Shown here: piece after piece, positions 1-64,000 of the stretch
How positions within the stretch are numbered: the first letter of the stretch is position 1
How the letters are laid out: each line of letters begins with the position of its first letter
NCBI RefSeq assembly: GCF_000429925.1
Contig: NZ_AUCU01000021.1
Location: 1-64,000 of the forward strand
Direction of reading: 5' to 3'
Source of the DNA: Desulfatirhabdium butyrativorans DSM 18734
Lineage (GTDB): Bacteria > Desulfobacterota > Desulfobacteria > Desulfobacterales > Desulfatirhabdiaceae
DNA: 64,000 nucleotides
Notes under the pieces: generated by a model
What the model saw: only the letters and a program-made list of their open reading frames with translations
Database searches by the model: none
What the model was told of the DNA's origin: nothing
Position numbers and translations under genes: made by a program

Positions 1-12
1 GGAGGAAAGACG

Positions 13-1206
13 ATGGCAAAGGAAAAGTATGAGCGCAAGAAGCCGCATGTGAATGTGGGGACGATAGGTCATATTGACCACGGGAAGACGACATTGACCG
101 CAGCGATTACGAAGCACAATGCGTTGCGAGGGATGGCGCAGTACGTTCCGTTTGATCAGATTGACAAGGCGCCCGAGGAGAAGGAGCGAGGCATAACGAT
201 TGCGACGGCCCATGTTGAGTATGAAACGCCCAATCGCCATTATGCACATGTGGACTGCCCGGGGCATGCGGATTACATCAAAAATATGATTACCGGTGCT
301 GCTCAGATGGATGGCGCCATACTGGTTGTGGCTGCTGATGATGGGCCGATGCCGCAGACGCGAGAGCATATTCTGCTAGCCCGCCAGGTCGGGGTACCGA
401 AGATAGTGGTATTTTTGAATAAATGCGATATGGTGGATGATCCGGAGCTTATTGAACTGGTTGAGCTGGAGCTTCGTGAGCTTTTGACCAAATACGAGTT
501 TCCCGGAGATGACACGCCGATTATTCGGGGCAGCGCGCTAAAGGCCTTGGAGAGTGACGATCCGAACAGCGCTGAGGCCAAGTGCATATTTGAATTGATG
601 GATGCAATCGACTCGTTTATTCCGGAGCCGAAGCGGGATATCGACAAGCCGTTTTTGATGCCAATCGAAGATGTGTTCAGCATTTCTGGCCGCGGCACCG
701 TAGTGACCGGAAGGGTGGAGCGAGGGATCATCAAGGTAGGGGAAACGGTAGAGATAGTTGGAATACGGCCGACGCTGAAGACGGTGTGCACAGGAGTGGA
801 GATGTTCCGCAAGCTTCTGGATGAAGGACGAGCCGGAGATAATATTGGGGTATTGCTGCGAGGGACCAAGCGTGAGGAAGTTGAGCGAGGACAGGTGGTG
901 GCACAACCCGGTTCGATTACGCCGCACACGAAGTTCAAGGCCGAGGTGTATATTCTGAGCAAGGAAGAAGGCGGCCGACACACGCCGTTTTTCAAAGGGT
1001 ATCGACCGCAGTTTTATTTTCGGACTACGGATGTGACGGGTGTATTGACGCTTCCAGAGGGAGTTGAGATGATCATGCCCGGGGATAATGTAACGGTATC
1101 CGTTGAACTGATCACGCCCATCGCGATGGAGAAAGAGCTTCGCTTTGCGATTCGGGAAGGCGGCCGAACGGTTGGCGCAGGTGTCGTGAGCGAAGTCATT
1201 GAATAG
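13..1206 (+). CDS. tuf: Elongation factor Tu
   Basis: EF-Tu, the GTPase that delivers aminoacyl-tRNA to the ribosome. The 397 residues are full length. The G-domain motifs are all present: GHIDHGKT (about 19-26), DCPGH (82-86), NKCD (137-140) and SAL (about 175), followed by beta-barrel domains 2 and 3. A strong GGAGG lies at the left edge of the window, 9 bases before the ATG. It stands directly upstream of rpsJ, the usual str-to-S10 junction, so rpsL, rpsG and fusA would be expected just outside. By eye its codons end in G or C more often than those of the ribosomal genes after it (not counted), which would fit high expression or exchange with a second tuf copy. Confidence 0.98.
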
Positions 1207-1218
1207 GGAATTGGCAAC

Positions 1219-1530
1219 ATGTTAATGAACAGTAAAATCAGAATTCGACTTCGGGCCTATGATCATAAATTGCTGGATCAATCGGCATTGGATATTGTTG
1301 ATACAGCCAACAAAACCGGTGCAAAGGTGGTAGGCCCGATTCCCTTGCCAACCGCAATCAATAAGTACTGTGTATTGCGCTCTCCCCACGTAGATAAGAA
1401 GTCCAGAGAGCAGTTCGAGATGAGAACGCACAAACGACTTATTGATATCGTTGAGCCCACTCCACAAACCGTAGATGCGTTGATGAAGCTGGATTTATCG
1501 CCAGGCGTCGATGTTGAAATCAAACTGTAG
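1219..1530 (+). CDS. rpsJ: 30S ribosomal protein S10
   Basis: S10 of the small subunit head, also the NusE antitermination factor. The N-terminal core ([11 protein letters not shown]) and the [17 protein letters not shown] segment are diagnostic; length is about 101-103 residues as in the family. Two ATGs lie 6 bases apart. 1219 has the better spacing from AGGGA at 1205-1209, but 1225 gives the more usual N-terminus, so the start is uncertain by two codons. First gene of the S10 operon after tuf. Confidence 0.97.
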
Positions 1531-1549
1531 CAGAGGAACGGAACCGGCC

Positions 1550-2200
1550 ATGAGTAACGGATTAATTGGGAAAAAAATGGGAATGACCGGAATGTTCTCG
1601 CCCGAAGGACGATACGTACCTGTCACGGTGGTTCAGGCTGGGCCTTGTACGGTTACACAAATCAAAACGCAAACCAAAGATGGTTACAATGCGATTCAGG
1701 TAGGATTTGGTATCCAGAAGAAACAACGCTTGAATAAGCCAGTCACAGGACATCTCCAAAAATCCGGAGACCATGCCTTCTTTGTGCTAAAGGAAATTCG
1801 GGTGGAAAATCCTGATGCCTATTCCTTGGGGCAAGTCATTACCGCCGAGGTTTTTTCGATAGGGGATTATGTTGATGTGACCGGGATCAGCAAAGGAAAA
1901 GGATTTGCTGGTGTAATGCGAAGGCATGGATTTGCTGGAGGCAGAACAACGCATGGAAGCCAGTGTCATCGAATTCCCGGATCTATTGGTGCCAGTGCTT
2001 GGCCATCTAGAGTCATGAAGGGCAAGCGCCTGCCTGGTCATTATGGGCATGAGCAGGTAACAGTAAGAAATCTTCAGGTTCTGGACATTCGCGGTGAGGA
2101 AAACATACTTCTGATTAAAGGTGCCATACCTGGATCAAAGTCAGGTATTCTCAATCTTCGAAAATCCAAGAAACAACCGAAGCAGATGGCCGCGGCATAG
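1550..2200 (+). CDS. rplC: 50S ribosomal protein L3
   Basis: L3 binds 23S rRNA near the peptidyl transferase centre. Start taken at 1550 ([16 protein letters not shown]), since the family begins with a G-L-I-G-x-K-x-G-M-T motif; the longer reading from 1511 overlaps rpsJ and is rejected. AGAGGAAC precedes it. The [19 protein letters not shown] loop with its conserved glycines is present. Length 216 residues, followed by rplD after 34 bases. Confidence 0.97.
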
Positions 2201-2234
2201 GCCGGGTGTCATAACGACTGAAACGGGAGATCCT

Positions 2235-2858
2235 ATGGCTGTTGTAAACGTCTACAATACGAAAGCTGAAATCATATCCCAGATTGAGCTTCGGGAAGAT
2301 ATTTTTAATATACCTGTTAAAAATTGCGTACTTCATAGTGTGGTCACGATGCAGTTGGCTAAGCGAAGGGCTGGAACAGCCTCTACAAAGCATCGCTCCG
2401 ATGTGAAAGGGAGTACCCGCAAGCTGTTTCGCCAAAAGGGAACAGGACGTGCCAGGCGCGGGGATATCAAGAGTCCGCTTTTGCGAGGCGGCGGGTCAGT
2501 ATTTGGACCCGACCCAAGATCATACGGTTATGAAGTTCCAAAGAAGGTAAAGAAATTGGCTCTGAAAATGGCTCTAAGTTCAAAATTTCAGGACAATACC
2601 TTGACTGTAATCGATAGCATAGACCTGGAATCCGTTAAAACCAAATTAATGGTAAATGTGCTTAAAGCCTTTGATATTCAAGATGCATTGATTGTCAGCC
2701 TTGGAGCCGAAGAAAAACTGGAATTGTCGGCTCGCAATATTCCGGATGTGAAGATTTTGCGAAGTGCAGGTCTAAATGTCTACGATATTCTGAAATACAA
2801 CCATTTGATATTGCTTCAGCCTGCGCTACCCGCCATCGAAGGGAGACTCGGGCAATGA
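2235..2858 (+). CDS. rplD: 50S ribosomal protein L4
   Basis: L4, a 23S rRNA-binding protein lining the exit tunnel and in enterobacteria the autogenous regulator of the S10 operon. Start set at 2235 (MAVVNVYN), preceded by GGGAGATCCT as ribosome binding site; the in-frame reading from 2121 runs into rplC. The tunnel loop with QKGTGRARRGDIKSPLLRGGG is present. 207 residues. Its stop overlaps the rplW start by four bases (ATGA). Confidence 0.96.
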   Translation: MAVVNVYNTKAEIISQIELREDIFNIPVKNCVLHSVVTMQLAKRRAGTASTKHRSDVKGSTRKLFRQKGTGRARRGDIKSPLLRGGGSVFGPDPRSYGYEVPKKVKKLALKMALSSKFQDNTLTVIDSIDLESVKTKLMVNVLKAFDIQDALIVSLGAEEKLELSARNIPDVKILRSAGLNVYDILKYNHLILLQPALPAIEGRLGQ

Positions 2859-3142
2859 ACTACATCGAAATTTTGAAGAGACCGGTTCTAACCGAAAAAT
2901 CCAATATTCAAAAAGAAACGGCCAACCAGGTTACCTTTGAAGTGGCGTCCCAAGCAAATCGTATTCAGATACAGCAAGCTGTTGAGACAGCATTCAAAGT
3001 AAAAGTTGAATCTGTCAATACCATGCATGTTCGGGGCAAGCTCAAAAGAAGAGGTCGAATCGTCGGAAAACAACGCAATTGGAAAAAGGCCATAGTCAAG
3101 TTGGCCCCCAATCAGCGAATTGAAATTTTTGAAGGTATTTAA
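2855..3142 (+). CDS. rplW: 50S ribosomal protein L23
   Basis: L23 sits at the tunnel exit and docks trigger factor and SRP. 95 residues with the N-terminal ILKRPVLTEKS motif and the C-terminal KRRGRIVGKQRNWKKAIV loop typical of bacterial L23. Translationally coupled to rplD through the ATGA overlap. Confidence 0.97.
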   Translation: MNYIEILKRPVLTEKSNIQKETANQVTFEVASQANRIQIQQAVETAFKVKVESVNTMHVRGKLKRRGRIVGKQRNWKKAIVKLAPNQRIEIFEGI

Positions 3143-3160
3143 AGAGCGGGGATCTGAGAA

Positions 3161-3988
3161 ATGGCCGTTAGAAGCGTAAAAGCGACATCACCGGGAAGAA
3201 GATTCCAGACCCACGCCGGTTTAGATGAGGTGGCCAATAAGGAGCCTGAAAAGGCGCTGATTTCGCCTCAAAGAAAACAGGGCGGGCGTAACGCCAATGG
3301 CCGGGTAACTGCCAGGCATCGCGGCGGTGGCGAGAGAAGACATTATCGAATCATTGATTTCAAACGCGATAAAATTGGAATACCTGCGAAGGTTGCAGCT
3401 ATTGAATACGATCCCAATCGATCGTCAAGAATTGCGTTGCTTCATTATGCTGATGGAGAGAAGCGATATATTCTGGCGCCTATAGATCTAAAAGCAGGTG
3501 ATACGGTGATGTCGGGGCCGGAAGCGGATATCCGTGCAGGTAATAGTCTTCCCCTGGATAAGATACCGTTAGGCTCCCAAATCCATAATATTGAATTGCG
3601 ATCCGGAAAAGGTGGGCAGATTGTCCGCAGTGCGGGTACATTTGCCCAGTTGATGGCGAAAGAGGAGCGATATGCCCTCGTGAAATTGCCTTCCGGCGAG
3701 GTGCGTAAGGTTTTGCTTTCTTGTTACGCTACCATCGGTCAATTGGGTAATATCGTGCATGAAAATGTGTCGATAGGGAAAGCCGGCCGAAAACGCCATA
3801 TGGGTTGGAGACCCAAAGTAAGAGGGGTTGCTATGAACCCGATCGATCATCCGATGGGCGGTGGAGAAGGGCGCTCTTCCGGTGGAAGACACCCCTGCTC
3901 TCCATGGGGTATGCCGACAAAGGGATACAAGACGAGAAAGAATAAACGGACGGATAAATATATCGTTAAGCGAAGAAATTCGAAATAG
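3161..3988 (+). CDS. rplB: 50S ribosomal protein L2
   Basis: L2, required for subunit association and peptidyl transferase assembly. 275 residues, the usual length. Seen: the RNA-binding [18 protein letters not shown] stretch, and the C-terminal [21 protein letters not shown] region with the conserved histidine near the catalytic centre. A GGGGATCTGAG site precedes the ATG. Followed by an unusual 138-base gap before rpsS. Confidence 0.98.
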
Positions 3989-4062
3989 CGGTTCAATCGT
4001 TTGTCCATTTTTGCTTGCAAGACTGAAATGAATTAACTTTAAACATTCCTCGGATGAAATTT

Positions 4063-4077
4063 TCGATTTGAAATCGA
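4063..4077. other. Short palindrome in the rplB-rpsS gap
   Basis: Perfect 7-bp inverted repeat TCGATTT-G-AAATCGA inside the 138-base rplB-rpsS gap, one of the widest gaps within the S10 operon. It could be a weak RNA hairpin or an operator; nothing else in the gap resembles a gene. Function unknown. Confidence 0.35.
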
Positions 4078-4126
4078 CCGGAGAGAATCAGATATCCGAT
4101 AAGTGTTCTATTAAGCAGGAGAGTAT

Positions 4127-4408
4127 ATGCCACGCTCGCTAAAGAAGGGCCCATTCGTCGATCAGAAGCTGATTGGAAAAGTAGAATCTGCACAAGATGC
4201 CAGATCAAATAAAGTGATCAAGACGTGGTCCCGACGGTCTACCATCATTCCGGAAATGGTTGGCGTTACACTCGCCGTTCACAATGGGAAGAAGTTCGTT
4301 CCGGTCTTTGTGACCGAAGATATGGTCGGGCATAAACTGGGCGAGTTTTCGCCTACAAGAATTTTTTATGGACATTCCGGAGACAAGAAAACGAAGGTCA
4401 AGAAGTAA
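4127..4408 (+). CDS. rpsS: 30S ribosomal protein S19
   Basis: S19 of the small subunit head, contacting S13 and the 50S bridge. N-terminus [12 protein letters not shown] and the [11 protein letters not shown] motif are diagnostic; 93 residues is family length. Preceded by AGGAG. Next gene rplV begins 24 bases later. Confidence 0.98.
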
Positions 4409-4432
4409 ATCCGATATCGGAGACGTGCAAAG

Positions 4433-4777
4433 ATGAGATCTGAATACCGAGCAATACTAAGGAATGCGATGATTTCTCCGCAGAAGGTCCATGTATTGGT
4501 GGATGCGATCAAAGGAAAACCTGTTGAAAAGGCCCTCGATATCCTCCGGTTCATGCCGCAAAAGAGTGCCAAAATTCTACAGAAAATTGTTCATTCTGCA
4601 GTTGCGAATGCCGATAATAAGGATAAAGTTGACGTGGATCGGTTGATTGTGGCCAATGTTACTGCGGATCAGGGAGCTACGCTCAAGCGGTTCAGTGCAA
4701 GGGCCAGAGGTAGAGGCACGAGAATATTGAAAAGAACTGCCCATATCACAGTAACATTAGCCGATAAGGCTTCGTGA
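4433..4777 (+). CDS. rplV: 50S ribosomal protein L22
   Basis: L22 lines the nascent-peptide tunnel with L4; its beta-hairpin is the classical macrolide-resistance site. 114 residues. Seen: the RNAMISPQKVHVLVDAIKGK start and the C-terminal hairpin with KRFSARARGRGTRI. Upstream site is a weak GGAGACG. Followed closely by rpsC. Confidence 0.97.
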   Translation: MRSEYRAILRNAMISPQKVHVLVDAIKGKPVEKALDILRFMPQKSAKILQKIVHSAVANADNKDKVDVDRLIVANVTADQGATLKRFSARARGRGTRILKRTAHITVTLADKAS

Positions 4778-4792
4778 AAAGGAGGAAATCGC

Positions 4793-5443
4793 TTGGGCCA
4801 GAAAGTCAATCCGATCGGATTAAGGCTGGGTATCGTCAAAACCTGGGAATCGAGATGGTATGCTCAGAAACAGTATTCAAAGAATATTCTTGAAGACTTT
4901 CAATTGAGAAAGTTCCTCAAAGCAAAGCTTCAGCATGCAGGCGTTTCAAAGATCGAGATCGAAAGGTCGTCCAAACGTATCCGGTTTCGAATTCATGCTG
5001 CAAGACCCGGAATCATCATTGGAAAGAAGGGTGCTGAGATAGCGACGCTTAAGCAAGAGGTTGAAAAGAGAATAGCCCAGGAAGCCATTATCGATATTCA
5101 AGAAATCCGAAAACCCGAGATTGATGCCCAGCTAGTTGCAGAAAATGTCGGTCAGCAGATTGTCAGAAGGGTCGCCTTCAGAAGAGCCATGAAGAGAGCC
5201 ATATCCTCGGCCTTGCGATTCGGTGCAGAAGGAGTGAAAATCATTTGTTCAGGGCGATTGGGTGGAGCTGAAATGGCACGAACCGAGAGTTATCGTGAAG
5301 GGAGGGTTCCTCTTCATACACTACGGGCGGATATTGATTATGGGTTTGCAGAAGCTCATACGACATACGGAGTTGTTGGTATAAAAGTCTTCATTTTTAA
5401 AGGTGAAATTCTCAACAAAGAGACGCCAGAAATCGTTCAATAG
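4793..5443 (+). CDS. rpsC: 30S ribosomal protein S3 (TTG start)
   Basis: S3 of the mRNA entry channel, 216 residues, beginning [13 protein letters not shown], with a KH-domain [11 protein letters not shown] motif and the C-terminal [27 protein letters not shown] segment. Initiation is at TTG: no ATG fits and AAGGAGG lies just upstream (4780s). It is one of five TTG-initiated ribosomal genes in this cluster. Confidence 0.96.
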
Positions 5444-5461
5444 TTAGACGGAGACGGAAAT

Positions 5462-5875
5462 ATGCTGAGTCCGAAGAAAGTCAAATATCGTAAACAACAA
5501 CGTGGTCGAATGAGAGGTCTTTCAAAAGGCGCAACGGAATTGAATTTCGGTGAATACGGGTTGCAAGTGCTTGAGTGCGGAGCGATCAGTGCCAAACAAA
5601 TTGAAGCTGCGCGTATTGCTTTGACAAGACATGTTAAAAGAGGCGGGAAGATGTGGATCCGCATTTTTCCGGATAAACCCATTACCAAAAAGCCCGCGGA
5701 AGTTCGTATGGGAAAGGGTAAAGGCGCTCCTGAAGCTTGGGTAGCCGTTGTCAAGCCGGGAAGAATTCTATACGAAATGGAAGGTATTCCTCGAGAACTT
5801 GCTCAGGAAGCGCTTCATCTTGCATCGAGCAAACTGCCTCTAAAGACGCGATTTATCGAGAGGAGTGAAGTGTAA
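5462..5875 (+). CDS. rplP: 50S ribosomal protein L16
   Basis: L16 binds 23S and 5S rRNA near the A-site tRNA elbow. 137 residues. N-terminal [16 protein letters not shown] and the [23 protein letters not shown] region are diagnostic. ATG preceded by GACGGAGACGGAA. Its TAA overlaps the rpmC ATG (TAATG), indicating coupled translation. Confidence 0.97.
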
Positions 5876-6063
5876 TGAAAGCTTCTGAGATTCGAAAGCT
5901 GACCGTCGATGAAATGGAACAGAGAATTGAAGGCTTGGGACAGGAAATATTCAATCTGCGATTCCAAAAAGAATTGGGTCAGCTTGAAAATGCGAACAAA
6001 ATCAAGCAGCTCAAAAAAGACATCGCCCGGTATAAGACTTTGATAACCGAAAGCAAAAGATAA
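5875..6063 (+). CDS. rpmC: 50S ribosomal protein L29
   Basis: L29, a small two-helix protein at the tunnel exit beside L23. 62 residues: [13 protein letters not shown] start, the [13 protein letters not shown] motif and a basic C-terminal helix. Start overlaps the stop of rplP. Confidence 0.96.
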
Positions 6064-6089
6064 TAAGCCATCAGAGAGTGCTTGCTGCC

Positions 6090-6347
6090 ATGAAACAACG
6101 GGGAATGAAACGTCAGATTAATGGGATTGTTGTCAGTAACAAGATGGACAAGACAATTGTCGTTCTTGTTGAGAGGCTTATCAAACATCAAGAATACCAT
6201 AAGTATATCAAAAGACAGGCGAAATATGTCGCTCACGACGAAAAAAACGCCTGCGGTGTCGGCGATAAGGTGTTGATCACCGAATCACGGCCCCTGAGTC
6301 GCACGAAGAGATGGCGGCTTAGCCAAATTATCGAAAAGGCAATCTGA
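6090..6347 (+). CDS. rpsQ: 30S ribosomal protein S17
   Basis: S17, an OB-fold primary 16S rRNA-binding protein. The body [19 protein letters not shown] and the [15 protein letters not shown] tail are diagnostic. Start set at ATG 6090 (MKQRGMKR), matching the usual N-terminus; GTG at 6078 and ATG at 6105 are alternatives in frame. About 85 residues. Confidence 0.95.
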
Positions 6348-6367
6348 GTTACAAGGAATTAGATACT

Positions 6368-6736
6368 ATGATTCAGACAGAAACCAAACTGACGGTTGCA
6401 GATAATTCGGGCGCCAAAATAGTAAACTGCATTAAAGTCTTAGGCGGTACTCGAAGAAGATATGCAAGGGTAGGCGACATCATAGTCGTTGCTATCAAGG
6501 AAGCGATCCCCAATTCCAAGGTGAAAAAAGGGGATGTCATGAAAGCCGTTGTTGTGAGAACGAAGAAAGAGATACGCCGAGCGGACGGGACATACATTCG
6601 GTTTGACGAGAACTCCGCTGTCTTGATAAATGCCAGCCAAGAGCCAATAGGGACCCGGATATTCGGCCCAGTTGCCAGAGAATTAAGAGCTAAACGATTT
6701 ATGAAGATTATTTCACTTGCTCCTGAAGTTCTGTAG
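6368..6736 (+). CDS. rplN: 50S ribosomal protein L14
   Basis: L14 forms intersubunit bridges with 16S rRNA. 122 residues: [27 protein letters not shown] and the C-terminal [23 protein letters not shown] are standard. First large gene of the spc block; rplX follows after 27 bases. Confidence 0.98.
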
Positions 6737-6763
6737 AAGCGTATCGGACAGGAGATCATGGAA

Positions 6764-7096
6764 ATGGTAATCAAGCAGAAATGCAATATGAAAAAAGACG
6801 ATAAAGTTAAAGTGATCAGCGGAAAAGATGCCGGCAAAATCGGCAAGATCATAAAAGTCGATCGTAAAAAAAGCCGAATAGTCGTAGAACATGTTAATAT
6901 CGTGAAGAAGCATACGCGTGCCAACGTGAAGAATTCCAAGGGAGGAATTCTTGAAACGGAAGCATCAATTCATTGGTCTAACGTGATGCTGATGTGCAAT
7001 CATTGTATGGCGCCAATACGTGTTAAAATTCTTACGATGGAAGATGGGAAGAAAGTTCGGGTTTGTCGAAAATGTAACGAACAGATCGATAAGTGA
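6764..7096 (+). CDS. rplX: 50S ribosomal protein L24 with C-terminal zinc ribbon
   Basis: L24, an assembly-initiator protein with a KOW motif ([17 protein letters not shown]). The C-terminus carries CNHC and CRKC pairs, a likely zinc ribbon absent from E. coli L24 but common in related lineages. Start placed at ATG 6764, nine bases after GGAG; ATG 6758 is in frame but only three bases from it. About 110 residues. Confidence 0.95.
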
Positions 7097-7115
7097 TACC
7101 TCCCAGGGGAAACAC

Positions 7116-7655
7116 ATGTCACAGATGAAGCAACACTACGAGGAAATTATCGTTCCTCAATTGATGGACGCATACAAATACAAGAATCGGATGCAGGTTC
7201 CTCGAATCGAAAAAATCGTTCTCAACATGGGAATGGGAATGGCGATTCAAAATGCAAAATTAATGGATTCTGCTATCGAGGAGCTCTCCGGGATCACCGG
7301 ACAGAAACCCGTCATTACCAAGGCGCGGAAAGCCATTGCCGCATTTAAAATTCGTGAGGGTATGTCGATTGGCTGTATGGTGACCCTGAGACACGATAGA
7401 ATGTATGATTTCTTTAACAAGCTCGTGAATATCGCGCTACCCAGAGTAAGGGATTTTCGCGGTGTATCCGGCAAAGCATTCGATGGAAGGGGAAATTACA
7501 CCCTCGGTATCAAGGAACATACCATTTTCCCTGAAATTAACTACGATTCGATTGATCAGACCAAAGGTATGAATATAACAATCGTAACGAGTGCAACGAG
7601 CGATGAAGAAAGCAAAGCCTTACTGAAGATGATGGGAATGCCATTCCGGAATTGA
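7116..7655 (+). CDS. rplE: 50S ribosomal protein L5
   Basis: L5 binds 5S rRNA and contacts P-site tRNA. 179 residues from ATG 7116 ([17 protein letters not shown]), preceded by AGGGGAAA; the reading from 7020 overlaps rplX and is an artefact. Diagnostic: IVLNMGMG, the [22 protein letters not shown] region and [17 protein letters not shown]. Confidence 0.97.
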
Positions 7656-7709
7656 ACATCGAAAGTTCTTTCCCTTTATACAAACACGGAAAGGGTATAG
7701 GAGGAAGCG

Positions 7710-7895
7710 TTGGCAAAAAAGTCTCTGATGAACAAGGCGGCCCGAAAACCGAAATTTCAGGTACGCAAGTATAACCGATGTCCAATGTGTGGAAGGCCAA
7801 GGGGATTTCTTCGGAAGTTTGGGATTTGCAGAATTTGCTTTCGTAATCTTGCATCTCAGGGTAGCCTTCCCGGCGTTATCAAATCAAGCTGGTGA
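7710..7895 (+). CDS. rpsN: 30S ribosomal protein S14, zinc-binding short form
   Basis: S14 type Z: 61 residues with CPMC and CRIC pairs coordinating zinc and the [14 protein letters not shown] core. Initiation is at TTG 7710 after GGAGGAAGCG. The short zinc form, rather than the longer zinc-free form of enterobacteria, sits in the normal spc position between L5 and S8. Confidence 0.96.
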
Positions 7896-7939
7896 TTACT
7901 CCAGAAACTTCCAACGATTTTGTTCAGATGGAGAAAGCA

Positions 7940-8338
7940 ATGGCCATTACCGACCCGATTGCGGACATGCTTACACGAATTCGAAATGCCGCCAAGGCGA
8001 AAATCAACAGTGTTGATATTCCCGGTTCAAAAATGAAACTTGAAATTGCCAAGGTGATGAAACAGGAAGGATATATCCGCAATTTTAAATTCATCCAAGA
8101 TCAGAAACAAGGTACTTTGCGCATTTATCTGAAATATGGACAAGGGAACGTAAATGCAATCTTCGGATTGCATCGTATTAGCAAACCGAGTCGCAGAGTA
8201 TATGCCAAGGCCCAGGAAATTAAACCGGTTCTTAATGGAATGGGTATATCCATTCTCTCTACTTCCAAGGGGATTTTAACCGACAAGCAGGCTCGTCAAG
8301 ATAAAATTGGCGGTGAGGTTCTCTGCAACATATGGTAG
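7940..8338 (+). CDS. rpsH: 30S ribosomal protein S8
   Basis: S8, a primary 16S rRNA-binding protein and the spc operon repressor in E. coli. Start at ATG 7940 ([17 protein letters not shown]), six bases after GGAG; longer readings from 7892 or 7928 give non-family N-termini. C-terminal [19 protein letters not shown] and GGEVLCNIW are typical. 132 residues. Confidence 0.97.
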
Positions 8339-8353
8339 GAATGAGGTAATCCA

Positions 8354-8893
8354 ATGTCTCGAATTGGAAAAAAACCCATTCAGATTCCTGAACGGGTCAA
8401 AATCGTTTGTCATGAAGACTTGCTCAGCATAACTGGTGAAAAAGGCGTCCTTCATCATAAGATGCACAACTCAGTTAGACTTCAAGTTGAAGATCGAAGT
8501 GCCTATGTGCAATTGAGAGAAGAAAGCCCGAATGATCATGCCATTCAGGGGATGACCAGGGCGATCGTAGCCAATATGGTGACAGGGGTTTCCTCAGGAT
8601 TCGAAAGGACCCTTGAAATTGTTGGAATTGGTTATCGCGCGGCGCTGAACGGAAGAATACTCAATCTGTCCTTGGGATATTCTCATCCGGTCGAGTTTTC
8701 GCTTCCTGAAGGTGTTGAAGCATCAGTTGAAAAGAACACTATCATCACGCTTAAGGGTATTGATAAAGAAAAATTGGGGCACACCGCGGCTGCACTAAAG
8801 CGGTTGAGGCCGCCTGAACCCTATAAGGGTAAGGGTATCCGCTTTTCGACAGATAGAATCATAAAGAAGGCTGGCAAGAAGGGTACGAAATAA
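8354..8893 (+). CDS. rplF: 50S ribosomal protein L6
   Basis: L6 lies near the GTPase centre and consists of two similar domains. 179 residues: SRIGKKPIQIP start and the C-terminal RRPPEPYKGKGIRF-type segment (here RLRPPEPYKGKGIRF). Followed by a 148-base gap before rplR in which I see no gene. Confidence 0.97.
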   Translation: MSRIGKKPIQIPERVKIVCHEDLLSITGEKGVLHHKMHNSVRLQVEDRSAYVQLREESPNDHAIQGMTRAIVANMVTGVSSGFERTLEIVGIGYRAALNGRILNLSLGYSHPVEFSLPEGVEASVEKNTIITLKGIDKEKLGHTAAALKRLRPPEPYKGKGIRFSTDRIIKKAGKKGTK

Positions 8894-9041
8894 TCGTATC
8901 AATAACTGATAGGTGTTGGGTATCCGTTCTTTGCCTGAGTTCCGATTTCGACAAAACATATCAATGTAGGAGCAAAAAATCGCGATATCTGAGAAGAACA
9001 AAAAGCTTTCCTGGATATTTCGGTTAAAAAGGACATTGAAG

Positions 9042-9413
9042 ATGGGTAAAACCAATCCAAGAGTTGCTGCTAGAATGAAGCGGAAGCAACGCATACGAAA
9101 ATCAATCTCTGGCACTCCAGATAGACCGAGGCTATGTGTTTTTCGCAGCTCAAAACACATATATGCTCAAATTATTGATGATACAAAAGGAATTACCTTA
9201 GTCTCCGCATCGACGCTCGATGAGGTTCTTCGATCACAAGGTGATACCAAAAAGAAAAAAGTCGAAAAAGCTGCGGAGGTTGGTCGGCTCATTGCGAAGA
9301 AGGCAAAAGAGAACGGTGTTACGAAAGTTGTCTTTGATCGAAATGGCTACCTGTATCACGGAAGGGTGAAAGCGGTCAGCGATGGCGCTCGGGAAAACGG
9401 ACTCGAATTTTAA
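9042..9413 (+). CDS. rplR: 50S ribosomal protein L18
   Basis: L18 binds 5S rRNA together with L5. About 123 residues with [20 protein letters not shown] and the C-terminal [26 protein letters not shown]. Start at ATG 9042 after AAGGA; a TTG two codons earlier (9036) is less likely. The stop is closely followed by the rpsE ribosome binding site. Confidence 0.96.
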
Positions 9414-9429
9414 TGAAGGAGGATTCCCC

Positions 9430-9924
9430 TTGGGAAAGCCGGAAATCAACGAAAGCCAGATGATAGACAAGGTAGTGCATCTCAACCGAGTCGCCAAGGT
9501 TGTGAAAGGTGGACGTAGGTTCAGCTTCAGTGCAATTGTTGTAGTGGGTGATGGGAATGGCAGCGTTGGATGCGGATTGGGTAAGGCTGGGGAAGTACCT
9601 GAAGCCATCAGGAAAGGTGTAGAGCAGGCAAAAAAGAATGTTGTTCGGGTACCTCTCACCCATGGGACCATTCCCTATGAAACGATAGGAAAATTCGGAG
9701 CAGGAAGGGTATTGCTAAAGCCAGCGTCTGAAGGCACAGGCGTTATTGCCGGGGGAGCTGTGAGAGCCATTCTGGAAGCTTGCGGCATTCAAAATATTCT
9801 GACCAAATGCATGGGCTCCCACAATCCACATAATGTGGTGAAGGCTACCATTGAAGGGCTATCCAGACTGCAAAGTCGCGAGCAAGTCGCCTCTCGAAGA
9901 GGTAAACCAATAGAAGAATTATGA
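9430..9924 (+). CDS. rpsE: 30S ribosomal protein S5 (TTG start)
   Basis: S5 of the decoding fidelity centre. Start placed at TTG 9430, six bases after GAAGGAGGA (9416-9423); an in-frame ATG at 9382 lies inside rplR and gives an unlikely N-terminus. Diagnostic: [38 protein letters not shown] and the [12 protein letters not shown] segment. About 164 residues. Confidence 0.95.
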
Positions 9925-9937
9925 ATTGGGGATAGGT

Positions 9938-10123
9938 ATGATCGATACCATTACCGTTACGCTGATCAAAAGCATGATAGGAAGACCTGAAAAGCATCGA
10001 CGCATTTTAAAATCCCTGGGTCTCAAGAAAATGAATCGACCCAACACGATTCCGGATACAACTTCGACACGGGGGCAGGTTCAGAAAGTGAGTCACTTGG
10101 TACGGGTGGAGGAAAAGCAATGA
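9938..10123 (+). CDS. rpmD: 50S ribosomal protein L30
   Basis: L30, a small beta-alpha protein of the large subunit. 61 residues from ATG 9938 after GGGGATAGG: ITVTLIKSMIGRPEKHRRILKSLGLKK, then the usual RPNTIPDTTSTRGQVQKVSHLV. Its end overlaps the rplO start by four bases. Confidence 0.95.
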   Translation: MIDTITVTLIKSMIGRPEKHRRILKSLGLKKMNRPNTIPDTTSTRGQVQKVSHLVRVEEKQ

Positions 10124-10563
10124 AACTGCACGAACTGAAACCTGCTGAAGGTTCAAAGAAAAAGCGAAAGCGTATCGGAAGAGGAGAATCCTCGGGATAT
10201 GGAAAGACCTCCGGAAAGGGCGCAAAAGGACAAAACGCCCGGTCCGGAGGTGGTGTGCGGCCCGGGTTTGAAGGCGGACAGATGCCCATCCATCGTCGTC
10301 TGCCAAAAAGAGGCTTTACGCCATACGATCAAAAAAAGATTGCGGTGGTAAATGTGAAAGATCTCTTCCGGTTTGATGCCAATTCGTTGATTGACGAGGC
10401 TGCATTACGAGGTGCTGGATTAGTGAAAGGCGTTTACGATCAGGTAAAGCTGCTCGGAAAAGGCGAAATCAGCGTTCCAGTGACGATCAAACTGCACCTA
10501 ATCAGTGCTGCCGCCAGGGAAAAAATACTGGCCGCAGGCGGAACAGTTGAGGTATCTGTATGA
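10120..10563 (+). CDS. rplO: 50S ribosomal protein L15
   Basis: L15, a late-assembly large-subunit protein. 147 residues: MKLHELKPAEGSKKKRKRIGRG start with the glycine-rich GKTSGKGAKGQNARSGGGVRPGFEGGQMP region. Overlaps both neighbours by ATGA junctions, so rpmD-rplO-secY are translationally coupled. Confidence 0.97.
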   Translation: MKLHELKPAEGSKKKRKRIGRGESSGYGKTSGKGAKGQNARSGGGVRPGFEGGQMPIHRRLPKRGFTPYDQKKIAVVNVKDLFRFDANSLIDEAALRGAGLVKGVYDQVKLLGKGEISVPVTIKLHLISAAAREKILAAGGTVEVSV

Positions 10564-11876
10564 TTGGAAGCGGATTTCAAAATATTTTCCGCGTTCCTGA
10601 ATTGAAGAAGCGCCTTTTCTTCACACTGGCGCTTCTTGTCGTCTATCGTGTCGGGGTCCATATCCCTGTTCCCGGAATCGACAGCATCGCATTGGCAGCC
10701 TTTTTCGCAAAAGCCAAAGGAACCTTGTTTGGTTTGTTTGATATGTTTTCGGGCGGTGCTTTCGAGAAACTTTCCGTATTCGCATTGGGAATCATGCCGT
10801 ACATCAGCAGCTCGATTATTCTTCAGTTGCTTACGGTCGTCGTTCCACATCTGGAAAGATTATCCAAGGAAGGCGAACAGGGAAGAAAGAAGATTACCCA
10901 ATATACCCGATATGGAACCGTTGTTTTATCGGCCATCCAGGGGTTCGGAATCAGTGTTGGTCTGGAAAGTATGGTAGCGCCGGGAGGGGCGCCCGTCGTC
11001 ATGATTCCTGGATGGGCATTTCGGCTGATGACTGTTATTACCCTGACCGCAGGAACTGCGTTTATCATGTGGCTAGGTGAACAGATCACCGAAAGAGGCG
11101 TGGGTAACGGCATATCGCTGATCATCTTTGCAGGAATTATCGTTCGGATTCCGAATGCATTGAGCAACTCCTTTCATTTATTGTCAACAGGTGAACTTGG
11201 AATTTTCATGATTTTGATCATGCTCATTCTCATGGTGGTTGTGGTAGGTGTGATCATTTTTATGGAGCAAGGGCAAAGACGCATTCCCGTGCAATATGCC
11301 AAGCGCGTCGTCGGAAGGCGTTTGTATGGTGGCCAGAGCACGCATCTGCCACTTAAAATTAATACTTCCGGGGTAATACCACCGATATTTGCCAGTTCCA
11401 TCATCATGTTTCCAGCCACCATCGCCAGCTTTATCCATGTTCCCTGGGTCAAGCAGATTGCGGATGCTGTCATGCCTGGAAAGATTGCCTATGAATTGTT
11501 ATTCGTCGGATTCATCATATTTTTCTGTTATTTCTATACGGCGGTCACCTTTAATCCGGTTGATGTTTCTGAAAACATGAAGAAATACGGAGGATTTATT
11601 CCAGGAATCCGACCTGGGAAGAAGACGGCAGAATATATTGACCGCGTGTTGACGAGGATAACCTTGGGTGGCGCAATCTATGTCTCGGCCGTATGTGTCC
11701 TACCTTCGATATTGATCTCACAGTTTCATGTACCATTCTATTTTGGCGGGACGGCTCTGCTGATTGTTGTTGGCGTTGCCATTGATACTATGGCGCAGAT
11801 GGAATCGCACATGATATCTCGAAATTATGAAGGCTTTTTGAAGAAGGGTACTGGAAAGATTCAAGGAAGACGGTAA
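10560..11876 (+). CDS. secY: Preprotein translocase channel subunit SecY
   Basis: SecY, the membrane channel of the Sec translocon. 438 residues with about ten hydrophobic helices, the plug-region motif ALGIMPYISSSIILQLL, and the cytosolic loop with RRIPVQYAKRVVGRR needed for SecA and ribosome contact. Overlaps rplO by four bases. The genes adk and map, which often follow secY, are absent; infA comes next after a 65-base gap. Confidence 0.98.
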   Translation: MIGSGFQNIFRVPELKKRLFFTLALLVVYRVGVHIPVPGIDSIALAAFFAKAKGTLFGLFDMFSGGAFEKLSVFALGIMPYISSSIILQLLTVVVPHLERLSKEGEQGRKKITQYTRYGTVVLSAIQGFGISVGLESMVAPGGAPVVMIPGWAFRLMTVITLTAGTAFIMWLGEQITERGVGNGISLIIFAGIIVRIPNALSNSFHLLSTGELGIFMILIMLILMVVVVGVIIFMEQGQRRIPVQYAKRVVGRRLYGGQSTHLPLKINTSGVIPPIFASSIIMFPATIASFIHVPWVKQIADAVMPGKIAYELLFVGFIIFFCYFYTAVTFNPVDVSENMKKYGGFIPGIRPGKKTAEYIDRVLTRITLGGAIYVSAVCVLPSILISQFHVPFYFGGTALLIVVGVAIDTMAQMESHMISRNYEGFLKKGTGKIQGRR

Positions 11877-11941
11877 GCTGCGGTATGCTCACCTTTAGGT
11901 CGATATAAGATATCTGAAATTGAAGTATGGAGAATGAACTT

Positions 11942-12160
11942 ATGGCAAAGGAAGAGGCCATCCGAGTAGAAGGAAAGGTTCTCGAAACATTGCCCAATGC
12001 GATGTTTAAGGTTGAGCTGGAAAACAAACATCAGATTCTGGCGCACATTTCCGGAAAGATGCGGATGCACTTTATCAAAATTCTTCCAGGAGACAAGGTG
12101 ACGGTTGAGCTTTCTCCTTACGATCTGACGAGAGGACGGATTACATACCGAGCTAAGTAA
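11942..12160 (+). CDS. infA: Translation initiation factor IF-1
   Basis: IF-1, the OB-fold factor blocking the A site during initiation. 72 residues from ATG 11942 ([21 protein letters not shown]), with [37 protein letters not shown] stands about ten bases upstream; the ATG at 11927 is in frame but gives an atypical N-terminus. Confidence 0.97.
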
Positions 12161-12231
12161 CGACCTGTAACTGTATATAATTATCGTGTCGATCGCGTTA
12201 TCAATTTGCAGGAACACATGGGAGCTATGAA

Positions 12232-12345
12232 ATGAAAGTGAGAGCATCCATCAAACGAATATGCAGCAAGTGCAAAATTGTAAAAAGGAAAGGTGTTCTT
12301 CGGGTGATTTGCGAGAACAGAAGACACAAACAAAGGCAAGGCTAA
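12232..12345 (+). CDS. rpmJ: 50S ribosomal protein L36
   Basis: L36, the smallest ribosomal protein, 37 residues: [20 protein letters not shown] followed by [17 protein letters not shown]. The zinc ligands CSKC, a later Cys and His are all present, so this is the zinc-binding form. GGGAGCT precedes the ATG. The stop TAA is immediately followed by GGAGG, the rpsM ribosome binding site. Position between infA and rpsM is canonical. Confidence 0.97.
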
Positions 12346-12357
12346 GGAGGATGAACG

Positions 12358-12738
12358 TTGGCTAGAATCGCTGGAGTGGATTTACCAAAGCGGAAGCGCA
12401 TTGAAATTGGATTGACCTATATTTTTGGTGTTGGCCGTTCAACTTCCAAAAAAATTCTCAGCAAGCTGAACATTGATCCGAACAAAAAGGTGGATCAACT
12501 GGCGGAATCTGAGGTCAACGACATTCGGAAAGCCATCGATAGTGAGTTCAAGGTAGAGGGAGAACTCAGAAGTCAAATATCTATGAGCATTAAAAGACTC
12601 ATGGACCTTGGATGCTATCGTGGGCTTCGTCATCGAAAATCCCTGCCCGTCAATGGTCAGAGAACCCGGACCAATGCGAGGACCCGCAAAGGACCTCGAC
12701 GATCAGCAGTCAAGAAAAAAGTTACTGCCAAGAAATAA
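12358..12738 (+). CDS. rpsM: 30S ribosomal protein S13 (TTG start)
   Basis: S13 of the 30S head, contacting P-site tRNA and the B1 bridges. 126 residues beginning [25 protein letters not shown]; the helix-two-turn-helix and the [24 protein letters not shown] tail are standard. Initiates with TTG after AAGGAGG. First gene of the alpha block. Confidence 0.97.
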
Positions 12739-12771
12739 TGGGCCATCCCCCATGACAAAAGAGGCATAAGA

Positions 12772-13158
12772 ATGGCAAAGCGTACCAAGATCAAAAAAAA
12801 GGAAAAAAAGAACATCCCTAGCGGGATCGTTCATATTCAGTCAACTTTCAACAATACAATTGTCTCGGTGACGGATCCTGGAGGCAATGTGCTGTCCTGG
12901 TCAAGCGCCGGTGTTCAAGGGTTTAAAGGATCTCGGAAAAGTACTCCATTTGCAGCTCAGATGACTGCTGAAGATGCCGTAAAGAAAGCAATGGAGTTCG
13001 GCATGAAAAATGTGGATGTTTTTGTCAAAGGACCCGGGGCCGGAAGAGAATCCGCTCTGCGCTCACTTCAATCGGCAGGACTGAATATACTTTCGATCAA
13101 AGATGTGACGCCCATTCCCCATAATGGATGCAGACCACCTAAGAGAAGACGAGTTTGA
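12772..13158 (+). CDS. rpsK: 30S ribosomal protein S11
   Basis: S11 of the 30S platform. 128 residues: [35 protein letters not shown] and the C-terminal [16 protein letters not shown] are diagnostic. Followed after 49 bases by rpsD. Confidence 0.98.
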
Positions 13159-13207
13159 TGTGATAAGGTTCAGGGAAATGGCCATCGGCAGGTAAAAGGA
13201 GGAAGAC

Positions 13208-13837
13208 TTGGCTCGATATACCGGTTCAGCGTGCAGATTGTGCAGAAGAGAAAATCAAAAACTGTTTTTGAAAGGAGATCGGTGCTATTCGGATAAATGT
13301 GCTTTTGATAAACGCGGATTTCCTCCGGGACAGCATGGACAGCGCAGAGGTCGAAAAGTATCGGATTATGGCGTCCAGTTGAGGGAGAAACAGAAAGTTA
13401 AACGATTGTACGGGTTATCCGAAAAACAGTTCAGGATTTTTTTCGAAAGAGCTGAACGAATGAAGGGTGTTACCGGTCACAATCTGTTGATCATGCTAGA
13501 GAGAAGGCTCGACAACGTCTTGTATCGGATGGGGTTTTCAAACAGTCGCTCACAGAGCAGGCAATACCTCACCCACAGTCATTTTCTGGTAAACGGTAAA
13601 AAGGTTGATATACCTTCCTATCAGGTTAAGCCGGGGGATGTTATCGAATTGAGGGAAAAGAGCCGTAATATACAATCCATGGTGGATTCGCTCGACGCGG
13701 TTGTTCGTCGTGGTATTCCCCAATGGCTTGAGACACGTAAGGATTCCCTATCCGGTCAGGTCAAAGCACTGCCAACCAGAGAAGATATTACGACTCCAAT
13801 CCAGGAGCAATTGATCGTCGAATTGTACTCGAAATAG
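13208..13837 (+). CDS. rpsD: 30S ribosomal protein S4, zinc-finger form (TTG start)
   Basis: S4, a primary 16S-binding and ambiguity-site protein. 209 residues: [16 protein letters not shown], with CxxC plus two more Cys near residues 28-33 making an N-terminal zinc site; S4 RNA-binding domain around 95-160 ([19 protein letters not shown]). TTG start follows AAAGGAGG. A 182-base gap with no gene separates it from rpoA. Confidence 0.97.
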
Positions 13838-14019
13838 GATGTGAAATGCCGTTGCATCACGCGAAATGTGTACGAGACGCAACGGACCTTCATTTCATTG
13901 ATGGTGTATTCGAAAATATATCGTCAACAAATAAGAAGCCGCTATTCTGCAACATCGTTTGGCGGTACATCGCAAAGGTATGTCACTACCGGAATCCTCT
14001 GAAAGGAGTTCCTATCATC

Positions 14020-15042
14020 ATGTCATCAAATGAACTCATGGCAATCAATTGGATGAATATGAAACGACCGGACAAGATCGAGGTCGCATGTTCTCCAATG
14101 TATGGAAAGTTCGTTTGTGAACCATTAGAGAGGGGATTCGGCACGACGTTAGGAAATGCCCTGCGTAGAGTGATGCTCTCTTCCCTGCATGGGGCTGCTA
14201 TCGTATCCGTCAAGATTGAAGGTGTCATGCACGAGTTTAGTGCGATACCCGGTGTGTACGAAGATGTGTCGGAAATCATTCTCAATCTTAAAGAAGTCCG
14301 TCTGAAGGTTTCGGATCCTTCTCCAAAGGAATTGACACTGTCATTGAGGGGAATCCGGAATGCCACGGCAGGTGATATCGTGAGCCCTGATGGCCGTTGC
14401 GAGATCCTGAATCCGGATCTCCATATTGCGTCGCTCACGGATGAAGATTCAAAACTGGAGATGGTATTCACGGTTAAAACCGATAAAGGATACTCTCTTT
14501 CCGAGAACAATAAGGATGAGAATTTCCCTGTCGGGACAATTCCAATTGACGCGATTTTCTCCCCAATTCGGAAAGTCGTTTTTACCGTGGGCAATGCGCG
14601 CGTTGGTCAAATCACCGACTATGATAAATTGACTTTAGAAGTCTGGACGGATGGGTCAATACGGCCCGAAGACGCTGTTTCTTATTCAGCGATGATTTTG
14701 AAAGAGCAGCTCAGTATCTTTCTGAATTTTGATGAAAACAATAGCGTTTCTCCGGAAATTGAAAATGAAGAGCCCGCTGGTGGCGCTCAAAATGACAATC
14801 TATACCGATCCGTGGAAGAGTTAGAGCTGTCGGTTCGCAGCGCAAATTGCCTCAAAAATGCGGATATTCACAAAATATGGCAACTTGTGAGCAAGACCGA
14901 ATCCGAAATGCTGAAGACCAAGAATTTTGGCAGAAAATCACTCAACGAAATCAAAGAAGTTCTCAGTGGAATGGGCCTGTCCTTGGGTATGAAACTCGAT
15001 GGATTTATGCCTCCCATGGAAGATCAACCAGAAGGAGAATGA
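14020..15042 (+). CDS. rpoA: RNA polymerase alpha subunit
   Basis: Alpha subunit, the scaffold for RNA polymerase assembly and a target of activators. About 340 residues from ATG 14020, eleven bases after AAAGGAG. N-terminal dimer domain has [28 protein letters not shown]; the C-terminal domain has two helix-hairpin-helix motifs ([12 protein letters not shown] and [22 protein letters not shown]). A longer reading from 13846 adds 58 residues of unrelated sequence and is rejected. Confidence 0.97.
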
Positions 15043-15049
15043 TGAAGCC

Positions 15050-15553
15050 ATGAGACATGGAAAATCTGGAGTCAAGCTGAATAGAACGAGCAGCCATCGG
15101 AAGGCGCTTTTCCGGAATCTTGTGACTGCACTGTTTAAATATGACCGCATTCGTACTACCGATGCCAAAGCAAAAGAGATTCGCGGATGGGCTGATGAAT
15201 TGATTACCCTCGCAAAGCGTGGAGATCTGCATGCAAGGCGACAGGCGCTGCAGATCCTGACTGAGAAAGACGTCGTTTACAAGCTGTTTACCCAGGCATC
15301 GGATCGCTATGGCGCCATTTCAGGCGGCTATACCAGGATCGTCAAGCTGGGAAATCGTCCCGGAGATGCCGCGCCGATTTCCCTGATTGAACTGGTGGGT
15401 ATGGAAAAAGTTGGCGCATTCGTCTTTCGAAAAAAGCCAAAAGCGGCTTTTCATGGGAAACGGAACAAGATAGAACGTGAGAATCGGATAGAAAAGGATT
15501 CTCAAGCAATCAAGGATGCTCAGGTGAGTCCATCGGAGAATAGCGCGGAATGA
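15050..15553 (+). CDS. rplQ: 50S ribosomal protein L17
   Basis: L17, a large-subunit protein at the tunnel exit region. Start at ATG 15050 (MRHGKSGVKLNRTSSHRKAL) after GAAGGAG. The globular part ends near residue 135; an acidic and basic tail of about 30 residues (IERENRIEKDSQAIKDAQ) extends beyond the shortest family members. Last gene of the supercluster, followed by a strong terminator. Confidence 0.97.
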   Translation: MRHGKSGVKLNRTSSHRKALFRNLVTALFKYDRIRTTDAKAKEIRGWADELITLAKRGDLHARRQALQILTEKDVVYKLFTQASDRYGAISGGYTRIVKLGNRPGDAAPISLIELVGMEKVGAFVFRKKPKAAFHGKRNKIERENRIEKDSQAIKDAQVSPSENSAE

Positions 15554-15603
15554 GCTAATACCGCCCGTTTTCGAATCAGTTTAATTGATCTTGCTTAAAA
15601 ATA

Positions 15604-15636
15604 AAAACCCCCTTGACCTTGCGTCGAGGGGGTTTT
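15604..15636. terminator. Rho-independent terminator after rplQ
   Basis: Inverted repeat AAAACCCCCT ... AGGGGGTTTT with a 13-base loop, ending in a T run. It lies between rplQ (+) and the convergent lpxH-like gene (-), and is flanked by A and T runs on both sides, so it could serve both. Confidence 0.88.
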
Positions 15637-15697
15637 GTCGTTAAAAAAAGGTTTGGACACAAAAACGACTCGAAGCGATGTCGTCATAATTGATCTA

Positions 15698-16441
15698 TCA
15701 GTGCTTACAAGGATTCTCGTACTCTTTAAGGGAAAGTTTTCCTTCTTCCAGAAGCACATACGTATAGGAATAAATCCATTGCCCGGTGTTGCAATACTGC
15801 TTGTCATCGATTGAAATCATATCCGGAAAATGGCTATGACCGAGTATGACAAGGTCATAGCCACAGTCTATCAAGGCAGTTCCGATCCTGCCCATTTTAT
15901 CTTTGCTCTTCCGATTTCGATTTGTGTGATGTAAAAGGCGGCTGAATGAAGAAACAAATAAAGCGATCCGGATGCCTATCTCTCTTGGAATGATTTTCCA
16001 GTATCTGTGGCAGGAAGGGTTCCAGAGGATCAAGCGGATGAAACGGTGCAACCTGTTGCGATCGCAGAGGCGATCACCATGAGAGATGAACAGTCTTCTG
16101 TTTCCGAGCAATATTTCCGCACAAGGGGGATGCAGCTTCATCCCGGTTTCCTGAAAAAGGACACGTCCGAGGGAAAAATCGTGATTGCCGGGCACATAAC
16201 TTAGGATGATGCCCGCCTTGGAAAGAGATTTCAAGGTGTTGACAAATGCCCTGTATTCAGGGCGTATCCATTGGCCGTATTCAATCCAGAAATCGAACAT
16301 ATCCCCAAGAAAAAAAATCTGATCCACCCTCCCCACAAGTGAGCTTAAAAAATTCAGCAAAACTTTGTCTCTGTGTTGTGCTCCTGAAATATTAGCCCCC
16401 AAATGGGCATCGGAGAGAAAGACGAATCGATTGCTTTTCAT
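15698..16441 (-). CDS. lpxH: UDP-2,3-diacylglucosamine pyrophosphatase-like phosphoesterase
   Basis: Predicted LpxH: hydrolysis of UDP-2,3-diacylglucosamine to lipid X in lipid A synthesis, at the inner face of the membrane. 247 residues with the calcineurin-like metal motifs in order: FLSDAHLG, GDMFDFW, VPGNHD and the C-terminal LGHSHFPD. The GDMFDFW form and the length are LpxH-like rather than general phosphoesterase-like. Lies one base after acnA, so the two are probably co-transcribed, although no functional link is obvious. The lpxH-versus-paralogue assignment is the less certain part. Confidence 0.85.
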   Translation of the reverse strand: MKSNRFVFLSDAHLGANISGAQHRDKVLLNFLSSLVGRVDQIFFLGDMFDFWIEYGQWIRPEYRAFVNTLKSLSKAGIILSYVPGNHDFSLGRVLFQETGMKLHPPCAEILLGNRRLFISHGDRLCDRNRLHRFIRLILWNPSCHRYWKIIPREIGIRIALFVSSFSRLLHHTNRNRKSKDKMGRIGTALIDCGYDLVILGHSHFPDMISIDDKQYCNTGQWIYSYTYVLLEEGKLSLKEYENPCKH

Positions 16442-16442
16442 G

Positions 16443-19247
16443 TTATACCGACCGGATATCTCCCATCAAGCGAAGGACATAAGGGAGGATACCCCCGTAC
16501 TGATAGTAGGCTACTTCGATGGGAGAATCCAATCGGGCTTTTACTGAAAAGGAGTGAGTCTTGCCTTGACCAGAGGTCGCGACAACCTGAATCCCTTTTC
16601 CAACAGATAGCTTGGAACCAATACCTTGTAGGGAAAAAGTTTCCGTTCCGTCGAGGCCAAGCGTTGCGGCATTCTGGCCTGGCAAAAATTCCAAGGGCAA
16701 TACACCCATGCAGACCAGATTGCTTCTGTGAATCCTTTCGAAGCTTTCTGCAATAACGGCCTTTATACCGAGAAGCAGGGTGCCTTTTGCCGCCCAGTCC
16801 CGAGAGCTACCGGTGCCGTATTCTTTACCTGCCAGAACGATCAGTGGCGTTCCCACAGATGCATATCGAATCGAGGCATCATAGATCGATGTTACTTCTC
16901 CTGTCGGAAGGAACCGGGTGTAGCCTCCCTGAATTCCGGGGACGAGCTTGTTCTGCAAACGGATATTGGCAAATGTCCCACGCACCATAACATCATGATT
17001 GCCTCTTCTTGAACCATAAGAATTGAATGATTCCGGAGAAATATTCTTCGATAGAAGGAATTGACCGGCAGGGCTATCTACCGGAATGGCACCGGCAGGT
17101 GAAATATGATCGGTGGTAATCCCGTCTCCCAAAAATGCGATTACCCTCGCATCCGCAATATCACCGGGGATTTGATTCTCATGGCTTGACGAACGAAAAA
17201 ATGGCGGTTTCTGAATGTAAGTCGACGAGGTATCCCATGCATAGCGTTCATCAGAGGGTACAACCAGATTTTGCCATTCTTCAGAACCGTCAAATACCAA
17301 ACGGTAGGCTTGAGCGTAGAGATCAGGATGGATCGACTGTTGGACAATGGACTCAATCTGCTCATCTTCCGGCCAGATATCCTTCAAAAAGATTGGCTTA
17401 CCCTGCGGGTTGATGCCAATCGGTTCATTGAGCAGGTCGATACGTATCGTTCCTGCCAGAGCAAAGGCGATGACGAGTGGTGGTGAAGCCAAAAAATTGG
17501 CTTTTGTGAGTGGATGAATCCTTCCCTCAAAATTCCGATTTCCGGATAAAACGGAAGCCACCACGATTTCATGCTTTTCAATGGCTTTTGCAATTGCATC
17601 TGGCAGGGGACCGCTATTGCCGATGCAAGTCGTACATCCATAAGCGGCGACGTAAAATCCGAGCTTTTCAAGATAGGGTAGCAGGCCCGCATTCCGGAGG
17701 TAATCGGTAGCGACTCTGGAGCCAGGTGCGAAGCTGGTTTTCACCCAAGGTTTGACAGATAAACCGGCTTGAACGGCATTTCTGGCCAACAATCCGGCTG
17801 CGATGAGCGTGGAAGGATTGGACGTGTTTGTGCAACTGGTGATTGCAGCAATGACAACGGAGCCGTGATTCAAATGAAAAGCGCTGCCCTCGTGAACGAC
17901 CGGAATGCCCGATATTTCTTTTGCTTCGCAAATGCGAAGTTTTTCAGAATCGATATTTTTGGGTATGGGCCTTCCACCTTCCTGCTCCCAGTGGGATTGG
18001 GTGAGAATATGTTCTGTTGCTGGAGAAGGCAGTGGACAGGCGCCATCAAGCGTTGAATTGATACGATGCTTCAGCTCTGTGAGAGGGATTCGCTCTTGTG
18101 GCCGCTTGGGGCCAGCCACGCATGGCAGGACGGTGGACAGGTCAAGTTCGACCGTTCGGGAAAATAAAGGCTCCCGGGAACCGATGTCGCGGAATAAGCC
18201 TTGCTGACGACAATAGCACTCAACCAGTTTGAGTGTATGTGCATCACGGTGAGTGAGACGCAGGTAGTCGATGGTCTTTTGATCGACAGGGAAAAAACCG
18301 GCTGTTGCTCCGTATTCCGGCGCCATATTGGCAATGGTGGCGCGATCTTCGACGCGCAGCCCCTCGAGGCCAGGTCCAAAAAATTCGACGAATTGACCGA
18401 CAACGCCAGTTTGCCGAAGAAGTTGCGTAATGGTAAGGACGAGATCCGTTGCCGTAACTCCCGAAGGGAGGCGCCCGGTCAGTCGCAAACCGACGACTTT
18501 TGGGGTGAGCAGATAATATGGCGAGCCGAGCATGACGGCTTCAGCTTCTATGCCGCCAACCCCCCAACCCAGAACACCGAGACCGTTCACCATGGTGGTA
18601 TGCGAATCAAGTCCGACAACTGTGTCGGGGTAAGAGATGGTTCTACCAGCAAGCGATTTGGTAAATACAACTCGGGCTAAATATTCGAGGTTGACCTGAT
18701 GGCAGATTCCAGTTGCAGGCGGGATAACGGTAAAATTGCGAAACTGATTTTGTCCCCATTTCAGAAAGGTATACCTTTCGGCGTTTCGTTGAAATTCCAG
18801 AATCGCGTTTTGGCGGAAGGCTTCAGGACCGCCGAAGGCATCGATCTGAACAGAATGATCGATGATCAGTTCGGCAGGGATTATCGGATTGATTCGCTGG
18901 GGATCATCGAACAAATCTTTCGCGGCATCACGCATGCCGGCCATATCTACGATGGCTGGCACGCCAGTGAAATCCTGCAGCAAGACCCTGCTCGGGAAAA
19001 AAGGGATTTCAAAAGGAGGCTGAGACGGACTCCATTGGCAAAAGCGCCGGATATCGTTGGAAGTGATGATGGTACCATCTTCGTTTCTCAACAGATTTTC
19101 CAGAAGGATGCGCAAACAAAACGGCATCGTCTCGATATCCATCCCCAAACGAACCGCAACCTCGGGTAAGCTGAAATAGAGATATTCCCGATCTTCACAA
19201 GGAAATGATTTGAGGACATTGAAGGAGTTGGCGGATGGTTTGGTCAT
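16443..19247 (-). CDS. acnA: Aconitate hydratase (AcnA/IRP1 type)
   Basis: Aconitase, interconverting citrate and isocitrate in the TCA cycle. About 934 residues, the long AcnA/IRP1 type with the swivelling domain at the C-terminus. The [4Fe-4S] ligands appear in ITSCTNTSNPS and YGCTTCIGNSGPL; active-site stretches DSHTTMVNGLGVLGWGVGG and YGTGSSRDWAAKG are intact. Start chosen at ATG 19247, six bases after GGAG; a TTG four codons earlier is in frame. Fits an organism with a complete or branched TCA cycle. Confidence 0.95.
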   Translation of the reverse strand: MTKPSANSFNVLKSFPCEDREYLYFSLPEVAVRLGMDIETMPFCLRILLENLLRNEDGTIITSNDIRRFCQWSPSQPPFEIPFFPSRVLLQDFTGVPAIVDMAGMRDAAKDLFDDPQRINPIIPAELIIDHSVQIDAFGGPEAFRQNAILEFQRNAERYTFLKWGQNQFRNFTVIPPATGICHQVNLEYLARVVFTKSLAGRTISYPDTVVGLDSHTTMVNGLGVLGWGVGGIEAEAVMLGSPYYLLTPKVVGLRLTGRLPSGVTATDLVLTITQLLRQTGVVGQFVEFFGPGLEGLRVEDRATIANMAPEYGATAGFFPVDQKTIDYLRLTHRDAHTLKLVECYCRQQGLFRDIGSREPLFSRTVELDLSTVLPCVAGPKRPQERIPLTELKHRINSTLDGACPLPSPATEHILTQSHWEQEGGRPIPKNIDSEKLRICEAKEISGIPVVHEGSAFHLNHGSVVIAAITSCTNTSNPSTLIAAGLLARNAVQAGLSVKPWVKTSFAPGSRVATDYLRNAGLLPYLEKLGFYVAAYGCTTCIGNSGPLPDAIAKAIEKHEIVVASVLSGNRNFEGRIHPLTKANFLASPPLVIAFALAGTIRIDLLNEPIGINPQGKPIFLKDIWPEDEQIESIVQQSIHPDLYAQAYRLVFDGSEEWQNLVVPSDERYAWDTSSTYIQKPPFFRSSSHENQIPGDIADARVIAFLGDGITTDHISPAGAIPVDSPAGQFLLSKNISPESFNSYGSRRGNHDVMVRGTFANIRLQNKLVPGIQGGYTRFLPTGEVTSIYDASIRYASVGTPLIVLAGKEYGTGSSRDWAAKGTLLLGIKAVIAESFERIHRSNLVCMGVLPLEFLPGQNAATLGLDGTETFSLQGIGSKLSVGKGIQVVATSGQGKTHSFSVKARLDSPIEVAYYQYGGILPYVLRLMGDIRSV

Positions 19248-20353
19248 ATTGATCTCCAATAATGAATTTTGTTTGTGGCTTAGGGTGCAACAAAGGGTCG
19301 CTCATGGAATCGCCGATGAGAGCACAGCATGGAAAAAGATTGGATTTCGATGGAAGCGGTTCAGTCCGCGTCACATGGAACGAATACATTGCCAAGTCCG
19401 CCAGGATATTGACGGGTCGAGACGTTTTCCGCAATTTGATTCTACAGTTTTCCATGGTAAAAGATTTCGTCTTGAGGATCAAGATGCTCAAACAGAAAAG
19501 TGCAATTACAGAGGAATGAGAAGATGAACGATGGATCCGTGTATCCTGGAAAATCGAGGAGCAGCATCAGGATCAATGGCGGCATCAGGAAGGTATTCGA
19601 TTCAGCGTAAGAGCAACCAGCCATGCGGCGCGTGATTTGCGGGTAAAACGAAGTGTTTGCCCGAGTCAGAGGAGTGGTCTGACCGTATTCATATATTATC
19701 ACTAAAATTGAATGTAAATGAACCAAAAAAGATATGGTTATATGATATCGGGTTATAAGGATATTTATATATAATGTATTCATATGGATGCTGTAGATTC
19801 TTATAATAAGGATCGATATCCATCCTTTTTGTTCTGTTGCTATTTATTTATTGTTATCTGACATTGTTATTGTTGACACTATTAAACTGGATAATTACAT
19901 CATTTTTATGTAGATAAACTATAATCGTATATACCATTATACCAATCAGCATAAATTCTGCTATATTAATTAGATAATTATTACATATATGTGATGGCTT
20001 TATTACACATAGGTTATGTTTCCTAATATAAAAGGACGTTTGTAAATATCTATTTGACATCGTGAAAACGCTCCTATAAAAGGGCAAAAAGCCTTCCGAA
20101 TTTCCAATAGAAATGACCCAAAATGGATCCATTATAGGCTCCATTGAGAATTTGTACTCGCTCCTTTTTCTGATTCAGGGTAGTCCTTGAACGGCAGCTT
20201 CGGACAACCGGGATATGACTGCCCCGCTTGTTGCAAATTGAATTTCTTTGCGAGACAGTGCCGAAGGCAATGGTTCAGCAATGGTTCAATAGAAGGACTA
20301 TTTTGAAAATCGCTTGAAATGGTCCGAAGATCTTTTACCGAAGGAAGAGCATC
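19248..20353. other. Non-coding, partly AT-rich gap upstream of hmcA
   Basis: About 1.1 kb without a convincing gene between acnA (-) and hmcA (+), so it must hold both divergent promoters. Roughly 19680-20110 is strikingly AT-rich with many short A/T tracts, unlike the surrounding DNA. Short open frames exist on both strands near 19.2-19.5 kb (up to about 100 codons), but they overlap each other and show no recognisable family features. Confidence 0.6.
20054..20080 (+). promoter_or_regulatory. Candidate sigma-70 promoter for the hmc operon
   Basis: TTGACA at 20054-20059 and TATAAA at 20075-20080, separated by 15 bases (shorter than the ideal 17; TAAAAG at 17 bases is a poorer alternative -10). 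It lies at the edge of the AT-rich block, about 270 bases upstream of hmcA, implying a long leader. A further TTGACA occurs near 19874. Candidate only. Confidence 0.35.
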
Positions 20354-21931
20354 ATGGGGAAAATCCGCTCTCGTATAACCAAAATCTCCGTCCTGGCTTT
20401 CATCTTCACAGGTTTTGTCGCGGTATGGTTTGCTGCGGCCAAAGTAGCCATCCCGAACTCGCCGGACTTGATCCGGGCAGATGTCATTGCTATTGATACG
20501 ATGACAACTTTTGGGAAGTTGCAGCGCCCGATCGTCTATTTTCCCCACGATCTGCATACGAATGCCCTCAAACAACAGCAGAAAGACTGCTCGGTATGCC
20601 ATCTTGCTGAAAAGGACAGGCTTTCGCTGAAGTTCAAGCGGCTCACGGATGGATCGGCCGAAATGGTGATGAATACATACCATGAGCAGTGTATTTCCTG
20701 CCATCGCCGGACTGCCGAAGATAAGATGAAATCCGGTCCTGTCACCTGCGGCGCTTGCCACAGCGAAATCCCAAAGTATTTCTCGAATCGCAAGCCCATG
20801 GGGCTTGATAACTCCTTGCATGCCCGCCATACAAAAGCCCTCGAAAACAAATGCGAATTGTGCCATCACGAATACGACGCCCAGGCCAAAAAACTGATCT
20901 ATGTCAAAGAAAAAGAGGGGACCTGCCGGTATTGTCATCAACAGACTACCCAGGAAAACCGGATTGCCTACCCCATTGCCGCCCATATTGCCTGCATTGA
21001 CTGTCATCGTAAGACCGAGGCAACCGGCAAGAAGGCAGGGCCTGTGCAGTGCGCCTCCTGCCACGATCCATCCGCCCAGGCCAAAATCGAGAAGCAGAAG
21101 GAGATTCCAAGACTCAACCGCAAGCAACCCGATACCGTATTGCTCAAGACATCGAAGGAAGCAACGCTCCAAGACGCCAAACTTGCCTTTGTTCCATTTG
21201 ATCACAAGGCCCATGAAACCTATTCGGATACATGCCGTGTTTGCCATCACAAGCAGATGAGCAATTGTATCGTTTGCCATACCCTTGGTGGTACAAAAGA
21301 CGGGAAATTCATAACCCTCGAAAAGGCAATGCACGCGAGAAATGACGCCGCTTCCTGTATGGGGTGCCACGATCTGAAAAAGGCCGATATTGCCTGTGCC
21401 GGATGCCACACACCGATGGCTCAGAAAAGGCTGTCCGAGGCGCTATGTATTCAGTGCCATCAGGCAGATCGTCGCTCACTGGATACCCAATTGCAGCCCA
21501 TCGAAGATGCAGTGCTTGCAAAATCTCTTCTGGAAGCACGCAAACCCGTGCCGGCAGTTCTAAATGAGCAGATGATGAAAGATGTACCGGAAAAGATCGT
21601 CATTCAAGCACTTTCCGACAAATATCAGCCGGTCGATTTCCCGCATCGAAAAATTGTGATCACGTTGCTGAAAAATACAGGAAACAGCAAGTTGGCCGGT
21701 TATTTTCACCAGAGTACGCTGACGCTTTGCCAGGGATGTCATCACAACAGCCCGGCCTCTGTTACCCCGCCGAAATGCCAAAGCTGCCACAGCGTACAGC
21801 CAAGATCCGATACGATTTCCAAACCCGCCTTGATGGGGGCTTACCATATTCAGTGTATGGGATGTCATCAGAACATGGCCATGGAACACCCGATGGGATG
21901 TACCGAATGCCACAAGGAAAAACCCCATTGA
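20354..21931 (+). CDS. hmcA: High-molecular-weight cytochrome c, 16 hemes (HmcA)
   Basis: Periplasmic multiheme cytochrome of the Hmc transmembrane redox complex of sulfate reducers, thought to pass electrons between the periplasmic cytochrome c3 pool and the membrane. 525 residues with an N-terminal signal peptide (hydrophobic stretch about 12-28). I count sixteen CxxCH heme motifs, from CSVCH to the final CTECH, the number described for HmcA, plus many extra histidines for bis-His ligation. AAGGA lies 8 bases before ATG 20354. First gene of a six-gene hmc operon. Confidence 0.95.
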   Translation: MGKIRSRITKISVLAFIFTGFVAVWFAAAKVAIPNSPDLIRADVIAIDTMTTFGKLQRPIVYFPHDLHTNALKQQQKDCSVCHLAEKDRLSLKFKRLTDGSAEMVMNTYHEQCISCHRRTAEDKMKSGPVTCGACHSEIPKYFSNRKPMGLDNSLHARHTKALENKCELCHHEYDAQAKKLIYVKEKEGTCRYCHQQTTQENRIAYPIAAHIACIDCHRKTEATGKKAGPVQCASCHDPSAQAKIEKQKEIPRLNRKQPDTVLLKTSKEATLQDAKLAFVPFDHKAHETYSDTCRVCHHKQMSNCIVCHTLGGTKDGKFITLEKAMHARNDAASCMGCHDLKKADIACAGCHTPMAQKRLSEALCIQCHQADRRSLDTQLQPIEDAVLAKSLLEARKPVPAVLNEQMMKDVPEKIVIQALSDKYQPVDFPHRKIVITLLKNTGNSKLAGYFHQSTLTLCQGCHHNSPASVTPPKCQSCHSVQPRSDTISKPALMGAYHIQCMGCHQNMAMEHPMGCTECHKEKPH

Positions 21932-21983
21932 TCGCGTATGCGGAACATGATTTCCTATTCCGGTAAATTGTAGAGGTCAACAC

Positions 21984-23042
21984 ATGTCCTTATCACGTCG
22001 AAAATTTCTGGGTTGGATGGGTGCCGCAGGAACCGGAACTCTGCTCAAAAATTCATCTGCAAATGCGGCATCGAATGCCTATTTTTCCGGATATCCGAAC
22101 AGTTATGCCATATTGCATGACATCACCCGCTGTGTCGGATGCCGATCCTGTGAAGCAGCATGCAACAGCGTCAACGAACTGCCGGTACCTGAAAAGCCAT
22201 TCGCGGATCTGTCGGTTCTTGAAACCAGGCGCAGGACGACGGCAAAAGCCTACACGGTGGTCAACAAATTTTCATCGGTTGCTAAACCGGATCAAAGCGT
22301 CTATGTGAAAAAGCAGTGCAACCATTGCCTGGAACCTGCCTGCGCCTCTGCATGTTTTGTGCGGGCCTTCAAAAAAACGCCCGAAGGCGCCGTCACCTAC
22401 GATGCCAGCGTCTGTGTCGGATGCCGTTACTGCATGATCGCCTGTCCTTTTGAAATTCCGGCTTATGAATATGACAAAGCCCTCGAGCCCCGTGTCATGA
22501 AATGCACGATGTGTTATCCCCGCATTCAGAAGGGACTTCTGCCGGGTTGTGTCCAAGCTTGCCCGAAAGAAGCCCTGACTTTCGGAAAACGAAAAGATAT
22601 TTTGAAAATTGCCAGAGATCGTATCGGCAATCATCCAGATCGCTATATCGATCACATTTATGGCGAACGAGAAATGGGCGGAACCAGTTGGCTCTACCTT
22701 TCGGGGGTTCCTTTCTCCTCGATTGGGATGCGCGAAGACCTGGGCGTCACACCGGCGCCGGAGCTCACGTCGGGCGCGCTCGGTGCTGTACCCATTGTGG
22801 TTGGGTTGTGGCCTGTGTTGCTGACCGGCATTTATGCCATCTCCAGACGCAAAGAAAAGGTTGCGGAAGCGGAAAAGCGGGAAGCCGTCGATATGGCTGT
22901 GGCGGAGACGCGCAGAGAAGCAGCTTCCCAATTGGATGCCGCCCTGGATAAAGCCAGAAAGGAAAGGGACAGCGCTGTGCAGCAGGCTGTGAAAAAAGCC
23001 TTGGAGGATGCCAAAAAGGCGCAACAGGAGGAAACATCCTGA
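21984..23042 (+). CDS. hmcB: Hmc complex iron-sulfur subunit HmcB
   Basis: Periplasm-facing ferredoxin-like subunit of the Hmc complex. 352 residues. The N-terminus has a twin-arginine-like SRRKFLG followed by a hydrophobic stretch. Four cysteine clusters bind [4Fe-4S] centres: [35 protein letters not shown] and the CTMC ... CVQAC set. A C-terminal membrane helix (about 265-285) anchors it, followed by a charged coiled-coil tail rich in E, K and A. Its TGA overlaps the ATG of hmcC by one base. Expected to link HmcA to the NrfD-like HmcC. Confidence 0.94.
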
Positions 23043-24211
23043 TGTCTGAATCAACTGCCATTGCCAAAAAACCCGTTTTTACCCCCTTCAACCTGCTTGC
23101 CGGCATCATCGTGGCGATTGGTCTGCTCATCACGGTATTGCGGTTTACGGGTGGGTTGGCTGCCGTCACGAATCTGAGCGATGACAATCCCTGGGGAATC
23201 TGGATCGGATTCGATCTGCTCTGCGGGGTTGCCCTGGCTGCCGGTGGGTATGTCACCTCTGCTGCCGTATACATTTTTGGGTTGAAACGCTACCATAGTG
23301 CGGTTCGCCCCGCCATTTTGACCGGGTTTTTGGGGTATGCCCTGGTCGTTTTCGCGCTGCATTACGATGTGGGGCGGCCCTGGCGGCTGCCGTACCCGTT
23401 TGTCGTTCAGCAGGGTACGACCTCCCTGCTTTTCGAAGTGGGGGCCTGCGTGGCGTTGTATCTGACGGTGTTGTTCATCGAATTTACACCTGCAGCGCTC
23501 GAATGGCTCGGTCTCAAGAAGGCCCGAAATCTTGTGGTCAAACTGACGATGCTGCTGACCATATTCGGTGTCGTGCTGTCGACTTTGCATCAATCTTCCC
23601 TGGGTGCCCTGTATCTCATTGCCCCATCCAAACTTCATCCGCTTTGGTACAGCACGTATTTACCGGTGTATTTTTTTGTTTCGAGCATCATCGCAGGACT
23701 TTCGATGGTACTTTTTGAGAGCACGATGTCCCATCATTATTTCGGTGACAAACTGGATGAAACCCACAAGCGGGAATCGCTCGGTGTGACGCTGGGATTT
23801 GGAAAGGCGGCATCCCTGGTGTTGGCCGGTTATTTTACGATCAAGATCATCGGGATGTCTGTGGCCAACACGTGGCATTATCTCAACTCCGGTTACGGCG
23901 CTTGGTTTCTGGTGGAGATGCTGGGGTTTGTGGCGCTTCCCTGTTTTCTCTATGCGGTCGGGGTTCGTGACAGGAACGTGAAGCTCATTCGCTACACGGC
24001 GGCGTGGACCGTTCTGGGTATCGTCGTCAATCGTTTCAATATTTCCCTTATCGCATTCAACTGGCATCTGCCGGCCAGCCAGCGTTATTTCCCTCACTGG
24101 ATGGAAATCATGATTTCAGTATTCATTGTCACGGTCGGTATACTGGTTTTCCGATTTATCGTGACACGCATGCCGATTCTCAACGAACATCCGGAGTACA
24201 GCGGGCACTGA
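23042..24211 (+). CDS. hmcC: Hmc complex NrfD-like membrane subunit HmcC
   Basis: Integral membrane subunit of the NrfD/PsrC family, about ten predicted helices in 389 residues, with the family's DNPWGIWIGFDLLCGVALAAGGY segment early and LHQSSLGALYLIAPSKLHPLWYS in the middle. Members of this family exchange electrons with quinones or couple to charge movement. Placed between HmcB and small HmcD exactly as in characterised hmc loci. Confidence 0.94.
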   Translation: MSESTAIAKKPVFTPFNLLAGIIVAIGLLITVLRFTGGLAAVTNLSDDNPWGIWIGFDLLCGVALAAGGYVTSAAVYIFGLKRYHSAVRPAILTGFLGYALVVFALHYDVGRPWRLPYPFVVQQGTTSLLFEVGACVALYLTVLFIEFTPAALEWLGLKKARNLVVKLTMLLTIFGVVLSTLHQSSLGALYLIAPSKLHPLWYSTYLPVYFFVSSIIAGLSMVLFESTMSHHYFGDKLDETHKRESLGVTLGFGKAASLVLAGYFTIKIIGMSVANTWHYLNSGYGAWFLVEMLGFVALPCFLYAVGVRDRNVKLIRYTAAWTVLGIVVNRFNISLIAFNWHLPASQRYFPHWMEIMISVFIVTVGILVFRFIVTRMPILNEHPEYSGH

Positions 24212-24226
24212 ACAAGGAGAATCTCG

Positions 24227-24391
24227 ATGGAAGGTGGTTTTTATACCTTGCAGGATTTCATGACGTTTACAAAAGGGGTAACCTATCTCCTGATGATCGT
24301 TTCCCTGATCGCCATTACCGGCTTCTGGCTCTTCCTGAGCGAACGGGATGATGACACATCCGATCCCCCACCGTCATCCAAACATGCATAA
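24227..24391 (+). CDS. hmcD: Small single-helix Hmc subunit HmcD
   Basis: A 54-residue protein with one membrane helix (about residues 18-38, VTYLLMIVSLIAITGFWLFL) and a charged, proline-containing cytoplasmic tail. AAGGAGAATCTCG precedes its ATG, which lies 15 bases after hmcC. Size and position match HmcD, the small membrane subunit between hmcC and hmcE; role beyond complex membership is unknown. Confidence 0.85.
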   Translation: MEGGFYTLQDFMTFTKGVTYLLMIVSLIAITGFWLFLSERDDDTSDPPPSSKHA

Positions 24392-24479
24392 CGTTTCCGT
24401 TCGAGGCTGTTTCGGACAGAACTTGTCTGTTTTCTGATTTCAAATCCTCCCGATTCCGGGAGGGACGAGGAGTTTGGCT

Positions 24480-25157
24480 ATGTATGAATTGGTGAGCGGC
24501 CCGTTGGCTTGGCTTTCGTTCGGGATATTTTTGATCGGGTGTATCGTCCGGATCGTTCTCTACGTCAAGGGACTCGACTGGAAGCTCGATCGGGTGACCT
24601 ATTCGGTCAATGTCTCCTATGGCATCAAGGGTGCCCTTCGATCGATCGGTTTCTGGATCTTTCCGTTCGGCACCCAGAGCTGGCGAAACAATCCTTTTCT
24701 GACGATACTCGTGTTCGGCTTTCACATCGGGCTGCTGGTGACCCCGATTTTTCTGATCGGTCACAATGTCCTGCTCTTCGAGCGCTGGGGGATCAGCCTC
24801 TGGACAATGCCCGAAGCCCTTGCCGATATTCTGACCCTACTCGTGATGGTCTCGGCCCTTTTTCTGCTGCTGCGGCGGCTTGCCCTGCCGGAAGTGCGCA
24901 TTCTCACCGACGGCATGGATTATCTGGTGCTGCTCATTGCCGTCATGCCCTTTTTCACCGGTTACATGGCGCATATCCAGGCATCTTCCTACTCGTTCTG
25001 GATCGTTTGTCATATCCTTTCCGGCGAGGTAATGCTGGTGGCCATCCCCTTTACCAAATTGTCCCATTTTGTCAATTTTTTTCTCTCCCGTGCACAGTTG
25101 GGTATGGATTTCGGCATTAAACGCGGTGGGATGAAAAACAAGGGCATGGTGTGGTGA
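24480..25157 (+). CDS. hmcE: Hmc complex b-type/NarI-like membrane subunit HmcE
   Basis: About 225 residues with five or so membrane helices, resembling the gamma/NarI-like cytochrome b subunits of respiratory complexes (HmcE, TmcC, DsrM). Histidines in hydrophobic context (FGFHIGLLV near 80, VCHILSGEVML near 180) could ligate heme b. Start at ATG 24480, seven bases after GAGGAG; the upstream TTG is too close to that site. Partner of HmcF. Confidence 0.9.
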   Translation: MYELVSGPLAWLSFGIFLIGCIVRIVLYVKGLDWKLDRVTYSVNVSYGIKGALRSIGFWIFPFGTQSWRNNPFLTILVFGFHIGLLVTPIFLIGHNVLLFERWGISLWTMPEALADILTLLVMVSALFLLLRRLALPEVRILTDGMDYLVLLIAVMPFFTGYMAHIQASSYSFWIVCHILSGEVMLVAIPFTKLSHFVNFFLSRAQLGMDFGIKRGGMKNKGMVW

Positions 25158-25227
25158 GCTGGCGCATTGCGGAACGAATCCGCCAATTCTTTGAGTAGAA
25201 CCATTTTTCAAGTGGGTGAATCCGATT

Positions 25228-26610
25228 ATGCCTGAAGGAACGCTTTGTAATAAAAAACCGGTTACGACCAAGGAAGAGCTCGATGCGCTGCTCGCGGATA
25301 AAAGCGGCAAGGTGTATTACGAGGAAATGAAACACCTTGATGTGGACAAGGCAGCGCTTCGAACGACTCTGAGCAAAACCTGCAAATCCAGAATGCGCAC
25401 CTGGCTGGAAATTTGTGCGCATTGCGGCATGTGTGCCGAGTCCTGTTTTTTCTATCTGGCCAACAACAGGGACCCGGAGCAGGTGCCCTCCTATAAAATT
25501 CAGTCAACCCTTGGGCAGATCGTCAAGCGGAACGGCGATGTGGATACCGAATTCATGATTCAGGTCATGGATACGGCATGGGGGAAATGTACGTGCTGTA
25601 ACCGATGCGGCATGTATTGCCCGTTTGGCATCGACATGGGGGTCATGTTCGGTTATCTGCGAGGGCTGTGTTTTTCTCAGGGATTCGTTCCCTGGGAAAT
25701 GAAAATCGGCTCCGGCATGCATCGCATTTTTCGGGCGCAGATGGACGTAACCCCCGAGGACTGGGTCGATACCTGCCAGTGGATGCAGGAGGAAAACGAG
25801 GAGGAATGGCCTGGTCTTGAAATTCCGGTGGACAAGGAAAATGCGGATATTCTATATACGGTGAATGCGAGGGAACCCAAGCACTATCCGGAAGATATCG
25901 CCGAAGCGGCCATCCTGTTTCATATTGCCGGCGAAAATTGGACGGTGCCCAGTGTGGGATGGGAGGAAACGTCTCTGGCCATGTTTGCCGGAGACTGGGA
26001 AGGCTGCAGGCTCCAGGTGCAGGAAGTGTATGGGGCTATGGAACGGCTCAAACCCAAACGCATGGTCGTGACCGAATGTGGGCATGCCTACCGCGCCACT
26101 GTGATCGAAGGGCCTTATTGGGCGGGGCTGCGCTCCGGCAAGACACCGGTGCCGAGCTTTCATTATGTGGAATGGGTGGCTGAGGCGCTGCGTACCGGTA
26201 AACTCAAGATCGACCCGGCCAAACGGATCAAGGAACCGGTAACCTATCAGGATTCCTGCAACTACATCCGGAATGCCGGACTCAAGGAATGCGCTCGGGA
26301 AATCATGAGCCATATCGCCGAGGATTTCAGGGAGATGTCTCCGTGCAAGGAGCACAATTTCTGTTGCGGTGGCGGAGGCGGCATGAATGGGGTGGGGCGC
26401 TACCGGGAGCAACGCAATATCGGCCTCAAGGTCAAACGGGATCAGATACTTGCAACCGGGGCGAAGCTGGTCATTGCTCCCTGTCATAACTGCTGGGATG
26501 CCATCCGCGACATGGAGGAGGTTTACCATATCGGTATTCGATGGTCTTTTCTGAAACCGCTTCTGCTCCGGATGGTCGTGGTCCCCGAACATTTGAAGCC
26601 TCAGGAATAA
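25228..26610 (+). CDS. hmcF: Hmc complex cytoplasmic iron-sulfur subunit HmcF (HdrD-like)
   Basis: Cytoplasmic Fe-S subunit related to heterodisulfide reductase HdrD, TmcB and DsrK. About 460 residues. Two ferredoxin clusters ([11 protein letters not shown] and [11 protein letters not shown]) are followed by CCG-type cysteine motifs in the second half ([21 protein letters not shown]), the sort that binds a non-cubane cluster in HdrB. Start set at ATG 25228; GTG 25216 is in frame. It would accept or donate electrons on the cytoplasmic side, for instance for sulfate reduction. Confidence 0.93.
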
Positions 26611-26783
26611 GGTCAATCTCACTGAACTCGCAGCGAAAGGGTTTTCGGTGGCAGGCGTTATAATCGCGCCCCCAGCGCATCGCATGCCTATGGTGTGATT
26701 GCTCGGCTGATATTTTACGCTGCAGGGCTATCCTGACAGCGACGTTTCTCAACAATTCAGCGGGTTCCGATCAGGCACTATTT

Positions 26784-27320
26784 ATGAACAGCGTGACCTT
26801 GACTGCCAAAGGGAAGCTTGTCTCGGAAGGCAGGCAAGTGGATTCAAAACCTTTGATGGTTTTGAGTTCGGCGCTTGTTTTGGAGCCAGCCTGCACGTTG
26901 CGAAGTTTTTTGCGGATGATCGAGACCTATGTTGTTTTCGAGGAAATCAATCCCTTCTGGTCCGATCATTTGGCGCAATATCGGTTATGCTCCAAAACCA
27001 GTTCAGTCGATTCAGGCCTTGACCACTTGCTTCTGAACAAAACCATTGAAATGATCGCATTCCCCGGAGAACCAAGGCTGGAAATTTACCATTCGCTTTA
27101 CGGGGTCAAAGGAAACGAGACGCTCGAAATTCGGTTTTTCACGCTGGATGGCCTTCTCGATCTACCCTTTCGGCTCGGGAAGCTCAAGCATGTCGTTTTT
27201 GGTGACAGCATCGATTTGTTCGAATTTGAAACCGTCTATACGCTTTTTGAAGTCATTGATGCTGTGGCATGGGAGCTGAGTTTTCATGGGACGCAGCGAG
27301 CCTGTACATTACGGAGGTGA
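26784..27320 (+). CDS. Unknown protein between hmcF and the Usp gene
   Basis: 178 residues, soluble, with no signal peptide, cysteine cluster or motif I recognise. Hydrophobic alternation in the second half (MIAFPGEPRLEIYHSLYG, LEIRFFTLDGLL, KHVVFGDSIDLFEF) suggests a beta-rich fold. The gap to hmcF is 173 bases, and its end overlaps the ribosome binding site of the Usp gene. From memory, the tmc locus of Desulfovibrio also has a small hypothetical gene beside a Usp gene and regulators, so this may be its counterpart; unproven. Confidence 0.6.
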   Translation: MNSVTLTAKGKLVSEGRQVDSKPLMVLSSALVLEPACTLRSFLRMIETYVVFEEINPFWSDHLAQYRLCSKTSSVDSGLDHLLLNKTIEMIAFPGEPRLEIYHSLYGVKGNETLEIRFFTLDGLLDLPFRLGKLKHVVFGDSIDLFEFETVYTLFEVIDAVAWELSFHGTQRACTLRR

Positions 27321-27322
27321 CG

Positions 27323-28243
27323 ATGTTCAAGAAGATCATGTTTGCGACAACTGGAACGCCGGTTTGCGACAATGCGGCACATGTAGCCTTCGACATAGCG
27401 AAAAAATACGATGCAAAACTCTATACCTTTCATGTGCTTGGCCTGCCTTCCCGCGGTTTCAGCACCATGGTCACTGATGTTCGCACCGGACAGGTTGAAC
27501 AATATGATACGGACTATGTGGCCTGGGTCAGGGAAGAGCTCAAGAACACCTACGACAAATATATCCGGGAATTTCAAAATTATGAGATCGATGCCGTGGC
27601 AGGAATTCCGGGTACCGAGATTCTTCGCTTTGCCCGGCAGAAAGATGTCGATCTCATCGTGATGGGGGCGCACTCCAGGCAGGAAGAAACCGGAGCTGCC
27701 CGGTATCGGGGCGCTGTTGGCACGAACATGCAGCATGTTGCCCGGAGTGCGCGCTGCCCGGTATTGATCGTGAGTCGTCCCTGCACAACTTGTTTGTGGT
27801 ATTTCTCGAACATCGTTTTTGGAACGGATTTCAGCAGGCAGGCCTTTTCGGCCTTTCTTTTCGCCAAAAAACTGGCCAAGGAAATCGGCAGCAGACTGCA
27901 CATTTTTCATGCATTGGATATGAGCGCCATGCATGCGGGGAAAGTCGTTTCCCAGGAGGAAATCGAGGCCAACATCGAAGCGGCCAGAGATAAAATCGAG
28001 AAAACCTATGTGTCCCATCTCGGTGATTATGACAATTACGACGTCGATATATGGGAAGGTATTCCTTATGTCGAAATCCTCAAGTATTCCAGGGCGAAGA
28101 ATGCGGACCTCATTGTCATGGCCCATCATGCCAAGGAAGTCGATCCGGATCAGGCCATTCTGGGGAGCACGGTCGAGCAGGTCGTTCTTCGGGCTAGCTG
28201 CCCCGTAGCCAGCGTAAATCATCCTGACAAGGTCAGCGGATGA
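27323..28243 (+). CDS. Tandem-domain universal stress protein
   Basis: 306 residues made of two UspA domains (about 1-150 and 165-305). Each has the DLIVMG or DLIVMA strand and an ATP-loop-like stretch before the last strand (RGAVGTNMQHVARSARCPVLIV; ILGSTVEQVVLRASCPVASV). GGAGGTGACG immediately precedes ATG 27323; a longer reading from 27269 overlaps the upstream gene. Usp proteins bind ATP or AMP and tune stress responses. Located between the hmc genes and signalling genes, so possibly a cytoplasmic energy sensor for the locus (inference). Confidence 0.9.
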   Translation: MFKKIMFATTGTPVCDNAAHVAFDIAKKYDAKLYTFHVLGLPSRGFSTMVTDVRTGQVEQYDTDYVAWVREELKNTYDKYIREFQNYEIDAVAGIPGTEILRFARQKDVDLIVMGAHSRQEETGAARYRGAVGTNMQHVARSARCPVLIVSRPCTTCLWYFSNIVFGTDFSRQAFSAFLFAKKLAKEIGSRLHIFHALDMSAMHAGKVVSQEEIEANIEAARDKIEKTYVSHLGDYDNYDVDIWEGIPYVEILKYSRAKNADLIVMAHHAKEVDPDQAILGSTVEQVVLRASCPVASVNHPDKVSG

Positions 28244-28258
28244 AAAAGGAAAGACCCG

Positions 28259-28672
28259 ATGGGCCCGATCAAGATTCTCGTGGTTGACGATGAAATGGAC
28301 ATGAGGATCTATTACACAACCCTGCTCAAATCCGCCGGATATCAGCCAATCGCTACGCGAGATGGGGTCGAGGGCTACCAGCTGGCCAGGGAATTGTTTC
28401 CGGATGCGATCGTTCTGGATATCATGATGCCGGGTGATGGCGGGGTCAAAATGTACACGGCATTGAAAAGAGATCCTGAGCTCGACAAAACCCCCGTCAT
28501 CATGGCCTCTGCAGTTTCCGAAAAGAGCTTTCAGCATTACCTGGCCATGCTTGCCGCACGGATAGGCCAACCGATTCAGGCGCCTTCGGCCTATCTCGAA
28601 AAGCCCATCGAACCCGAGATACTGCTTTCCACCCTTTCCAAAATCCTCAACGTTCGATCCGACTCGACATGA
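28259..28672 (+). CDS. Single-domain response regulator (CheY/DivK-like)
   Basis: 137 residues, receiver domain only: acidic pair DDE near 10-12, phospho-acceptor D54 in VLDIMMPGDGG, and conserved lysine in YLEKPIEPE. With no output domain it must act by protein-protein contact or as a phosphorelay shuttle. Stop overlaps the following kinase gene start (ATGA), pointing to coupled synthesis. Hmc loci of Desulfovibrio carry the regulator gene rrf1 nearby; whether this is an orthologue cannot be told here. Confidence 0.9.
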   Translation: MGPIKILVVDDEMDMRIYYTTLLKSAGYQPIATRDGVEGYQLARELFPDAIVLDIMMPGDGGVKMYTALKRDPELDKTPVIMASAVSEKSFQHYLAMLAARIGQPIQAPSAYLEKPIEPEILLSTLSKILNVRSDST

Positions 28673-30621
28673 CGGTGCATTCCCCTTCCTCGAGGCAAAA
28701 AATGACTTCCAAACTGCTGCTCGTTGATGACGAGGAGGGTATACGAACGGTTCTGGGGATCAGCCTCGCAGACCGGGGATATTCGGTTCTGACGGCTGCC
28801 GATGGCCAGGAAGCGTTCAATGTTTTCCGCCGCGAAGCGCCGCCGATTGTGCTGACGGACATCAAAATGCCTGGCATGGACGGCATCGAGTTGCTTCAGC
28901 GGATCAAGGCCGAATGCCCCGATACGGAAGTCATCATGATTACGGGCCATGGGGATCTCGATCTCGCCATTAAAAGCATCCAACTGGAAGCCACCGACTT
29001 CGTCACCAAACCCATTCACGATGCCGTTCTGGACATAGCACTGGGCAGAGCTCAGGAAAGGATTGCCCTTCGTCAGCAGCTTCGGGAACATACCGAAAAC
29101 CTGGAACGGCTTGTTCGGGAAAAATCGGCCCGGATCGTCGAATTGGAGCGGCTGGCTGCCATCGATCAGGCGATGGAAGGGCTGGCTCAGGCCATGCGGG
29201 GTATTGCAAGCGACATGGGGGATGCCCTGCGTTATTTCAACGAGATGCCGTGTTTTGTGTCGATTCATGATAAGAACCTGATAGTCGTAGCGGCCAACGA
29301 TTTGTATCGAACCCGGCTGGGAAAAGGTGTCGGGGATTTCTCATGGATGGTCTATATCCATACGGATACCGATCCCGAGTCGTGTCCTGTCGGGAAAACG
29401 TTTCAGGCGGGCGCAGGGCAGCGGGAGCGTACGGAAATGCTTCTGGCGGATGGCGCGACGACACCTGTCATCGTTCATACGGCGCCGATTCGCGATCGGG
29501 AAGGCATGCTCGAGCTCGTCCTGGAAATCGCCGTCGATATTTCGGAGGTCAAGCGGCTCCAGGATGAGCTGGACACCACACAGCAGCGCTACCGCCAGCT
29601 TTTCGAAGAAGCGCCTTGTTATATTACGGTTCAGGATCGTTCGTTATCCATCGTTGCCGCAAATCGACGGTTTCAGAGCGATTTTGGGGAACCCGGGGAG
29701 CAACGCTGTTTTTATGCGTATAAACGTAGATCGGAGCCCTGTCCAAATTGTCCGGTTCAGGAAACTTTTCTGGATGGCAAGCCGCACCAGAGCGAGATGG
29801 TGGTGACATCCCGAAACGGGGATCAGTTGATTCTTCTGGTGGGGACAGCGCCCATCGTAAATGCGTCGGGGGATATCCATCAGGTGATGGAGCTCGCCAC
29901 AAACGTGACCCAGATCCGGAATCTCGAGGATCATTTATCGAAGCTTGGGCTTTTGCTCAGCACCGTTTCTCATGGCGTCAAGGGAATGTTGACGGCTCTG
30001 GATGGCGGGATATACCGGATTCGGAGCGGCCTGCGGCGAGAAGATACGACTTTGGTGCAGGAAGGGCTTTCGGATGTGGAGGATGTTTCGAGTCGAATTC
30101 GCAACACCGTTCTCGATATCCTGTTCTATGCCAAGGAAAGGGAAATTGAGCCTGAATTGGTGGATGTGATGAATGTGCTCTACGATGCTGTCCAGTTGAT
30201 CGAGCCCAAGATGGCCAAACATCCCCTTCAAAGGCGCTGGGAGTTTGACCCGACTGTCGGGACGGCATGGATGGACCGCAGCGCGATCCGTACGGCGTTG
30301 GTGGCAATCCTGGAAAATGCTGTTGAGGCATGCCTGGAAGACAGCACCAAATCGGAACATCGAATCCGTTTTTTTGCGACGCGGAAAGGAAATGAGCTGG
30401 TCTTTGAAATCGAGGACAACGGTATCGGGATGGACCCGGAGACTGTGGAACGGATTTTCTCGCTTTTTTTCTCCTCCAAAGGTAAGCGGGGTACGGGGCT
30501 GGGGCTTTTCATCGCCAAAAAAATTATCCAGCAGCATCGTGGCAGAATCGAAGTCCATTCAGAAAAAGGGGTTGGAACGACATTTCGCCTGATTCTGCCA
30601 GCAAACAAAGCGCAAGCCTGA
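28669..30621 (+). CDS. Receiver-PAS-PAS-histidine kinase
   Basis: 650-residue cytoplasmic hybrid in inverted order. Receiver at about 14-125 (D64 in LTDIKMPGMDG), a coiled coil about 128-165, PAS 1 about 192-292 and PAS 2 about 306-410. A kinase core follows with H435 in TVSHGVKG, N-box ENAVEAC near 549-555, DNGIGMD near 583-589 and GTGLGLFIAKK near 608-618. PAS 2 carries RCFYAYKRR then PCPNCPVQETF, a cysteine-rich motif; PAS 1 has only SCPVGKTF. No membrane segment, so input is cytoplasmic or comes through the receiver. Probably partnered with the CheY-like protein just upstream. Confidence 0.93.
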   Translation: MTVHSPSSRQKMTSKLLLVDDEEGIRTVLGISLADRGYSVLTAADGQEAFNVFRREAPPIVLTDIKMPGMDGIELLQRIKAECPDTEVIMITGHGDLDLAIKSIQLEATDFVTKPIHDAVLDIALGRAQERIALRQQLREHTENLERLVREKSARIVELERLAAIDQAMEGLAQAMRGIASDMGDALRYFNEMPCFVSIHDKNLIVVAANDLYRTRLGKGVGDFSWMVYIHTDTDPESCPVGKTFQAGAGQRERTEMLLADGATTPVIVHTAPIRDREGMLELVLEIAVDISEVKRLQDELDTTQQRYRQLFEEAPCYITVQDRSLSIVAANRRFQSDFGEPGEQRCFYAYKRRSEPCPNCPVQETFLDGKPHQSEMVVTSRNGDQLILLVGTAPIVNASGDIHQVMELATNVTQIRNLEDHLSKLGLLLSTVSHGVKGMLTALDGGIYRIRSGLRREDTTLVQEGLSDVEDVSSRIRNTVLDILFYAKEREIEPELVDVMNVLYDAVQLIEPKMAKHPLQRRWEFDPTVGTAWMDRSAIRTALVAILENAVEACLEDSTKSEHRIRFFATRKGNELVFEIEDNGIGMDPETVERIFSLFFSSKGKRGTGLGLFIAKKIIQQHRGRIEVHSEKGVGTTFRLILPANKAQA

Positions 30622-30639
30622 GAAACCGCCCGCTGGCGC

Positions 30640-30699
30640 AAATTTGCCTGTCCGCAGGCGGCGCACTGCTCCAAATAGGGGTTTTTCGTTCAGGCACTA
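30640..30699. repeat. Inverted-repeat element, copy A (truncated)
   Basis: Right half of the element found complete at 38320-38446: shares CCTGTCCGCAGGCG, the CTGCTCC...AATAGGGG segment and the terminal GTTTTTCGTTCAGGCAC. The left terminal repeat is missing. It lies between two convergent kinase genes, and its outer end supplies the TAG stop codon of the minus-strand kinase (30697-30699). Confidence 0.75.
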
Positions 30700-31827
30700 C
30701 GTACATTTGGGCAGGTGAATTTCCACCGTTGTGCCATGTCCCCATTTCGATTCGAGTCGGAGCGTCCCCCCATGCTTCTCTACGGTTCTGCGGGCCGTCA
30801 TGAGTCCGATGCCGGTTCCCCGGGTCCCTTTGGTCGTATGGAACCACTGCAAAATCCGCTCCAAGGTTTTGTCATCCATACCGATTCCCGTATCGATTAC
30901 CCGGAAGCAAACGCTATTGTCCCTGGTATCGGCGATGGTTAGCCGGATGGATTTGGGTTTGTCGGGGGGCTGTTCCATGCAGGCATCCAGGGCATTGAAG
31001 AGCAGGTTGGACAATACGGTTGTCATGGCATCGGCATCCATCCAGAGCTCACCGGTGAAGGCCGCTGGTTCGAAATCGATCGGAATGCCTGCCGCTTTGG
31101 CCTGACCCGAGACAGTTTCTATGGCTCGGATAGCGGGTTCGTTCGGATTACACCAACGCAGGGAAAGCTCGGATGCCTTTCCGTAATTCAATAGATCCAT
31201 AGCCAGTTTGTAGAGTTTTTCCGCATTTCCTTTCAACATCTCCCAGCCTTGTGACAGCGCGGTGGCATCGTTCATGTCGATACCTTTCTCCAGAACGAAC
31301 ATCCCGCCCCGCAATCCGCCTGCAATGTTTTTGATCGTATGCGAAAGCCCGGCAATGGCCTCGCCGACGGCGGCCAGCCGCTCGGTTTCCAACAGTCGTC
31401 TGGTCTTTTCCTCAACGAGCTGCTCCAGTTTTTCCGTGTATTGCCGCAGTTGGTTCCGCATCGCGATGCGCTCTGAAGCTCGGTGGATGGCGATTTCCAA
31501 CGCTTCATTGCCGATGGGCTTGGTGATGAAATCGGTGGCCTCCATTTTCAGGCTCTGAATGGCCAAATCCATGTCTCCATGACCCGTCATCATGATGACC
31601 TCAATATCCGGATCACGGGTTTTGATGGCCTTCAAAAGCTCCAGCCCATCCATTCCCGGCATTTTGATGTCGGTCAGCACAATGGATGGCCTGGCCTGAT
31701 CGATTTGCAGGAGCGCTTCATCGGCACTCTCTGCCGTGCTTACCGAATGTCCCATATCCATCAGGGAAATGGACAGGACCGTCCGGATGCCGCTTTCATC
31801 GTCTACAACCAGAATTTTCTGGCTCAT
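30697..31827 (-). CDS. Receiver-histidine kinase hybrid
   Basis: 376 residues: receiver about 3-115 (D53 in LTDIKMPGMDG), coiled coil about 118-155, kinase core with H163 in GLSHTIKN, N-box LFNALDAC, DTGIGMD and GTGIGLMTARR. It is a shorter paralogue of the facing 650-residue kinase, sharing the receiver and the ER...RxQLRxxTExLExLVxEK linker but lacking PAS domains. Start at ATG 31827 after AAGGATGG. Overlaps the upstream sensor kinase by ATGA, so the two are made together and phosphotransfer from that kinase to this receiver is likely. Confidence 0.93.
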   Translation of the reverse strand: MSQKILVVDDESGIRTVLSISLMDMGHSVSTAESADEALLQIDQARPSIVLTDIKMPGMDGLELLKAIKTRDPDIEVIMMTGHGDMDLAIQSLKMEATDFITKPIGNEALEIAIHRASERIAMRNQLRQYTEKLEQLVEEKTRRLLETERLAAVGEAIAGLSHTIKNIAGGLRGGMFVLEKGIDMNDATALSQGWEMLKGNAEKLYKLAMDLLNYGKASELSLRWCNPNEPAIRAIETVSGQAKAAGIPIDFEPAAFTGELWMDADAMTTVLSNLLFNALDACMEQPPDKPKSIRLTIADTRDNSVCFRVIDTGIGMDDKTLERILQWFHTTKGTRGTGIGLMTARRTVEKHGGTLRLESKWGHGTTVEIHLPKCT

Positions 31828-34100
31828 TGACCATCCTTTTCGCAAGCCTTGGGAAATTGAACAATAAAGGTCGCTCCGCCTTCATCGTTGTTGACGGCCG
31901 AAATCTCGCCGTTGCATTCCCGGATGATGCCGTAGCTGATGGAAAGACCAAGGCCTGTGCCTTTGCCGACTTGTTTGGTGGTGAAAAAAGGCTCGAATAT
32001 CTTCTCGAGAAGCTCTATCGGAATTCCGCAGCCCGTATCGGCAACCGATACAAAGACCGCATTATCCAGTTCCTCACTCTTGAGTGTGATGGTTTGGGGA
32101 ATTGATGGATTTGAATTCTTTTCCATCTTTTCCTCGATGGCATCCCGGGCATTGATCAATAGGTTGATAAAAACCTGCTCCAGCCTGGCCGCATCCGCCC
32201 AGACGAGCGGTATTTCTTCGGTAAGCGCCCACCTGACTTCAATCCCTCTGGCTTTAAATTGCTGGCTGAAGATTTCGAAAGATTTTTTCAGGACGTCGTT
32301 GAGATTGACTTTTTCAAGACGCATCTCGGATTTTCTACCGAACTGGCGCATGTGGCTGATGATTCTTGTGGCGCGATCCACATGGCTGTCGATTTCCTTG
32401 GCCAGGGTGTTCAAGATGGGTTCGGGTATCGTTTCGTTTTTCTCAATTTTTCGGATAAAAAAGCTGCTTGCGGTTTTGATGACCGAAAGCGGCTGATTCA
32501 GTTCATGCGCGACGCCGGTGGCCATCTCGCCGAGGGTGGCCATTTTGCTGGCCTGAATAATCTGCTGTTCCGCCTCAATTCTTTTGGTTTCATCCGATGT
32601 TGTCACCAGCAAAACCGTTTTTCCCGCATATTCCGAAGGAGAGATGCGTATATTCACGAAGAGAATTCCGCCTTTACGGTGAATCTGCCTGGCCTTGTGG
32701 ACGACAGAGGCTGTCAGCATCTTGAAGGCGAAATGTTCCCGCTCGCCTTCCGGAAACAGGTTGAGAAAACTGTTCCCGATCAAATCGGTTCGCTGGAAAC
32801 CATACAGGGTTTCCGCCGAGGTATTGCAGTCCAGTATGTCGAGTGTTTTGATGTCCAATACAAAGACAGGGTTCGGGATGTTGTTGAATATGTCGTGATA
32901 TTTGCGCTCGGATTCCGCAAGCTGCTCTTCCAGTTGTTTGCTTCTGGAAATATCGATGGACATTTCCATGGCGGCCACAATCTGGCCATCGCTGTCCTTG
33001 ATGGGTGCCGTTTGGACCACCCAATAGGTTTTGGTTCCGTCCTTGTTGTAGCCCGTCTCTTCGCTGTAGTGGCTTTTGCCGTCTTCAAAAGTCCATTCAA
33101 CCGGGCATTCCGTGCATTTTTCATTTCGATCCTTGTAAGCTTTATAGCAAAAATCACCGGGCTTGGGATCGAATCGTTTGGAGAACTCCCGGTTGTACTG
33201 CAGCAGCCGGTATTCCCGGTCTTGAACGGTAATGATGCAGGGAACCCGCTCAAACAGCGTCTGATACTGGAGACGTTGTCGTTTAAGTTCCTGCTGTTTT
33301 TCCTGAATGCGTTTTCCCATGGCTTCGAAGGCTTCGGCCAGTTGCCCAAGTTCGTTGCGATAGGGGATTGAAATGGGGGTTGAAAAATCGCCTTTGGCGA
33401 TGCGATGCGTTCCTGCAATGAGCTCCAGAATGGGCTTGTTGACGAAACGTAAAATGAAACAGAAGATGACCGCGGCAAACGAGAGGAAAAGAAATGCCGA
33501 GAAAAAAATCACGCCTTCCTCGAAGTACAGAATGTCCTGGTCTGTTTCCTTAAGCGAGACGACGACATCGAGTGCGCCGAGAATTTTCTTTTCAGGCGAG
33601 TGAAAATGACAGGCATCGGTGGAACAACCCGGAGCATTCCGGATCGGGGAGATAACGCCTACGGCGCGATAGCCTTCCGGTGTCTGCAGCAATCGAATCC
33701 GTTGGGAAAGCGGCAAGTCGATGGCAGGTGGATCGGCTTTATGGCAGACATGGCAGGCCTCGTTGCGGATGTTGGTCCGGGCGTTTATCTCGGACAAATT
33801 CTTGCTGAACTTGATTTCACCTTCCTTGTTGTAAATACGGATGCTTTCGATGGCATCGAGTCGGCCAATATTCTGGATACTCTGGTTGATGTTGTCCCGG
33901 GCGTTAAGCATCATGGCGTATTCCGTCCCCAGTTTGATGGTTTCACCGAGCCTGTCTGTCCAGACCAGGATGTGGTTCATCATCTTTTCTTTTTGGTAAC
34001 GGATATTGAAATAGGCCCAGATCGTGAAACCGGCGAACAGGGTAATCCCCATCACGAAGATCAGGTGATACCCGAGGTTGTTTCGAATGCGGCTCAGCAT
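31824..34100 (-). CDS. Membrane sensor kinase with predicted heme c periplasmic domain
   Basis: 758 residues. Membrane helices at about 12-31 and 197-217 enclose a periplasmic domain of about 165 residues. That domain contains a canonical heme motif CHVCH (116-120) and a CX4CH motif (CSTDACH, 159-165), so one or two covalent hemes are predicted. HAMP about 218-270, PAS 1 about 283-385 with a Cys motif ([19 protein letters not shown]), PAS 2 about 400-505, kinase core with H532 in [11 protein letters not shown] and [11 protein letters not shown]. Start at ATG 34100 after AGGGA; TTG 34154 would add 18 residues. Likely reads periplasmic redox state next to the hmc complex. Confidence 0.92.
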
Positions 34101-34319
34101 GGCGGATTTCCCTGGGGGATACCGAAGAACATACGAAGGATCATTCGGATGCAATACCCGAAGATGTCATTGAAAATCAAGAAATAGATGGTTCAGGACA
34201 AGGAGTCGTGCATACATGTGCTGGGCCATGGCATGAAGAAGCCCCCGGGGGTTTCGGTATCAGTTTTCTGTTATGGGGTTTCCAGGCCCGGTGCGTACCG
34301 TACGGTGATGTTTTTTCGG

Positions 34320-34348
34320 TTGACAGCGCGGGTGAATTTGTTTATTAA
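34320..34348 (+). promoter_or_regulatory. Sigma-70 promoter for tRNA-Ala
   Basis: TTGACA at 34320-34325 and TATTAA at 34343-34348 with a 17-base spacer, about 20 bases ahead of the tRNA gene. It may also serve aroK-aroC-tyrA, as no terminator is visible between tRNA and aroK. Confidence 0.75.
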
Positions 34349-34368
34349 GCCATACGTTCCAAGCAAGT

Positions 34369-34444
34369 GGGGCTGTAGCTCAGCTGGGAGAGCGCATGAC
34401 TGGCAGTCATGAGGCCAGGGGTTCGATCCCCCTCAGCTCCACCA
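34369..34444 (+). tRNA. tRNA-Ala (anticodon GGC)
   Basis: 76-base cloverleaf with all arms. Acceptor GGGGCTG pairs with CAGCTCC (one G-T), D arm GCTC/GAGC, anticodon stem CATGA/TCATG around loop CTGGCAG giving anticodon GGC, T arm AGGGG-TTCGATC-CCCCT. The encoded 3' end is ACCA. Reads GCC/GCU alanine codons. Confidence 0.97.
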
Positions 34445-34492
34445 ATTATTTCAATCCTCCTGTTTTTCAATAGCGATTCCGCATCCATCCTC

Positions 34493-35095
34493 ATGATGAA
34501 CCTCTACCTCATTGGTTTCCGGTGCTCCGGAAAATCCACCATCGGCCGCTTTCTGTCCAACCAGTTGTGTCTTTCCTTCATCGATACCGACTCGATGGTC
34601 ATGGAAGCTTGCGGAAGCACGATTCGTGAATGGGTGGACGCTCATGGATGGGATGCATTTCGAAGACTCGAGTCGGATATTCTGAAGGGCGTATCGACGC
34701 AGTCGAATCAAGTGGTTGCAACCGGAGGCGGGATCGTACTATATGAAAGCAACATCATTGCCATGAAAGCCTCGGGTTTGGTCGTATGGCTGCGGATTCG
34801 ACCGGAAACGACTGCCTCCCGCATGGCTACCGATCCGAACAGCGGAATGCTCAGGCCGGGGCTGAGCGGCAATGATCCCATTATCGAAATCAACGATTTG
34901 CTTCGACAAAGAACCCCCCTATACCAAAAGGCTTCCGATCTTACGATCGATTGCGATGATTCGAGACCGGAGCAGATCGCTGACATCATTTTATCCTGGA
35001 TTCAGGAAATCCGTTTATGGCCGGAAATTCATTCGGAACATTGTTCCGCATCACCACCTGGGGAGAATCTCACGGCCCCGCCATCGGGGTCGTAA
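34493..35095 (+). CDS. aroK: Shikimate kinase
   Basis: Phosphorylates shikimate in the chorismate pathway. About 200 residues from ATG 34493 or 34496: Walker A GFRCSGKS (8-15), the DTDS metal/substrate region, the ATGGGIV glycine loop, and the lid arginine near LRPGLSG. The reading from 34409 begins inside the tRNA and is rejected. The C-terminus runs 79 bases into aroC in another frame, adding a tail ([18 protein letters not shown]) not expected of the family. Confidence 0.93.
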
Positions 35096-36072
35096 TCGAC
35101 GGATGTCCTGCCGGTATCCCGCTTGATGAAGCCATCATCCAACTGGAGCTGGACAAACGCAAGCCTGGCGCATCCCCTGCCAGCACGCCCCGGAAGGAAG
35201 CGGATCGGGCCGTTCTGCTCTCCGGTGTTTTCGATGGAAAAACGACCGGATGCCCCATTTCTATCCAGATTGCCAACACGGATGCACGATCTTCTGCCTA
35301 CAGCCCGATGGCCCATCTTTTCCGGCCAGGGCACGGCGACTTCACCTATCAGGCCAAATATGGCATTCGGGACTGGCGGGGCGGTGGAAGGGCTTCGGCT
35401 CGTGAGACGGCTGCCCGGGTGGCGGCAGGCGCCGTAGCGAAGGCCGTTCTTGCTTCCGAAGGTGTTGATATCCTCGCCTATACCATTGCCCTTGCCGGAA
35501 TCCATGCGACTCAGTTGGATATGGCAGCGATCCATCACAATCCGTTCCGCTGTCCGGATCCAAAGGCGGCAAAACAGATGGAATGCCGGATTGACGAAAT
35601 CCGCGCCAAAGGCGACTCGGCAGGCGGTATTGTCGAAGTCCGGGCGACCAATGTTCCCAAAGGGCTTGGTGAGCCGGTTTTCGATAAGCTCGATGCCGAT
35701 CTTGCCCATGCCCTGATGGGCATCGGGGCGGTCAAGGGTGTTGAAATCGGTTCCGGGTTTGCCGCAGCAGGCATGCTGGGTTCCCAGCACAATGATCCGA
35801 TCTCGCCATCGGGTTTCCTGAGCAACCATGCCGGCGGCATTCTTGCGGGGATTTCCAACGGTGCAGATATCGTGGTCCGGGTTGCCGTCAAGCCCATTCC
35901 CTCCATTGCCATGGTCCAGCAAACCGTCGATCTTGATGGCAATCCGGCCGAAATACGTGTTGGCGGAAGGCATGATGTGGCTGCCATTCCCCGCATCAAT
36001 CCCGTATGCGAGGCCATGGTCGCGCTGGTTCTGGCAGACCATTGTCTCCGGGCCCGGGCCATCAGCCGATGA
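35017..36072 (+). CDS. aroC: Chorismate synthase
   Basis: Last step of the shikimate pathway, converting EPSP to chorismate with reduced FMN. 351 residues: [19 protein letters not shown] start (diagnostic), [32 protein letters not shown] and the late [10 protein letters not shown]. The first 79 bases overlap aroK, and the stop overlaps tyrA by four bases. Confidence 0.97.
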
Positions 36073-36944
36073 AGCGCATCATCGGCATCATCGGTGGTGA
36101 AGGGAAGATGGGCAGATGGCTGAACGCGTTTTTTTCCGGCATCGGATGCTCCGTTTTGTCTGCAGACCGGAAAACGGCGCTGACTCCAGATGACCTCGCC
36201 CGTCGCTGCGATGTCCTCGTTCTGAGTGTTCCCATCGACGCTGCCGTCCAGATGGCCCGTTCAATCGGTCCGCTGCTGTGTTCCAGCCAACTGCTGACGG
36301 ATGTCTGCTCCTTGAAACATGAAATCGTAGCCGCCATGCGCAAATCTACGCTGGCGGAAGTGGTGGGCATGCATCCGCTTTTCGGACCAGGACTTGAATC
36401 TGTAAAGGGGCAGAATGTGGTTTTATGCCCTGTCAAATCGTCAGACGGATTTCTATGGCTCAAGAATGTGTTTGAGACTCAGGGTGCGATGGTTACGGTT
36501 ACCGATCCGGAGACCCATGACCGGATGATGGGCATTGTGCAGGGCCTGAGCCATTGGATCACCATCACGATAGCGGAAACGGTCCAAAAATCGGTGGGTT
36601 CGCCAAATCAGCTTGAGCGATTCGCCACCCCGGTCTTTCGGTTGCAACTGGGTTTGATCGGAAGATTGCTGCATCAGGATCCGGCGTTATATGAAATGTT
36701 GATAGCCAGGAACCCTTACGTCAAAGAAATGGTAGAAGCATTCCAGAGAACGGGTGCCGATGTATTGAAGGATTTCATCGATTTCGAAGAAGGCTGCCAG
36801 CGATTGGGGCGATTGAAGAAGTTCTTTGGTGAGCTTCTCGATCCGGTCACACAACGGACCGATCAGTTCCTGGATAGATCACCGGTGGATGATAAAGGCC
36901 ATGAGCAGCGATCCCGTTCTCTTGAGGAAGCGATTCGCACATGA
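36069..36944 (+). CDS. tyrA: Prephenate/arogenate dehydrogenase
   Basis: TyrA-type dehydrogenase for tyrosine synthesis. About 291 residues from ATG 36069 (ATGA overlap with aroC). N-terminal Rossmann [12 protein letters not shown], then VLSVPIDAA, the catalytic-region VGMHPLFGP and an all-helical dimer domain with GLSHWITI. No chorismate mutase or ACT domain is seen. Prephenate versus arogenate specificity cannot be read from the sequence. Confidence 0.9.
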
Positions 36945-37717
36945 AGATCATCTCGGACACGCTCCAGCCCATGAATCCCCGTATTCAGGCCGCCATTCAG
37001 GAGGAAGAGCCAGGGCCCATCCGCAAGGTCGTTCAATCCGCAGCAGCCAAAGGCATTCATGGAATCGATATCAATTGCGGGCCTCTGTCGAAAGAGCCGG
37101 AACGGAAAATGCGATTTCTGGTCGAGACGGTTCAGCATGAAACCCGGCTTCCGCTGTTTCTCGATACGACCAATGCCAAAGCCATCGAAGCCGGTTTGCA
37201 GGTGTGCCGCAACCCGGTGACAATCAACGGATTGTCGCTGGAGCCGGCGAAGCTCGAAAGTATTCTGCCGCTTGCACTTGCCTATGATGCGGATATCGTC
37301 GGTTTTTTGCTGACCGAAGCAGGCCAGGTGCCCAGAAGCCTGGATGAGCGGCTTGGTATCGCCGCCAGGCTTTTTCATGAATGCAGCGAGGCAGGGATTC
37401 CGGCACAGAGATTGCTGATCGATCCGATCGTTGTCCCGCTGCTGTGGGCGGACGGTCTGGAGATGAACCGGGACCTGCTTGCCATTCTGAAATTGCTGCC
37501 CGAAGTTCTGGGTCATCCGGTTCGAACGATTGCAGGGCTTTCCAATTTGACGGCAGGTATCCGGGACATGGAAAGAAAGATGGCACTCGAATGTGCGTTT
37601 CTTCCCATGATGGCGTGTGCGGGCTTGAAGGAAGCCCTGATGAATGTGAACAGAGCCGACACGCTTGCGGTTGCCGGAGCCTGTCGATGCTTGCTTTGCG
37701 AAACGGTTTTCGGATAG
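36941..37717 (+). CDS. AcsE/MtrH-like pterin-dependent methyltransferase
   Basis: 258 residues with a pterin-binding TIM-barrel fold as in methyltetrahydrofolate:corrinoid/Fe-S protein methyltransferase AcsE. Comparable segments: GIDINCGPLSKEP (like DLNVGP), FLDTTNAKAIEAGL (like LDSTNIKAIEAGL), LLIDPIVVPL and TIAGLSNLTAG, which holds the conserved pterin-binding Asn. Joined to tyrA by an ATGA overlap, an odd partner for aromatic amino acid genes. Could serve the Wood-Ljungdahl pathway or another corrinoid protein; no corrinoid partner gene is in the window. Confidence 0.85.
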   Translation: MKIISDTLQPMNPRIQAAIQEEEPGPIRKVVQSAAAKGIHGIDINCGPLSKEPERKMRFLVETVQHETRLPLFLDTTNAKAIEAGLQVCRNPVTINGLSLEPAKLESILPLALAYDADIVGFLLTEAGQVPRSLDERLGIAARLFHECSEAGIPAQRLLIDPIVVPLLWADGLEMNRDLLAILKLLPEVLGHPVRTIAGLSNLTAGIRDMERKMALECAFLPMMACAGLKEALMNVNRADTLAVAGACRCLLCETVFG

Positions 37718-37726
37718 CGCATCGCC

Positions 37727-37759
37727 AAAAAGGGTCAATTGGTCCGATTGACCCTTTTT
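37727..37759. terminator. Bidirectional terminator
   Basis: Inverted repeat AAAAAGGGTCAAT - 7-base loop - ATTGACCCTTTTT, 13 paired bases, with A run on the left and T run on the right. It lies between the convergent acsE-like and His-rich genes and should terminate both. Confidence 0.92.
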
Positions 37760-37793
37760 ACGATCTTTCGATGAGAAGGTCATAGCACGCGGG

Positions 37794-38186
37794 TCAGCGG
37801 CCAGCGGAAACCATCAGTCGCTGGGCATCGATGATTTTTTCATCGATGGTGCGTGTGAGAGCTGCAATTTCGTCGATGCGATCTGCAATGTCCGGCATTC
37901 CGGCCTTCCTGGCCCTTTCGGACCACACGGTGTAATTTTCTGCATGATCTGTGTTGTGTTTCAGCCAGTGAGCCAGAAGTTTTTCGATTTTTTCCTGAAT
38001 ATTCGTTAAATCGATTGAATCGCCTGTTTCGGCAACGTGCGGATGGGCGTGGGCGTGATCGTGGTCATGCTCATGCGCATGGCTGTGTGTGTGCGTATGT
38101 TCATGAACGTGGGCCTCCTTGTGGGAAGGTGCATCGAGGGCGTGATCATGTTCATGGCAGGGATGGGATTGATCGTGATGGCTCAT
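37794..38186 (-). CDS. Histidine-rich putative metal-binding protein
   Basis: 130 residues. The first half (about 1-60) has more than twenty histidines in HxH and DHDH patterns, like the metal-loading tails of CzcD, ZIP and HypB-type proteins. The second half is an all-helical domain (NIQEKIEKLLAHWLKHNTDH, then WSERARKAGMPDIADRIDEI). No signal peptide or membrane helix. Start at ATG 38186 after AAGGAGCGC; the frame is open to 38267. Probably stores or delivers Ni, Zn or Co; the specific metal is not determinable and no transporter is adjacent. Confidence 0.8.
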   Translation of the reverse strand: MSHHDQSHPCHEHDHALDAPSHKEAHVHEHTHTHSHAHEHDHDHAHAHPHVAETGDSIDLTNIQEKIEKLLAHWLKHNTDHAENYTVWSERARKAGMPDIADRIDEIAALTRTIDEKIIDAQRLMVSAGR

Positions 38187-38319
38187 GGCAGCGCTCCTTG
38201 TTGATGGTGATGAATCGGGATCCCCTATTTCAGCCATCACCTTATTCATGAAAAGGTTATCCGTCAAGACCGATCCCTTCAGGCCGATCCTTCAACCGGG
38301 GAAGGCCCTGCATATGTTA

Positions 38320-38446
38320 GTGCCTGAACGGAAAACCTGTTTTGGGTACAACCTGAGCCGGAGGGCAGGCTGTTTCACGCTGTATTGCAAAATTGCCTGT
38401 CCGCAGGCGACACGCTGCTCCGAATAGGGGTTTTCCGTTCAGACAC
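38320..38446. repeat. Inverted-repeat element, copy B (complete)
   Basis: 127-bp element with terminal inverted repeats GTGCCTGAACGGAAAACC (left) and its near-complement ending GTTCAGACAC (right). The interior has ACAACCTGAGCCGGAGGGC and CCTGTCCGCAGGCG segments. Flanked on the left by GTTA, as is copy C. It carries no open reading frame of note. Lies 9 bases after the acyltransferase stop codon. Confidence 0.85.
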
Positions 38447-38455
38447 GATGTTGTG

Positions 38456-39364
38456 TTATTTGGATTCATAGGGGATCTGTTTCATCATCGTTTGAAGCAA
38501 CCGATCTTTTTCCTCCCATAAAGCGTTCAGCCGCTGCTGCAAACGTTCCCGGAAATTCGGATCGTTGAGGTAGTCTCCGCGAAATGCTTCATCGATGGGG
38601 AAAGATCGCACCCTTACGCGGATTTCACCAATTTTTCCACTGGCAAACTCCCATAAACTTTTGGCCCCATGGGGGTAAGCAATGGTGACATCGATGATGC
38701 GATGGATATGATCCCCCATTGCGGAAAGAGCAAAAGCCAATCCTCCGGCTTTGGGCTTGAGCAGATGGCGGTAAGGCGAGCCCTGTTTTTCGTGCTTCAT
38801 TTTCTGAAAGCGTGTGCCTTCGACAAAATTGGTCACGGAAACGGGAATGCTCTTGAATTTTTGGCAGGCTTTCTTCGTGATTTCCAGATCGTGTCCCTTC
38901 AATTGCGGATGTTTTTCCAGGAATTCACGCGAATACCGCTTCATGAAAGGGAAATCCAGCGCCCACCAGGCCAGCCCCAGAAAGGGGACCCAGATGAGCT
39001 CCTTTTTCAGGAAAAACTTCAAAAAGGGAATCCGTTTGTGAAAGATGGCCTGAAGCACCAGGATGTCCACCCAGGATTGATGGTTGGCCAGAACCATGTA
39101 CCATTGATCCGGCGATAGATTTTCCATGCCGGATATGTCCCATCGAACCCGGTGAATGTGGCGGATGTTCCAGTTGTTGATGCTGATCCACAACGCCGCG
39201 ATGCCGTTAAGCATTCTATCGCAGAGCGTTCGCCAGCCGGCAAGGGGGACGAGCCACTTGAACATGGCGACCACCATCAGCGGCGGTACCAGCAGCACCG
39301 TGTTGATTCCATACAGCAGCAAGGATATACTCCCTCTGCACAAAGCAACTAAAGACTGAAACAT
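38456..39364 (-). CDS. 1-acyl-glycerol-3-phosphate acyltransferase family (PlsC/YihG-like)
   Basis: About 302 residues. N-terminal hydrophobic helix, then the acyltransferase motif NHQSWVDIL (H-X4-D) and the second motif FVEGTRF, as in the YihG/PlsC branch; a basic RVRSFPIDE segment follows. Probably transfers acyl chains to lysophosphatidate or a related lipid at the membrane. Start chosen at ATG 39364 after GAGGGG; the frame stays open to 39472, which would add 36 mostly charged residues. Confidence 0.85.
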   Translation of the reverse strand: MFQSLVALCRGSISLLLYGINTVLLVPPLMVVAMFKWLVPLAGWRTLCDRMLNGIAALWISINNWNIRHIHRVRWDISGMENLSPDQWYMVLANHQSWVDILVLQAIFHKRIPFLKFFLKKELIWVPFLGLAWWALDFPFMKRYSREFLEKHPQLKGHDLEITKKACQKFKSIPVSVTNFVEGTRFQKMKHEKQGSPYRHLLKPKAGGLAFALSAMGDHIHRIIDVTIAYPHGAKSLWEFASGKIGEIRVRVRSFPIDEAFRGDYLNDPNFRERLQQRLNALWEEKDRLLQTMMKQIPYESK

Positions 39365-39512
39365 GAATTGACCCCTCGATGGCTTTTTGTTCCGGTGAGA
39401 TGTGGAATATTCTTTTTCGGATTTATTGCCTGTTTCCACCATTTTTCCCAGCAGGAAACCGATCCGTGACAAAACTTTTACGAATCCAGATCGATCGATG
39501 AATGGTGATTGA

Positions 39513-40475
39513 ATGAAAGCGCGATGGATTCTTCACCCGCTGGTTGTTTTCATCCTTTCCACGCTTGCGGTGGTCACATCCCTTTTTCTGTATATTTACT
39601 GGTATATGAAGGTCACAACGAATCTGGAGGCGATTCTTCTCCGTTTCAATGTCGATCAAAACGAAGTCCTGGCTTCCCGTGTATGGGTGGTCATTCTGAT
39701 CCTTTCCATTTTAATGGCGATCATGTTTACCGGAACGTTCATCATCTTTTTGTATCACCAGAAAATATCCAAATTGTTTGCGCTTCAGCAGAATTTCATT
39801 CATACGTTTACCCATGAGCTGAAAACACCGGTGACATCGCTCAAGCTTTATCTGGATACGGCGATGAAATATCGGCTTTACACCGCAGATCAGATCAAAT
39901 ATATCGAGTACATGGTGCAGGATGTTTCCAGACTTTCCGGCACCATCGACCGGATGCTCATGATCGCCAGGCTGGAAAGCGGTCATTTTCAGGGGGAGTT
40001 TCAGGATACGGATCTTGTGGCCTTCATCAGCCGGTTTGTTCGGGAACACGCCGATCTTTCCCGAAAGGGCACGATCCAGTTCCACCCGCCAACCGATGGA
40101 CCATTTCGATGTTGGATCAATCAGGCCCTTTTTGAAGTCATGCTTTCCAATCTCATTACCAATGCCTTTCGGTACAACCAATCCGAAACCCCACGGGTTG
40201 ACGTTTATCTGAGCCGGCAAAAGGAAAATGTTTTCGTGCGGATCATTGACAATGGTATCGGCATCGCGCCATCCGAAACCGAAAAAATCTTTCGCAAATT
40301 CTATAAGGTGGACAGGCCCGAGCACATCAACGCGACTGGCAGCGGGCTGGGCCTTTATCTGGTGAAGAGCGTCGCAAAAGCGCACAAAGGTTGGGTGTCC
40401 GCCAGAAGCCCGGGGATTGGAAAAGGGTCTGAATTTATTTTTGCCTTGCCGTGTTCTGGAGTGTCCCATGCATGA
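39513..40475 (+). CDS. Small membrane sensor histidine kinase
   Basis: 320 residues. Two membrane helices (about 8-30 and 58-82) with only about 27 residues between them outside, so it probably senses within the membrane or through a partner. No HAMP or PAS. HisKA H101 in THELKTPVTSL, N-box NLITNAFRYN, DNGIGIAPSE and GSGLGLYLVK. The last 8 bases overlap the response regulator gene, so the pair is a two-component system. Confidence 0.92.
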   Translation: MKARWILHPLVVFILSTLAVVTSLFLYIYWYMKVTTNLEAILLRFNVDQNEVLASRVWVVILILSILMAIMFTGTFIIFLYHQKISKLFALQQNFIHTFTHELKTPVTSLKLYLDTAMKYRLYTADQIKYIEYMVQDVSRLSGTIDRMLMIARLESGHFQGEFQDTDLVAFISRFVREHADLSRKGTIQFHPPTDGPFRCWINQALFEVMLSNLITNAFRYNQSETPRVDVYLSRQKENVFVRIIDNGIGIAPSETEKIFRKFYKVDRPEHINATGSGLGLYLVKSVAKAHKGWVSARSPGIGKGSEFIFALPCSGVSHA

Positions 40476-41265
40476 TGATGTACAGACGCATGCCCATCGT
40501 ATTCTGATCGTCGAGGATGATCCCCACATTTCCGAAGGGCTGAAACTGAACCTGGTGTTGCAGGGATATGAAGTGGAAGTGGAAAGCAGCGGTACGGCGG
40601 CCATTCAGAAATGGAAGGTCTGGAGGCCGGATCTGATCGTTCTCGATATCATGCTGCCCGGAATGGACGGGCTTTCCGTATTGCAGAACATCCGTCTTGC
40701 AGATGAAAAACTTCCGGTTCTGATCCTTTCGGCGCGGACCGCAACCGAAGATCGGGTGGCAGGCCTTGCGCTCGGTGTAGACGATTACATGACCAAGCCG
40801 TTCGATCTCGATGAATTTCTGCTCCGGGTGCATCGCATGCTGACCCGGATGGACTGGTATCGGGAAAAAGAGCGGAAACATCCTGAGATGGGGATGGCCG
40901 AAGCGGATATCTACCGGTTTGGATCGAACTGGATCAATTTTGCCACATCCAGCGCACAGGGTGCGGCAGGGGCCGTTCAATTGACCATGCATGAGCTGAG
41001 GCTCCTGAAAGTGTTTGTGCAAAACCCCAGAAAACCGCTTCGGCGCGAGCATCTTCTCGAAGTGGTCTGGGGATACAGCAAGGATATTACAACCCGAACC
41101 GTGGATAACTTTATCGTTCGTTTCCGGAAATATTTTGAATCGGACCCCAAACACCCCCGGTATTTCAAAAGTTTGCGGTCCGTTGGATATGTGTTTGATC
41201 CGGATCCGTCCAATCCGGAAGGGACCGTCTCCATGTTGAAACGGTTGATGTCGAGAAGAAGCTGA
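40468..41265 (+). CDS. OmpR-family response regulator
   Basis: 265 residues from ATG 40468. Receiver about 10-125 (EDD at 16-18, D60 in VLDIMLPGMDG, lysine in YMTKPFDLDE); winged-helix DNA-binding domain about 165-250 with LTMHELRLLKVFVQN and RTVDNFIVRFRKYFE. It is the cognate of the kinase that overlaps it. The putA-like gene begins 37 bases downstream and may share the transcript; regulon unknown. Confidence 0.93.
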   Translation: MHDDVQTHAHRILIVEDDPHISEGLKLNLVLQGYEVEVESSGTAAIQKWKVWRPDLIVLDIMLPGMDGLSVLQNIRLADEKLPVLILSARTATEDRVAGLALGVDDYMTKPFDLDEFLLRVHRMLTRMDWYREKERKHPEMGMAEADIYRFGSNWINFATSSAQGAAGAVQLTMHELRLLKVFVQNPRKPLRREHLLEVVWGYSKDITTRTVDNFIVRFRKYFESDPKHPRYFKSLRSVGYVFDPDPSNPEGTVSMLKRLMSRRS

Positions 41266-41301
41266 AACCTCTCTGCATCCTTGCGAAAAGGATATCTTCC
41301 C

Positions 41302-44300
41302 ATGCGTTTTTCAAATAGGATTTCTTCGGAAGATCAAGGTATCATCGAGGAGGCCGCCGTTCTGGCCGAAACCTGGCAGAACAGGGCCAACGCTCTTTTG
41401 AGCGATGCGGAAAAGCGAAATCAGCATCGCATGGCAAGGCTTCTTGCCCATCCGATGGATAAAGTCATCCTGGCCCGGATCATGGATCAGAGTTTTCGGC
41501 CAAACCGCGCCGAGCGGGTGGCGGATCAGCTTCATGCATTGCTCGACACTTACGGCATTCCCTCTTTTCTCGATCCGGTGGAAAAACTGCTGATGTATGC
41601 CTTTCAGATTGCCGGACGTCATCTGCCTGCGTTTTCGGTTCCCAGGGTGATCGAAAGGATTCGTCAGGACAGCCGCCAGGCGATCGTACCCGGGGAAAGC
41701 GGGTTGCTGATGCCGCATCTGGAAAGGCGAAGGCAGGAAAACGTCCGGATGAATATCAATCATCTGGGAGAGGCCGTCCTCGGGGAGGCGGAGGCATTGC
41801 ATCGGCTCCAGACCTATATCGAAGATTTGGAATCCCCTGCCATCGAATATATTTCGGTGAAGATTTCGACCATTTATTCCCAGATTTCCTCGCTGGCTTT
41901 CGACGATACGGTCAGCGTATTGTGTGAGCGCCTCTCCCGATTGTTCCTTGCAGCCAAAACGCACCGGTTTGTCCGGAAAGACGGCGGCAGCATCCAGAAA
42001 TTCGTCAATCTCGACATGGAGGAGTACCGGGATCTTGATATCACGCTGCAAGCCTTCATCAAAACCCTGGAGCGCCCCCAATTTCAGGATCTTTCGGCGG
42101 GCATCGTGCTGCAGGCGTATCTTCCGGATTCCGCCTACCTGCAGCAGGAACTGACCCGGTGGGCCATCGACCGGGTAAATCAGGGCGGCGCGCCCATCAA
42201 GATTCGTATCGTAAAGGGCGCCAATATGGAAATGGAGCTTGTGGAATCGGCGCTGAACAATTGGCCGCTGGCTCCTTTCGACAACAAACTGGACGTGGAC
42301 GCCAACTACAAGCGGATGGTGGATTGGGGTGCAAGACCCGAACACATCCGGGCGGTACACCTCGGTATCGCTTCCCACAATCTTTTCGAGCTGGCCTATG
42401 CCTATGCGAGGGCGCGCCGGAACGGGGCGCTTGCGGGCATTTCTCTGGAAATGCTCGAGGGCATGGCGGACCATATCCGCAGGGCGATTCAGGAAATATT
42501 CCCCGAAGTGCTCCTGTATGCGCCTGTTGCAGCCAGAGATCAGTTCATCAACGCCATTGCCTATCTCATTCGCAGGCTGGATGAAAACACGGCGCCTGAT
42601 AATTTTCTGCGGCACAGCTTCCGGCTTAGCCCCGGTTCACCGGAGTGGCGGTTTCTGAAGGATCAGTTCATCCGCTCGGTCAGCCGGCGACACCATACCC
42701 CCCATCGGTCGAATCGGAAACAAAACCGGCAGGACGAGATCGCATCGGCCAAGACGAGCACCTTCGTTACGGGTGAATTCATCAACGAACCGGATACGGA
42801 CTGGTCCCTTGCCGCAAACCGGAAGTGGGCGGAGGCCATTCGGGAAAAATGGATGAAAACGCCGGAGGATGCCCCGATCGAAATCCCGATTGTCGTTTCC
42901 GGAAAATCTGTCTATGCCGGTCGGAAGATTTTGGAGTGCATCGATCCGTCGCAAATAGGTGCAGGCTTCGCTCGACCACCGGTGACGGTGGCACGGTGTG
43001 CCCTGGCCGATGCCGGAGACCTCGATGCAGCCGTTCGGGCGGCCAAAGAGGACACCGAAGGGTGGCGCAAACGATCCATCGATGAGCGTCATGCCCTGCT
43101 CAGCCGGGTTGCCGTTGAATTCCGGAGGGCAAGGGCTGATCTGATCGGGGCCGCTGCGGCCAACACGGGCAAAGTGTTTACGGAGGCGGACATCGAGGTT
43201 TCGGAGGCCATCGATTTCCTCGAATTCTACCCGCATTCCGCCCGCACGTTCTGGAGCATGCCGCATGTCGCAGCCTTCCCGAAGGGGGTTGGGCTGGTGA
43301 TTTCCCCATGGAATTTTCCCATTTCCATTCCGGTCGGCGGTATCAGCGCAGCGCTGGCCGCAGGCAACACCGTGATTTTCAAACCCGCCTCAGCCGCCGT
43401 CCTGGTGGCCTGGGAGCTTTGCCAGTGTTTCTGGCGGGCCGGAATTCCCCAGACGGCGCTGCAGTTCGTTCCGTGTCCGGGCGAGCTTGCCGGATCCCGG
43501 CTGGTTGGAAACGCGGATATCGATTTCATCATTCTGACAGGCGGAACCGACACCGGGATGCGGATCCTGCGGCAGCGGCCGAATGTCTGGCTGGCTGCAG
43601 AAACCGGCGGCAAGAACGCCACCATCGTTACGGCAATGGCAGATCGGGATCAGGCCATCAAAAACGTCATTCATTCCGCCTTCAGCAATTGCGGCCAGAA
43701 ATGTTCGGCAACATCCCTGCTTATCCTGGAATCGGAGGTCTATCACGACGAGGACTTCAAACGAAGATTGCTCGATGCAGCGCAAAGTCTGAAAGTCGGC
43801 TCTGCATGGCGCTTCGAAAACCGGATGGGGCCGCTCGTCTCGCCGCCACAGGGGCCGCTTCTTCGAGGGCTGAATACGCTCGATCCCGGTGAGCGGTGGC
43901 TGCTGCAGCCAACCCCGATCGATGGAAATCCCCATCTATGGACGCCGGGAATCAAATGGGGGGTGCGGCCGGGTTCTTTCACCCACATGACGGAACTGTT
44001 TGGCCCGGTTTTGGGTGTGATGGAAGCCCGAAGCCTCGATCATGCCATTTCGCTGGCCAACCAGACCGGTTATGGCCTGACGGCGGGCATCGAGAGCCTG
44101 GATGTGCGGGAACAGGAGCGTTGGAAGGCGAAGATCACCGCCGGGAATCTCTACATCAACCGGGGAACGACTGGAGCCGTGGTGCTGCGCCAGCCCTTCG
44201 GCGGCATGAAAAAATCGGCTCTCGGGGCCGGAATCAAGGCGGGTGGGCCCAATTATGTGGCCCAGTTCATGCGGTTCGAGGATCGTTCGCTGCCGCCTGC

Positions 44301-44943
44301 CGGTCCGATCCGGCTGGAAAACCGCTGGTCGGCTCTGGTGCAGCGCTGGAAAAACAAATTGTTGTGGGGCCAGTTCGAAGAACCGGCTGAAATCGAAAAA
44401 ACGATCCGGGCCATTCAGAGCGATCTCTTCCATATGGAGAACGAATTTGGCGTCGAAAAAGACTATTTTCATCTGCGTGGTCAGGACAACGTTGTCCGCT
44501 ATTTGCCTGCAGGCAGGGTGTGCGTCCGGGTGCATCTGGAAGATACGCTTTTCGAGACGCTCGCCCGCATCGCCGCAGCCCGGATCGCCGGATGTTCGGT
44601 GGTGGTGAGCATGCCTTTCGGTCTTCCGGAGGATGGCTCGTTGAAACGATTTCTTTCGGGTCCGGAAGCAAAGATATTGATGGAAAACGTGGATCTGGTG
44701 CAGCAGACCGACGAGAGCCTGGCCCGATCCCTTGGAGAAATGAACCGGCTGCGGTATGCGGCGCCGGACCGGGTTCCGGAGCTGATTTATCGGGAAGCCG
44801 GGCGAATGGGCTTTACCGTCTCGAGGGCAGCAGTCTGCATGGAAGGCCGCATCGAGCTGCTGCATTATTTGCAGGAGCAGAGCATCTGCAACAATTACCA
44901 TCGATACGGGAACATCGGGGAGCGCTCCGTGATGCTTTCCTGA
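41302..44943 (+). CDS. putA: Bifunctional proline dehydrogenase / glutamate-semialdehyde dehydrogenase (PutA-like)
   Basis: 1213 residues. Proline dehydrogenase-like FAD barrel in about 100-470 (IKIRIVKGANMEMEL, GIASHNLFELAYAYA, YAPVAARDQ); aldehyde dehydrogenase domain about 510-1000 with E767 in AETGGKNA and catalytic C801 in NCGQKCSATS; and a C-terminal region of about 200 residues containing LRGQDNVVRYLPAGRV. No DNA-binding ribbon-helix-helix at the N-terminus, so it is not the trifunctional PutA repressor. Oxidises proline to glutamate, passing electrons to the quinone pool. Start at ATG 41302 after AAAAGGA; TTG 41281 is in frame. Confidence 0.92.
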   Translation: MRFSNRISSEDQGIIEEAAVLAETWQNRANALLSDAEKRNQHRMARLLAHPMDKVILARIMDQSFRPNRAERVADQLHALLDTYGIPSFLDPVEKLLMYAFQIAGRHLPAFSVPRVIERIRQDSRQAIVPGESGLLMPHLERRRQENVRMNINHLGEAVLGEAEALHRLQTYIEDLESPAIEYISVKISTIYSQISSLAFDDTVSVLCERLSRLFLAAKTHRFVRKDGGSIQKFVNLDMEEYRDLDITLQAFIKTLERPQFQDLSAGIVLQAYLPDSAYLQQELTRWAIDRVNQGGAPIKIRIVKGANMEMELVESALNNWPLAPFDNKLDVDANYKRMVDWGARPEHIRAVHLGIASHNLFELAYAYARARRNGALAGISLEMLEGMADHIRRAIQEIFPEVLLYAPVAARDQFINAIAYLIRRLDENTAPDNFLRHSFRLSPGSPEWRFLKDQFIRSVSRRHHTPHRSNRKQNRQDEIASAKTSTFVTGEFINEPDTDWSLAANRKWAEAIREKWMKTPEDAPIEIPIVVSGKSVYAGRKILECIDPSQIGAGFARPPVTVARCALADAGDLDAAVRAAKEDTEGWRKRSIDERHALLSRVAVEFRRARADLIGAAAANTGKVFTEADIEVSEAIDFLEFYPHSARTFWSMPHVAAFPKGVGLVISPWNFPISIPVGGISAALAAGNTVIFKPASAAVLVAWELCQCFWRAGIPQTALQFVPCPGELAGSRLVGNADIDFIILTGGTDTGMRILRQRPNVWLAAETGGKNATIVTAMADRDQAIKNVIHSAFSNCGQKCSATSLLILESEVYHDEDFKRRLLDAAQSLKVGSAWRFENRMGPLVSPPQGPLLRGLNTLDPGERWLLQPTPIDGNPHLWTPGIKWGVRPGSFTHMTELFGPVLGVMEARSLDHAISLANQTGYGLTAGIESLDVREQERWKAKITAGNLYINRGTTGAVVLRQPFGGMKKSALGAGIKAGGPNYVAQFMRFEDRSLPPAGPIRLENRWSALVQRWKNKLLWGQFEEPAEIEKTIRAIQSDLFHMENEFGVEKDYFHLRGQDNVVRYLPAGRVCVRVHLEDTLFETLARIAAARIAGCSVVVSMPFGLPEDGSLKRFLSGPEAKILMENVDLVQQTDESLARSLGEMNRLRYAAPDRVPELIYREAGRMGFTVSRAAVCMEGRIELLHYLQEQSICNNYHRYGNIGERSVMLS

Positions 44944-44966
44944 CGAGGATCGTTTTCGGCCCGTCG

Positions 44967-46004
44967 TTATTTCAGGTCGTTGGTGGATTCAAACAGGTTG
45001 TGTATATCCTCCATTTTTTCTTTGGCCGCGATATACCCTTCTTCGATGGTATGGGCTACCTTGTCGAAATCCATCATCTTGAGTTCGCCGAGCCGGGGCT
45101 CGATTAGAATATCCGGCGGGTCTACGGCAAGATTGATCCGGTTGATTCTGCGCTGCATGATGGCGATGGACGTGGTCACCGTTTCGATGATATCGGGCGC
45201 GGGTGATTCCTGTTGCAGAAGCTCACCGATTTTCGCTTTGAATTCGGCTTCCGCACTCTGGTAAAAGCCGCTCAGTTTGTTCATCAACTCGCCTGCATAC
45301 GAGCGTCCCTCTTCTGCAGCCGTCTTGGCCTTCCCTTTCTTTCGGGATGCTTTCACAACCATTTTCTGCCGGGATGCAATCGTTCCACTCAGATCGACGG
45401 CAATGATCAGGTCCCCATCCTCCACTCGCGCCGCGCCAACCGGAACAGGATCCACAAGCCCGCCGTCCACAAGCCATCGGTCTTTGATTCGTGCCGGGGC
45501 GAACAGACCCGGCACGGACATGGTCGCCCGCAAGGCATCCAGAAGGTTTCCGGATTTCAAAATCACTTTTTCGCCGGTCTGCAGGTCGGTTGCCACCATG
45601 GAAACCGGTATCCGAAGCTCCGAAAACTCCGTCGCTTCGGCGTGCATGAAAAAGAGCTCTTTCAATTTCTTGGTGGCATTCAACAGTCCCGATCGCGGGA
45701 AAACCACATCGAAATAGGAAAAGACTTTTTTCCCGTCCATCTTCAGTACGAAGTCCTTCAGGCTTTTCAGGCCACCGGCGGCATAGATGGCGCCGACATA
45801 GGCTCCGATGCTGCATCCGACAATGTAGTCGATCGGAAAACCTGCCTCCTCCAGTGCCTCGATGACGCCGATATGGGCCCATCCCCTCGATGATCCGCTT
45901 CCGAGAACCAGCCCGATCCGTTTTCGGGAAGGCGTCGGATTTGTGATTGGGGCCGTTACTTCGCTGATTTCTCTTCCGTCCCTTTTTCCAAGTTTCCACA
46001 CCAT
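44967..46004 (-). CDS. Patatin-like phospholipase (RssA-like)
   Basis: 345 residues. Oxyanion loop GSGSSRG (35-41), nucleophile S65 in GCSIG (63-67), and catalytic Asp D180 in VDGGLVDP, the full patatin Ser-Asp dyad. An Ala/Lys-rich insert (KASRKKGKAKTAAEEG) follows the catalytic part and the tail is helical. No signal peptide, so cytoplasmic acyl hydrolase on phospholipids or lysolipids. Converges on putA with only 23 bases between stops. Confidence 0.9.
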   Translation of the reverse strand: MVWKLGKRDGREISEVTAPITNPTPSRKRIGLVLGSGSSRGWAHIGVIEALEEAGFPIDYIVGCSIGAYVGAIYAAGGLKSLKDFVLKMDGKKVFSYFDVVFPRSGLLNATKKLKELFFMHAEATEFSELRIPVSMVATDLQTGEKVILKSGNLLDALRATMSVPGLFAPARIKDRWLVDGGLVDPVPVGAARVEDGDLIIAVDLSGTIASRQKMVVKASRKKGKAKTAAEEGRSYAGELMNKLSGFYQSAEAEFKAKIGELLQQESPAPDIIETVTTSIAIMQRRINRINLAVDPPDILIEPRLGELKMMDFDKVAHTIEEGYIAAKEKMEDIHNLFESTNDLK

Positions 46005-46214
46005 GACCGTTTCTCCAGAGCCTATTTGAAAAGCGCTTTACACGGTTTCGAGAGTATAGTATCTTTCAACGTTCTTTTCAGCCCGATGGGTGTTTTACAG
46101 TGCAAATGAAAAGCACACGGATGGGTCCCATTGTTGGGATGAGGCCTATCGGATATCCAAAATCCTGCGGTTATTTGAATCGTTTGTATATCGAAAAAAA
46201 GGAAAGGACTTGTC

Positions 46215-46406
46215 ATGTCGAAAATTTGCGAAATTTGTGGGAAGAAACCCACTACCGGCTGCAATGTATCTCATGCCCACAATGTCACCAAAAGAAAATT
46301 CAATCCCAATCTGCAAAGGGTGCGGATCCTGATGAACGGCAAGGTAAAAAAAGCCAATGTCTGCACCAATTGCATCAAAGGTGGGGGCATCACCAAAGCA
46401 CCCTGA
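46215..46406 (+). CDS. rpmB: 50S ribosomal protein L28
   Basis: L28, 63 residues: [33 protein letters not shown] and CTNCIKGG. The CxxC pairs make this the zinc-ribbon form, as for L36, S14, S4 and L24 in the ribosomal cluster. GGAAAGGACTTGTC precedes the ATG. Stands alone, as L28 often does, and divergent from the patatin gene. Confidence 0.96.
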
Positions 46407-46430
46407 AAATCGCCTCCTGTCCGCATGGGT

Positions 46431-46459
46431 GCAGGGGCGGGTTTCAAACCCGCTCCTGC
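46431..46459. terminator. Hairpin after rpmB
   Basis: Near-perfect inverted repeat GCAGGGGCGGGTTT / AAACCCGCTCCTGC with one G-T pair, followed by CTAATTTT. It can end rpmB transcription. Its sequence also resembles a dispersed GGGCGGGTTTCAAACCCGC palindrome common in related genomes. Confidence 0.65.
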
Positions 46460-46465
46460 CTAATT

Positions 46466-46720
46466 TTGATGAACTCGTAAAAAGTCAAAATCGAGTCGGC
46501 GTTGTAAAAAGGCCGCAGACAAGGCGCGCAAATCCTGAGGAATGAGGAGTAGTTAGTGCCTGAACGGAAAACCCCTATTTGGTTCAGCCCGCCCTCCGGC
46601 TCAGGTTGTACCCAAAACGGGTTTTCCGTTCAGGTACGAGTTAACCTGCGCCGCAGGGACGAAGGAGGCAGCGCAATCCCGCGATGCGCGGGATATCCGG
46701 ACTTTTTACAAAGCCGTCAA
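46466..46720. repeat. Inverted-repeat region with GTAAAAAGTC ends, nesting another element
   Basis: Left arm near 46466-46486 contains CGTAAAAAGTC, and right arm near 46700-46720 is its imperfect complement (GACTTTTTACAAAGCCG). The same arms bound a 137-bp element at 59660-59796. Inside lies copy C of the other element family, apparently inserted into this one. The right end carries the TGA stop of rel (46717-46719). This accounts for the gap 46407-46716; no gene is seen in it. Confidence 0.7.
46556..46637. repeat. Inverted-repeat element, copy C (internally deleted)
   Basis: 82-bp element with terminal repeats GTGCCTGAACGGAAAACC and GGGTTTTCCGTTCAGGTAC. Read on the minus strand it matches copy B from its left end through ACAACCTGAGCCGGAGGGC, then lacks about 45 interior bases and resumes at AATAGGGG. 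Preceded by GTTA, as is copy B. Confidence 0.85.
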
Positions 46721-48867
46721 TTTTCCAGCCGTTTGACAAACCGCACCCCTTTGATTTTTCGAATATCCTTCATCAGATCGGCCAGATGATCCCTGCTGTT
46801 GACCGAGAGCGTCAAGCGGGTGGTCGCCATCATGTCGTCGCCGGTGGCCGAATTGACGCCCAGAATATTCGCACCTTTCCGCGAGATTTCCGAAGTAATG
46901 TCCGCCAGAAGACCTACCCGATCGTAGGACAGAATTTCGACATTGACGGGATAGCTTTCGTGCTGCACATCCCCCCAGTGTGCCTCGAGTGTTCGTTCGG
47001 GAATGACGTTTCGCATGCTCGGGCAATCGATTCGATGAACGGTGACACCCCTGCCACGGGTGATGAATCCGATGATCCGGTCTCCGGGGATGGGATTGCA
47101 GCATTTGCCTTTTCGGTGTTGGATGTCATCGTAGCCCTTGATGATGATGTCCGTGCTTTTGGGCTTGTTCGATCGGATTTTCCCGAGGAGTTTTTCGATC
47201 AGCGATTCGGATGTGATTTCCGGTTCCTCTTTGGGAACCATCTTTCTGAAAATCTGAAGCGGGGTTATCCGGCCAAATCCGGTTGCGGCCATCAATTCGT
47301 CCAGATTCTTGAATCCGAAGAATTGGACGATTTCATCCATTTCCGGGGCCTTGGCCATGTCGTGAAAATTCTTGTTGTGCTTGCGAAATTCCTTTTCGCA
47401 CATTTCCTTGCCCTGGTTAACCGATCGTTCCTTCTCCTGAGAGCGGATCCACTGCAAAATCCGGCCCCTCGCCTTGGCTGTCTTGACGAACGAGAGCCAG
47501 TCGCGACTGGGCATGTGGTTCTTGGTGGTGAGAATGTGAACCGTTTCGCCGGTTTTCAGCTTGTAGTTGAGCGGCACGATCCGGCCGTTGACCTTTGCGC
47601 CGGTGCATTGGTTGCCGATGTCCGTATGAATCAGGTAGGCCAGGTCCACCGGTGTGGCGCCCTGCGGCAAGGTTCTGAGGTCCCCTTTCGGCGTGAAAAC
47701 GTAGACTTCATCCTGAAACAGGTCCAGGCGGACATTTTCGAGATATTCCTGTGAGGTATGGCTGTACTCCTGGTTCTGCACCAGATCCTGCAGCCATGCG
47801 AACTGTTTGGCCATGTCGAGATCGGCCGGTTTTCCTTCCTTGTAGCTCCAGTGGGCCGCGATTCCTGCCTTCGCTTCCTGGTCCATCTCCCGGGTCCGCA
47901 ACTGGATTTCGATCCTTCTGCCCAGCGGGCCGAAGACCGTGGTGTGCAGCGAGCGGTAGCCGTTGGGCTTGGGTCTGCCGATGTAGTCCTTGAATTTCCC
48001 CTGGATATGGGGCCATTTGCTGTGGATGTATCCCAGGGCCTGCCAGCACTCCTGGACGGAATTCATGATGATCCGGAACGCGATGATATCGTAGATTTCC
48101 TCGAAGGGGAGCTGCTGGTTGACCATCTTGCGGTAGATGCTGTAGAGGTTCTTGTAGCGGCCCATCACCTCGACCGAATGCCCGTTCTGGGCCATCAGAT
48201 CGCCAAGCTCCCGTTTGACCATTTCAATGTATTCTTCCTTTTCGCTCTGGTCGCGCATGAGCTTGTTCTTCAAATCCTCGTATTCTTCCGGATGGGTGTA
48301 GCGGAAGGCGTTGTCCTCGAGTTCGTTCTTGATCCAGTAGATGCCCATCCGGGAGGCGAGCGGCGCATAGATATCGAGGGTTTCCTGGGCGATTTCCCGT
48401 TTGCGTTTTTCGGACTTGTGGTACTGCAGGGTTCGCATGTTGTGGATGCGGTCCGCCAGCTTGATCAGCAGGACCCGGATGTCCTTGGACATCGCGAGAA
48501 TCATTTTCCGGTAGTTTTCCACCTGCCGGTCGATGGTGTTGGCGAATTCGAGCTCGCTCAGTTTCGTGACGCCATCGACAAGATGTTTCACATTCGGGCC
48601 GAAATTCTCCTCGATTTCTTCGATGGTGGCATGGGTATCTTCCACGACATCATGGAGCAGCCCGGCGGCGATGCTGACGACATCGAGCTTCATGTCGGCC
48701 AGGATGCCCGCCACCTCCAGCGGGTGCATCAGATAGGGCTCGCCGCTCATCCGGACTTGACCGTCATGCACACGGGCCGAGTAGATGTAGGCCCGTTCGA
48801 TGAGATCGCAATCCGCATCCGGGTTGGTTTCGAGAACCTTGTCGATGATATCGTTGATCCGGATCAT
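46717..48867 (-). CDS. rel: Bifunctional (p)ppGpp synthetase/hydrolase (Rel/SpoT)
   Basis: Stringent-response enzyme of about 716 residues. HD hydrolase domain near the N-terminus with LLHDVVEDT (H72-D73, so hydrolase likely active), synthetase domain with YKNLYSIYRKM and GYRSLHTTVFG, TGS domain (VYVFTPKGDLRTLPQGATPVDLAY), zinc-finger/helical part and C-terminal ACT domain (VGLLADITSEISRKGANIL). Start set at ATG 48867 (MIRINDII), 11 bases after proS; a longer reading to 48930 overlaps proS. The stop codon lies in the end of a repeat element. Confidence 0.95.
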   Translation of the reverse strand: MIRINDIIDKVLETNPDADCDLIERAYIYSARVHDGQVRMSGEPYLMHPLEVAGILADMKLDVVSIAAGLLHDVVEDTHATIEEIEENFGPNVKHLVDGVTKLSELEFANTIDRQVENYRKMILAMSKDIRVLLIKLADRIHNMRTLQYHKSEKRKREIAQETLDIYAPLASRMGIYWIKNELEDNAFRYTHPEEYEDLKNKLMRDQSEKEEYIEMVKRELGDLMAQNGHSVEVMGRYKNLYSIYRKMVNQQLPFEEIYDIIAFRIIMNSVQECWQALGYIHSKWPHIQGKFKDYIGRPKPNGYRSLHTTVFGPLGRRIEIQLRTREMDQEAKAGIAAHWSYKEGKPADLDMAKQFAWLQDLVQNQEYSHTSQEYLENVRLDLFQDEVYVFTPKGDLRTLPQGATPVDLAYLIHTDIGNQCTGAKVNGRIVPLNYKLKTGETVHILTTKNHMPSRDWLSFVKTAKARGRILQWIRSQEKERSVNQGKEMCEKEFRKHNKNFHDMAKAPEMDEIVQFFGFKNLDELMAATGFGRITPLQIFRKMVPKEEPEITSESLIEKLLGKIRSNKPKSTDIIIKGYDDIQHRKGKCCNPIPGDRIIGFITRGRGVTVHRIDCPSMRNVIPERTLEAHWGDVQHESYPVNVEILSYDRVGLLADITSEISRKGANILGVNSATGDDMMATTRLTLSVNSRDHLADLMKDIRKIKGVRFVKRLEN

Positions 48868-48877
48868 GGAAATACCA

Positions 48878-50401
48878 TCAATACGCCTTGGCGAAGACCA
48901 CCCGCTGGGAGCTGGGTCTGCCGCAGCCAATGCATTTGCCCGCCTCCTCAGGCATCCCGAAAGGAATGCATCGGATGGTGACGGTCAGCTCCTGTTTGAT
49001 CCTGGCTTCACATTCGGCTTCGCCGCACCAGTGGCTGAGGGCGAAACCGCCGTGGATTTCAGGCTTGTCCGCATTTTTTGGCGTGAAAAATGCGTTGAAT
49101 GCCGCAGGATCGTCGATCGAGCGGGTATGGGCCTTCTGAAACGCCAGCGCGCGATCGAAAAGCCCCTGCTGGATGTCATCCAGAACCGAGCAGACGCTTT
49201 CCAGAAAAACGGTTTTCTGCAGGAATTGCTTTTCTTTGGGGCTTCGATCCCGTCTGGCCATCATGATCCCATCCTTGGCGATGTCCCGCGGGCCGATCTC
49301 GATGCGGACCGGTATTCCCTTCTTGATCCATTCCCAGCCCCTCGCGCCGCCGATATCCCGATCGTCCACCTCTACCTGCAGGAGCCGATCGTGGTATCGG
49401 ATGGTTCGCAACTGGGCACAAAGTTCGCCGGTGTAGGCCAGGACCGCCGATTTTTCGGCATCCGTTCGGTAGATGGGCAGCAGCACCACATGGGCGGAGG
49501 CGATTTTGGGCGGCATCACCACACCGTTGTCGTCCCCGTGGGTCATGATGAGCCCGCCGATCAGCCGGGTGCTCGCTCCCCAGGACGTTGTCCAGGCGTA
49601 TTGCTCGGTTTCCTCGCGGCTCTGGAATCGAATACCGGATGCCTTGGCGAAATTCTGGCCCAGGAAATGGGACGTTCCTGCCTGGAGGGCTTTCCGATCC
49701 TGCATCATGGCCTCGATACACTGCGTTTCGACGGCTCCCGGAAAAGTTTCGGCCGGCGATTTCCGGCCCCGGATGACGGGGATCGCCAGATAGTCTTCGA
49801 CGAATGTGGCATAGATATCGAGCATCAAGCGGGTTCTTTCCCGGGCTTCCGCTTCCGTAGCATGAGCCGTATGACCTTCCTGCCAGAGAAATTCGCTGGT
49901 TCGCAGGAATATCCGGGTACGCATCTCCCAGCGCACGACGTTGCCCCACTGATTGAGCAGCATCGGCAGATCCCGATAACTGCTGATCCATTTGGAGAAG
50001 GCATCGCCGATAATGGTCTCGGAAGTGGGCCGGACGATGAGCGGCTCGGTCAGCTCCGCAGCCGGGACGAGCCCTCCTGCGGCATTCTTTTCGAGTCGGT
50101 GATGCGTGACCACCGCGCATTCGGTGGCGAACCCTTCGACGTGATCCGCTTCTTTCTGGAGGAAACTTAAGGGGATGAACAAGGGGAAATAGGCGTTCTT
50201 CACACCCGTCGCCTTGAACATCTCGTCCATCACCCGCATGATGTTTTCCCAGAGCGCGTATCCCCAGGGTTTGATCACCATGCACCCGCGGACAGGGGAT
50301 TTTTCCGCCATGTCCGAAGCCTTCACCACCTGCTGATACCATTCCGGATAATCTTCCTGCCTTGTGGGCGATATCGCCGCTTTCTCGGATGCCGAGCTCA
50401 T
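48878..50401 (-). CDS. proS: Prolyl-tRNA synthetase, short archaeal/eukaryote-like type
   Basis: Charges tRNA-Pro. 507 residues of the ProS type 3 form: no editing INS domain, motif 2 near VVRWEMRTRIFLRTSEFLWQEGHTAH, motif 3 region TSWGASTRLIGGLIMTHGDD, an anticodon-binding domain and a C-terminal zinc-type domain ending near CIGCGRPSSQRVVFAKAY. ATGA overlap with ispG, 10-base gap to rel. The archaeal-type enzyme is found in scattered bacteria and suggests ancient transfer. Confidence 0.94.
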   Translation of the reverse strand: MSSASEKAAISPTRQEDYPEWYQQVVKASDMAEKSPVRGCMVIKPWGYALWENIMRVMDEMFKATGVKNAYFPLFIPLSFLQKEADHVEGFATECAVVTHHRLEKNAAGGLVPAAELTEPLIVRPTSETIIGDAFSKWISSYRDLPMLLNQWGNVVRWEMRTRIFLRTSEFLWQEGHTAHATEAEARERTRLMLDIYATFVEDYLAIPVIRGRKSPAETFPGAVETQCIEAMMQDRKALQAGTSHFLGQNFAKASGIRFQSREETEQYAWTTSWGASTRLIGGLIMTHGDDNGVVMPPKIASAHVVLLPIYRTDAEKSAVLAYTGELCAQLRTIRYHDRLLQVEVDDRDIGGARGWEWIKKGIPVRIEIGPRDIAKDGIMMARRDRSPKEKQFLQKTVFLESVCSVLDDIQQGLFDRALAFQKAHTRSIDDPAAFNAFFTPKNADKPEIHGGFALSHWCGEAECEARIKQELTVTIRCIPFGMPEEAGKCIGCGRPSSQRVVFAKAY

Positions 50402-51474
50402 ACCTTTCCTTTCTCAAACGATCGAATTTCTTCCAGCAACTGCGCTACCAACTGATTTTCGGGGATTTTGCGTACCACGCGGCCTTTCCTGAACAGGATG
50501 CCCACACCTTCGCCTCCGGCAATGCCGATATCGGCTTCGCGCGCCTCTCCCGGGCCGTTGACCACACAGCCCATGATAGCCACCTTGATGTCGAGGGTGG
50601 ACGTCAAAAGGGCCTGCTCCACCTCTTCGGCGATCCGGAACAGATCGATGCGGCATCTGCCGCAGGTGGGGCAGGAGATGATTTCCGGGCCGCGCCTTCG
50701 GATATCGAGCGCCCGGAGGATTTCATAGGCGACGCGCACCTCCTCGACCGGGTCCCGCGTCAGCGAAACGCGGAACGTATCGCCGATGCCCTCCAGCAGC
50801 AGGCTGCCGATGCCCAGGGCGGATTTGACGATGCCGCTGAAAAGACCGCCCGCCTCGGTAACCCCCAGGTGCAGCGGCAGATCGCTCTGTTGCGAAAGGA
50901 GCCGGTAGGCGGCTATGGTGCGTTTGACATCCGATGCCTTGAGGGAAACCTTGATCTGATGAAAATCCATCGATCGGAGCAGGTCGATATGCCGCAGGGC
51001 GCTCTCCACCATGGCTTCCGCAGTGGGGCTGCCGCAGCTTTTGAGGATATCCTTTTCGAGGGAACCGGCGTTGACCCCGACCCGGATGCAGGCGTTATGG
51101 TTTTTGGCCGCCTCGACCACCTTCCGGATTTTGGATTTTCCGCCGATGTTTCCCGGGTTGATCCGAAGCCCGTCGGCCCCGGATTCGAGCGCCTGGATGG
51201 CCAGCCGATGATCGAAATGGATGTCTGCGATGAGCGGAATCGAAATGGCCTGCCGAATCTTGCGAATGGCCCTGGCTGCCGCTTCGTCCGGAACGGCTAC
51301 TCGGATGATCTCACACCCTGCGGCTTCGAGCCGATGGATTTGTGCTATGGTGGTTTCCACGTCCTGGGTGGGGGTGTTGGTCATCGACTGCACGGCAATG
51401 GGGGCCATGCCGCCCACGGGAACATTGCCTACATGAACGGTTTGGGTAGATTTTCGTTGAATTTGCATCTGCAT
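50398..51474 (-). CDS. ispG: 4-hydroxy-3-methylbut-2-enyl diphosphate synthase (IspG/GcpE)
   Basis: MEP-pathway enzyme making HMBPP, a [4Fe-4S] protein. About 358 residues from ATG 51474: VHVGNVPVGGMAPIAVQSMTNTPT, the TIM barrel with LIADIHFDHRLA and RINPGN, and cluster ligands CPTCGRC and CVVNGPGEA. Readings to 51561 add an unrelated N-terminus. No clear ribosome binding site; ATG 51468 is an alternative. First gene of the ispG-proS-rel run. Confidence 0.95.
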   Translation of the reverse strand: MQMQIQRKSTQTVHVGNVPVGGMAPIAVQSMTNTPTQDVETTIAQIHRLEAAGCEIIRVAVPDEAAARAIRKIRQAISIPLIADIHFDHRLAIQALESGADGLRINPGNIGGKSKIRKVVEAAKNHNACIRVGVNAGSLEKDILKSCGSPTAEAMVESALRHIDLLRSMDFHQIKVSLKASDVKRTIAAYRLLSQQSDLPLHLGVTEAGGLFSGIVKSALGIGSLLLEGIGDTFRVSLTRDPVEEVRVAYEILRALDIRRRGPEIISCPTCGRCRIDLFRIAEEVEQALLTSTLDIKVAIMGCVVNGPGEAREADIGIAGGEGVGILFRKGRVVRKIPENQLVAQLLEEIRSFEKGKV

Positions 51475-51658
51475 ACATGTAATGACGGGGAAAAGGTACG
51501 CGTCTTTCAAACCACATTTTGACAGCACCATAACACGTTTTCCATCGGGTTTCCATATCATTCATCACGATAGGATGAGGTGCGAACCATCCGAAAACCC
51601 TTTGCAGTGCCTGCTCGATCCGTCAATCTTGCCAGAGGGGATTGGAAAGGAGAAGCTC

Positions 51659-52078
51659 ATGAAAGAGAAGAGAAACAAGATCGATCCCGGCAGCATCCAG
51701 CCGGAACTCAAGCGACTGCTGCAGGAACGGGCCGGCAGCGGCAGCATCGCCTGTGCCAGTCTGTTCGCTGACGTCGTCTCTGCGGGATTTTCCCCCAGCG
51801 AAGTGGGGCTTGCACTCGATGCGCTCGAATTGCGCATCAGCCACTGCCAGCTCGGGCTTTTCGGCTACCAGCCGGAAAAAAAGAAGGTTCATCCATTGCC
51901 ATCCGTGGAGCCCCAATTGAAGCAGGAAATCGAGCGGGTTCAGCAGGATGGCCGGATCATTTGCAGCGATGCCTGGGCGATTGCGCAGACATGCCATGTG
52001 CCCAAGTTGCATGTGGCCTGCGCCTGTGAAACACTGGGCGTCCGAATCAAATCCTGCCAACTGGGAGCTTTTGAATGA
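51659..52078 (+). CDS. Unknown protein with two 57-residue repeats
   Basis: 139 residues, start at ATG 51659 after AAAGGAGAAG. The protein is an exact-spacing tandem duplication: residues 13-69 and 83-139 align without gaps at an offset of 70. Shared features are PxLK, G(S/R)IxC, V followed by A four residues later, RI and a closing CQLGxF. Each unit reads like a small helical or winged-helix domain with two conserved cysteines. No family recognised. The ATGA junction with the next gene places it first in an operon with a phosphodiesterase and an HD-GYP protein. Confidence 0.8.
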   Translation: MKEKRNKIDPGSIQPELKRLLQERAGSGSIACASLFADVVSAGFSPSEVGLALDALELRISHCQLGLFGYQPEKKKVHPLPSVEPQLKQEIERVQQDGRIICSDAWAIAQTCHVPKLHVACACETLGVRIKSCQLGAFE

Positions 52079-52575
52079 CACAGCGGGACGATCGACCGAT
52101 GCGGTTTTCGATAGATCCGGGCCGCCCGATTCTCGTGCTTTCCGATACCCATGGCAGGCTCTCCGATGCCGTGATCCAGAAGCTGTTGGGCGCTCAGCTG
52201 ATTCTTCATGCAGGCGATATCGATACGGCTGAAACCCTCGCGGAAATTGAGGCCATCGGCCCTGTGGTCGTGGCCAGGGGCAACATGGATCTCGGTGGCT
52301 GGGCGCGGGAAATTCCTGCCGTACGGGTGCTTGTCGTCAACGATTACTGCATCCGGATCGTCCACAACCTGGCCCATTTGGGCGAGCTGGATCGCGGCGA
52401 AGCTGTCGATCTCGTCGTCCATGGGCATACCCACACCCCCGCCATCGAAACCGACAACCATACCCTGATCGTTAACCCGGGAAGCGCTTCCCTGCCCAAA
52501 CTCGGCATGACGCCCTCTCTGATGCGGATCTGGCTGCGGGAAAACGGGCTTGAAGCCGAGTTGGTGGTGCCATGA
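52075..52575 (+). CDS. YfcE/MJ0936-type metallophosphodiesterase
   Basis: 166 residues with the binuclear metal motifs of small calcineurin-like phosphodiesterases: VLSDTHG (D24, H26), HAGDID (47-48), ARGNMD (69-71) and VHGHTHTP near the end. Substrate unknown; members hydrolyse phosphodiesters in vitro. Overlaps genes on both sides by four bases, so it is made together with them. Confidence 0.9.
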   Translation: MTQRDDRPMRFSIDPGRPILVLSDTHGRLSDAVIQKLLGAQLILHAGDIDTAETLAEIEAIGPVVVARGNMDLGGWAREIPAVRVLVVNDYCIRIVHNLAHLGELDRGEAVDLVVHGHTHTPAIETDNHTLIVNPGSASLPKLGMTPSLMRIWLRENGLEAELVVP

Positions 52576-53795
52576 GTTCCGGCCTATCGCTTCCCTTGCC
52601 CGCAGGCCGGTTCTCCGGAGGGGAGCCATTGAGCATTCTGGTGGTCGATGACAATCCGGTAACGCGGAGCGTTTTGGCGCTGAAACTGAGGCAATGGGGC
52701 TATCGGGTTGCGGAAGCGGAAAATGGCATATCGGCATGGGAACTGCTTCAATCTTCGCCGATCCAGATGGTGATCACCGACTGGATGATGCCCGATATGG
52801 ACGGCATGGCACTCAGCCGCAGGATTCGTGAGGAAATCACCTCCCGCTATACCTATATCATCGTCGTCAGTGCGCTCGATTCCAAGCCCGACATATTAAA
52901 GGGATTGCAGGCAGGTATCGACGATTATCTGGTCAAGCCGATCGACTTCGATCATCTCCAGGCCCGGATGGCCATCGGGAAGCGGATTCTCGATCTCGAA
53001 AAGGGACTTCTGGTCCAAAATGAATTGATTCAGCAGAACTATTTTCAGACCATCCGCATGGTTACCCACCTGATGGAAGCCTTTGACGAAGAGCTGGGCG
53101 GGCATTGTCGCAGGGTGGGCCAGTTGGCCCGGACAATTGGCCAAATGCATCCCGATGTGCACGAAGCCGATCTGCCCGTACTGGAGGCTGCTGGATTTTT
53201 GCACGATATCGGTATGATCGGGCTTTCGAAAGCGATTGTCGGCAAACGGGAGACGGAAATGACCGGGGAGGAGAAAATCCTCTATCGCGCGCATCCCGTC
53301 CAGGGAGAGTTGATCCTGTCGGAGATCGAATCGCTGAAGCCGATTTCCCGGCTGGTCCGGCATCACCATGAACAAATCAACGGGAAAGGGTTTCCGGACG
53401 GTCTGAAAGGGGAAACGATTCCGGTTCTGGCCAGAATCATCTCGGCCGCTTCGATCTACGACAGCCTGTGCCACAAGCGGAAGGTTCCTATCGAGAATAT
53501 TCCCGAGCATCTGATGATGCTCAAAGGCTATCGTATCGAGCCCAGGCTCATCGATATGCTGCTCGAGGTTAACAGGCAGCGGATTGTTCGGGAACAGAAT
53601 GCGTCCGTGCTGGAATTACCGATTGACGAGCTCAAGGAAGGAATGGTTTTGGCCGATCATATCCGTAGGCCGAACGGTGCACTCGTTCTATCCAAGGATA
53701 CGCGGTTGAGCGCCTTCACGATAGAAACGTTGAAACGGTTTGTGGAGCTGGCCGCCATCGAAAGCGCCGTTTCGGTGTATCGCATGTTGCCTTGA
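52572..53795 (+). CDS. Response regulator with HD-GYP domain
   Basis: 407 residues: receiver about 20-135 (D70 in VITDWMMPDMDG), HD-GYP domain about 155-320 with HD at 211-212 (LHDIGMIG) and HHHEQINGKGFPDGL at 264-278, then a C-terminal domain of about 80 residues. The GYP motif is GFP and the usual acidic residue before it is Asn, so c-di-GMP phosphodiesterase activity is plausible but altered. Upstream of motAB, which would suit control of motility by c-di-GMP (inference). Confidence 0.92.
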   Translation: MSSGLSLPLPAGRFSGGEPLSILVVDDNPVTRSVLALKLRQWGYRVAEAENGISAWELLQSSPIQMVITDWMMPDMDGMALSRRIREEITSRYTYIIVVSALDSKPDILKGLQAGIDDYLVKPIDFDHLQARMAIGKRILDLEKGLLVQNELIQQNYFQTIRMVTHLMEAFDEELGGHCRRVGQLARTIGQMHPDVHEADLPVLEAAGFLHDIGMIGLSKAIVGKRETEMTGEEKILYRAHPVQGELILSEIESLKPISRLVRHHHEQINGKGFPDGLKGETIPVLARIISAASIYDSLCHKRKVPIENIPEHLMMLKGYRIEPRLIDMLLEVNRQRIVREQNASVLELPIDELKEGMVLADHIRRPNGALVLSKDTRLSAFTIETLKRFVELAAIESAVSVYRMLP

Positions 53796-54132
53796 ACAGG
53801 GTGATGCGTGACGAATGTTAGGCGACCGATTGTGCATCCTGGGATTTCATTCCCGAGTTGAGGAAGGGGAGGGGTGATTATCGCTGGCTCCCTTATCCTT
53901 TTTCCCTGATTTGGATTTTCACGATAATCCCCCATGCAACCGGGGTTTCACCCCGATGAATGATCGTCGCAGGGTCGACTTTCATAGGGATGTTCATGGC
54001 GAGGGTCGCCGCCCCGGAGATGAAGATGTCAAGGCAGACGATAAGGCCACAAAATCAAAACGTTCCCATCCACCCCTTAACCCTTAAAACTTAACCCTGA
54101 ATTCGTATTTATACGATAAAGGTAAGGATTGC
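53796..54132. other. Gap before motA with a small hairpin and a coding-like relic
   Basis: 337 bases between the HD-GYP gene and motA. CGGGGTTTCACCCCG at about 53940 forms a tight hairpin. On the minus strand a 53-codon open stretch (stops near 53900 and 54056) reads like protein (AATLAMNIPMKVDPATIIHRG), but it lacks a good start and may be a gene remnant. No riboswitch recognised. Confidence 0.4.
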
Positions 54133-54906
54133 ATGGATATTGCAACCGTCATCGGTTTGGTCAGTGGTACCATCCTGGTTGTCGCAGCGGTTATGGTAGG
54201 CGGAAAACCGGCCTTGTTCCTCGATATTCCGAGCCTGCTGATTGTCGGAGGAGGCACCATTGCCACGACCTTCATTCGTTTTTCGATGAAGGATGTGTTC
54301 AATTCGGTGAAGGTCGCCATGAAAGCTTTTATCTACCAGATACCGCCCGTGGATGAAGTGGTCAGGCAGATGGTTCGGTATGCCCAGATTGCCAAAAAGG
54401 AAGGGTTGATCGCGCTCGAAAACCAACGGCCGGCCGACGATTTTATGGCCAAGGCGCTACGGTATCTGGCAGACGGTTATGATGAGGGATTGATCGAAGA
54501 CATGCTCGAAAAGGATATCCGCCTTACGGTCGAGCGGCACACCATCGGGCAAAACGTTTTCAAGAGTATGGCTTCTTCCGCGCCTGCTTTCGGCATGATC
54601 GGCACACTGATCGGTCTGGTTCAGATGCTTTCTTCCTTGTCTGAACCGAGTACACTGGGTCCTTCCATGGCATTGGCTCTGCTGACGACCCTGTACGGGG
54701 CCTTGATCGCTTATCTGGTTTGTATTCCCATCGCCGACAAGCTGGCCATGCGCAGCAAGCAGGAACAATATATCAAGAAGATTATCCGGGAAGCCGCCAT
54801 ATACATGTGTCAGGGGATTACCCCCCTCGTACTGGAGGAATCGCTCAAAATTTATCTTTCGCCCAAGGATCGGGACAAGATCAATTACTATCGTGTCAAA
54901 CCATGA
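54133..54906 (+). CDS. motA: Flagellar motor stator protein MotA/PomA
   Basis: Stator channel subunit, 257 residues with four membrane helices (two near the N-terminus, two at about 150-205). Large cytoplasmic loop between them carries charged residues that contact the rotor; SSAPAFGMIGTLIGLVQML and GPSMALALLTTLYGALIA are diagnostic. AAGGATTGC precedes the ATG. The sequence type is PomA/sodium-like by general appearance, but the ion is not certain. Forms the stator with MotB downstream. Confidence 0.94.
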   Translation: MDIATVIGLVSGTILVVAAVMVGGKPALFLDIPSLLIVGGGTIATTFIRFSMKDVFNSVKVAMKAFIYQIPPVDEVVRQMVRYAQIAKKEGLIALENQRPADDFMAKALRYLADGYDEGLIEDMLEKDIRLTVERHTIGQNVFKSMASSAPAFGMIGTLIGLVQMLSSLSEPSTLGPSMALALLTTLYGALIAYLVCIPIADKLAMRSKQEQYIKKIIREAAIYMCQGITPLVLEESLKIYLSPKDRDKINYYRVKP

Positions 54907-55051
54907 TCGATGTCGCCTTGATGACGCCGTGTCGCAAGTTTCCCCCCTGATGGCGATGCATGCATTGCGCCCGATGACTCGAGCGCAATGAAATAAGGGG
55001 TTTTGTTCAGATACCCGATCAAAATCCGGGTGGTCCGCGAGAAACCAACTG

Positions 55052-55783
55052 ATGAAAAACGAAGAAGAATTTCAGCGACAGGAAGAGGGAGCATCACCGC
55101 AATGGATCGTGACGTTTGCGGATCTGATGAATTTGCTGCTCTGTTTTTTTATTCTGTTGTTGTCTTTTTCCGAAACCGACAGGGCAAAGTACAAACAGGT
55201 TGCCGGTTCCATGAAGGAGGCATTTGGTGTTGTCAAGGAAAGCGGCAAGACCGCCTCTCCAGAAGGAGGCAGCATTGTCGGCCGAGAGTTAGATCGTCCA
55301 ATTCAGACGGAGCGCTATCAATCCGGTGACCGGGTTGTGAAGAATTTTGATGAATCGGTGGTTGCAGAAAAGACCAGGGATCTCTCCCGGTATGTCGAGA
55401 CCGAATCCAAGGGCAACAAGTTCATCATTCGGCTTCAGGGAGAGCCGACCTTCGAATCCGGCAGTGCGGTCATCCGCCCGGAAATGATTCCCGTGCTGCG
55501 AAAAGTGGGCGAAGTGCTGAAATATGCCAAGGGGGATGTCATCGTGGCGGGGCATACCGATAACGTGCCCATTCACAGCAGCATCTATCCATCCAATCTG
55601 GAATTGTCTGTTTCAAGGGCGGTTTCGGTTTCCCAGTTCATGATATCGAACAACTACATCCAACCGGGCAGACTTTCCACCATGGGGTTCGGGGAGTATC
55701 GGCCCATCGCCTCCAACGATACGAGCGAAGGCAGGGCCAGGAATCGCCGGGTGGAAATCATTGTGACGGATCTGTTCTCCTGA
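55052..55783 (+). CDS. motB: Flagellar motor stator protein MotB
   Basis: 243 residues: one N-terminal membrane helix with the essential aspartate in VTFADLMNLLLCFF, a linker with a plug-like segment, and a C-terminal OmpA-like peptidoglycan-binding domain (VAGHTDNVPI, LSVSRAVSV, GFGEYRPIASNDTSEGRARNRRVEI). Gap to motA is 145 bases. The 3' end overlaps nuoJ on the opposite strand by 26 bases. Confidence 0.95.
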   Translation: MKNEEEFQRQEEGASPQWIVTFADLMNLLLCFFILLLSFSETDRAKYKQVAGSMKEAFGVVKESGKTASPEGGSIVGRELDRPIQTERYQSGDRVVKNFDESVVAEKTRDLSRYVETESKGNKFIIRLQGEPTFESGSAVIRPEMIPVLRKVGEVLKYAKGDVIVAGHTDNVPIHSSIYPSNLELSVSRAVSVSQFMISNNYIQPGRLSTMGFGEYRPIASNDTSEGRARNRRVEIIVTDLFS

Positions 55784-56291
55784 GCCCAGCGTTTTGTCCT
55801 GCCTGTTTCTGCGCAATGACCAGCGCCCCGATCAGCGCCACCAGAAGCAGCAACGATGCGATTTCGACGGAAAGCCACTCGGAACCGAACAAATGAAGGC
55901 TGAATTCGGCAGGGTCCGCCTGGGCTGCAGTGAGGACTTTTCCGGCATCGGGTGATCGAATCAGGAGCAGGAAACCGGCAATTCCTGCGCCAAAGGCGAT
56001 CATGGCGGCTGCGCCCCATTGGCGAAGCGGGAAAAGACGCCGCTTCGATGATGCCACATCCATCATCATGACGACAAACAGGAAGAGCACCATGATGGCG
56101 CCCGCATAGACGATGAGCTGCAGCGCAGCCAAGTATGGGGCGCCCAGCAGATAAAAGAGCATGGCGGTTCCGAAGAAGGATATCACCAGATACAGAACGG
56201 CATGTACCGGGTTTCGCCGCGTGATGGCAAGGGCCGTCGTAAAAACAATCAGTCCGGCGATCACATAAAAGAGGATGGTCAGCAGGCTCAT
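55758..56291 (-). CDS. nuoJ: NADH-quinone oxidoreductase subunit J
   Basis: Complex I membrane subunit, 177 residues from ATG 56291 after AAAGGA. Five predicted helices; NPVHAVLYLVISFFGTAMLFYLLGAPYLAALQLIVYAGAIMVLFLFVVMM-like core with the VYAGAIMVLFLFV motif is diagnostic. It is separated from nuoI by about 3.5 kb of unrelated genes, and no nuoK follows: its 3' end overlaps motB. Either the rest of the membrane arm lies elsewhere or the cluster is decaying. Confidence 0.93.
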   Translation of the reverse strand: MSLLTILFYVIAGLIVFTTALAITRRNPVHAVLYLVISFFGTAMLFYLLGAPYLAALQLIVYAGAIMVLFLFVVMMMDVASSKRRLFPLRQWGAAAMIAFGAGIAGFLLLIRSPDAGKVLTAAQADPAEFSLHLFGSEWLSVEIASLLLLVALIGALVIAQKQAGQNAGLRRTDPSQ

Positions 56292-56779
56292 GGTTTTTTG
56301 TCCTTTACCTGAAAAGGCAAGTGCAAGTGGGCGGCTTCGAGCTGAGTGGGCTAACGTTATTCCCAATGCCATTGACGGAAGCGATTCATCCGATTCCTAT
56401 TGGTTTTAACTGCCCCCCCGGCATAAGCCGGAATCCATGCATTATAAAGCGTTATGGCCCCCTCCTGCCAGCGGCAGGATTTCGCCGGAATGACATCGAA
56501 GAACTTTTGCAATCGCCTCCGGGAATCGGGGCATTTTGGTATGGTGGTTTTGATCAATATGTCCTCTCATTCCCCACTTTCATGGCTCATAAAGGGCTGG
56601 CGCCATGACAAACCGCCTGATGGCGATGATCCGTTCGGTGCAGGCGACAGCAGGCGCCACGGTCTTGTGCGTTTCCATTTGTGTTTCTTCGATTACGCCG
56701 GTCCATGTCGAACGCCTTTTTCGATCGGATGGGCGCAGGCGCAAAACCGCCGACGATCCAAAGAAGTGCTTTCCGGTTG
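56292..56779. other. Gap between nuoJ and the flavodoxin-ferredoxin gene
   Basis: About 490 bases without a convincing gene. 56412-56500 holds a degraded inverted repeat (CCGGCATAAGCCGGAATCC ... GATTTCGCCGGAATGACA) related to the CCGGCTTTCGCCGG hairpins at 59.7 kb. The remainder shows only short overlapping frames. Confidence 0.55.
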
Positions 56780-57601
56780 TCAGACAAAATATTCCGGTTC
56801 CCGCCGTATACCGCCAAAGGTGCGTTCCAGTTCGTGCTTGTGCCATAAATAATGTTCATCATCGAAATATTTCGCGCCGACCGGGCAGTATTTGACACAG
56901 GCGCAACACTTGATGCAGATACCCGTGATCCTGGAAACATCCGATGCATCAATCGAGCCCATGGGGCAAACTTCGGCACAGTGCTTGCAATCGATGCAGT
57001 CACTGCTTGTTTTCGGAACGACCTTCAGAATGCTGACGAAGTGACCGTTTTGATCTTTTGGTCGGTAATATTCCCTGTATGGGTGATTTCCTTTTACGGC
57101 GACAGTCGATTTTTCACCCGGTGTACGCATCTTGTCCGCTATTTTGGAAGCAAAATCGGCCGCCGCAGCCAGATCGTGCGCATCGGGTCTGCCTGCCCCG
57201 AGTGTCGTTGAAAAGGAATGCTCGCCAATAAATGCGCCGCCGGCGATCACCTGGAAACCGTTCGATGTCAGAATGTCCCTGAATTCGATCAGTGCATCGT
57301 CATAATCCCGGTTTCCGTATAAAACAACGGCGACAGCGGTTGCCCCGTTCCCGGAAAGGGTGTTCAGGAATTTGAGCAATACATTTGGTACACGCCCTGC
57401 GTAAACCGGAACGCCTGCAACAACCATGTCGTCTGCGCCAAAGGAGATGGGGGCTTTTCGACCTTCCGGCAGTGTAATGTCGATATGGCTAATCTCCAGG
57501 TTCTCCATGTATGTTAATGAAATGTTATCGGCAATGGTCTTTACAATTTTCTCGGTTGTCCCTGTCGGGCTGAAATACAGCGTGTTGATTTTCCGATTCA
57601 T
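56780..57601 (-). CDS. Flavodoxin-ferredoxin fusion (EFR1-like)
   Basis: 273 residues. N-terminal flavodoxin-like domain (about 1-170) with phosphate loop SPTGTTEKIV and VPVYAGRVP; C-terminal two-cluster ferredoxin (about 200-255) with CIDCKHCAEVCP and CIKCCACVKYCP. The EFR1 family moves electrons between flavin and Fe-S partners in anaerobes; its physiological partner is generally unknown. Located inside the disrupted nuo cluster but not a complex I subunit. No Tat or Sec signal, so cytoplasmic. Confidence 0.9.
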   Translation of the reverse strand: MNRKINTLYFSPTGTTEKIVKTIADNISLTYMENLEISHIDITLPEGRKAPISFGADDMVVAGVPVYAGRVPNVLLKFLNTLSGNGATAVAVVLYGNRDYDDALIEFRDILTSNGFQVIAGGAFIGEHSFSTTLGAGRPDAHDLAAAADFASKIADKMRTPGEKSTVAVKGNHPYREYYRPKDQNGHFVSILKVVPKTSSDCIDCKHCAEVCPMGSIDASDVSRITGICIKCCACVKYCPVGAKYFDDEHYLWHKHELERTFGGIRREPEYFV

Positions 57602-57697
57602 CCAAAGAGCTCCGTTGTTGGAAATGCATGTTGCCTTTGAACGGCATGAACTGCGATTTTCGTCAATGTCATCTGCCAGCGGGAGACCGCCGGCAGA

Positions 57698-57979
57698 TCA
57701 GAATATCTTGAACAGAAGCCAAATCACGACAATTACCAACAGCCAGCCGATAATGCCGCCTCCGCGGGAGCCTGACGCAGCAGATCTGCCGTTAGGCCAT
57801 CGCTCCGATTCGGAATAGGAAATTCCGGTTCCCGGGAGCCCTACAGTTGTTCTCGTTCCGCGTGAGCTGAAATTTACGGTCGCGCCCCTGGTTCCCACCG
57901 AGAGACTGGCCCCTTTCTTTGCGAGATTGATCCGGATGCCCGGCGCAATTCGAATACTCTTGCGAAAACGAAATCCCAT
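57698..57979 (-). CDS. DUF4236 domain membrane-anchored protein
   Basis: 93 residues. The N-terminal part is a DUF4236 domain (MGFRFRKSIRIAPGIRINL, GASLSVGTRGATVNF, RGTRTTVGLPGTGISY), a short beta-rich module of unknown function. It is followed by a glycine/serine linker and a C-terminal membrane helix (IIGWLLVIVVIWLLFKIF). Start at 57979; a longer frame to 58024 lacks a better ribosome binding site. Confidence 0.8.
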   Translation of the reverse strand: MGFRFRKSIRIAPGIRINLAKKGASLSVGTRGATVNFSSRGTRTTVGLPGTGISYSESERWPNGRSAASGSRGGGIIGWLLVIVVIWLLFKIF

Positions 57980-58408
57980 AGCGTTTCCGGTTCCTTTCGT
58001 TGTCCATGTTGAGTCGATATCCAATCCGGATTAACAGATGTCCAAATTGTCCCTGCATTGAACAGAGCGACATAGACCCGTTTTTAAGTGCCCCTGCTGT
58101 CAAACCCCGATGACTATTCTTGGTTTTCGTTATCCTATACTGGAATCGGGGTAACTTACCTTTTTGGAAAGGGCTAGCAGTAACTTTCATCAGGAGGCTT
58201 GAAACTTTATGAAATAATTTGGATTTTTTTCAAGCATATTCAATGCTAACGCACCCCTACGCCCTGAAAAATATGCATCGCGTTGATCCTTCTCTTGCAA
58301 CCCCTTCCTAAAAAGACATTTCCTTGTATAAAGGAGCCGGGCTTGTCCAACCAAACGGATAAGATTGTGGTTCGCTCCGCTCTCCCAATCTATCCTTATT
58401 CGTTCGTA
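57980..58408. other. Gap between the DUF4236 gene and the XRE gene
   Basis: About 430 bases with no gene I can support. Base composition is a little more AT-rich than its surroundings and only short frames are present. It presumably contains the promoter of the DUF4236 gene. Confidence 0.5.
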
Positions 58409-58765
58409 CTAAGAAAATCTTTCCACCTTGACATTAAGAGTTTCTGCAATCCGCTTTGCCATATCCGCTGTTAATCGGCGTTTTCCTCTTTCATAATCAC
58501 TGATCATATTCTGGCGAATTCCAAGTTTCTGGGCAAGCTGGGACTGTGACAGATTTGCTTTTAGCCGTGCAGCAACGAGCAGATTGCCAATCCTGTTTGA
58601 TTGCATTTCTTTCCAAAAATCCGTCTCTTCGATAGAGATACTATCATCTTTGTCAGATGAAAGAATGTTTACATCATATTTTTTACTGATCCATTCTATA
58701 GGTTCATCAACATTCTCACCTTGAAGAGATAATTCAATATGGGGCTTTTTCACGAGAGCCAACAT
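58409..58765 (-). CDS. Orphan XRE-family helix-turn-helix protein
   Basis: 118 residues from ATG 58765 after GAGGTG. The N-terminal half (LVKKPHIELSLQGE) is unfamiliar. The C-terminal half (about 60-118) is a Cro/C1-type HTH: LKANLSQSQLAQKLGIRQNMISDYERGKRRLTADM. It follows higBA on the same strand but has no toxin gene of its own. Possible antitoxin or transcription regulator. Confidence 0.82.
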   Translation of the reverse strand: MLALVKKPHIELSLQGENVDEPIEWISKKYDVNILSSDKDDSISIEETDFWKEMQSNRIGNLLVAARLKANLSQSQLAQKLGIRQNMISDYERGKRRLTADMAKRIAETLNVKVERFS

Positions 58766-58838
58766 AATACACCTCAATTTCAATTTCCCCTTGTCTGAAA
58801 GTCCAACATGGGTTGACCCGCTGCTGTAGGCCTGTGAC

Positions 58839-59144
58839 CTATGTGCGATGGGAAGCAAGCGGCACCATCTTGATTTCGAGGCGACAGCCTACTGCCTCAG
58901 CATATTTCTGCAGCGTTGCCAGGGAAGGTGAGTGTTTCCGGTGACCGCCGCTCGCTTCCAAACGCGCTACAACGGATGGCTGTGTCGCCATGCGCTCAGC
59001 CACCTCAGCTTGGGTTAGGCCGGCTTCCTTGCGGGCTCGCAATAGTTCATCGAATAGCACAAACTCTTGCTCAAGCCTATCGTATTCTCGTACAAATGCC
59101 GGATCCTGCATCCATTCACGCACCATCTCATTGTGTGTCCTCAT
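58839..59144 (-). CDS. higA: HigA-like XRE antitoxin
   Basis: 101 residues. A helical N-terminus is followed by an HTH (about 40-90: KEAGLTQAEVAERMATQPSVVARLEASGG ... SLATLQKYAEAVGCRLEI). The ATGA overlap with the toxin gene and the toxin-first order are those of higBA modules. Expected to bind HigB and the operon promoter. Confidence 0.87.
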   Translation of the reverse strand: MRTHNEMVREWMQDPAFVREYDRLEQEFVLFDELLRARKEAGLTQAEVAERMATQPSVVARLEASGGHRKHSPSLATLQKYAEAVGCRLEIKMVPLASHRT

Positions 59145-59476
59145 CTCCCACCTCGTCTCTGAAGTTCAGCCATGCGCTTGCGGGCTACTTCCAACTCCCG
59201 CACCGGTATCTTCTGCGATTTCTTGATAAATGCGTGCAGAATGAAAATTTTGCGTTCCACCAAGGTGCAAAAGAAGACTCGCCCGATGCCTTCTTTGCCT
59301 CGGGCTCGAATCTCGAACAGCCCTTGTCCCAGACTGTCTGTAAACGGCATGCCCAGATTCGGGCCGAAGGAACACATGCGCTCAGTGATCCTGGCATAGT
59401 AGGCGCGAATACCTACAGGCCAAGCATCAATCGTCGTCTGGACATCATCACTATAATAGTGGATTTCCCAGTCCAT
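59141..59476 (-). CDS. higB: HigB/RelE-like mRNA-interferase toxin
   Basis: 111 residues of the phage-derived Gp49-like HigB family: the YARITERMCSFGPNLGMPFTDSLGQGLFEIRARGKEGIGRVFFC core and the ERKIFILHAFIKKSQKIPVRELEVARKRM tail, which carries the basic catalytic-type residues. Predicted to cleave mRNA at the ribosome when not bound by HigA. Sits between nuoI and nuoJ. Confidence 0.9.
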   Translation of the reverse strand: MDWEIHYYSDDVQTTIDAWPVGIRAYYARITERMCSFGPNLGMPFTDSLGQGLFEIRARGKEGIGRVFFCTLVERKIFILHAFIKKSQKIPVRELEVARKRMAELQRRGGR

Positions 59477-59568
59477 GTTGGAATATTAGCAAATTTGCGA
59501 AGTTGTGTCCAGTTCGAGGTGGTGAGTATGGAACCGAATGCCCAATGCCATTGGTGAAAGCCTTGTTT

Positions 59569-59604
59569 ACCCTCATCCCGACCTTCTCTCAGAGGGAGAA
59601 AGAG
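59569..59604. repeat. Short dispersed repeat, copy 1
   Basis: ACCCTCATCCCGACCTTCTC followed by a partly complementary GAGGGAGAAAGAG, matching with a few changes the copy at 60475-60510. A short hairpin-forming intergenic repeat of a type widespread in proteobacterial genomes. Confidence 0.65.
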
Positions 59605-59659
59605 ATAAAAGGATGATGAAAGCAAGAATATGGAGGCATGTCTTCTCGAAAGGACAAGG

Positions 59660-59796
59660 TTGATGGAATCGTAAAAAGTCGTCACCCCGGCGAAAGCCGG
59701 GGGCCATTATCAGATCAACCATATGATTTAACTGGATTCCGGCTTTCGCCGGAATGACGGAATTGGATATTCTTCGACTTTTTGCGAAGCCGTCAA
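59660..59796. repeat. 137-bp inverted-repeat element with CCGGCGAAAGCCGG hairpins
   Basis: Outer arms carry CGTAAAAAGTC (left) and GACTTTTTGCGAAGCCGTC (right). Within them, CACCCCGGCGAAAGCCGG and CCGGCTTTCGCCGGAATGACG are again inverted to each other. Same outer arms as the element at 46466-46720. No coding capacity. Confidence 0.85.
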
Positions 59797-59824
59797 GGTT
59801 GGTTGCGGTGTTGTTTTGCAAATC

Positions 59825-60400
59825 TCAGGGAAGGTTTGTCCGGACATCCACGGGGGCTTCCTCGTCCGGGTGGGCGCCCTTGGCATGGGCCCTGGTCAGA
59901 ATGCCGGCATGGCGGTAGAAATTGTAGTCAGCGTTTTTCCCGCAATGATCGACCAGAAGGTCCTCCTTTTCATAGACCATATCGAGAATGTCCCGCTTGC
60001 AGTGGTCGAATTGCGGTGTGAGCTGGATGGCGCAGGTCGGGCAGGCTTCCTCGCAGAGCCCGCAATAAATGCAACGGCTGAAATTGATCCGGAACCACCG
60101 GGCGTATCGTTTTCCATCCTCCCGCTCGGCCGATTGCATCGAGATGCAGCTTACCGGGCAGACGGCCGAGCACAGATAGCAGGCCACACAGCGCTCCTCG
60201 CCATCCGGATCCCGGGTCAGGACGATGCGGCCCCGGCTCCGGGCGGGCAGCGGCCTTTGTTCTTCCGGATATTCCTCGGTGATCGGCCTGCGGAACAGAT
60301 GCTTTAGCGTGGTGGCAAAGCCTTCGCCCAGTGCTTTGACCGCCTCTAAAACCGGCATCGGGGCATCTTCACGCCTTTTGTTTTGTGGATCGATGTTCAT
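59825..60400 (-). CDS. nuoI: NADH-quinone oxidoreductase subunit I
   Basis: Peripheral-arm complex I subunit with two [4Fe-4S] clusters (N6a, N6b). About 191 residues: [15 protein letters not shown] and [15 protein letters not shown] are the ligand sets, preceded by an amphipathic N-terminus that contacts the membrane. Start at ATG 60400; TTG 60406 is in frame. Last of the contiguous G-H-I group before the accessory insertion. Confidence 0.95.
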
Positions 60401-60474
60401 GTGCAATGGGTATCCCGTATGATCGTGTCGGAATGGAAATGACCTTTTGGGCGGTTTGAATCTGCGATGTTTCC

Positions 60475-60510
60475 ACCCTCACCCCGACCCTCTCCCGCTG
60501 GGAGAGGGAG
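60475..60510. repeat. Short dispersed repeat, copy 2
   Basis: ACCCTCACCCCGACCCTCTC followed by CCGCTGGGAGAGGGAG; CCCTCTCCC and GGGAGAGGG form a hairpin. Lies in the 264-base nuoI-nuoH gap, which otherwise seems to hold a degraded relative of the 18-bp terminal-repeat elements (GAACGGAAA near 60512 and TTTCCGTTCGGGTGC near 60646). Confidence 0.7.
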
Positions 60511-60664
60511 TGAACGGAAATTGCGGTTCAAGTGCGTTCAACGTATAGGTTTCAAACGAAGATTGATCCGGCGGGCGGCTTCAAGCAAGTTCCCGCTGCA
60601 AAGCAAAATGGCCTGCGTGCCGATGGCTCGCTGAGCCAAACGGTGGGTTTCCGTTCGGGTGCGC

Positions 60665-61651
60665 TTATATGGCCACGACTATCCCGGTGATCCACAGGTT
60701 GATCAGCGCAGCCGGCAGCAGCACTTTCCAGCCGATGGCCATGAGCTGATCATAGCGCAGCCTGGGCAGCGTTCCCCGGATCCAGATGAGGACCAGGCAT
60801 ACGGCCAGCATTTTGATCATGAGCCACAGCGCCGGCGGAAGCCAGGGGCCCCGCCATCCGCCCAGAAAGAACACCGCCACCAGCGCACCCAGCACCTGCA
60901 TGTGAACGTATTCGCCGATGAAGAACATGCCGAAGCGCATTCCGCTGTATTCGGTGTGAAACCCGGCTCCAAGCTCGTTTTCCGCCTCCGGCAGATCGAA
61001 GGGGATGCGCTTGCTCTCCGCCATGGCGCTGATGAGGAAAATGACGAAAGCCACAGGCTGAACGAGAAGGAACGGATAGCGGGCCTGGTGGTTGACGATA
61101 TCGACCAGGGAGAAGGAGCCGCTCATCATGACGATGGGCACGAGAGAGAGCCCCAGCGCCAGCTCGTAGCTGATCATCTGGGCTGCCCCGCGGATGCCCC
61201 CCAGCAGACTGTATTTGGAATTCGACGCCCAGCCGCCCAGCGCCACGCCGTAAACCGCGAGGGAAGAGAGGGCGAACACGAAGAGCAGCCCCACGTGCAG
61301 ATCGCTGATGACCATCGCAACGGGCCTTCCGGCAACCCGGATGTCGGGGCCGAAGGGAACGACGGCGAACATGAGCAGGGCCGTTGCGGCAACGATGGCG
61401 GGCGCCAGCAGAAAGATCATGCGATCGGCTGCCTGCGGAACGATGTCTTCCTTGGTGAGCATCTTGATGGCATCGGCGATGGGCTGCAGCAGGCCGAATT
61501 TCCCGGCCCGGTTGGGGCCGATACGCACCTGAAGCCGCGCCAGCAGTTTCCGCTCGATCCACACGAGATAGGCCGCAAAAAAGAGCAGGCATCCCAGAAC
61601 GACGCCCAGCTTGATCATCAGGATGAGCAACCCCAGAAGCCATGTCAGCAT
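60665..61651 (-). CDS. nuoH: NADH-quinone oxidoreductase subunit H
   Basis: Complex I membrane subunit at the quinone-binding interface. 328 residues with about eight helices; VWIERKLLARLQVRIGPNRAG, the SLAVYGVALGGWASNSKYSLLGGIRGAAQMISYE stretch and DLPEAENELGAGFHTEYSG are diagnostic. Start at ATG 61651 after AAGGAG; it overlaps the end of nuoG by 7 bases. Confidence 0.96.
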   Translation of the reverse strand: MLTWLLGLLILMIKLGVVLGCLLFFAAYLVWIERKLLARLQVRIGPNRAGKFGLLQPIADAIKMLTKEDIVPQAADRMIFLLAPAIVAATALLMFAVVPFGPDIRVAGRPVAMVISDLHVGLLFVFALSSLAVYGVALGGWASNSKYSLLGGIRGAAQMISYELALGLSLVPIVMMSGSFSLVDIVNHQARYPFLLVQPVAFVIFLISAMAESKRIPFDLPEAENELGAGFHTEYSGMRFGMFFIGEYVHMQVLGALVAVFFLGGWRGPWLPPALWLMIKMLAVCLVLIWIRGTLPRLRYDQLMAIGWKVLLPAALINLWITGIVVAI

Positions 61652-64000
61652 CGGCAATCTCCTTGCGCCGCAGTCTGCACGCGATGAATCTGCCCGGCAG
61701 AGAGCCATATCCTGCCGAATCCGGCCGCCTGCCAGGCGAGTTTCGGGGTGCGGCAAAGGACAAGACAGTGCGGCGCCATCCGCTCTTCGATGTGGATGGG
61801 CGCATCGATCATGCCGTCGGGCAATTCCAGTCGGATGCGATCCCCATCCTTCAGCGCAAGTGCCTCGGCGCTGGATGGGGCCAGCAGGATGCGGGGTGCT
61901 TCGGCAAGCGATGCCAGGCAGGGAGATCGCATCGAGAAGACTTCCGTGCCGAAGGTGGCTTCCACCGGCAGCAGCTCGTAATCATCGGCCCGGAATCCGC
62001 CGGGAGCCGGCGCCATGGACTGCAGCGATGAAGAGTGGTTTGGTGCTTTTACAAAGCGGAATTTTCCATCCTGCAGCGCAATGGCAGGGGAATCGATCCA
62101 CCGGCAAACGGCTTCGGCGCTCATCGGGGGTCGGGCGAAATCGTCGGCAATGGCTTCCTGAGGCGGATCTTCCCGCATTTCGACCAGTGCTGCGGCCACC
62201 TGCCAGGCAGGCACGGGATCGTTTCCCGGCGCAGATGCGGAAAATTGCCGGGGAGGGTGCTGGCCCTGGGAGGTCTGCAGCAGGGGCTGGGCCGCTTGCA
62301 AAGCCGCAGATGCGCCCTGGAGCCTGCCTTCCGTGTTGATATAGGAGCCGCCCGATTCGTAAACCGTCTGCGTCGGCAAAAAGATGTGCGCCAATGAAGC
62401 GGTGGATGTCGGCAGGCAATCGGCGCAGATCAGCAGATCGAGCTGCTTCAGGGCATCCCGGGTTCTCACCGCATCGGGCCACTCGCCGATCGGGTCGGCT
62501 TCGATCACCACAAGCCCGTGGATCAAGCCCTGCCCGATGTCTGCGATGGTTTCTTCGAGGCTGAGGCCGCCTTCTCCCAAAAGTGCCGCACCAAAGGTGT
62601 CGGCCTGGGGAAGCACGGGAAAGATCGTTGCCGGAATGTTCCGCTTCCGAAGGCTTTCCACCAGCAGTCCGGCGGCATGGCCGACCCGCTCGTTCGCCAC
62701 GCCCGCGCCGAATAGGACAACGGGCTTTCGGGCGAGCAGCAGCGCATCAACAAGCGGCTCTGGAGGAAGGAATGGCGGGCCTGGGGTATGACTTCCATCT
62801 CCGCCTTCCGGGATTGGCACCTTGATGCGCTCTGCCAGCGCGATCAGGCATTCTGCGATTTCATCGGGCTGCAGGGCAAGATGGTTCAGGCTGCAGGGCA
62901 TCCGGATCGCCCGGGGGTCGAGCGCCCAGATACCGGCGCCGTGTCGTTCTGCCTGGCGCACGGAAAGGGCCGCCATCGGCGCTTCGGCCAGAGGATCGAG
63001 CGCCGCCAGGAGCACGAGATCGGCTGTTTCGATGTCTTTGAGGCTGCAGCCGTTTGTCTCATCCAAAACGGCGCATGCCGCAAGCGCCCGGCTCCGGCTG
63101 AGTTTGTCCGGCCAGAGGATCGGATCGCGCCAGCCGTTATGCCTGCACAACTGCCGGAGTGCCAGAAGGGTTTCCATCGAGGCGCGGCCGGAAGACAGCA
63201 CGGCGATAGCCGTTTTTCCGTGCGCCTGGACGATCGCATCGATGCGCTCCCGGCAGGCATCGACGGCCTGAGCCGTTTTCGCCTTTTCTGCGCCGATCCT
63301 GGCTGTCCTTGGCCGCTCGGGGGCGGATGCGTAAAAAAAACCGTATCGTCCCCGATCGCAGAGAAAATAGCCATTGATGTCCTCATGGCAGCGGGCTTCC
63401 TGGCGGACGATGGCCCTGTAGCGGGCGCTTACCGTCAGATGACATCCCAGCGAGCAGCTCAGGCAGATTCCCGGGCTTCGTTGGAAGTCCCATCGTCTGC
63501 CGGCATAGCGGGATGGCTTGTCCGTGAGCACCCCTGTCGGGCACAGATCGATCAGATTTCCGGAAAAAGGGCTTTCGAGGGCTCCGGGCGCGAATCTGCC
63601 GAAAAACACGCGCCTGCCGATCCCCAGTGTTCCGAAATCCCTGCCCCCAGCCACTTCCTGGTAGAACCGTACACAGCGGTAGCAATGGATGCAGCGGTTC
63701 ATTTCCTGCTGCACCAGCGGCCCCAGGTCCTGATCGATGTATGTGCGCTTGGGGCCCATGTACCGCCTGCTGCCGTGCGCCCCGCTGATGGTCATGTCCT
63801 GCAGCAGGCAGTGGCCGCCTTCATCGCAAACCGGGCAGTCATGCGGGTGGTTCAGCATGAGCCACTCGATCATCTGGCTCCGGTAGGCCATCACCTCCGG
63901 CGTATCCGTCGAAACGGCCATGCCGTCACGGGCATCGACCATGCAGCTCATCTGAATGCCCTTGACCGGGCCGTCCACGAAAGAAACAGCGCACATCCGG
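61645..64000 (-). CDS. nuoG: NADH-quinone oxidoreductase subunit G (partial at right edge)
   Basis: Large Fe-S subunit of complex I, 783+ residues; the N-terminus with the first 2Fe-2S ligands lies beyond the window. Seen: HPHDCPVCDEGGHCLLQDM (the His-Cys3 cluster region), CIHCYRCVRFYQE, then a molybdopterin-oxidoreductase-like domain starting CLSCSLGC, and a C-terminal beta domain (LKDGDRIRLELPDG). The remaining gene should be about 80 residues longer. First gene of the visible nuo run, followed by nuoH by overlap. Confidence 0.94.
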   Translation of the reverse strand, partial: RMCAVSFVDGPVKGIQMSCMVDARDGMAVSTDTPEVMAYRSQMIEWLMLNHPHDCPVCDEGGHCLLQDMTISGAHGSRRYMGPKRTYIDQDLGPLVQQEMNRCIHCYRCVRFYQEVAGGRDFGTLGIGRRVFFGRFAPGALESPFSGNLIDLCPTGVLTDKPSRYAGRRWDFQRSPGICLSCSLGCHLTVSARYRAIVRQEARCHEDINGYFLCDRGRYGFFYASAPERPRTARIGAEKAKTAQAVDACRERIDAIVQAHGKTAIAVLSSGRASMETLLALRQLCRHNGWRDPILWPDKLSRSRALAACAVLDETNGCSLKDIETADLVLLAALDPLAEAPMAALSVRQAERHGAGIWALDPRAIRMPCSLNHLALQPDEIAECLIALAERIKVPIPEGGDGSHTPGPPFLPPEPLVDALLLARKPVVLFGAGVANERVGHAAGLLVESLRKRNIPATIFPVLPQADTFGAALLGEGGLSLEETIADIGQGLIHGLVVIEADPIGEWPDAVRTRDALKQLDLLICADCLPTSTASLAHIFLPTQTVYESGGSYINTEGRLQGASAALQAAQPLLQTSQGQHPPRQFSASAPGNDPVPAWQVAAALVEMREDPPQEAIADDFARPPMSAEAVCRWIDSPAIALQDGKFRFVKAPNHSSSLQSMAPAPGGFRADDYELLPVEATFGTEVFSMRSPCLASLAEAPRILLAPSSAEALALKDGDRIRLELPDGMIDAPIHIEERMAPHCLVLCRTPKLAWQAAGFGRIWLSAGQIHRVQTAAQGDCRC

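Follow-up and report, generated by a model that had tools for sequence, protein, structure and literature searches.

The window, a 64,000-nucleotide stretch of the Desulfatirhabdium butyrativorans DSM 18734 genome, carries a forward-strand hmc operon (20354..26610) in which all of the subunits tested (HmcA, HmcB, HmcC, HmcE and HmcF) score above the cut-offs of their NCBIfam equivalog models and HmcA contains 16 CXXCH motifs. Downstream on the same strand lie a conserved protein of 178 residues (26784..27320), a universal stress protein with two Usp domains (27317..28243; assigned by domain search and Hmc-cluster comparison), a single-domain response regulator (28259..28672) whose closest NCBIfam model, the DVU0259/DivK family, is matched below cut-off, and a REC-PAS-PAS-histidine kinase (28669..30621) that is a collinear neighbour in other Hmc clusters. 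The 178-residue protein matches nothing in Pfam or NCBIfam and is left unassigned to a family; its counterparts in the Hmc clusters of other genomes are 47-60% identical, and it sits between HmcF and the Usp gene in most Hmc clusters that include the kinase module.

Converging on this array from the reverse strand is the gene for a sensor histidine kinase of 758 residues (31824..34100, with its ATG at 34100 and its stop at 31824), identified by translation and Pfam domains. Its parts are ordered as a first transmembrane helix, a periplasmic diheme-type Cache domain, a second transmembrane helix, HAMP, two PAS domains, HisKA with His532, and HATPase_c. HAMP, both PAS regions, HisKA (PF00512, 3.4e-8) and HATPase_c (PF02518, 1.4e-22) score above their Pfam cut-offs, which places the protein among the sensor histidine kinases, and the Pfam scan returned no above-cut-off domain for the periplasmic loop. 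The phospho-acceptor His532 is kept in all 86 kinases compared. The neighbouring reverse-strand gene (30697..31845, ATG at 31827) encodes a receiver-histidine kinase, REC-HK, with Response_reg (1.4e-29) and HATPase_c (2e-23) domains; its Asp15, Asp16, Asp59, Lys109 and His169 are identical in 62 homologues, and it is the likely phospho-acceptor partner of the heme kinase. A preliminary description had placed the kinase about 5 kb from a 16-heme complex and next to an overlapping receiver-kinase gene, and both statements hold: the HmcF gene ends at 26610 and the kinase stop lies 5.2 kb away, and the REC-HK start codon (31827-31825) shares the sequence ATGA with that stop codon (31826-31824).

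The cytoplasmic portion of the heme kinase has a distinctive feature of its own. Its first PAS domain (33105..33239, reverse strand) contains Cys288, Cys318, Cys329 and Cys332, which are 100% conserved in 77 near-full-length kinases and 99% conserved in the set of 86. The same spacing, C-x29-C-x10-C-x2-C, recurs in the second PAS domain of the REC-PAS-PAS kinase (cysteines 317, 347, 358 and 361). We speculate that the four-cysteine PAS is an Fe-S or thiol redox site that reads the cytoplasmic side. Upstream of the heme kinase gene lies a tRNA-Ala(GGC) (34369-34444, forward strand), and since the listed start of an aroK-like open reading frame at 34409 overlaps this tRNA, the true start of that frame should lie downstream.

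Heme motifs and fold of the periplasmic domain

The periplasmic sensor domain (residues 33-196; 33513..34004, reverse strand) is modelled as a single-Cache fold and contains two heme c motifs. Translation puts CHVCH (residues 116-120; 33741..33755) and CSTDACH (residues 159-165), the latter extended by Phe and by His167 (159-167; 33600..33626), in the loop between the first transmembrane helix and the second transmembrane helix with HAMP, as had been proposed. We assessed their conservation in 137 distinct two-motif domains drawn from a search of 247 phylum-wide genomes, 79 of which contained relatives at E < 1e-10, together with 80 named loci from a genome-contig scan that used a four-sequence alignment as query. 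Met63 (33912..33914, reverse strand), Gly94, Cys116, Cys119, His120 and Cys159 are invariant in these domains, and Cys164, His165 and His167 are 99% conserved; in the 77 near-full-length kinases all seven cysteines and histidines are 100% conserved. Such near-complete invariance across 137 homologous domains rules out a chance origin of the motifs. At the second motif, 118 of the 137 domains have the spacing CX4CH, 16 have CX3CH and two have CX5CH. Among the full-length sequences, 12 distant relatives have a single motif, located at the second site and of CXXCH form in 11 of the 12, and the alignment has a gap where CHVCH would stand. No homologue lacking both cysteine motifs appeared among those aligned, and the weakest aligned hits, inspected for sequences devoid of any heme motif, yielded none; two loci (L152 and L157) aligned across only part of the domain, and the motif was nonetheless visible in both.

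An AlphaFold model of the sensor domain (pLDDT 82.7) consists of one Cache domain, and its closest experimental fold is the extracellular domain of WalK (Z 14.7, rmsd 1.9, 137 residues by VIA-align). The WalK/YycG Cache domains (4ywz, 5is1) share this fold and differ in having no known heme motifs, in their bacterial hosts and in the signal perceived. The best profile matches are PDB entries 3b42 (GSU0935, 4.6e-9) and 3b47 (GSU0582, 6.5e-8). In the profile alignment, the second motif falls on the GSU0935 heme motif, Cys140/Cys143-His144, and Met63 aligns with the first methionine of the MM pair in 3b42, which is residue 60 when counted from the motif (His110 of the chain being His144). Homology, a second-site motif with its methionine and a single Cache fold are all found in the sequence or the model, and by these features the sensor domain groups with the c-heme chemoreceptor sensors GSU0935 and GSU0582. 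These two structures were not among the top matches listed by Foldseek, which is no argument against homology because both are domain-swapped dimers (PMC8396549).

The likeness to GSU0935 and GSU0582 extends to a Cache-type periplasmic domain, the place of the heme motif and the axial methionine, Met60 corresponding to Met63. The two proteins differ from the kinase in binding one heme, in using CXXCH rather than CX4CH-X-H and in serving as chemoreceptors. Their redox potentials are -251 and -156 mV; in one subunit of GSU0935 the heme is ligated by His144 and Met60, the methionine being bound in the reduced state and released in the oxidised state (PMC8396549). That behaviour means that the closest relatives with a characterised mechanism work by a redox-linked ligand switch, and the switching methionine is invariant in the two-motif family as Met63, the predicted switchable distal axial ligand. 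Since the first motif is absent from the one-heme relatives and the domain is a single Cache, the CXXCH is predicted to bind an extra heme between early strands, which would make the domain a two-heme form of known c-heme Cache sensors.

The relationship to described sensor families was examined by domain model. PF21563 (Mcp40H-20_sensor, the sensor of class-40H chemoreceptors) matches 29 of 34 family members weakly to moderately, the best at 5.1e-9, and the window kinase itself scores below cut-off (0.0027, 18.4 bits). Membership in PF11845 (Tll0287-like) was rejected: the kinase gave no match at E up to 0.1, and three of the 34 members matched with a best value of 0.0015. A profile-profile comparison by hhalign with a PF11845 set gave a probability of 52% and an E of 1.5e-4 over 28 columns around the motif. 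The sCache_heme sensors of PF11845 embody the same idea of a covalent heme in a Cache domain, with the heme site between late strands, and a preprint assigns GSU0582 and GSU0935 to that family (PMC12889525); those described carry one motif, in contrast to the two of the window kinase.

Two-motif proteins have been listed before. GSU0591 and GSU0599 of Geobacter and two Anaeromyxobacter proteins are recorded with two motifs (PMC8396549, PMC3831638), in keeping with the expectation that related heme-domain kinases occur in that genus, and CbcD, a HAMP-containing subunit of the Geobacter Cbc5 menaquinol oxidoreductase complex, has two heme sites (PMC7894505). Compared through these published listings rather than through their sequences, the two-component protein GSU0599, GSU0591 and CbcD very probably belong to the two-motif family, and we infer that CbcD is GSU0591. 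In the open-access literature GSU0599 and GSU0591/CbcD appear in lists only, and we found there no functional study of them and no experiment on any two-motif member; the family is conserved and largely unstudied. A further periplasmic c-type heme sensor of redox or oxygen in a sulfate reducer, DcrA of Desulfovibrio vulgaris (cited in PMC8396549), resembles the kinase in its published description and, unlike it, is a chemoreceptor. Short two-heme sensors of about 280-310 residues with a partial HAMP domain and no kinase are encoded near a two-heme kinase at several loci of other families (L132-L135 and in genomes G063, G025, G153 and G202), some of them near HmcB/C-like genes, and they resemble the CbcD/GSU0599 pair.

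Linkage to Hmc and Hdr operons

Relatives of the kinase were found in 63 of 116 sampled genomes of its order. Among the 82 domains in this sample, whose assemblies are broken, 12 have an HmcF gene within 20 kb and another 11 have a TmcB-like gene within that distance, where chance would give about 1%. Co-occurrence of the kinase and HmcF by genome is weak (odds ratio 2.6, p 0.015), and the evidence for linkage is gene order, not genome co-occurrence. Hmc, Hdr or receiver-domain genes are found near 33 of 38 kinase loci as against three of 20 random control kinase loci from the same genome, a control rate nearer to one in 20 because two of the three flagged loci have receiver-type matches only (79-82 bits).

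The downstream neighbour of the heme kinase is a receiver-domain gene in 62 of the 69 loci with downstream sequence, and specifically REC-HK in 56. In 37 loci the upstream sequence extends for 9 kb or more, and there a complete Hmc operon precedes the kinase in seven and an Hdr operon (HdrB/FlpD) in 24; many kinases of the family are encoded at a distance from Hmc, usually beside an Hdr operon. At five loci (L041, L056, L071, L072 and L114) the genes for HmcA-B-C-E-F, the 178-residue protein, Usp, the response regulator, the REC-PAS-PAS kinase, the heme kinase and the REC-kinase are collinear. In the window the last two form an inverted, convergent pair, whereas in most Hmc-linked relatives they share the strand of the REC-PAS-PAS kinase. 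The loci are related by descent, so these counts are not independent, yet the kinases recur beside three different redox complexes, and beside HmcB/C-like genes in other families, and this recurrence argues for function. The published accounts that we found of this conserved association with the Hmc and Hdr operons are partial: regulators, a Usp and four kinases have been reported beside hmc in Desulfococcus multivorans, with heme unmentioned (PMC5109826), and our search of the open-access literature found no paper that pairs a heme sensor kinase with Hmc.

The second two-motif kinase of the D. butyrativorans genome sits in an Hdr operon, and the HdrA encoded beside it (L117, 15118-18519, reverse strand) contains a receiver domain inserted after the first ferredoxin region (Pfam, 1.1e-30). 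A counterpart is found at a further locus (L073, 5077-8520, forward strand; 5.5e-30), and in both the genes for HdrC/HdrB, the two-heme kinase and the receiver-kinase follow immediately after the receiver-bearing HdrA. In 28 orthologues encoded beside these kinases this receiver has an invariant acidic pair, phospho-acceptor (Asp240), Thr268 and Lys290. An apparently intact receiver inside HdrA suggests that the phosphorelay may act directly on the redox enzyme itself; no paper on an HdrA with a receiver domain was found in the open-access literature. The FlpD (MvhD-like) genes of many Desulfobacterales genomes often have one in-frame TGA that is read through, which suggests selenocysteine.

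Interpretation of the sensor and its signal

To our knowledge, how sulfate reducers choose the direction of electron flow through Hmc, Tmc and Hdr is not understood, and a widespread kinase family with predicted periplasmic hemes in these operons is a concrete candidate sensor. The preliminary description had read the window kinase as a redox kinase with covalent heme whose signal goes to the receiver-kinase of the overlapping gene. Invariant motifs, homology to GSU0935 and GSU0582, the conserved methionine and the gene linkage make this the best-supported reading, and the protein is probably a diheme sensor of redox state, or electron load, that starts a phosphorelay for Hmc- and Hdr-type complexes. 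Because family genes keep adjoining the main electron-transfer complexes, the kinase probably reads electron supply and signals inward.

On such a model the periplasmic Cache domain would carry two covalent c-type hemes. Heme 2, attached through Cys159 and Cys164 with His165 or His167 as a ligand, would be the ancestral site, and by analogy with GSU0935 Met63 would be its switchable distal ligand. Heme 1 (Cys116, Cys119 and His120) would be the added site, its distal ligand plausibly the remaining invariant histidine of the second site or another residue. These hemes would be reduced or oxidised by the pool of periplasmic cytochromes that supplies electrons to Hmc or takes them from it, and the release or binding of Met63 could then shift the N-terminal helix and pass the change through HAMP to the kinase, whose response the four-cysteine PAS may modify. 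The phosphoryl group would pass to the receiver of REC-HK, whose gene is translationally coupled to that of the kinase, and possibly onward through the Hmc-linked response regulator and the REC-PAS-PAS kinase, so that electron flow between periplasm and cytoplasm is adjusted.

The main rival to this scheme holds that the hemes chiefly sense a periplasmic gas, NO and possibly CO, which would displace Met63, trigger the kinase and guard the complexes from nitrosative stress. It earns this rank because a signalling-type one-heme relative shows NO-sensor properties: Cache-heme domains fused to signalling modules are reported to have the properties of sensors for NO, not O2 (PMC12889525), and GSU0582 and GSU0935 bind NO and CO with displacement of Met60 (PMC8396549). 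The persistent neighbours are nevertheless electron-transfer operons (Hmc, Tmc-like, Hdr and HmcB/C-like), in a survey that was not systematic for detoxification genes, and it is a redox-labile methionine ligand that is invariant; on balance we regard gas sensing as the principal role as unlikely. Less probable still is a single heme-bearing site, with the other Cys/His motif acting as a disulfide switch or binding another metal. The second motif tolerates CX3CH and CX5CH and has an extra invariant histidine. The variable spacing means that an ordinary covalent heme might be missing from one of the sites, and apo models cannot reveal heme. Against this, conservation of the cysteines and histidines is all but complete in either motif, the first motif is a canonical CXXCH, heme attachment at CX4CH is known in cytochromes c3, and the second motif coincides in the alignment with a heme site established by crystallography. 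That the domain is an ordinary electron relay from periplasmic cytochromes to the membrane, its heme without a signalling role and the kinase answering another cue, is highly improbable. In its favour, one short Geobacter relative, which has HAMP and two heme sites, carries the annotation CbcD of Cbc5 (PMC7894505), but in the window kinase the domain is joined to HAMP-PAS-PAS-HisKA-HATPase, the phospho-acceptor histidine is invariant, and a receiver gene adjoins the kinase gene in most loci.

The diheme redox-sensor reading can be extended, tentatively and with considerable doubt, to a gauge of two compartments in which the hemes and the four-cysteine PAS, possibly an Fe-S site, compare the electron load of the two sides of the membrane and the relay targets redox enzymes directly instead of transcription. 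The HdrA receiver offers the clearest case, as its presence next to these kinases suggests that phosphorylation controls electron bifurcation directly; were the extended reading true, bifurcation would be switched by that means.

Follow-up and report, generated by a model that had tools for sequence, protein, structure and literature searches.

DsrC and TusE are carriers that use a C-terminal cysteine tail. In NuoE-type proteins, an N-terminal helix-turn-helix (HTH) is combined with a [2Fe-2S] thioredoxin-like domain. According to a review (PMC8593673), IscR is a winged HTH protein bearing a [2Fe-2S] cluster, and IscX, a small product of the isc operon, binds both iron and IscS. The minimal Fe-S systems MIS and SMS are described as carrier-free in a recent report (PMC12192291).

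The protein described here is encoded in a 64,000-nucleotide stretch of the Desulfatirhabdium butyrativorans DSM 18734 genome (the window), and it resembles several of these systems in part. With IscR/Rrf2-type and other cysteine-bearing winged HTH proteins it shares conserved cysteines and an HTH-like fold, which is here a predicted one; however, no sequence match to them was found, its helix 3 is not basic, and its two modules, arranged in tandem, bear two cysteines each. As with IscX, a small isc-operon protein, there is an isc connection, since IscU-IscS genes precede the family gene at one locus (L215). The two differ in that no sequence match connects them and in that the present family has conserved cysteines, the comparison being one of sequence and not of fold. 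The N-terminal HTH of NuoE-type chains (NfnC, and the FDH and AOR small subunits) can be superposed on the predicted module by VIA-align with Z scores of 5.8 (rmsd 2.3, 49 aligned) and 5.7 (rmsd 2.0, 48 aligned), but these values are tied with those of unrelated HTH chains and no sequence match accompanies them. Nor is the NuoE-type architecture present, as the 139 residues are taken up by two modules and no second Fe-S domain was found.

The ATG of the 139-residue reading frame lies six bases beyond the end of an AAAGGAG sequence (Table 1). When the protein was aligned with itself, residues 13-69 matched residues 83-139 gap-free along a single diagonal (offset 70), and 17 of 57 positions were identical. 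In module 1 numbering, these positions are P15, L17, K18, G28, I30, C32, A37, V49, A52, L56, R59, I60, C63, Q64, L65, G66 and F68. The BLOSUM62 score of this diagonal was 76, as compared to 27 for the best shuffled diagonal, and none of 2000 shuffles reached 76. Given this test and the presence of the same repeat in relatives, the repeat is not due to chance. The two gap-free 57-residue repeats of the initial annotation are thereby borne out, and its list of conserved repeat positions was correct.

Table 1. Coordinates of the two-module gene, its sequence features and its neighbours in the window.
Feature	Position	Strand	Basis or remark
Two-module protein gene (P0001, 139 aa + stop)	51659..52078	+	Translation; homologues in 80/94 order/family relatives
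AAAGGAG, probable ribosome-binding site	51646..51652	+	Read off the sequence
Module 1 (residues 13-69), end CQLGLFG	51695..51865	+	Self-alignment; AlphaFold2 helices 15-24, 32-41, 46-55, strands 29-31, 59-61
Module 2 (residues 83-139), C-terminal end CQLGAFE	51905..52075	+	Self-alignment; AlphaFold2 helices 85-94, 102-112, 116-125; same order in a lone module
Core cysteine C32, module 1, start of helix 2	51752..51754	+	Invariant in relatives
Core cysteine C63, module 1, CQLG motif	51845..51847	+	Invariant in relatives
Core cysteine C102, module 2, start of helix 2	51962..51964	+	Invariant in relatives
Extra cysteine C123, module 2, helix 3	52025..52027	+	80/80 retained relatives, 13/21 more divergent two-module ones
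Core cysteine C133, module 2, C-terminal CQLG motif	52055..52057	+	Invariant in relatives
YfcE-family phosphodiesterase	52075..52575	+	ATG overlaps stop of the 139-aa gene by 4 bases; no conserved unit
Response regulator with HD-GYP-type HD domain	52572..53795	+	Neighbour; no conserved unit
IspG, divergent neighbour	50398..51561	-	Pair recurs in relatives; tblastn matches in 35/109 loci

With an alignment of 81 sequences, AlphaFold2 returned a model of mean pLDDT 84.6 and pTM 0.72, in which module 1 is ordered helix-strand-helix-helix-strand and module 2 consists of three helices. A lone module was modelled in the order H-E-H-H-E at a mean pLDDT of 83.8. Confidence was low at the CQLG tail, falling to 63 in the two-module model and to 50 in the lone module. 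These models agree with the small helical units proposed earlier. The predicted fold of the module is HTH-like, which does not by itself indicate a function. Searched against the PDB with Foldseek, neither model had a match at E up to 0.001, the fold matches being at E 0.89 or worse, with homeodomain/POU chains among the weak ones. In VIA-align the top rows were the NuoE-type chains NfnC and AOR small subunit, tied with AlaRS and homeodomain chains at Z values that the tool assigns to its 'common arrangement' range. HTH matches in Pfam were weak and below threshold. The mean charge of helix 3 was -1.35 in the first repeat, +0.18 in the second and -0.32 in single modules, and thus the helix is not basic. 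Since the third helix has no positive charge, a DNA-binding role is less likely.

The gene is present as a single copy in its own genome, and a search with the protein found relatives in 80 of 94 related genomes of the same order or family. A profile built from 30 relatives (A1) matched 188 of 395 genomes sampled from the window's phylum, single-module matches included. Among named species genomes, a pattern scan turned up at least 589 candidate stretches, of which at least 558 were confirmed as relatives; 80 of these were retained. The retained proteins derive mostly from Desulfobacterales, other Deltaproteobacteria/Thermodesulfobacteriota and Syntrophales-type MAGs, together with a few Spirochaetes MAGs and Bacterium UASB270. 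In a second phylum, that of a Spirochaetes MAG, 14 of 120 sampled genomes had a match; in the phylum of UASB270 the family occurred in 1 of 4 genomes, a sample too small to use. Searches of viral contigs yielded no confirmed relative, and a single-module query had no match among plasmids. On these searches a viral or plasmid origin was rejected, and the gene is probably a chromosomal one of housekeeping type.

The protein itself matched no Pfam or NCBIfam family at E up to 10, and members of the A1 and A2 sets had weak, scattered matches in these libraries, none above the curated cut-off. DUF7645 (PF24655) had weak matches to 8/30 and 9/18 members, at E 0.0038 and 0.0012 at best; as the scans admitted E up to 0.5, these are at noise level, and assignment to the same family is unwarranted. 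Among PDB chain sequences, the best E values were 0.087 for the protein, 0.1 for A1 and 0.4 for A2, none of them convincing; mucin-2, archease and the other matches, at E 0.087 or worse, were taken as chance. Searches of Pfam, NCBIfam and PDB sequences thus yielded no well-described family into which the protein would fall. No paper with the motif CQLGCF or CQLGLFG came up in a literature text search, which does not in itself establish absence from print. The window protein belongs to a widespread, unnamed family of many anaerobic bacteria, and in one major anaerobic phylum roughly every second genome sampled carries a module that neither Pfam nor NCBIfam matches.

Many of the matches among the 395 genomes spanned one repeat only. 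They correspond to free single-module proteins of about 57 residues that end in CQLGCF or close variants: among 38 single modules the tail was CQLGCF in 30, CQLGLF in 5 and CELGCF in 3, in some with a few residues beyond. This set omits L159, a fragment at a contig end, and L158 was counted as a two-module protein. The single-module profile aligned with the repeat profile at a probability of 99.7; the A5 set included second modules from 70 of 81 and first modules from 50 of 81. As free single modules occur in many other lineages, the two-repeat form is, to judge from these sequences, a fusion or duplication of an existing miniprotein.

A quick tree was calculated from every third of the 80 retained proteins, 20 more, L158 and the window protein, the same set as used for the helix charges. 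In this tree, all 49 first repeats had a first repeat as nearest neighbour, all 49 second repeats had a second repeat, and 37 of 38 single modules were nearest to another single module; branch support values were mixed. This grouping of each kind with its own suggests one old pairing event behind the two-module form. The exception concerns a 154-residue two-module form (L158, L223 and L224), with CQLGCF or CQLGFF tails and a distinct N-terminus, whose three first repeats were placed inside the second-repeat clade. A second pairing event is therefore possible, and the 154-residue form is possibly a separate fusion. An operon of this form with cofactor genes was considered for G388, G369 and G329 and rejected, the AOR- and FdhD-type genes of G388 lying about 8-11 kb away on the opposite strand. 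Whatever the role of the protein, its free and fused forms clearly illustrate how a tandem protein has come from a miniprotein.

The initial annotation had pointed to conserved cysteines. All four core cysteines are retained in the 80 retained relatives and in 21 of 21 more divergent ones, that is, in 101/101 two-module relatives, and the two core cysteines of the single module are kept in 38 of 38 single-module relatives, counts that are biased because the search patterns and profiles themselves contain these residues. No homologue lacking the core cysteines was found among the 101 and 38 proteins checked. Most single modules bear a third cysteine, which lies in the tail. Among the five ending in CQLGLF, L142, L157 and L201 carry an additional cysteine close to where helix 2 begins, and L150 and L204 contain no more than two cysteines. 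A conserved set of candidate cysteine ligands, such as is asked of an Fe-S or metal-binding protein, is thus present, which is permissive and no proof.

In the window, the YfcE reading frame overlaps the start of the HD-GYP reading frame (52572) by 4 bases, as it does the stop of the 139-residue gene. These overlaps make co-transcription of the three genes plausible in this genome. Across 109 loci of relatives (L002-L110, comprising two partly overlapping sets), however, tblastn at E up to 1e-10 recovered no relative of the window's YfcE, and the HD-GYP protein had matches at 3. The operon with a phosphodiesterase and an HD-GYP regulator proposed at first is plausible for the window itself, but the arrangement is not conserved (0/109 and 3/109 loci), and the local operon was rejected as a clue to function. 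Elsewhere in the window, a tRNA at 34369-34441 (+) was the sole Rfam match at gathering score.

At 140 loci, the genes most often found within two positions of the family gene encoded IspG (17), ACT (15), PaaK-like (14), MtnP-like (11), HesB-like (11), MBL-fold (10), radical SAM (9) and BcrAD-like (8) proteins, followed by Mrp (4) and another MBL family (4). IspG, the combination of a PaaK-like ligase and an ACT protein, and MtnP-like, MBL-fold and radical SAM/BcrAD genes were thus the commonest, and the neighbours are for the most part housekeeping genes. By seed match, Mrp directly adjoined the family gene at 4 of the 140 loci, IscS at 1 and SufB at 1. On the same strand, the family gene follows IscU-IscS in L215 and, a few genes off, in L106, follows SufC-SufB in L226, and precedes an Mrp/NUBPL-type ATPase in L156, L194, L200 and L202. 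In L149 it stands between FdhE and MoeA, with an FDH-like reading frame upstream, and in L193 the same-strand order is FDH, FocA, family gene, ModE-like, WtpA and, further on, MoeA; the ModE-like reading frame had no Pfam match. Same-strand neighbours also include a siroheme-decarboxylase-like protein (L144, L145) and an AhbD-like radical SAM protein (L216). The HesB/IscA-like gene was convergent, at 11/140 loci. This cofactor theme concerns few loci and was recognised post hoc, with no pre-set criterion and no background or random loci compared.

In the second phylum, carriers of the family had AOR (12/14 vs 15/106), FdhD (11/14 vs 14/106) and MoeA (12/14 vs 42/106) more often than other genomes. 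A Wood-Ljungdahl control, CdhC, was found in 9 of 14 carriers and 5 of 106 others, the match of G586 being scored as present although weak (E 3.6e-12, 265-aa frame), and its odds ratio, about 36, equals that of AOR. One genome (G517) has the family gene with MoeA, FdhD and AOR all absent. In the window's phylum the association with FdhD was mild (145/188 carriers vs 117/207 others). These counts ignore kinship, the lineages not being independent. A specific link to Mo/W was weakened by the equal odds ratio of the control and by G517, and because CdhC associates equally, the co-occurrence may reflect an anaerobic C1 lifestyle rather than Mo/W as such.

The observed repeat, its family and single-module form, the core cysteines and the occasional linkage to cofactor genes can be combined as follows. 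The protein would be a pair, within one chain, of a small HTH-like module found elsewhere as a free protein of about 57 residues, each module presenting one cysteine at the predicted start of helix 2 and another in the CQLG motif right after the last strand. Two free modules would associate as the counterpart of the fused pair, whose four core cysteines could together bind a metal ion, Fe-S cluster or persulfide. Such a protein might help to assemble, transfer or insert sulfur-rich metal cofactors in anaerobes, its clients being Fe-S enzymes and those with Mo/W, formate dehydrogenase for example. We give a chance of roughly one in three to a module of anaerobes that handles a cysteine-ligated metal, Fe-S cluster or persulfide and is probably no DNA-binding regulator; that the protein may help to handle iron-sulfur or Mo/W cofactors is a guess. 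The reading is favoured by the retained core cysteines, the same-strand cofactor neighbours in separate families, the convergent HesB/IscA-like genes, the non-basic third helix, the lack of viral or plasmid relatives and the co-occurrence with AOR and FdhD in the second phylum. It is weakened by the minority status of cofactor-assembly neighbours, the unspecific co-occurrence, the search bias in the cysteine counts, the low model confidence at the CQLG tail and the two single modules with two cysteines only.

A regulator and a structural adaptor are live alternatives to this cofactor-handling role. A redox- or metal-responsive transcription regulator would bind DNA through its HTH modules and sense through its cysteines, like IscR of the same fold class. 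The HTH-like predicted fold, the sub-threshold Pfam HTH matches and the homeodomain/POU fold matches are in line with it, and the divergent pairing with ispG in the window and in relatives resembles a regulator-target layout; yet the third helix lacks positive charge, the fold matches are weak, and no shared operator was seen by eye in an alignment upstream of 16 ispG-linked members, so that we regard a regulator as rather unlikely. We hold it somewhat unlikely that the modules, like the N-terminal HTH of NuoE-type proteins, belong to a structural zinc/thiol adaptor or complex subunit that has no part in cofactor assembly. NuoE-type chains do head the VIA-align results and the neighbours vary as widely as expected of a free-standing accessory protein, but unrelated HTH chains reach equal Z values and sequence profiles do not match NuoE.

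The position of the CQLG motif at the extreme C-terminus of module 2 and of single modules raises the question of a persulfide or thiol carrier acting through its cysteine tail in the manner of DsrC/TusE, and a cysteine desulfurase is a neighbour in L215 and a more distant one in L106. The same motif is also internal, in module 1, and neither DsrC nor TusE appeared among the profile matches; we judge such a carrier improbable. A bolder form of the cofactor-handling role is similarly a long shot: a dedicated carrier or chaperone of anaerobes, in which the free CQLGCF miniprotein of about 57 residues would pair round a cluster, metal or persulfide, would be permanently fused in much of the window's phylum, and would serve IscU-IscS, minimal SufC-SufB or Mo/W-enzyme maturation according to lineage. 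Were Fe-S or Mo/W handling to prove true, the family would be a new part in anaerobic cofactor assembly, where carriers are poorly known. The protein is small enough for direct biochemistry and NMR.

Several arrangements around the family gene are of separate interest. HesB-like selenoproteins are already known, and at six loci (L036, L053, L056, L057, L065 and L214) the HesB/IscA-like reading frame beside the family gene, on the opposite strand, contains an in-frame TGA, within SQGG-TGA-[SA]GP in five of the six and AQAG-TGA-SGP in L065. From this context, the TGA is likely a selenocysteine codon. In L106, a cysteine-rich 196-residue reading frame (8937-9524, +) without an NCBIfam match lies between IscU-IscS and the family gene; we take it to be DUF1847-like. 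At 15 loci (L044 and 14 more), the gene directly upstream, in the same orientation as the family gene, encodes a protein that by its sequence is of ACT type, and in most of them a PaaK-like ligase precedes it. Finally, at eight loci (L141, L153, L154, L155, L160, L197, L198 and L203) a single-module gene is immediately followed by genes for a radical SAM protein and an acyl-CoA dehydratase activase-like protein of about 1300 residues, a pair that may form a functional unit of its own.
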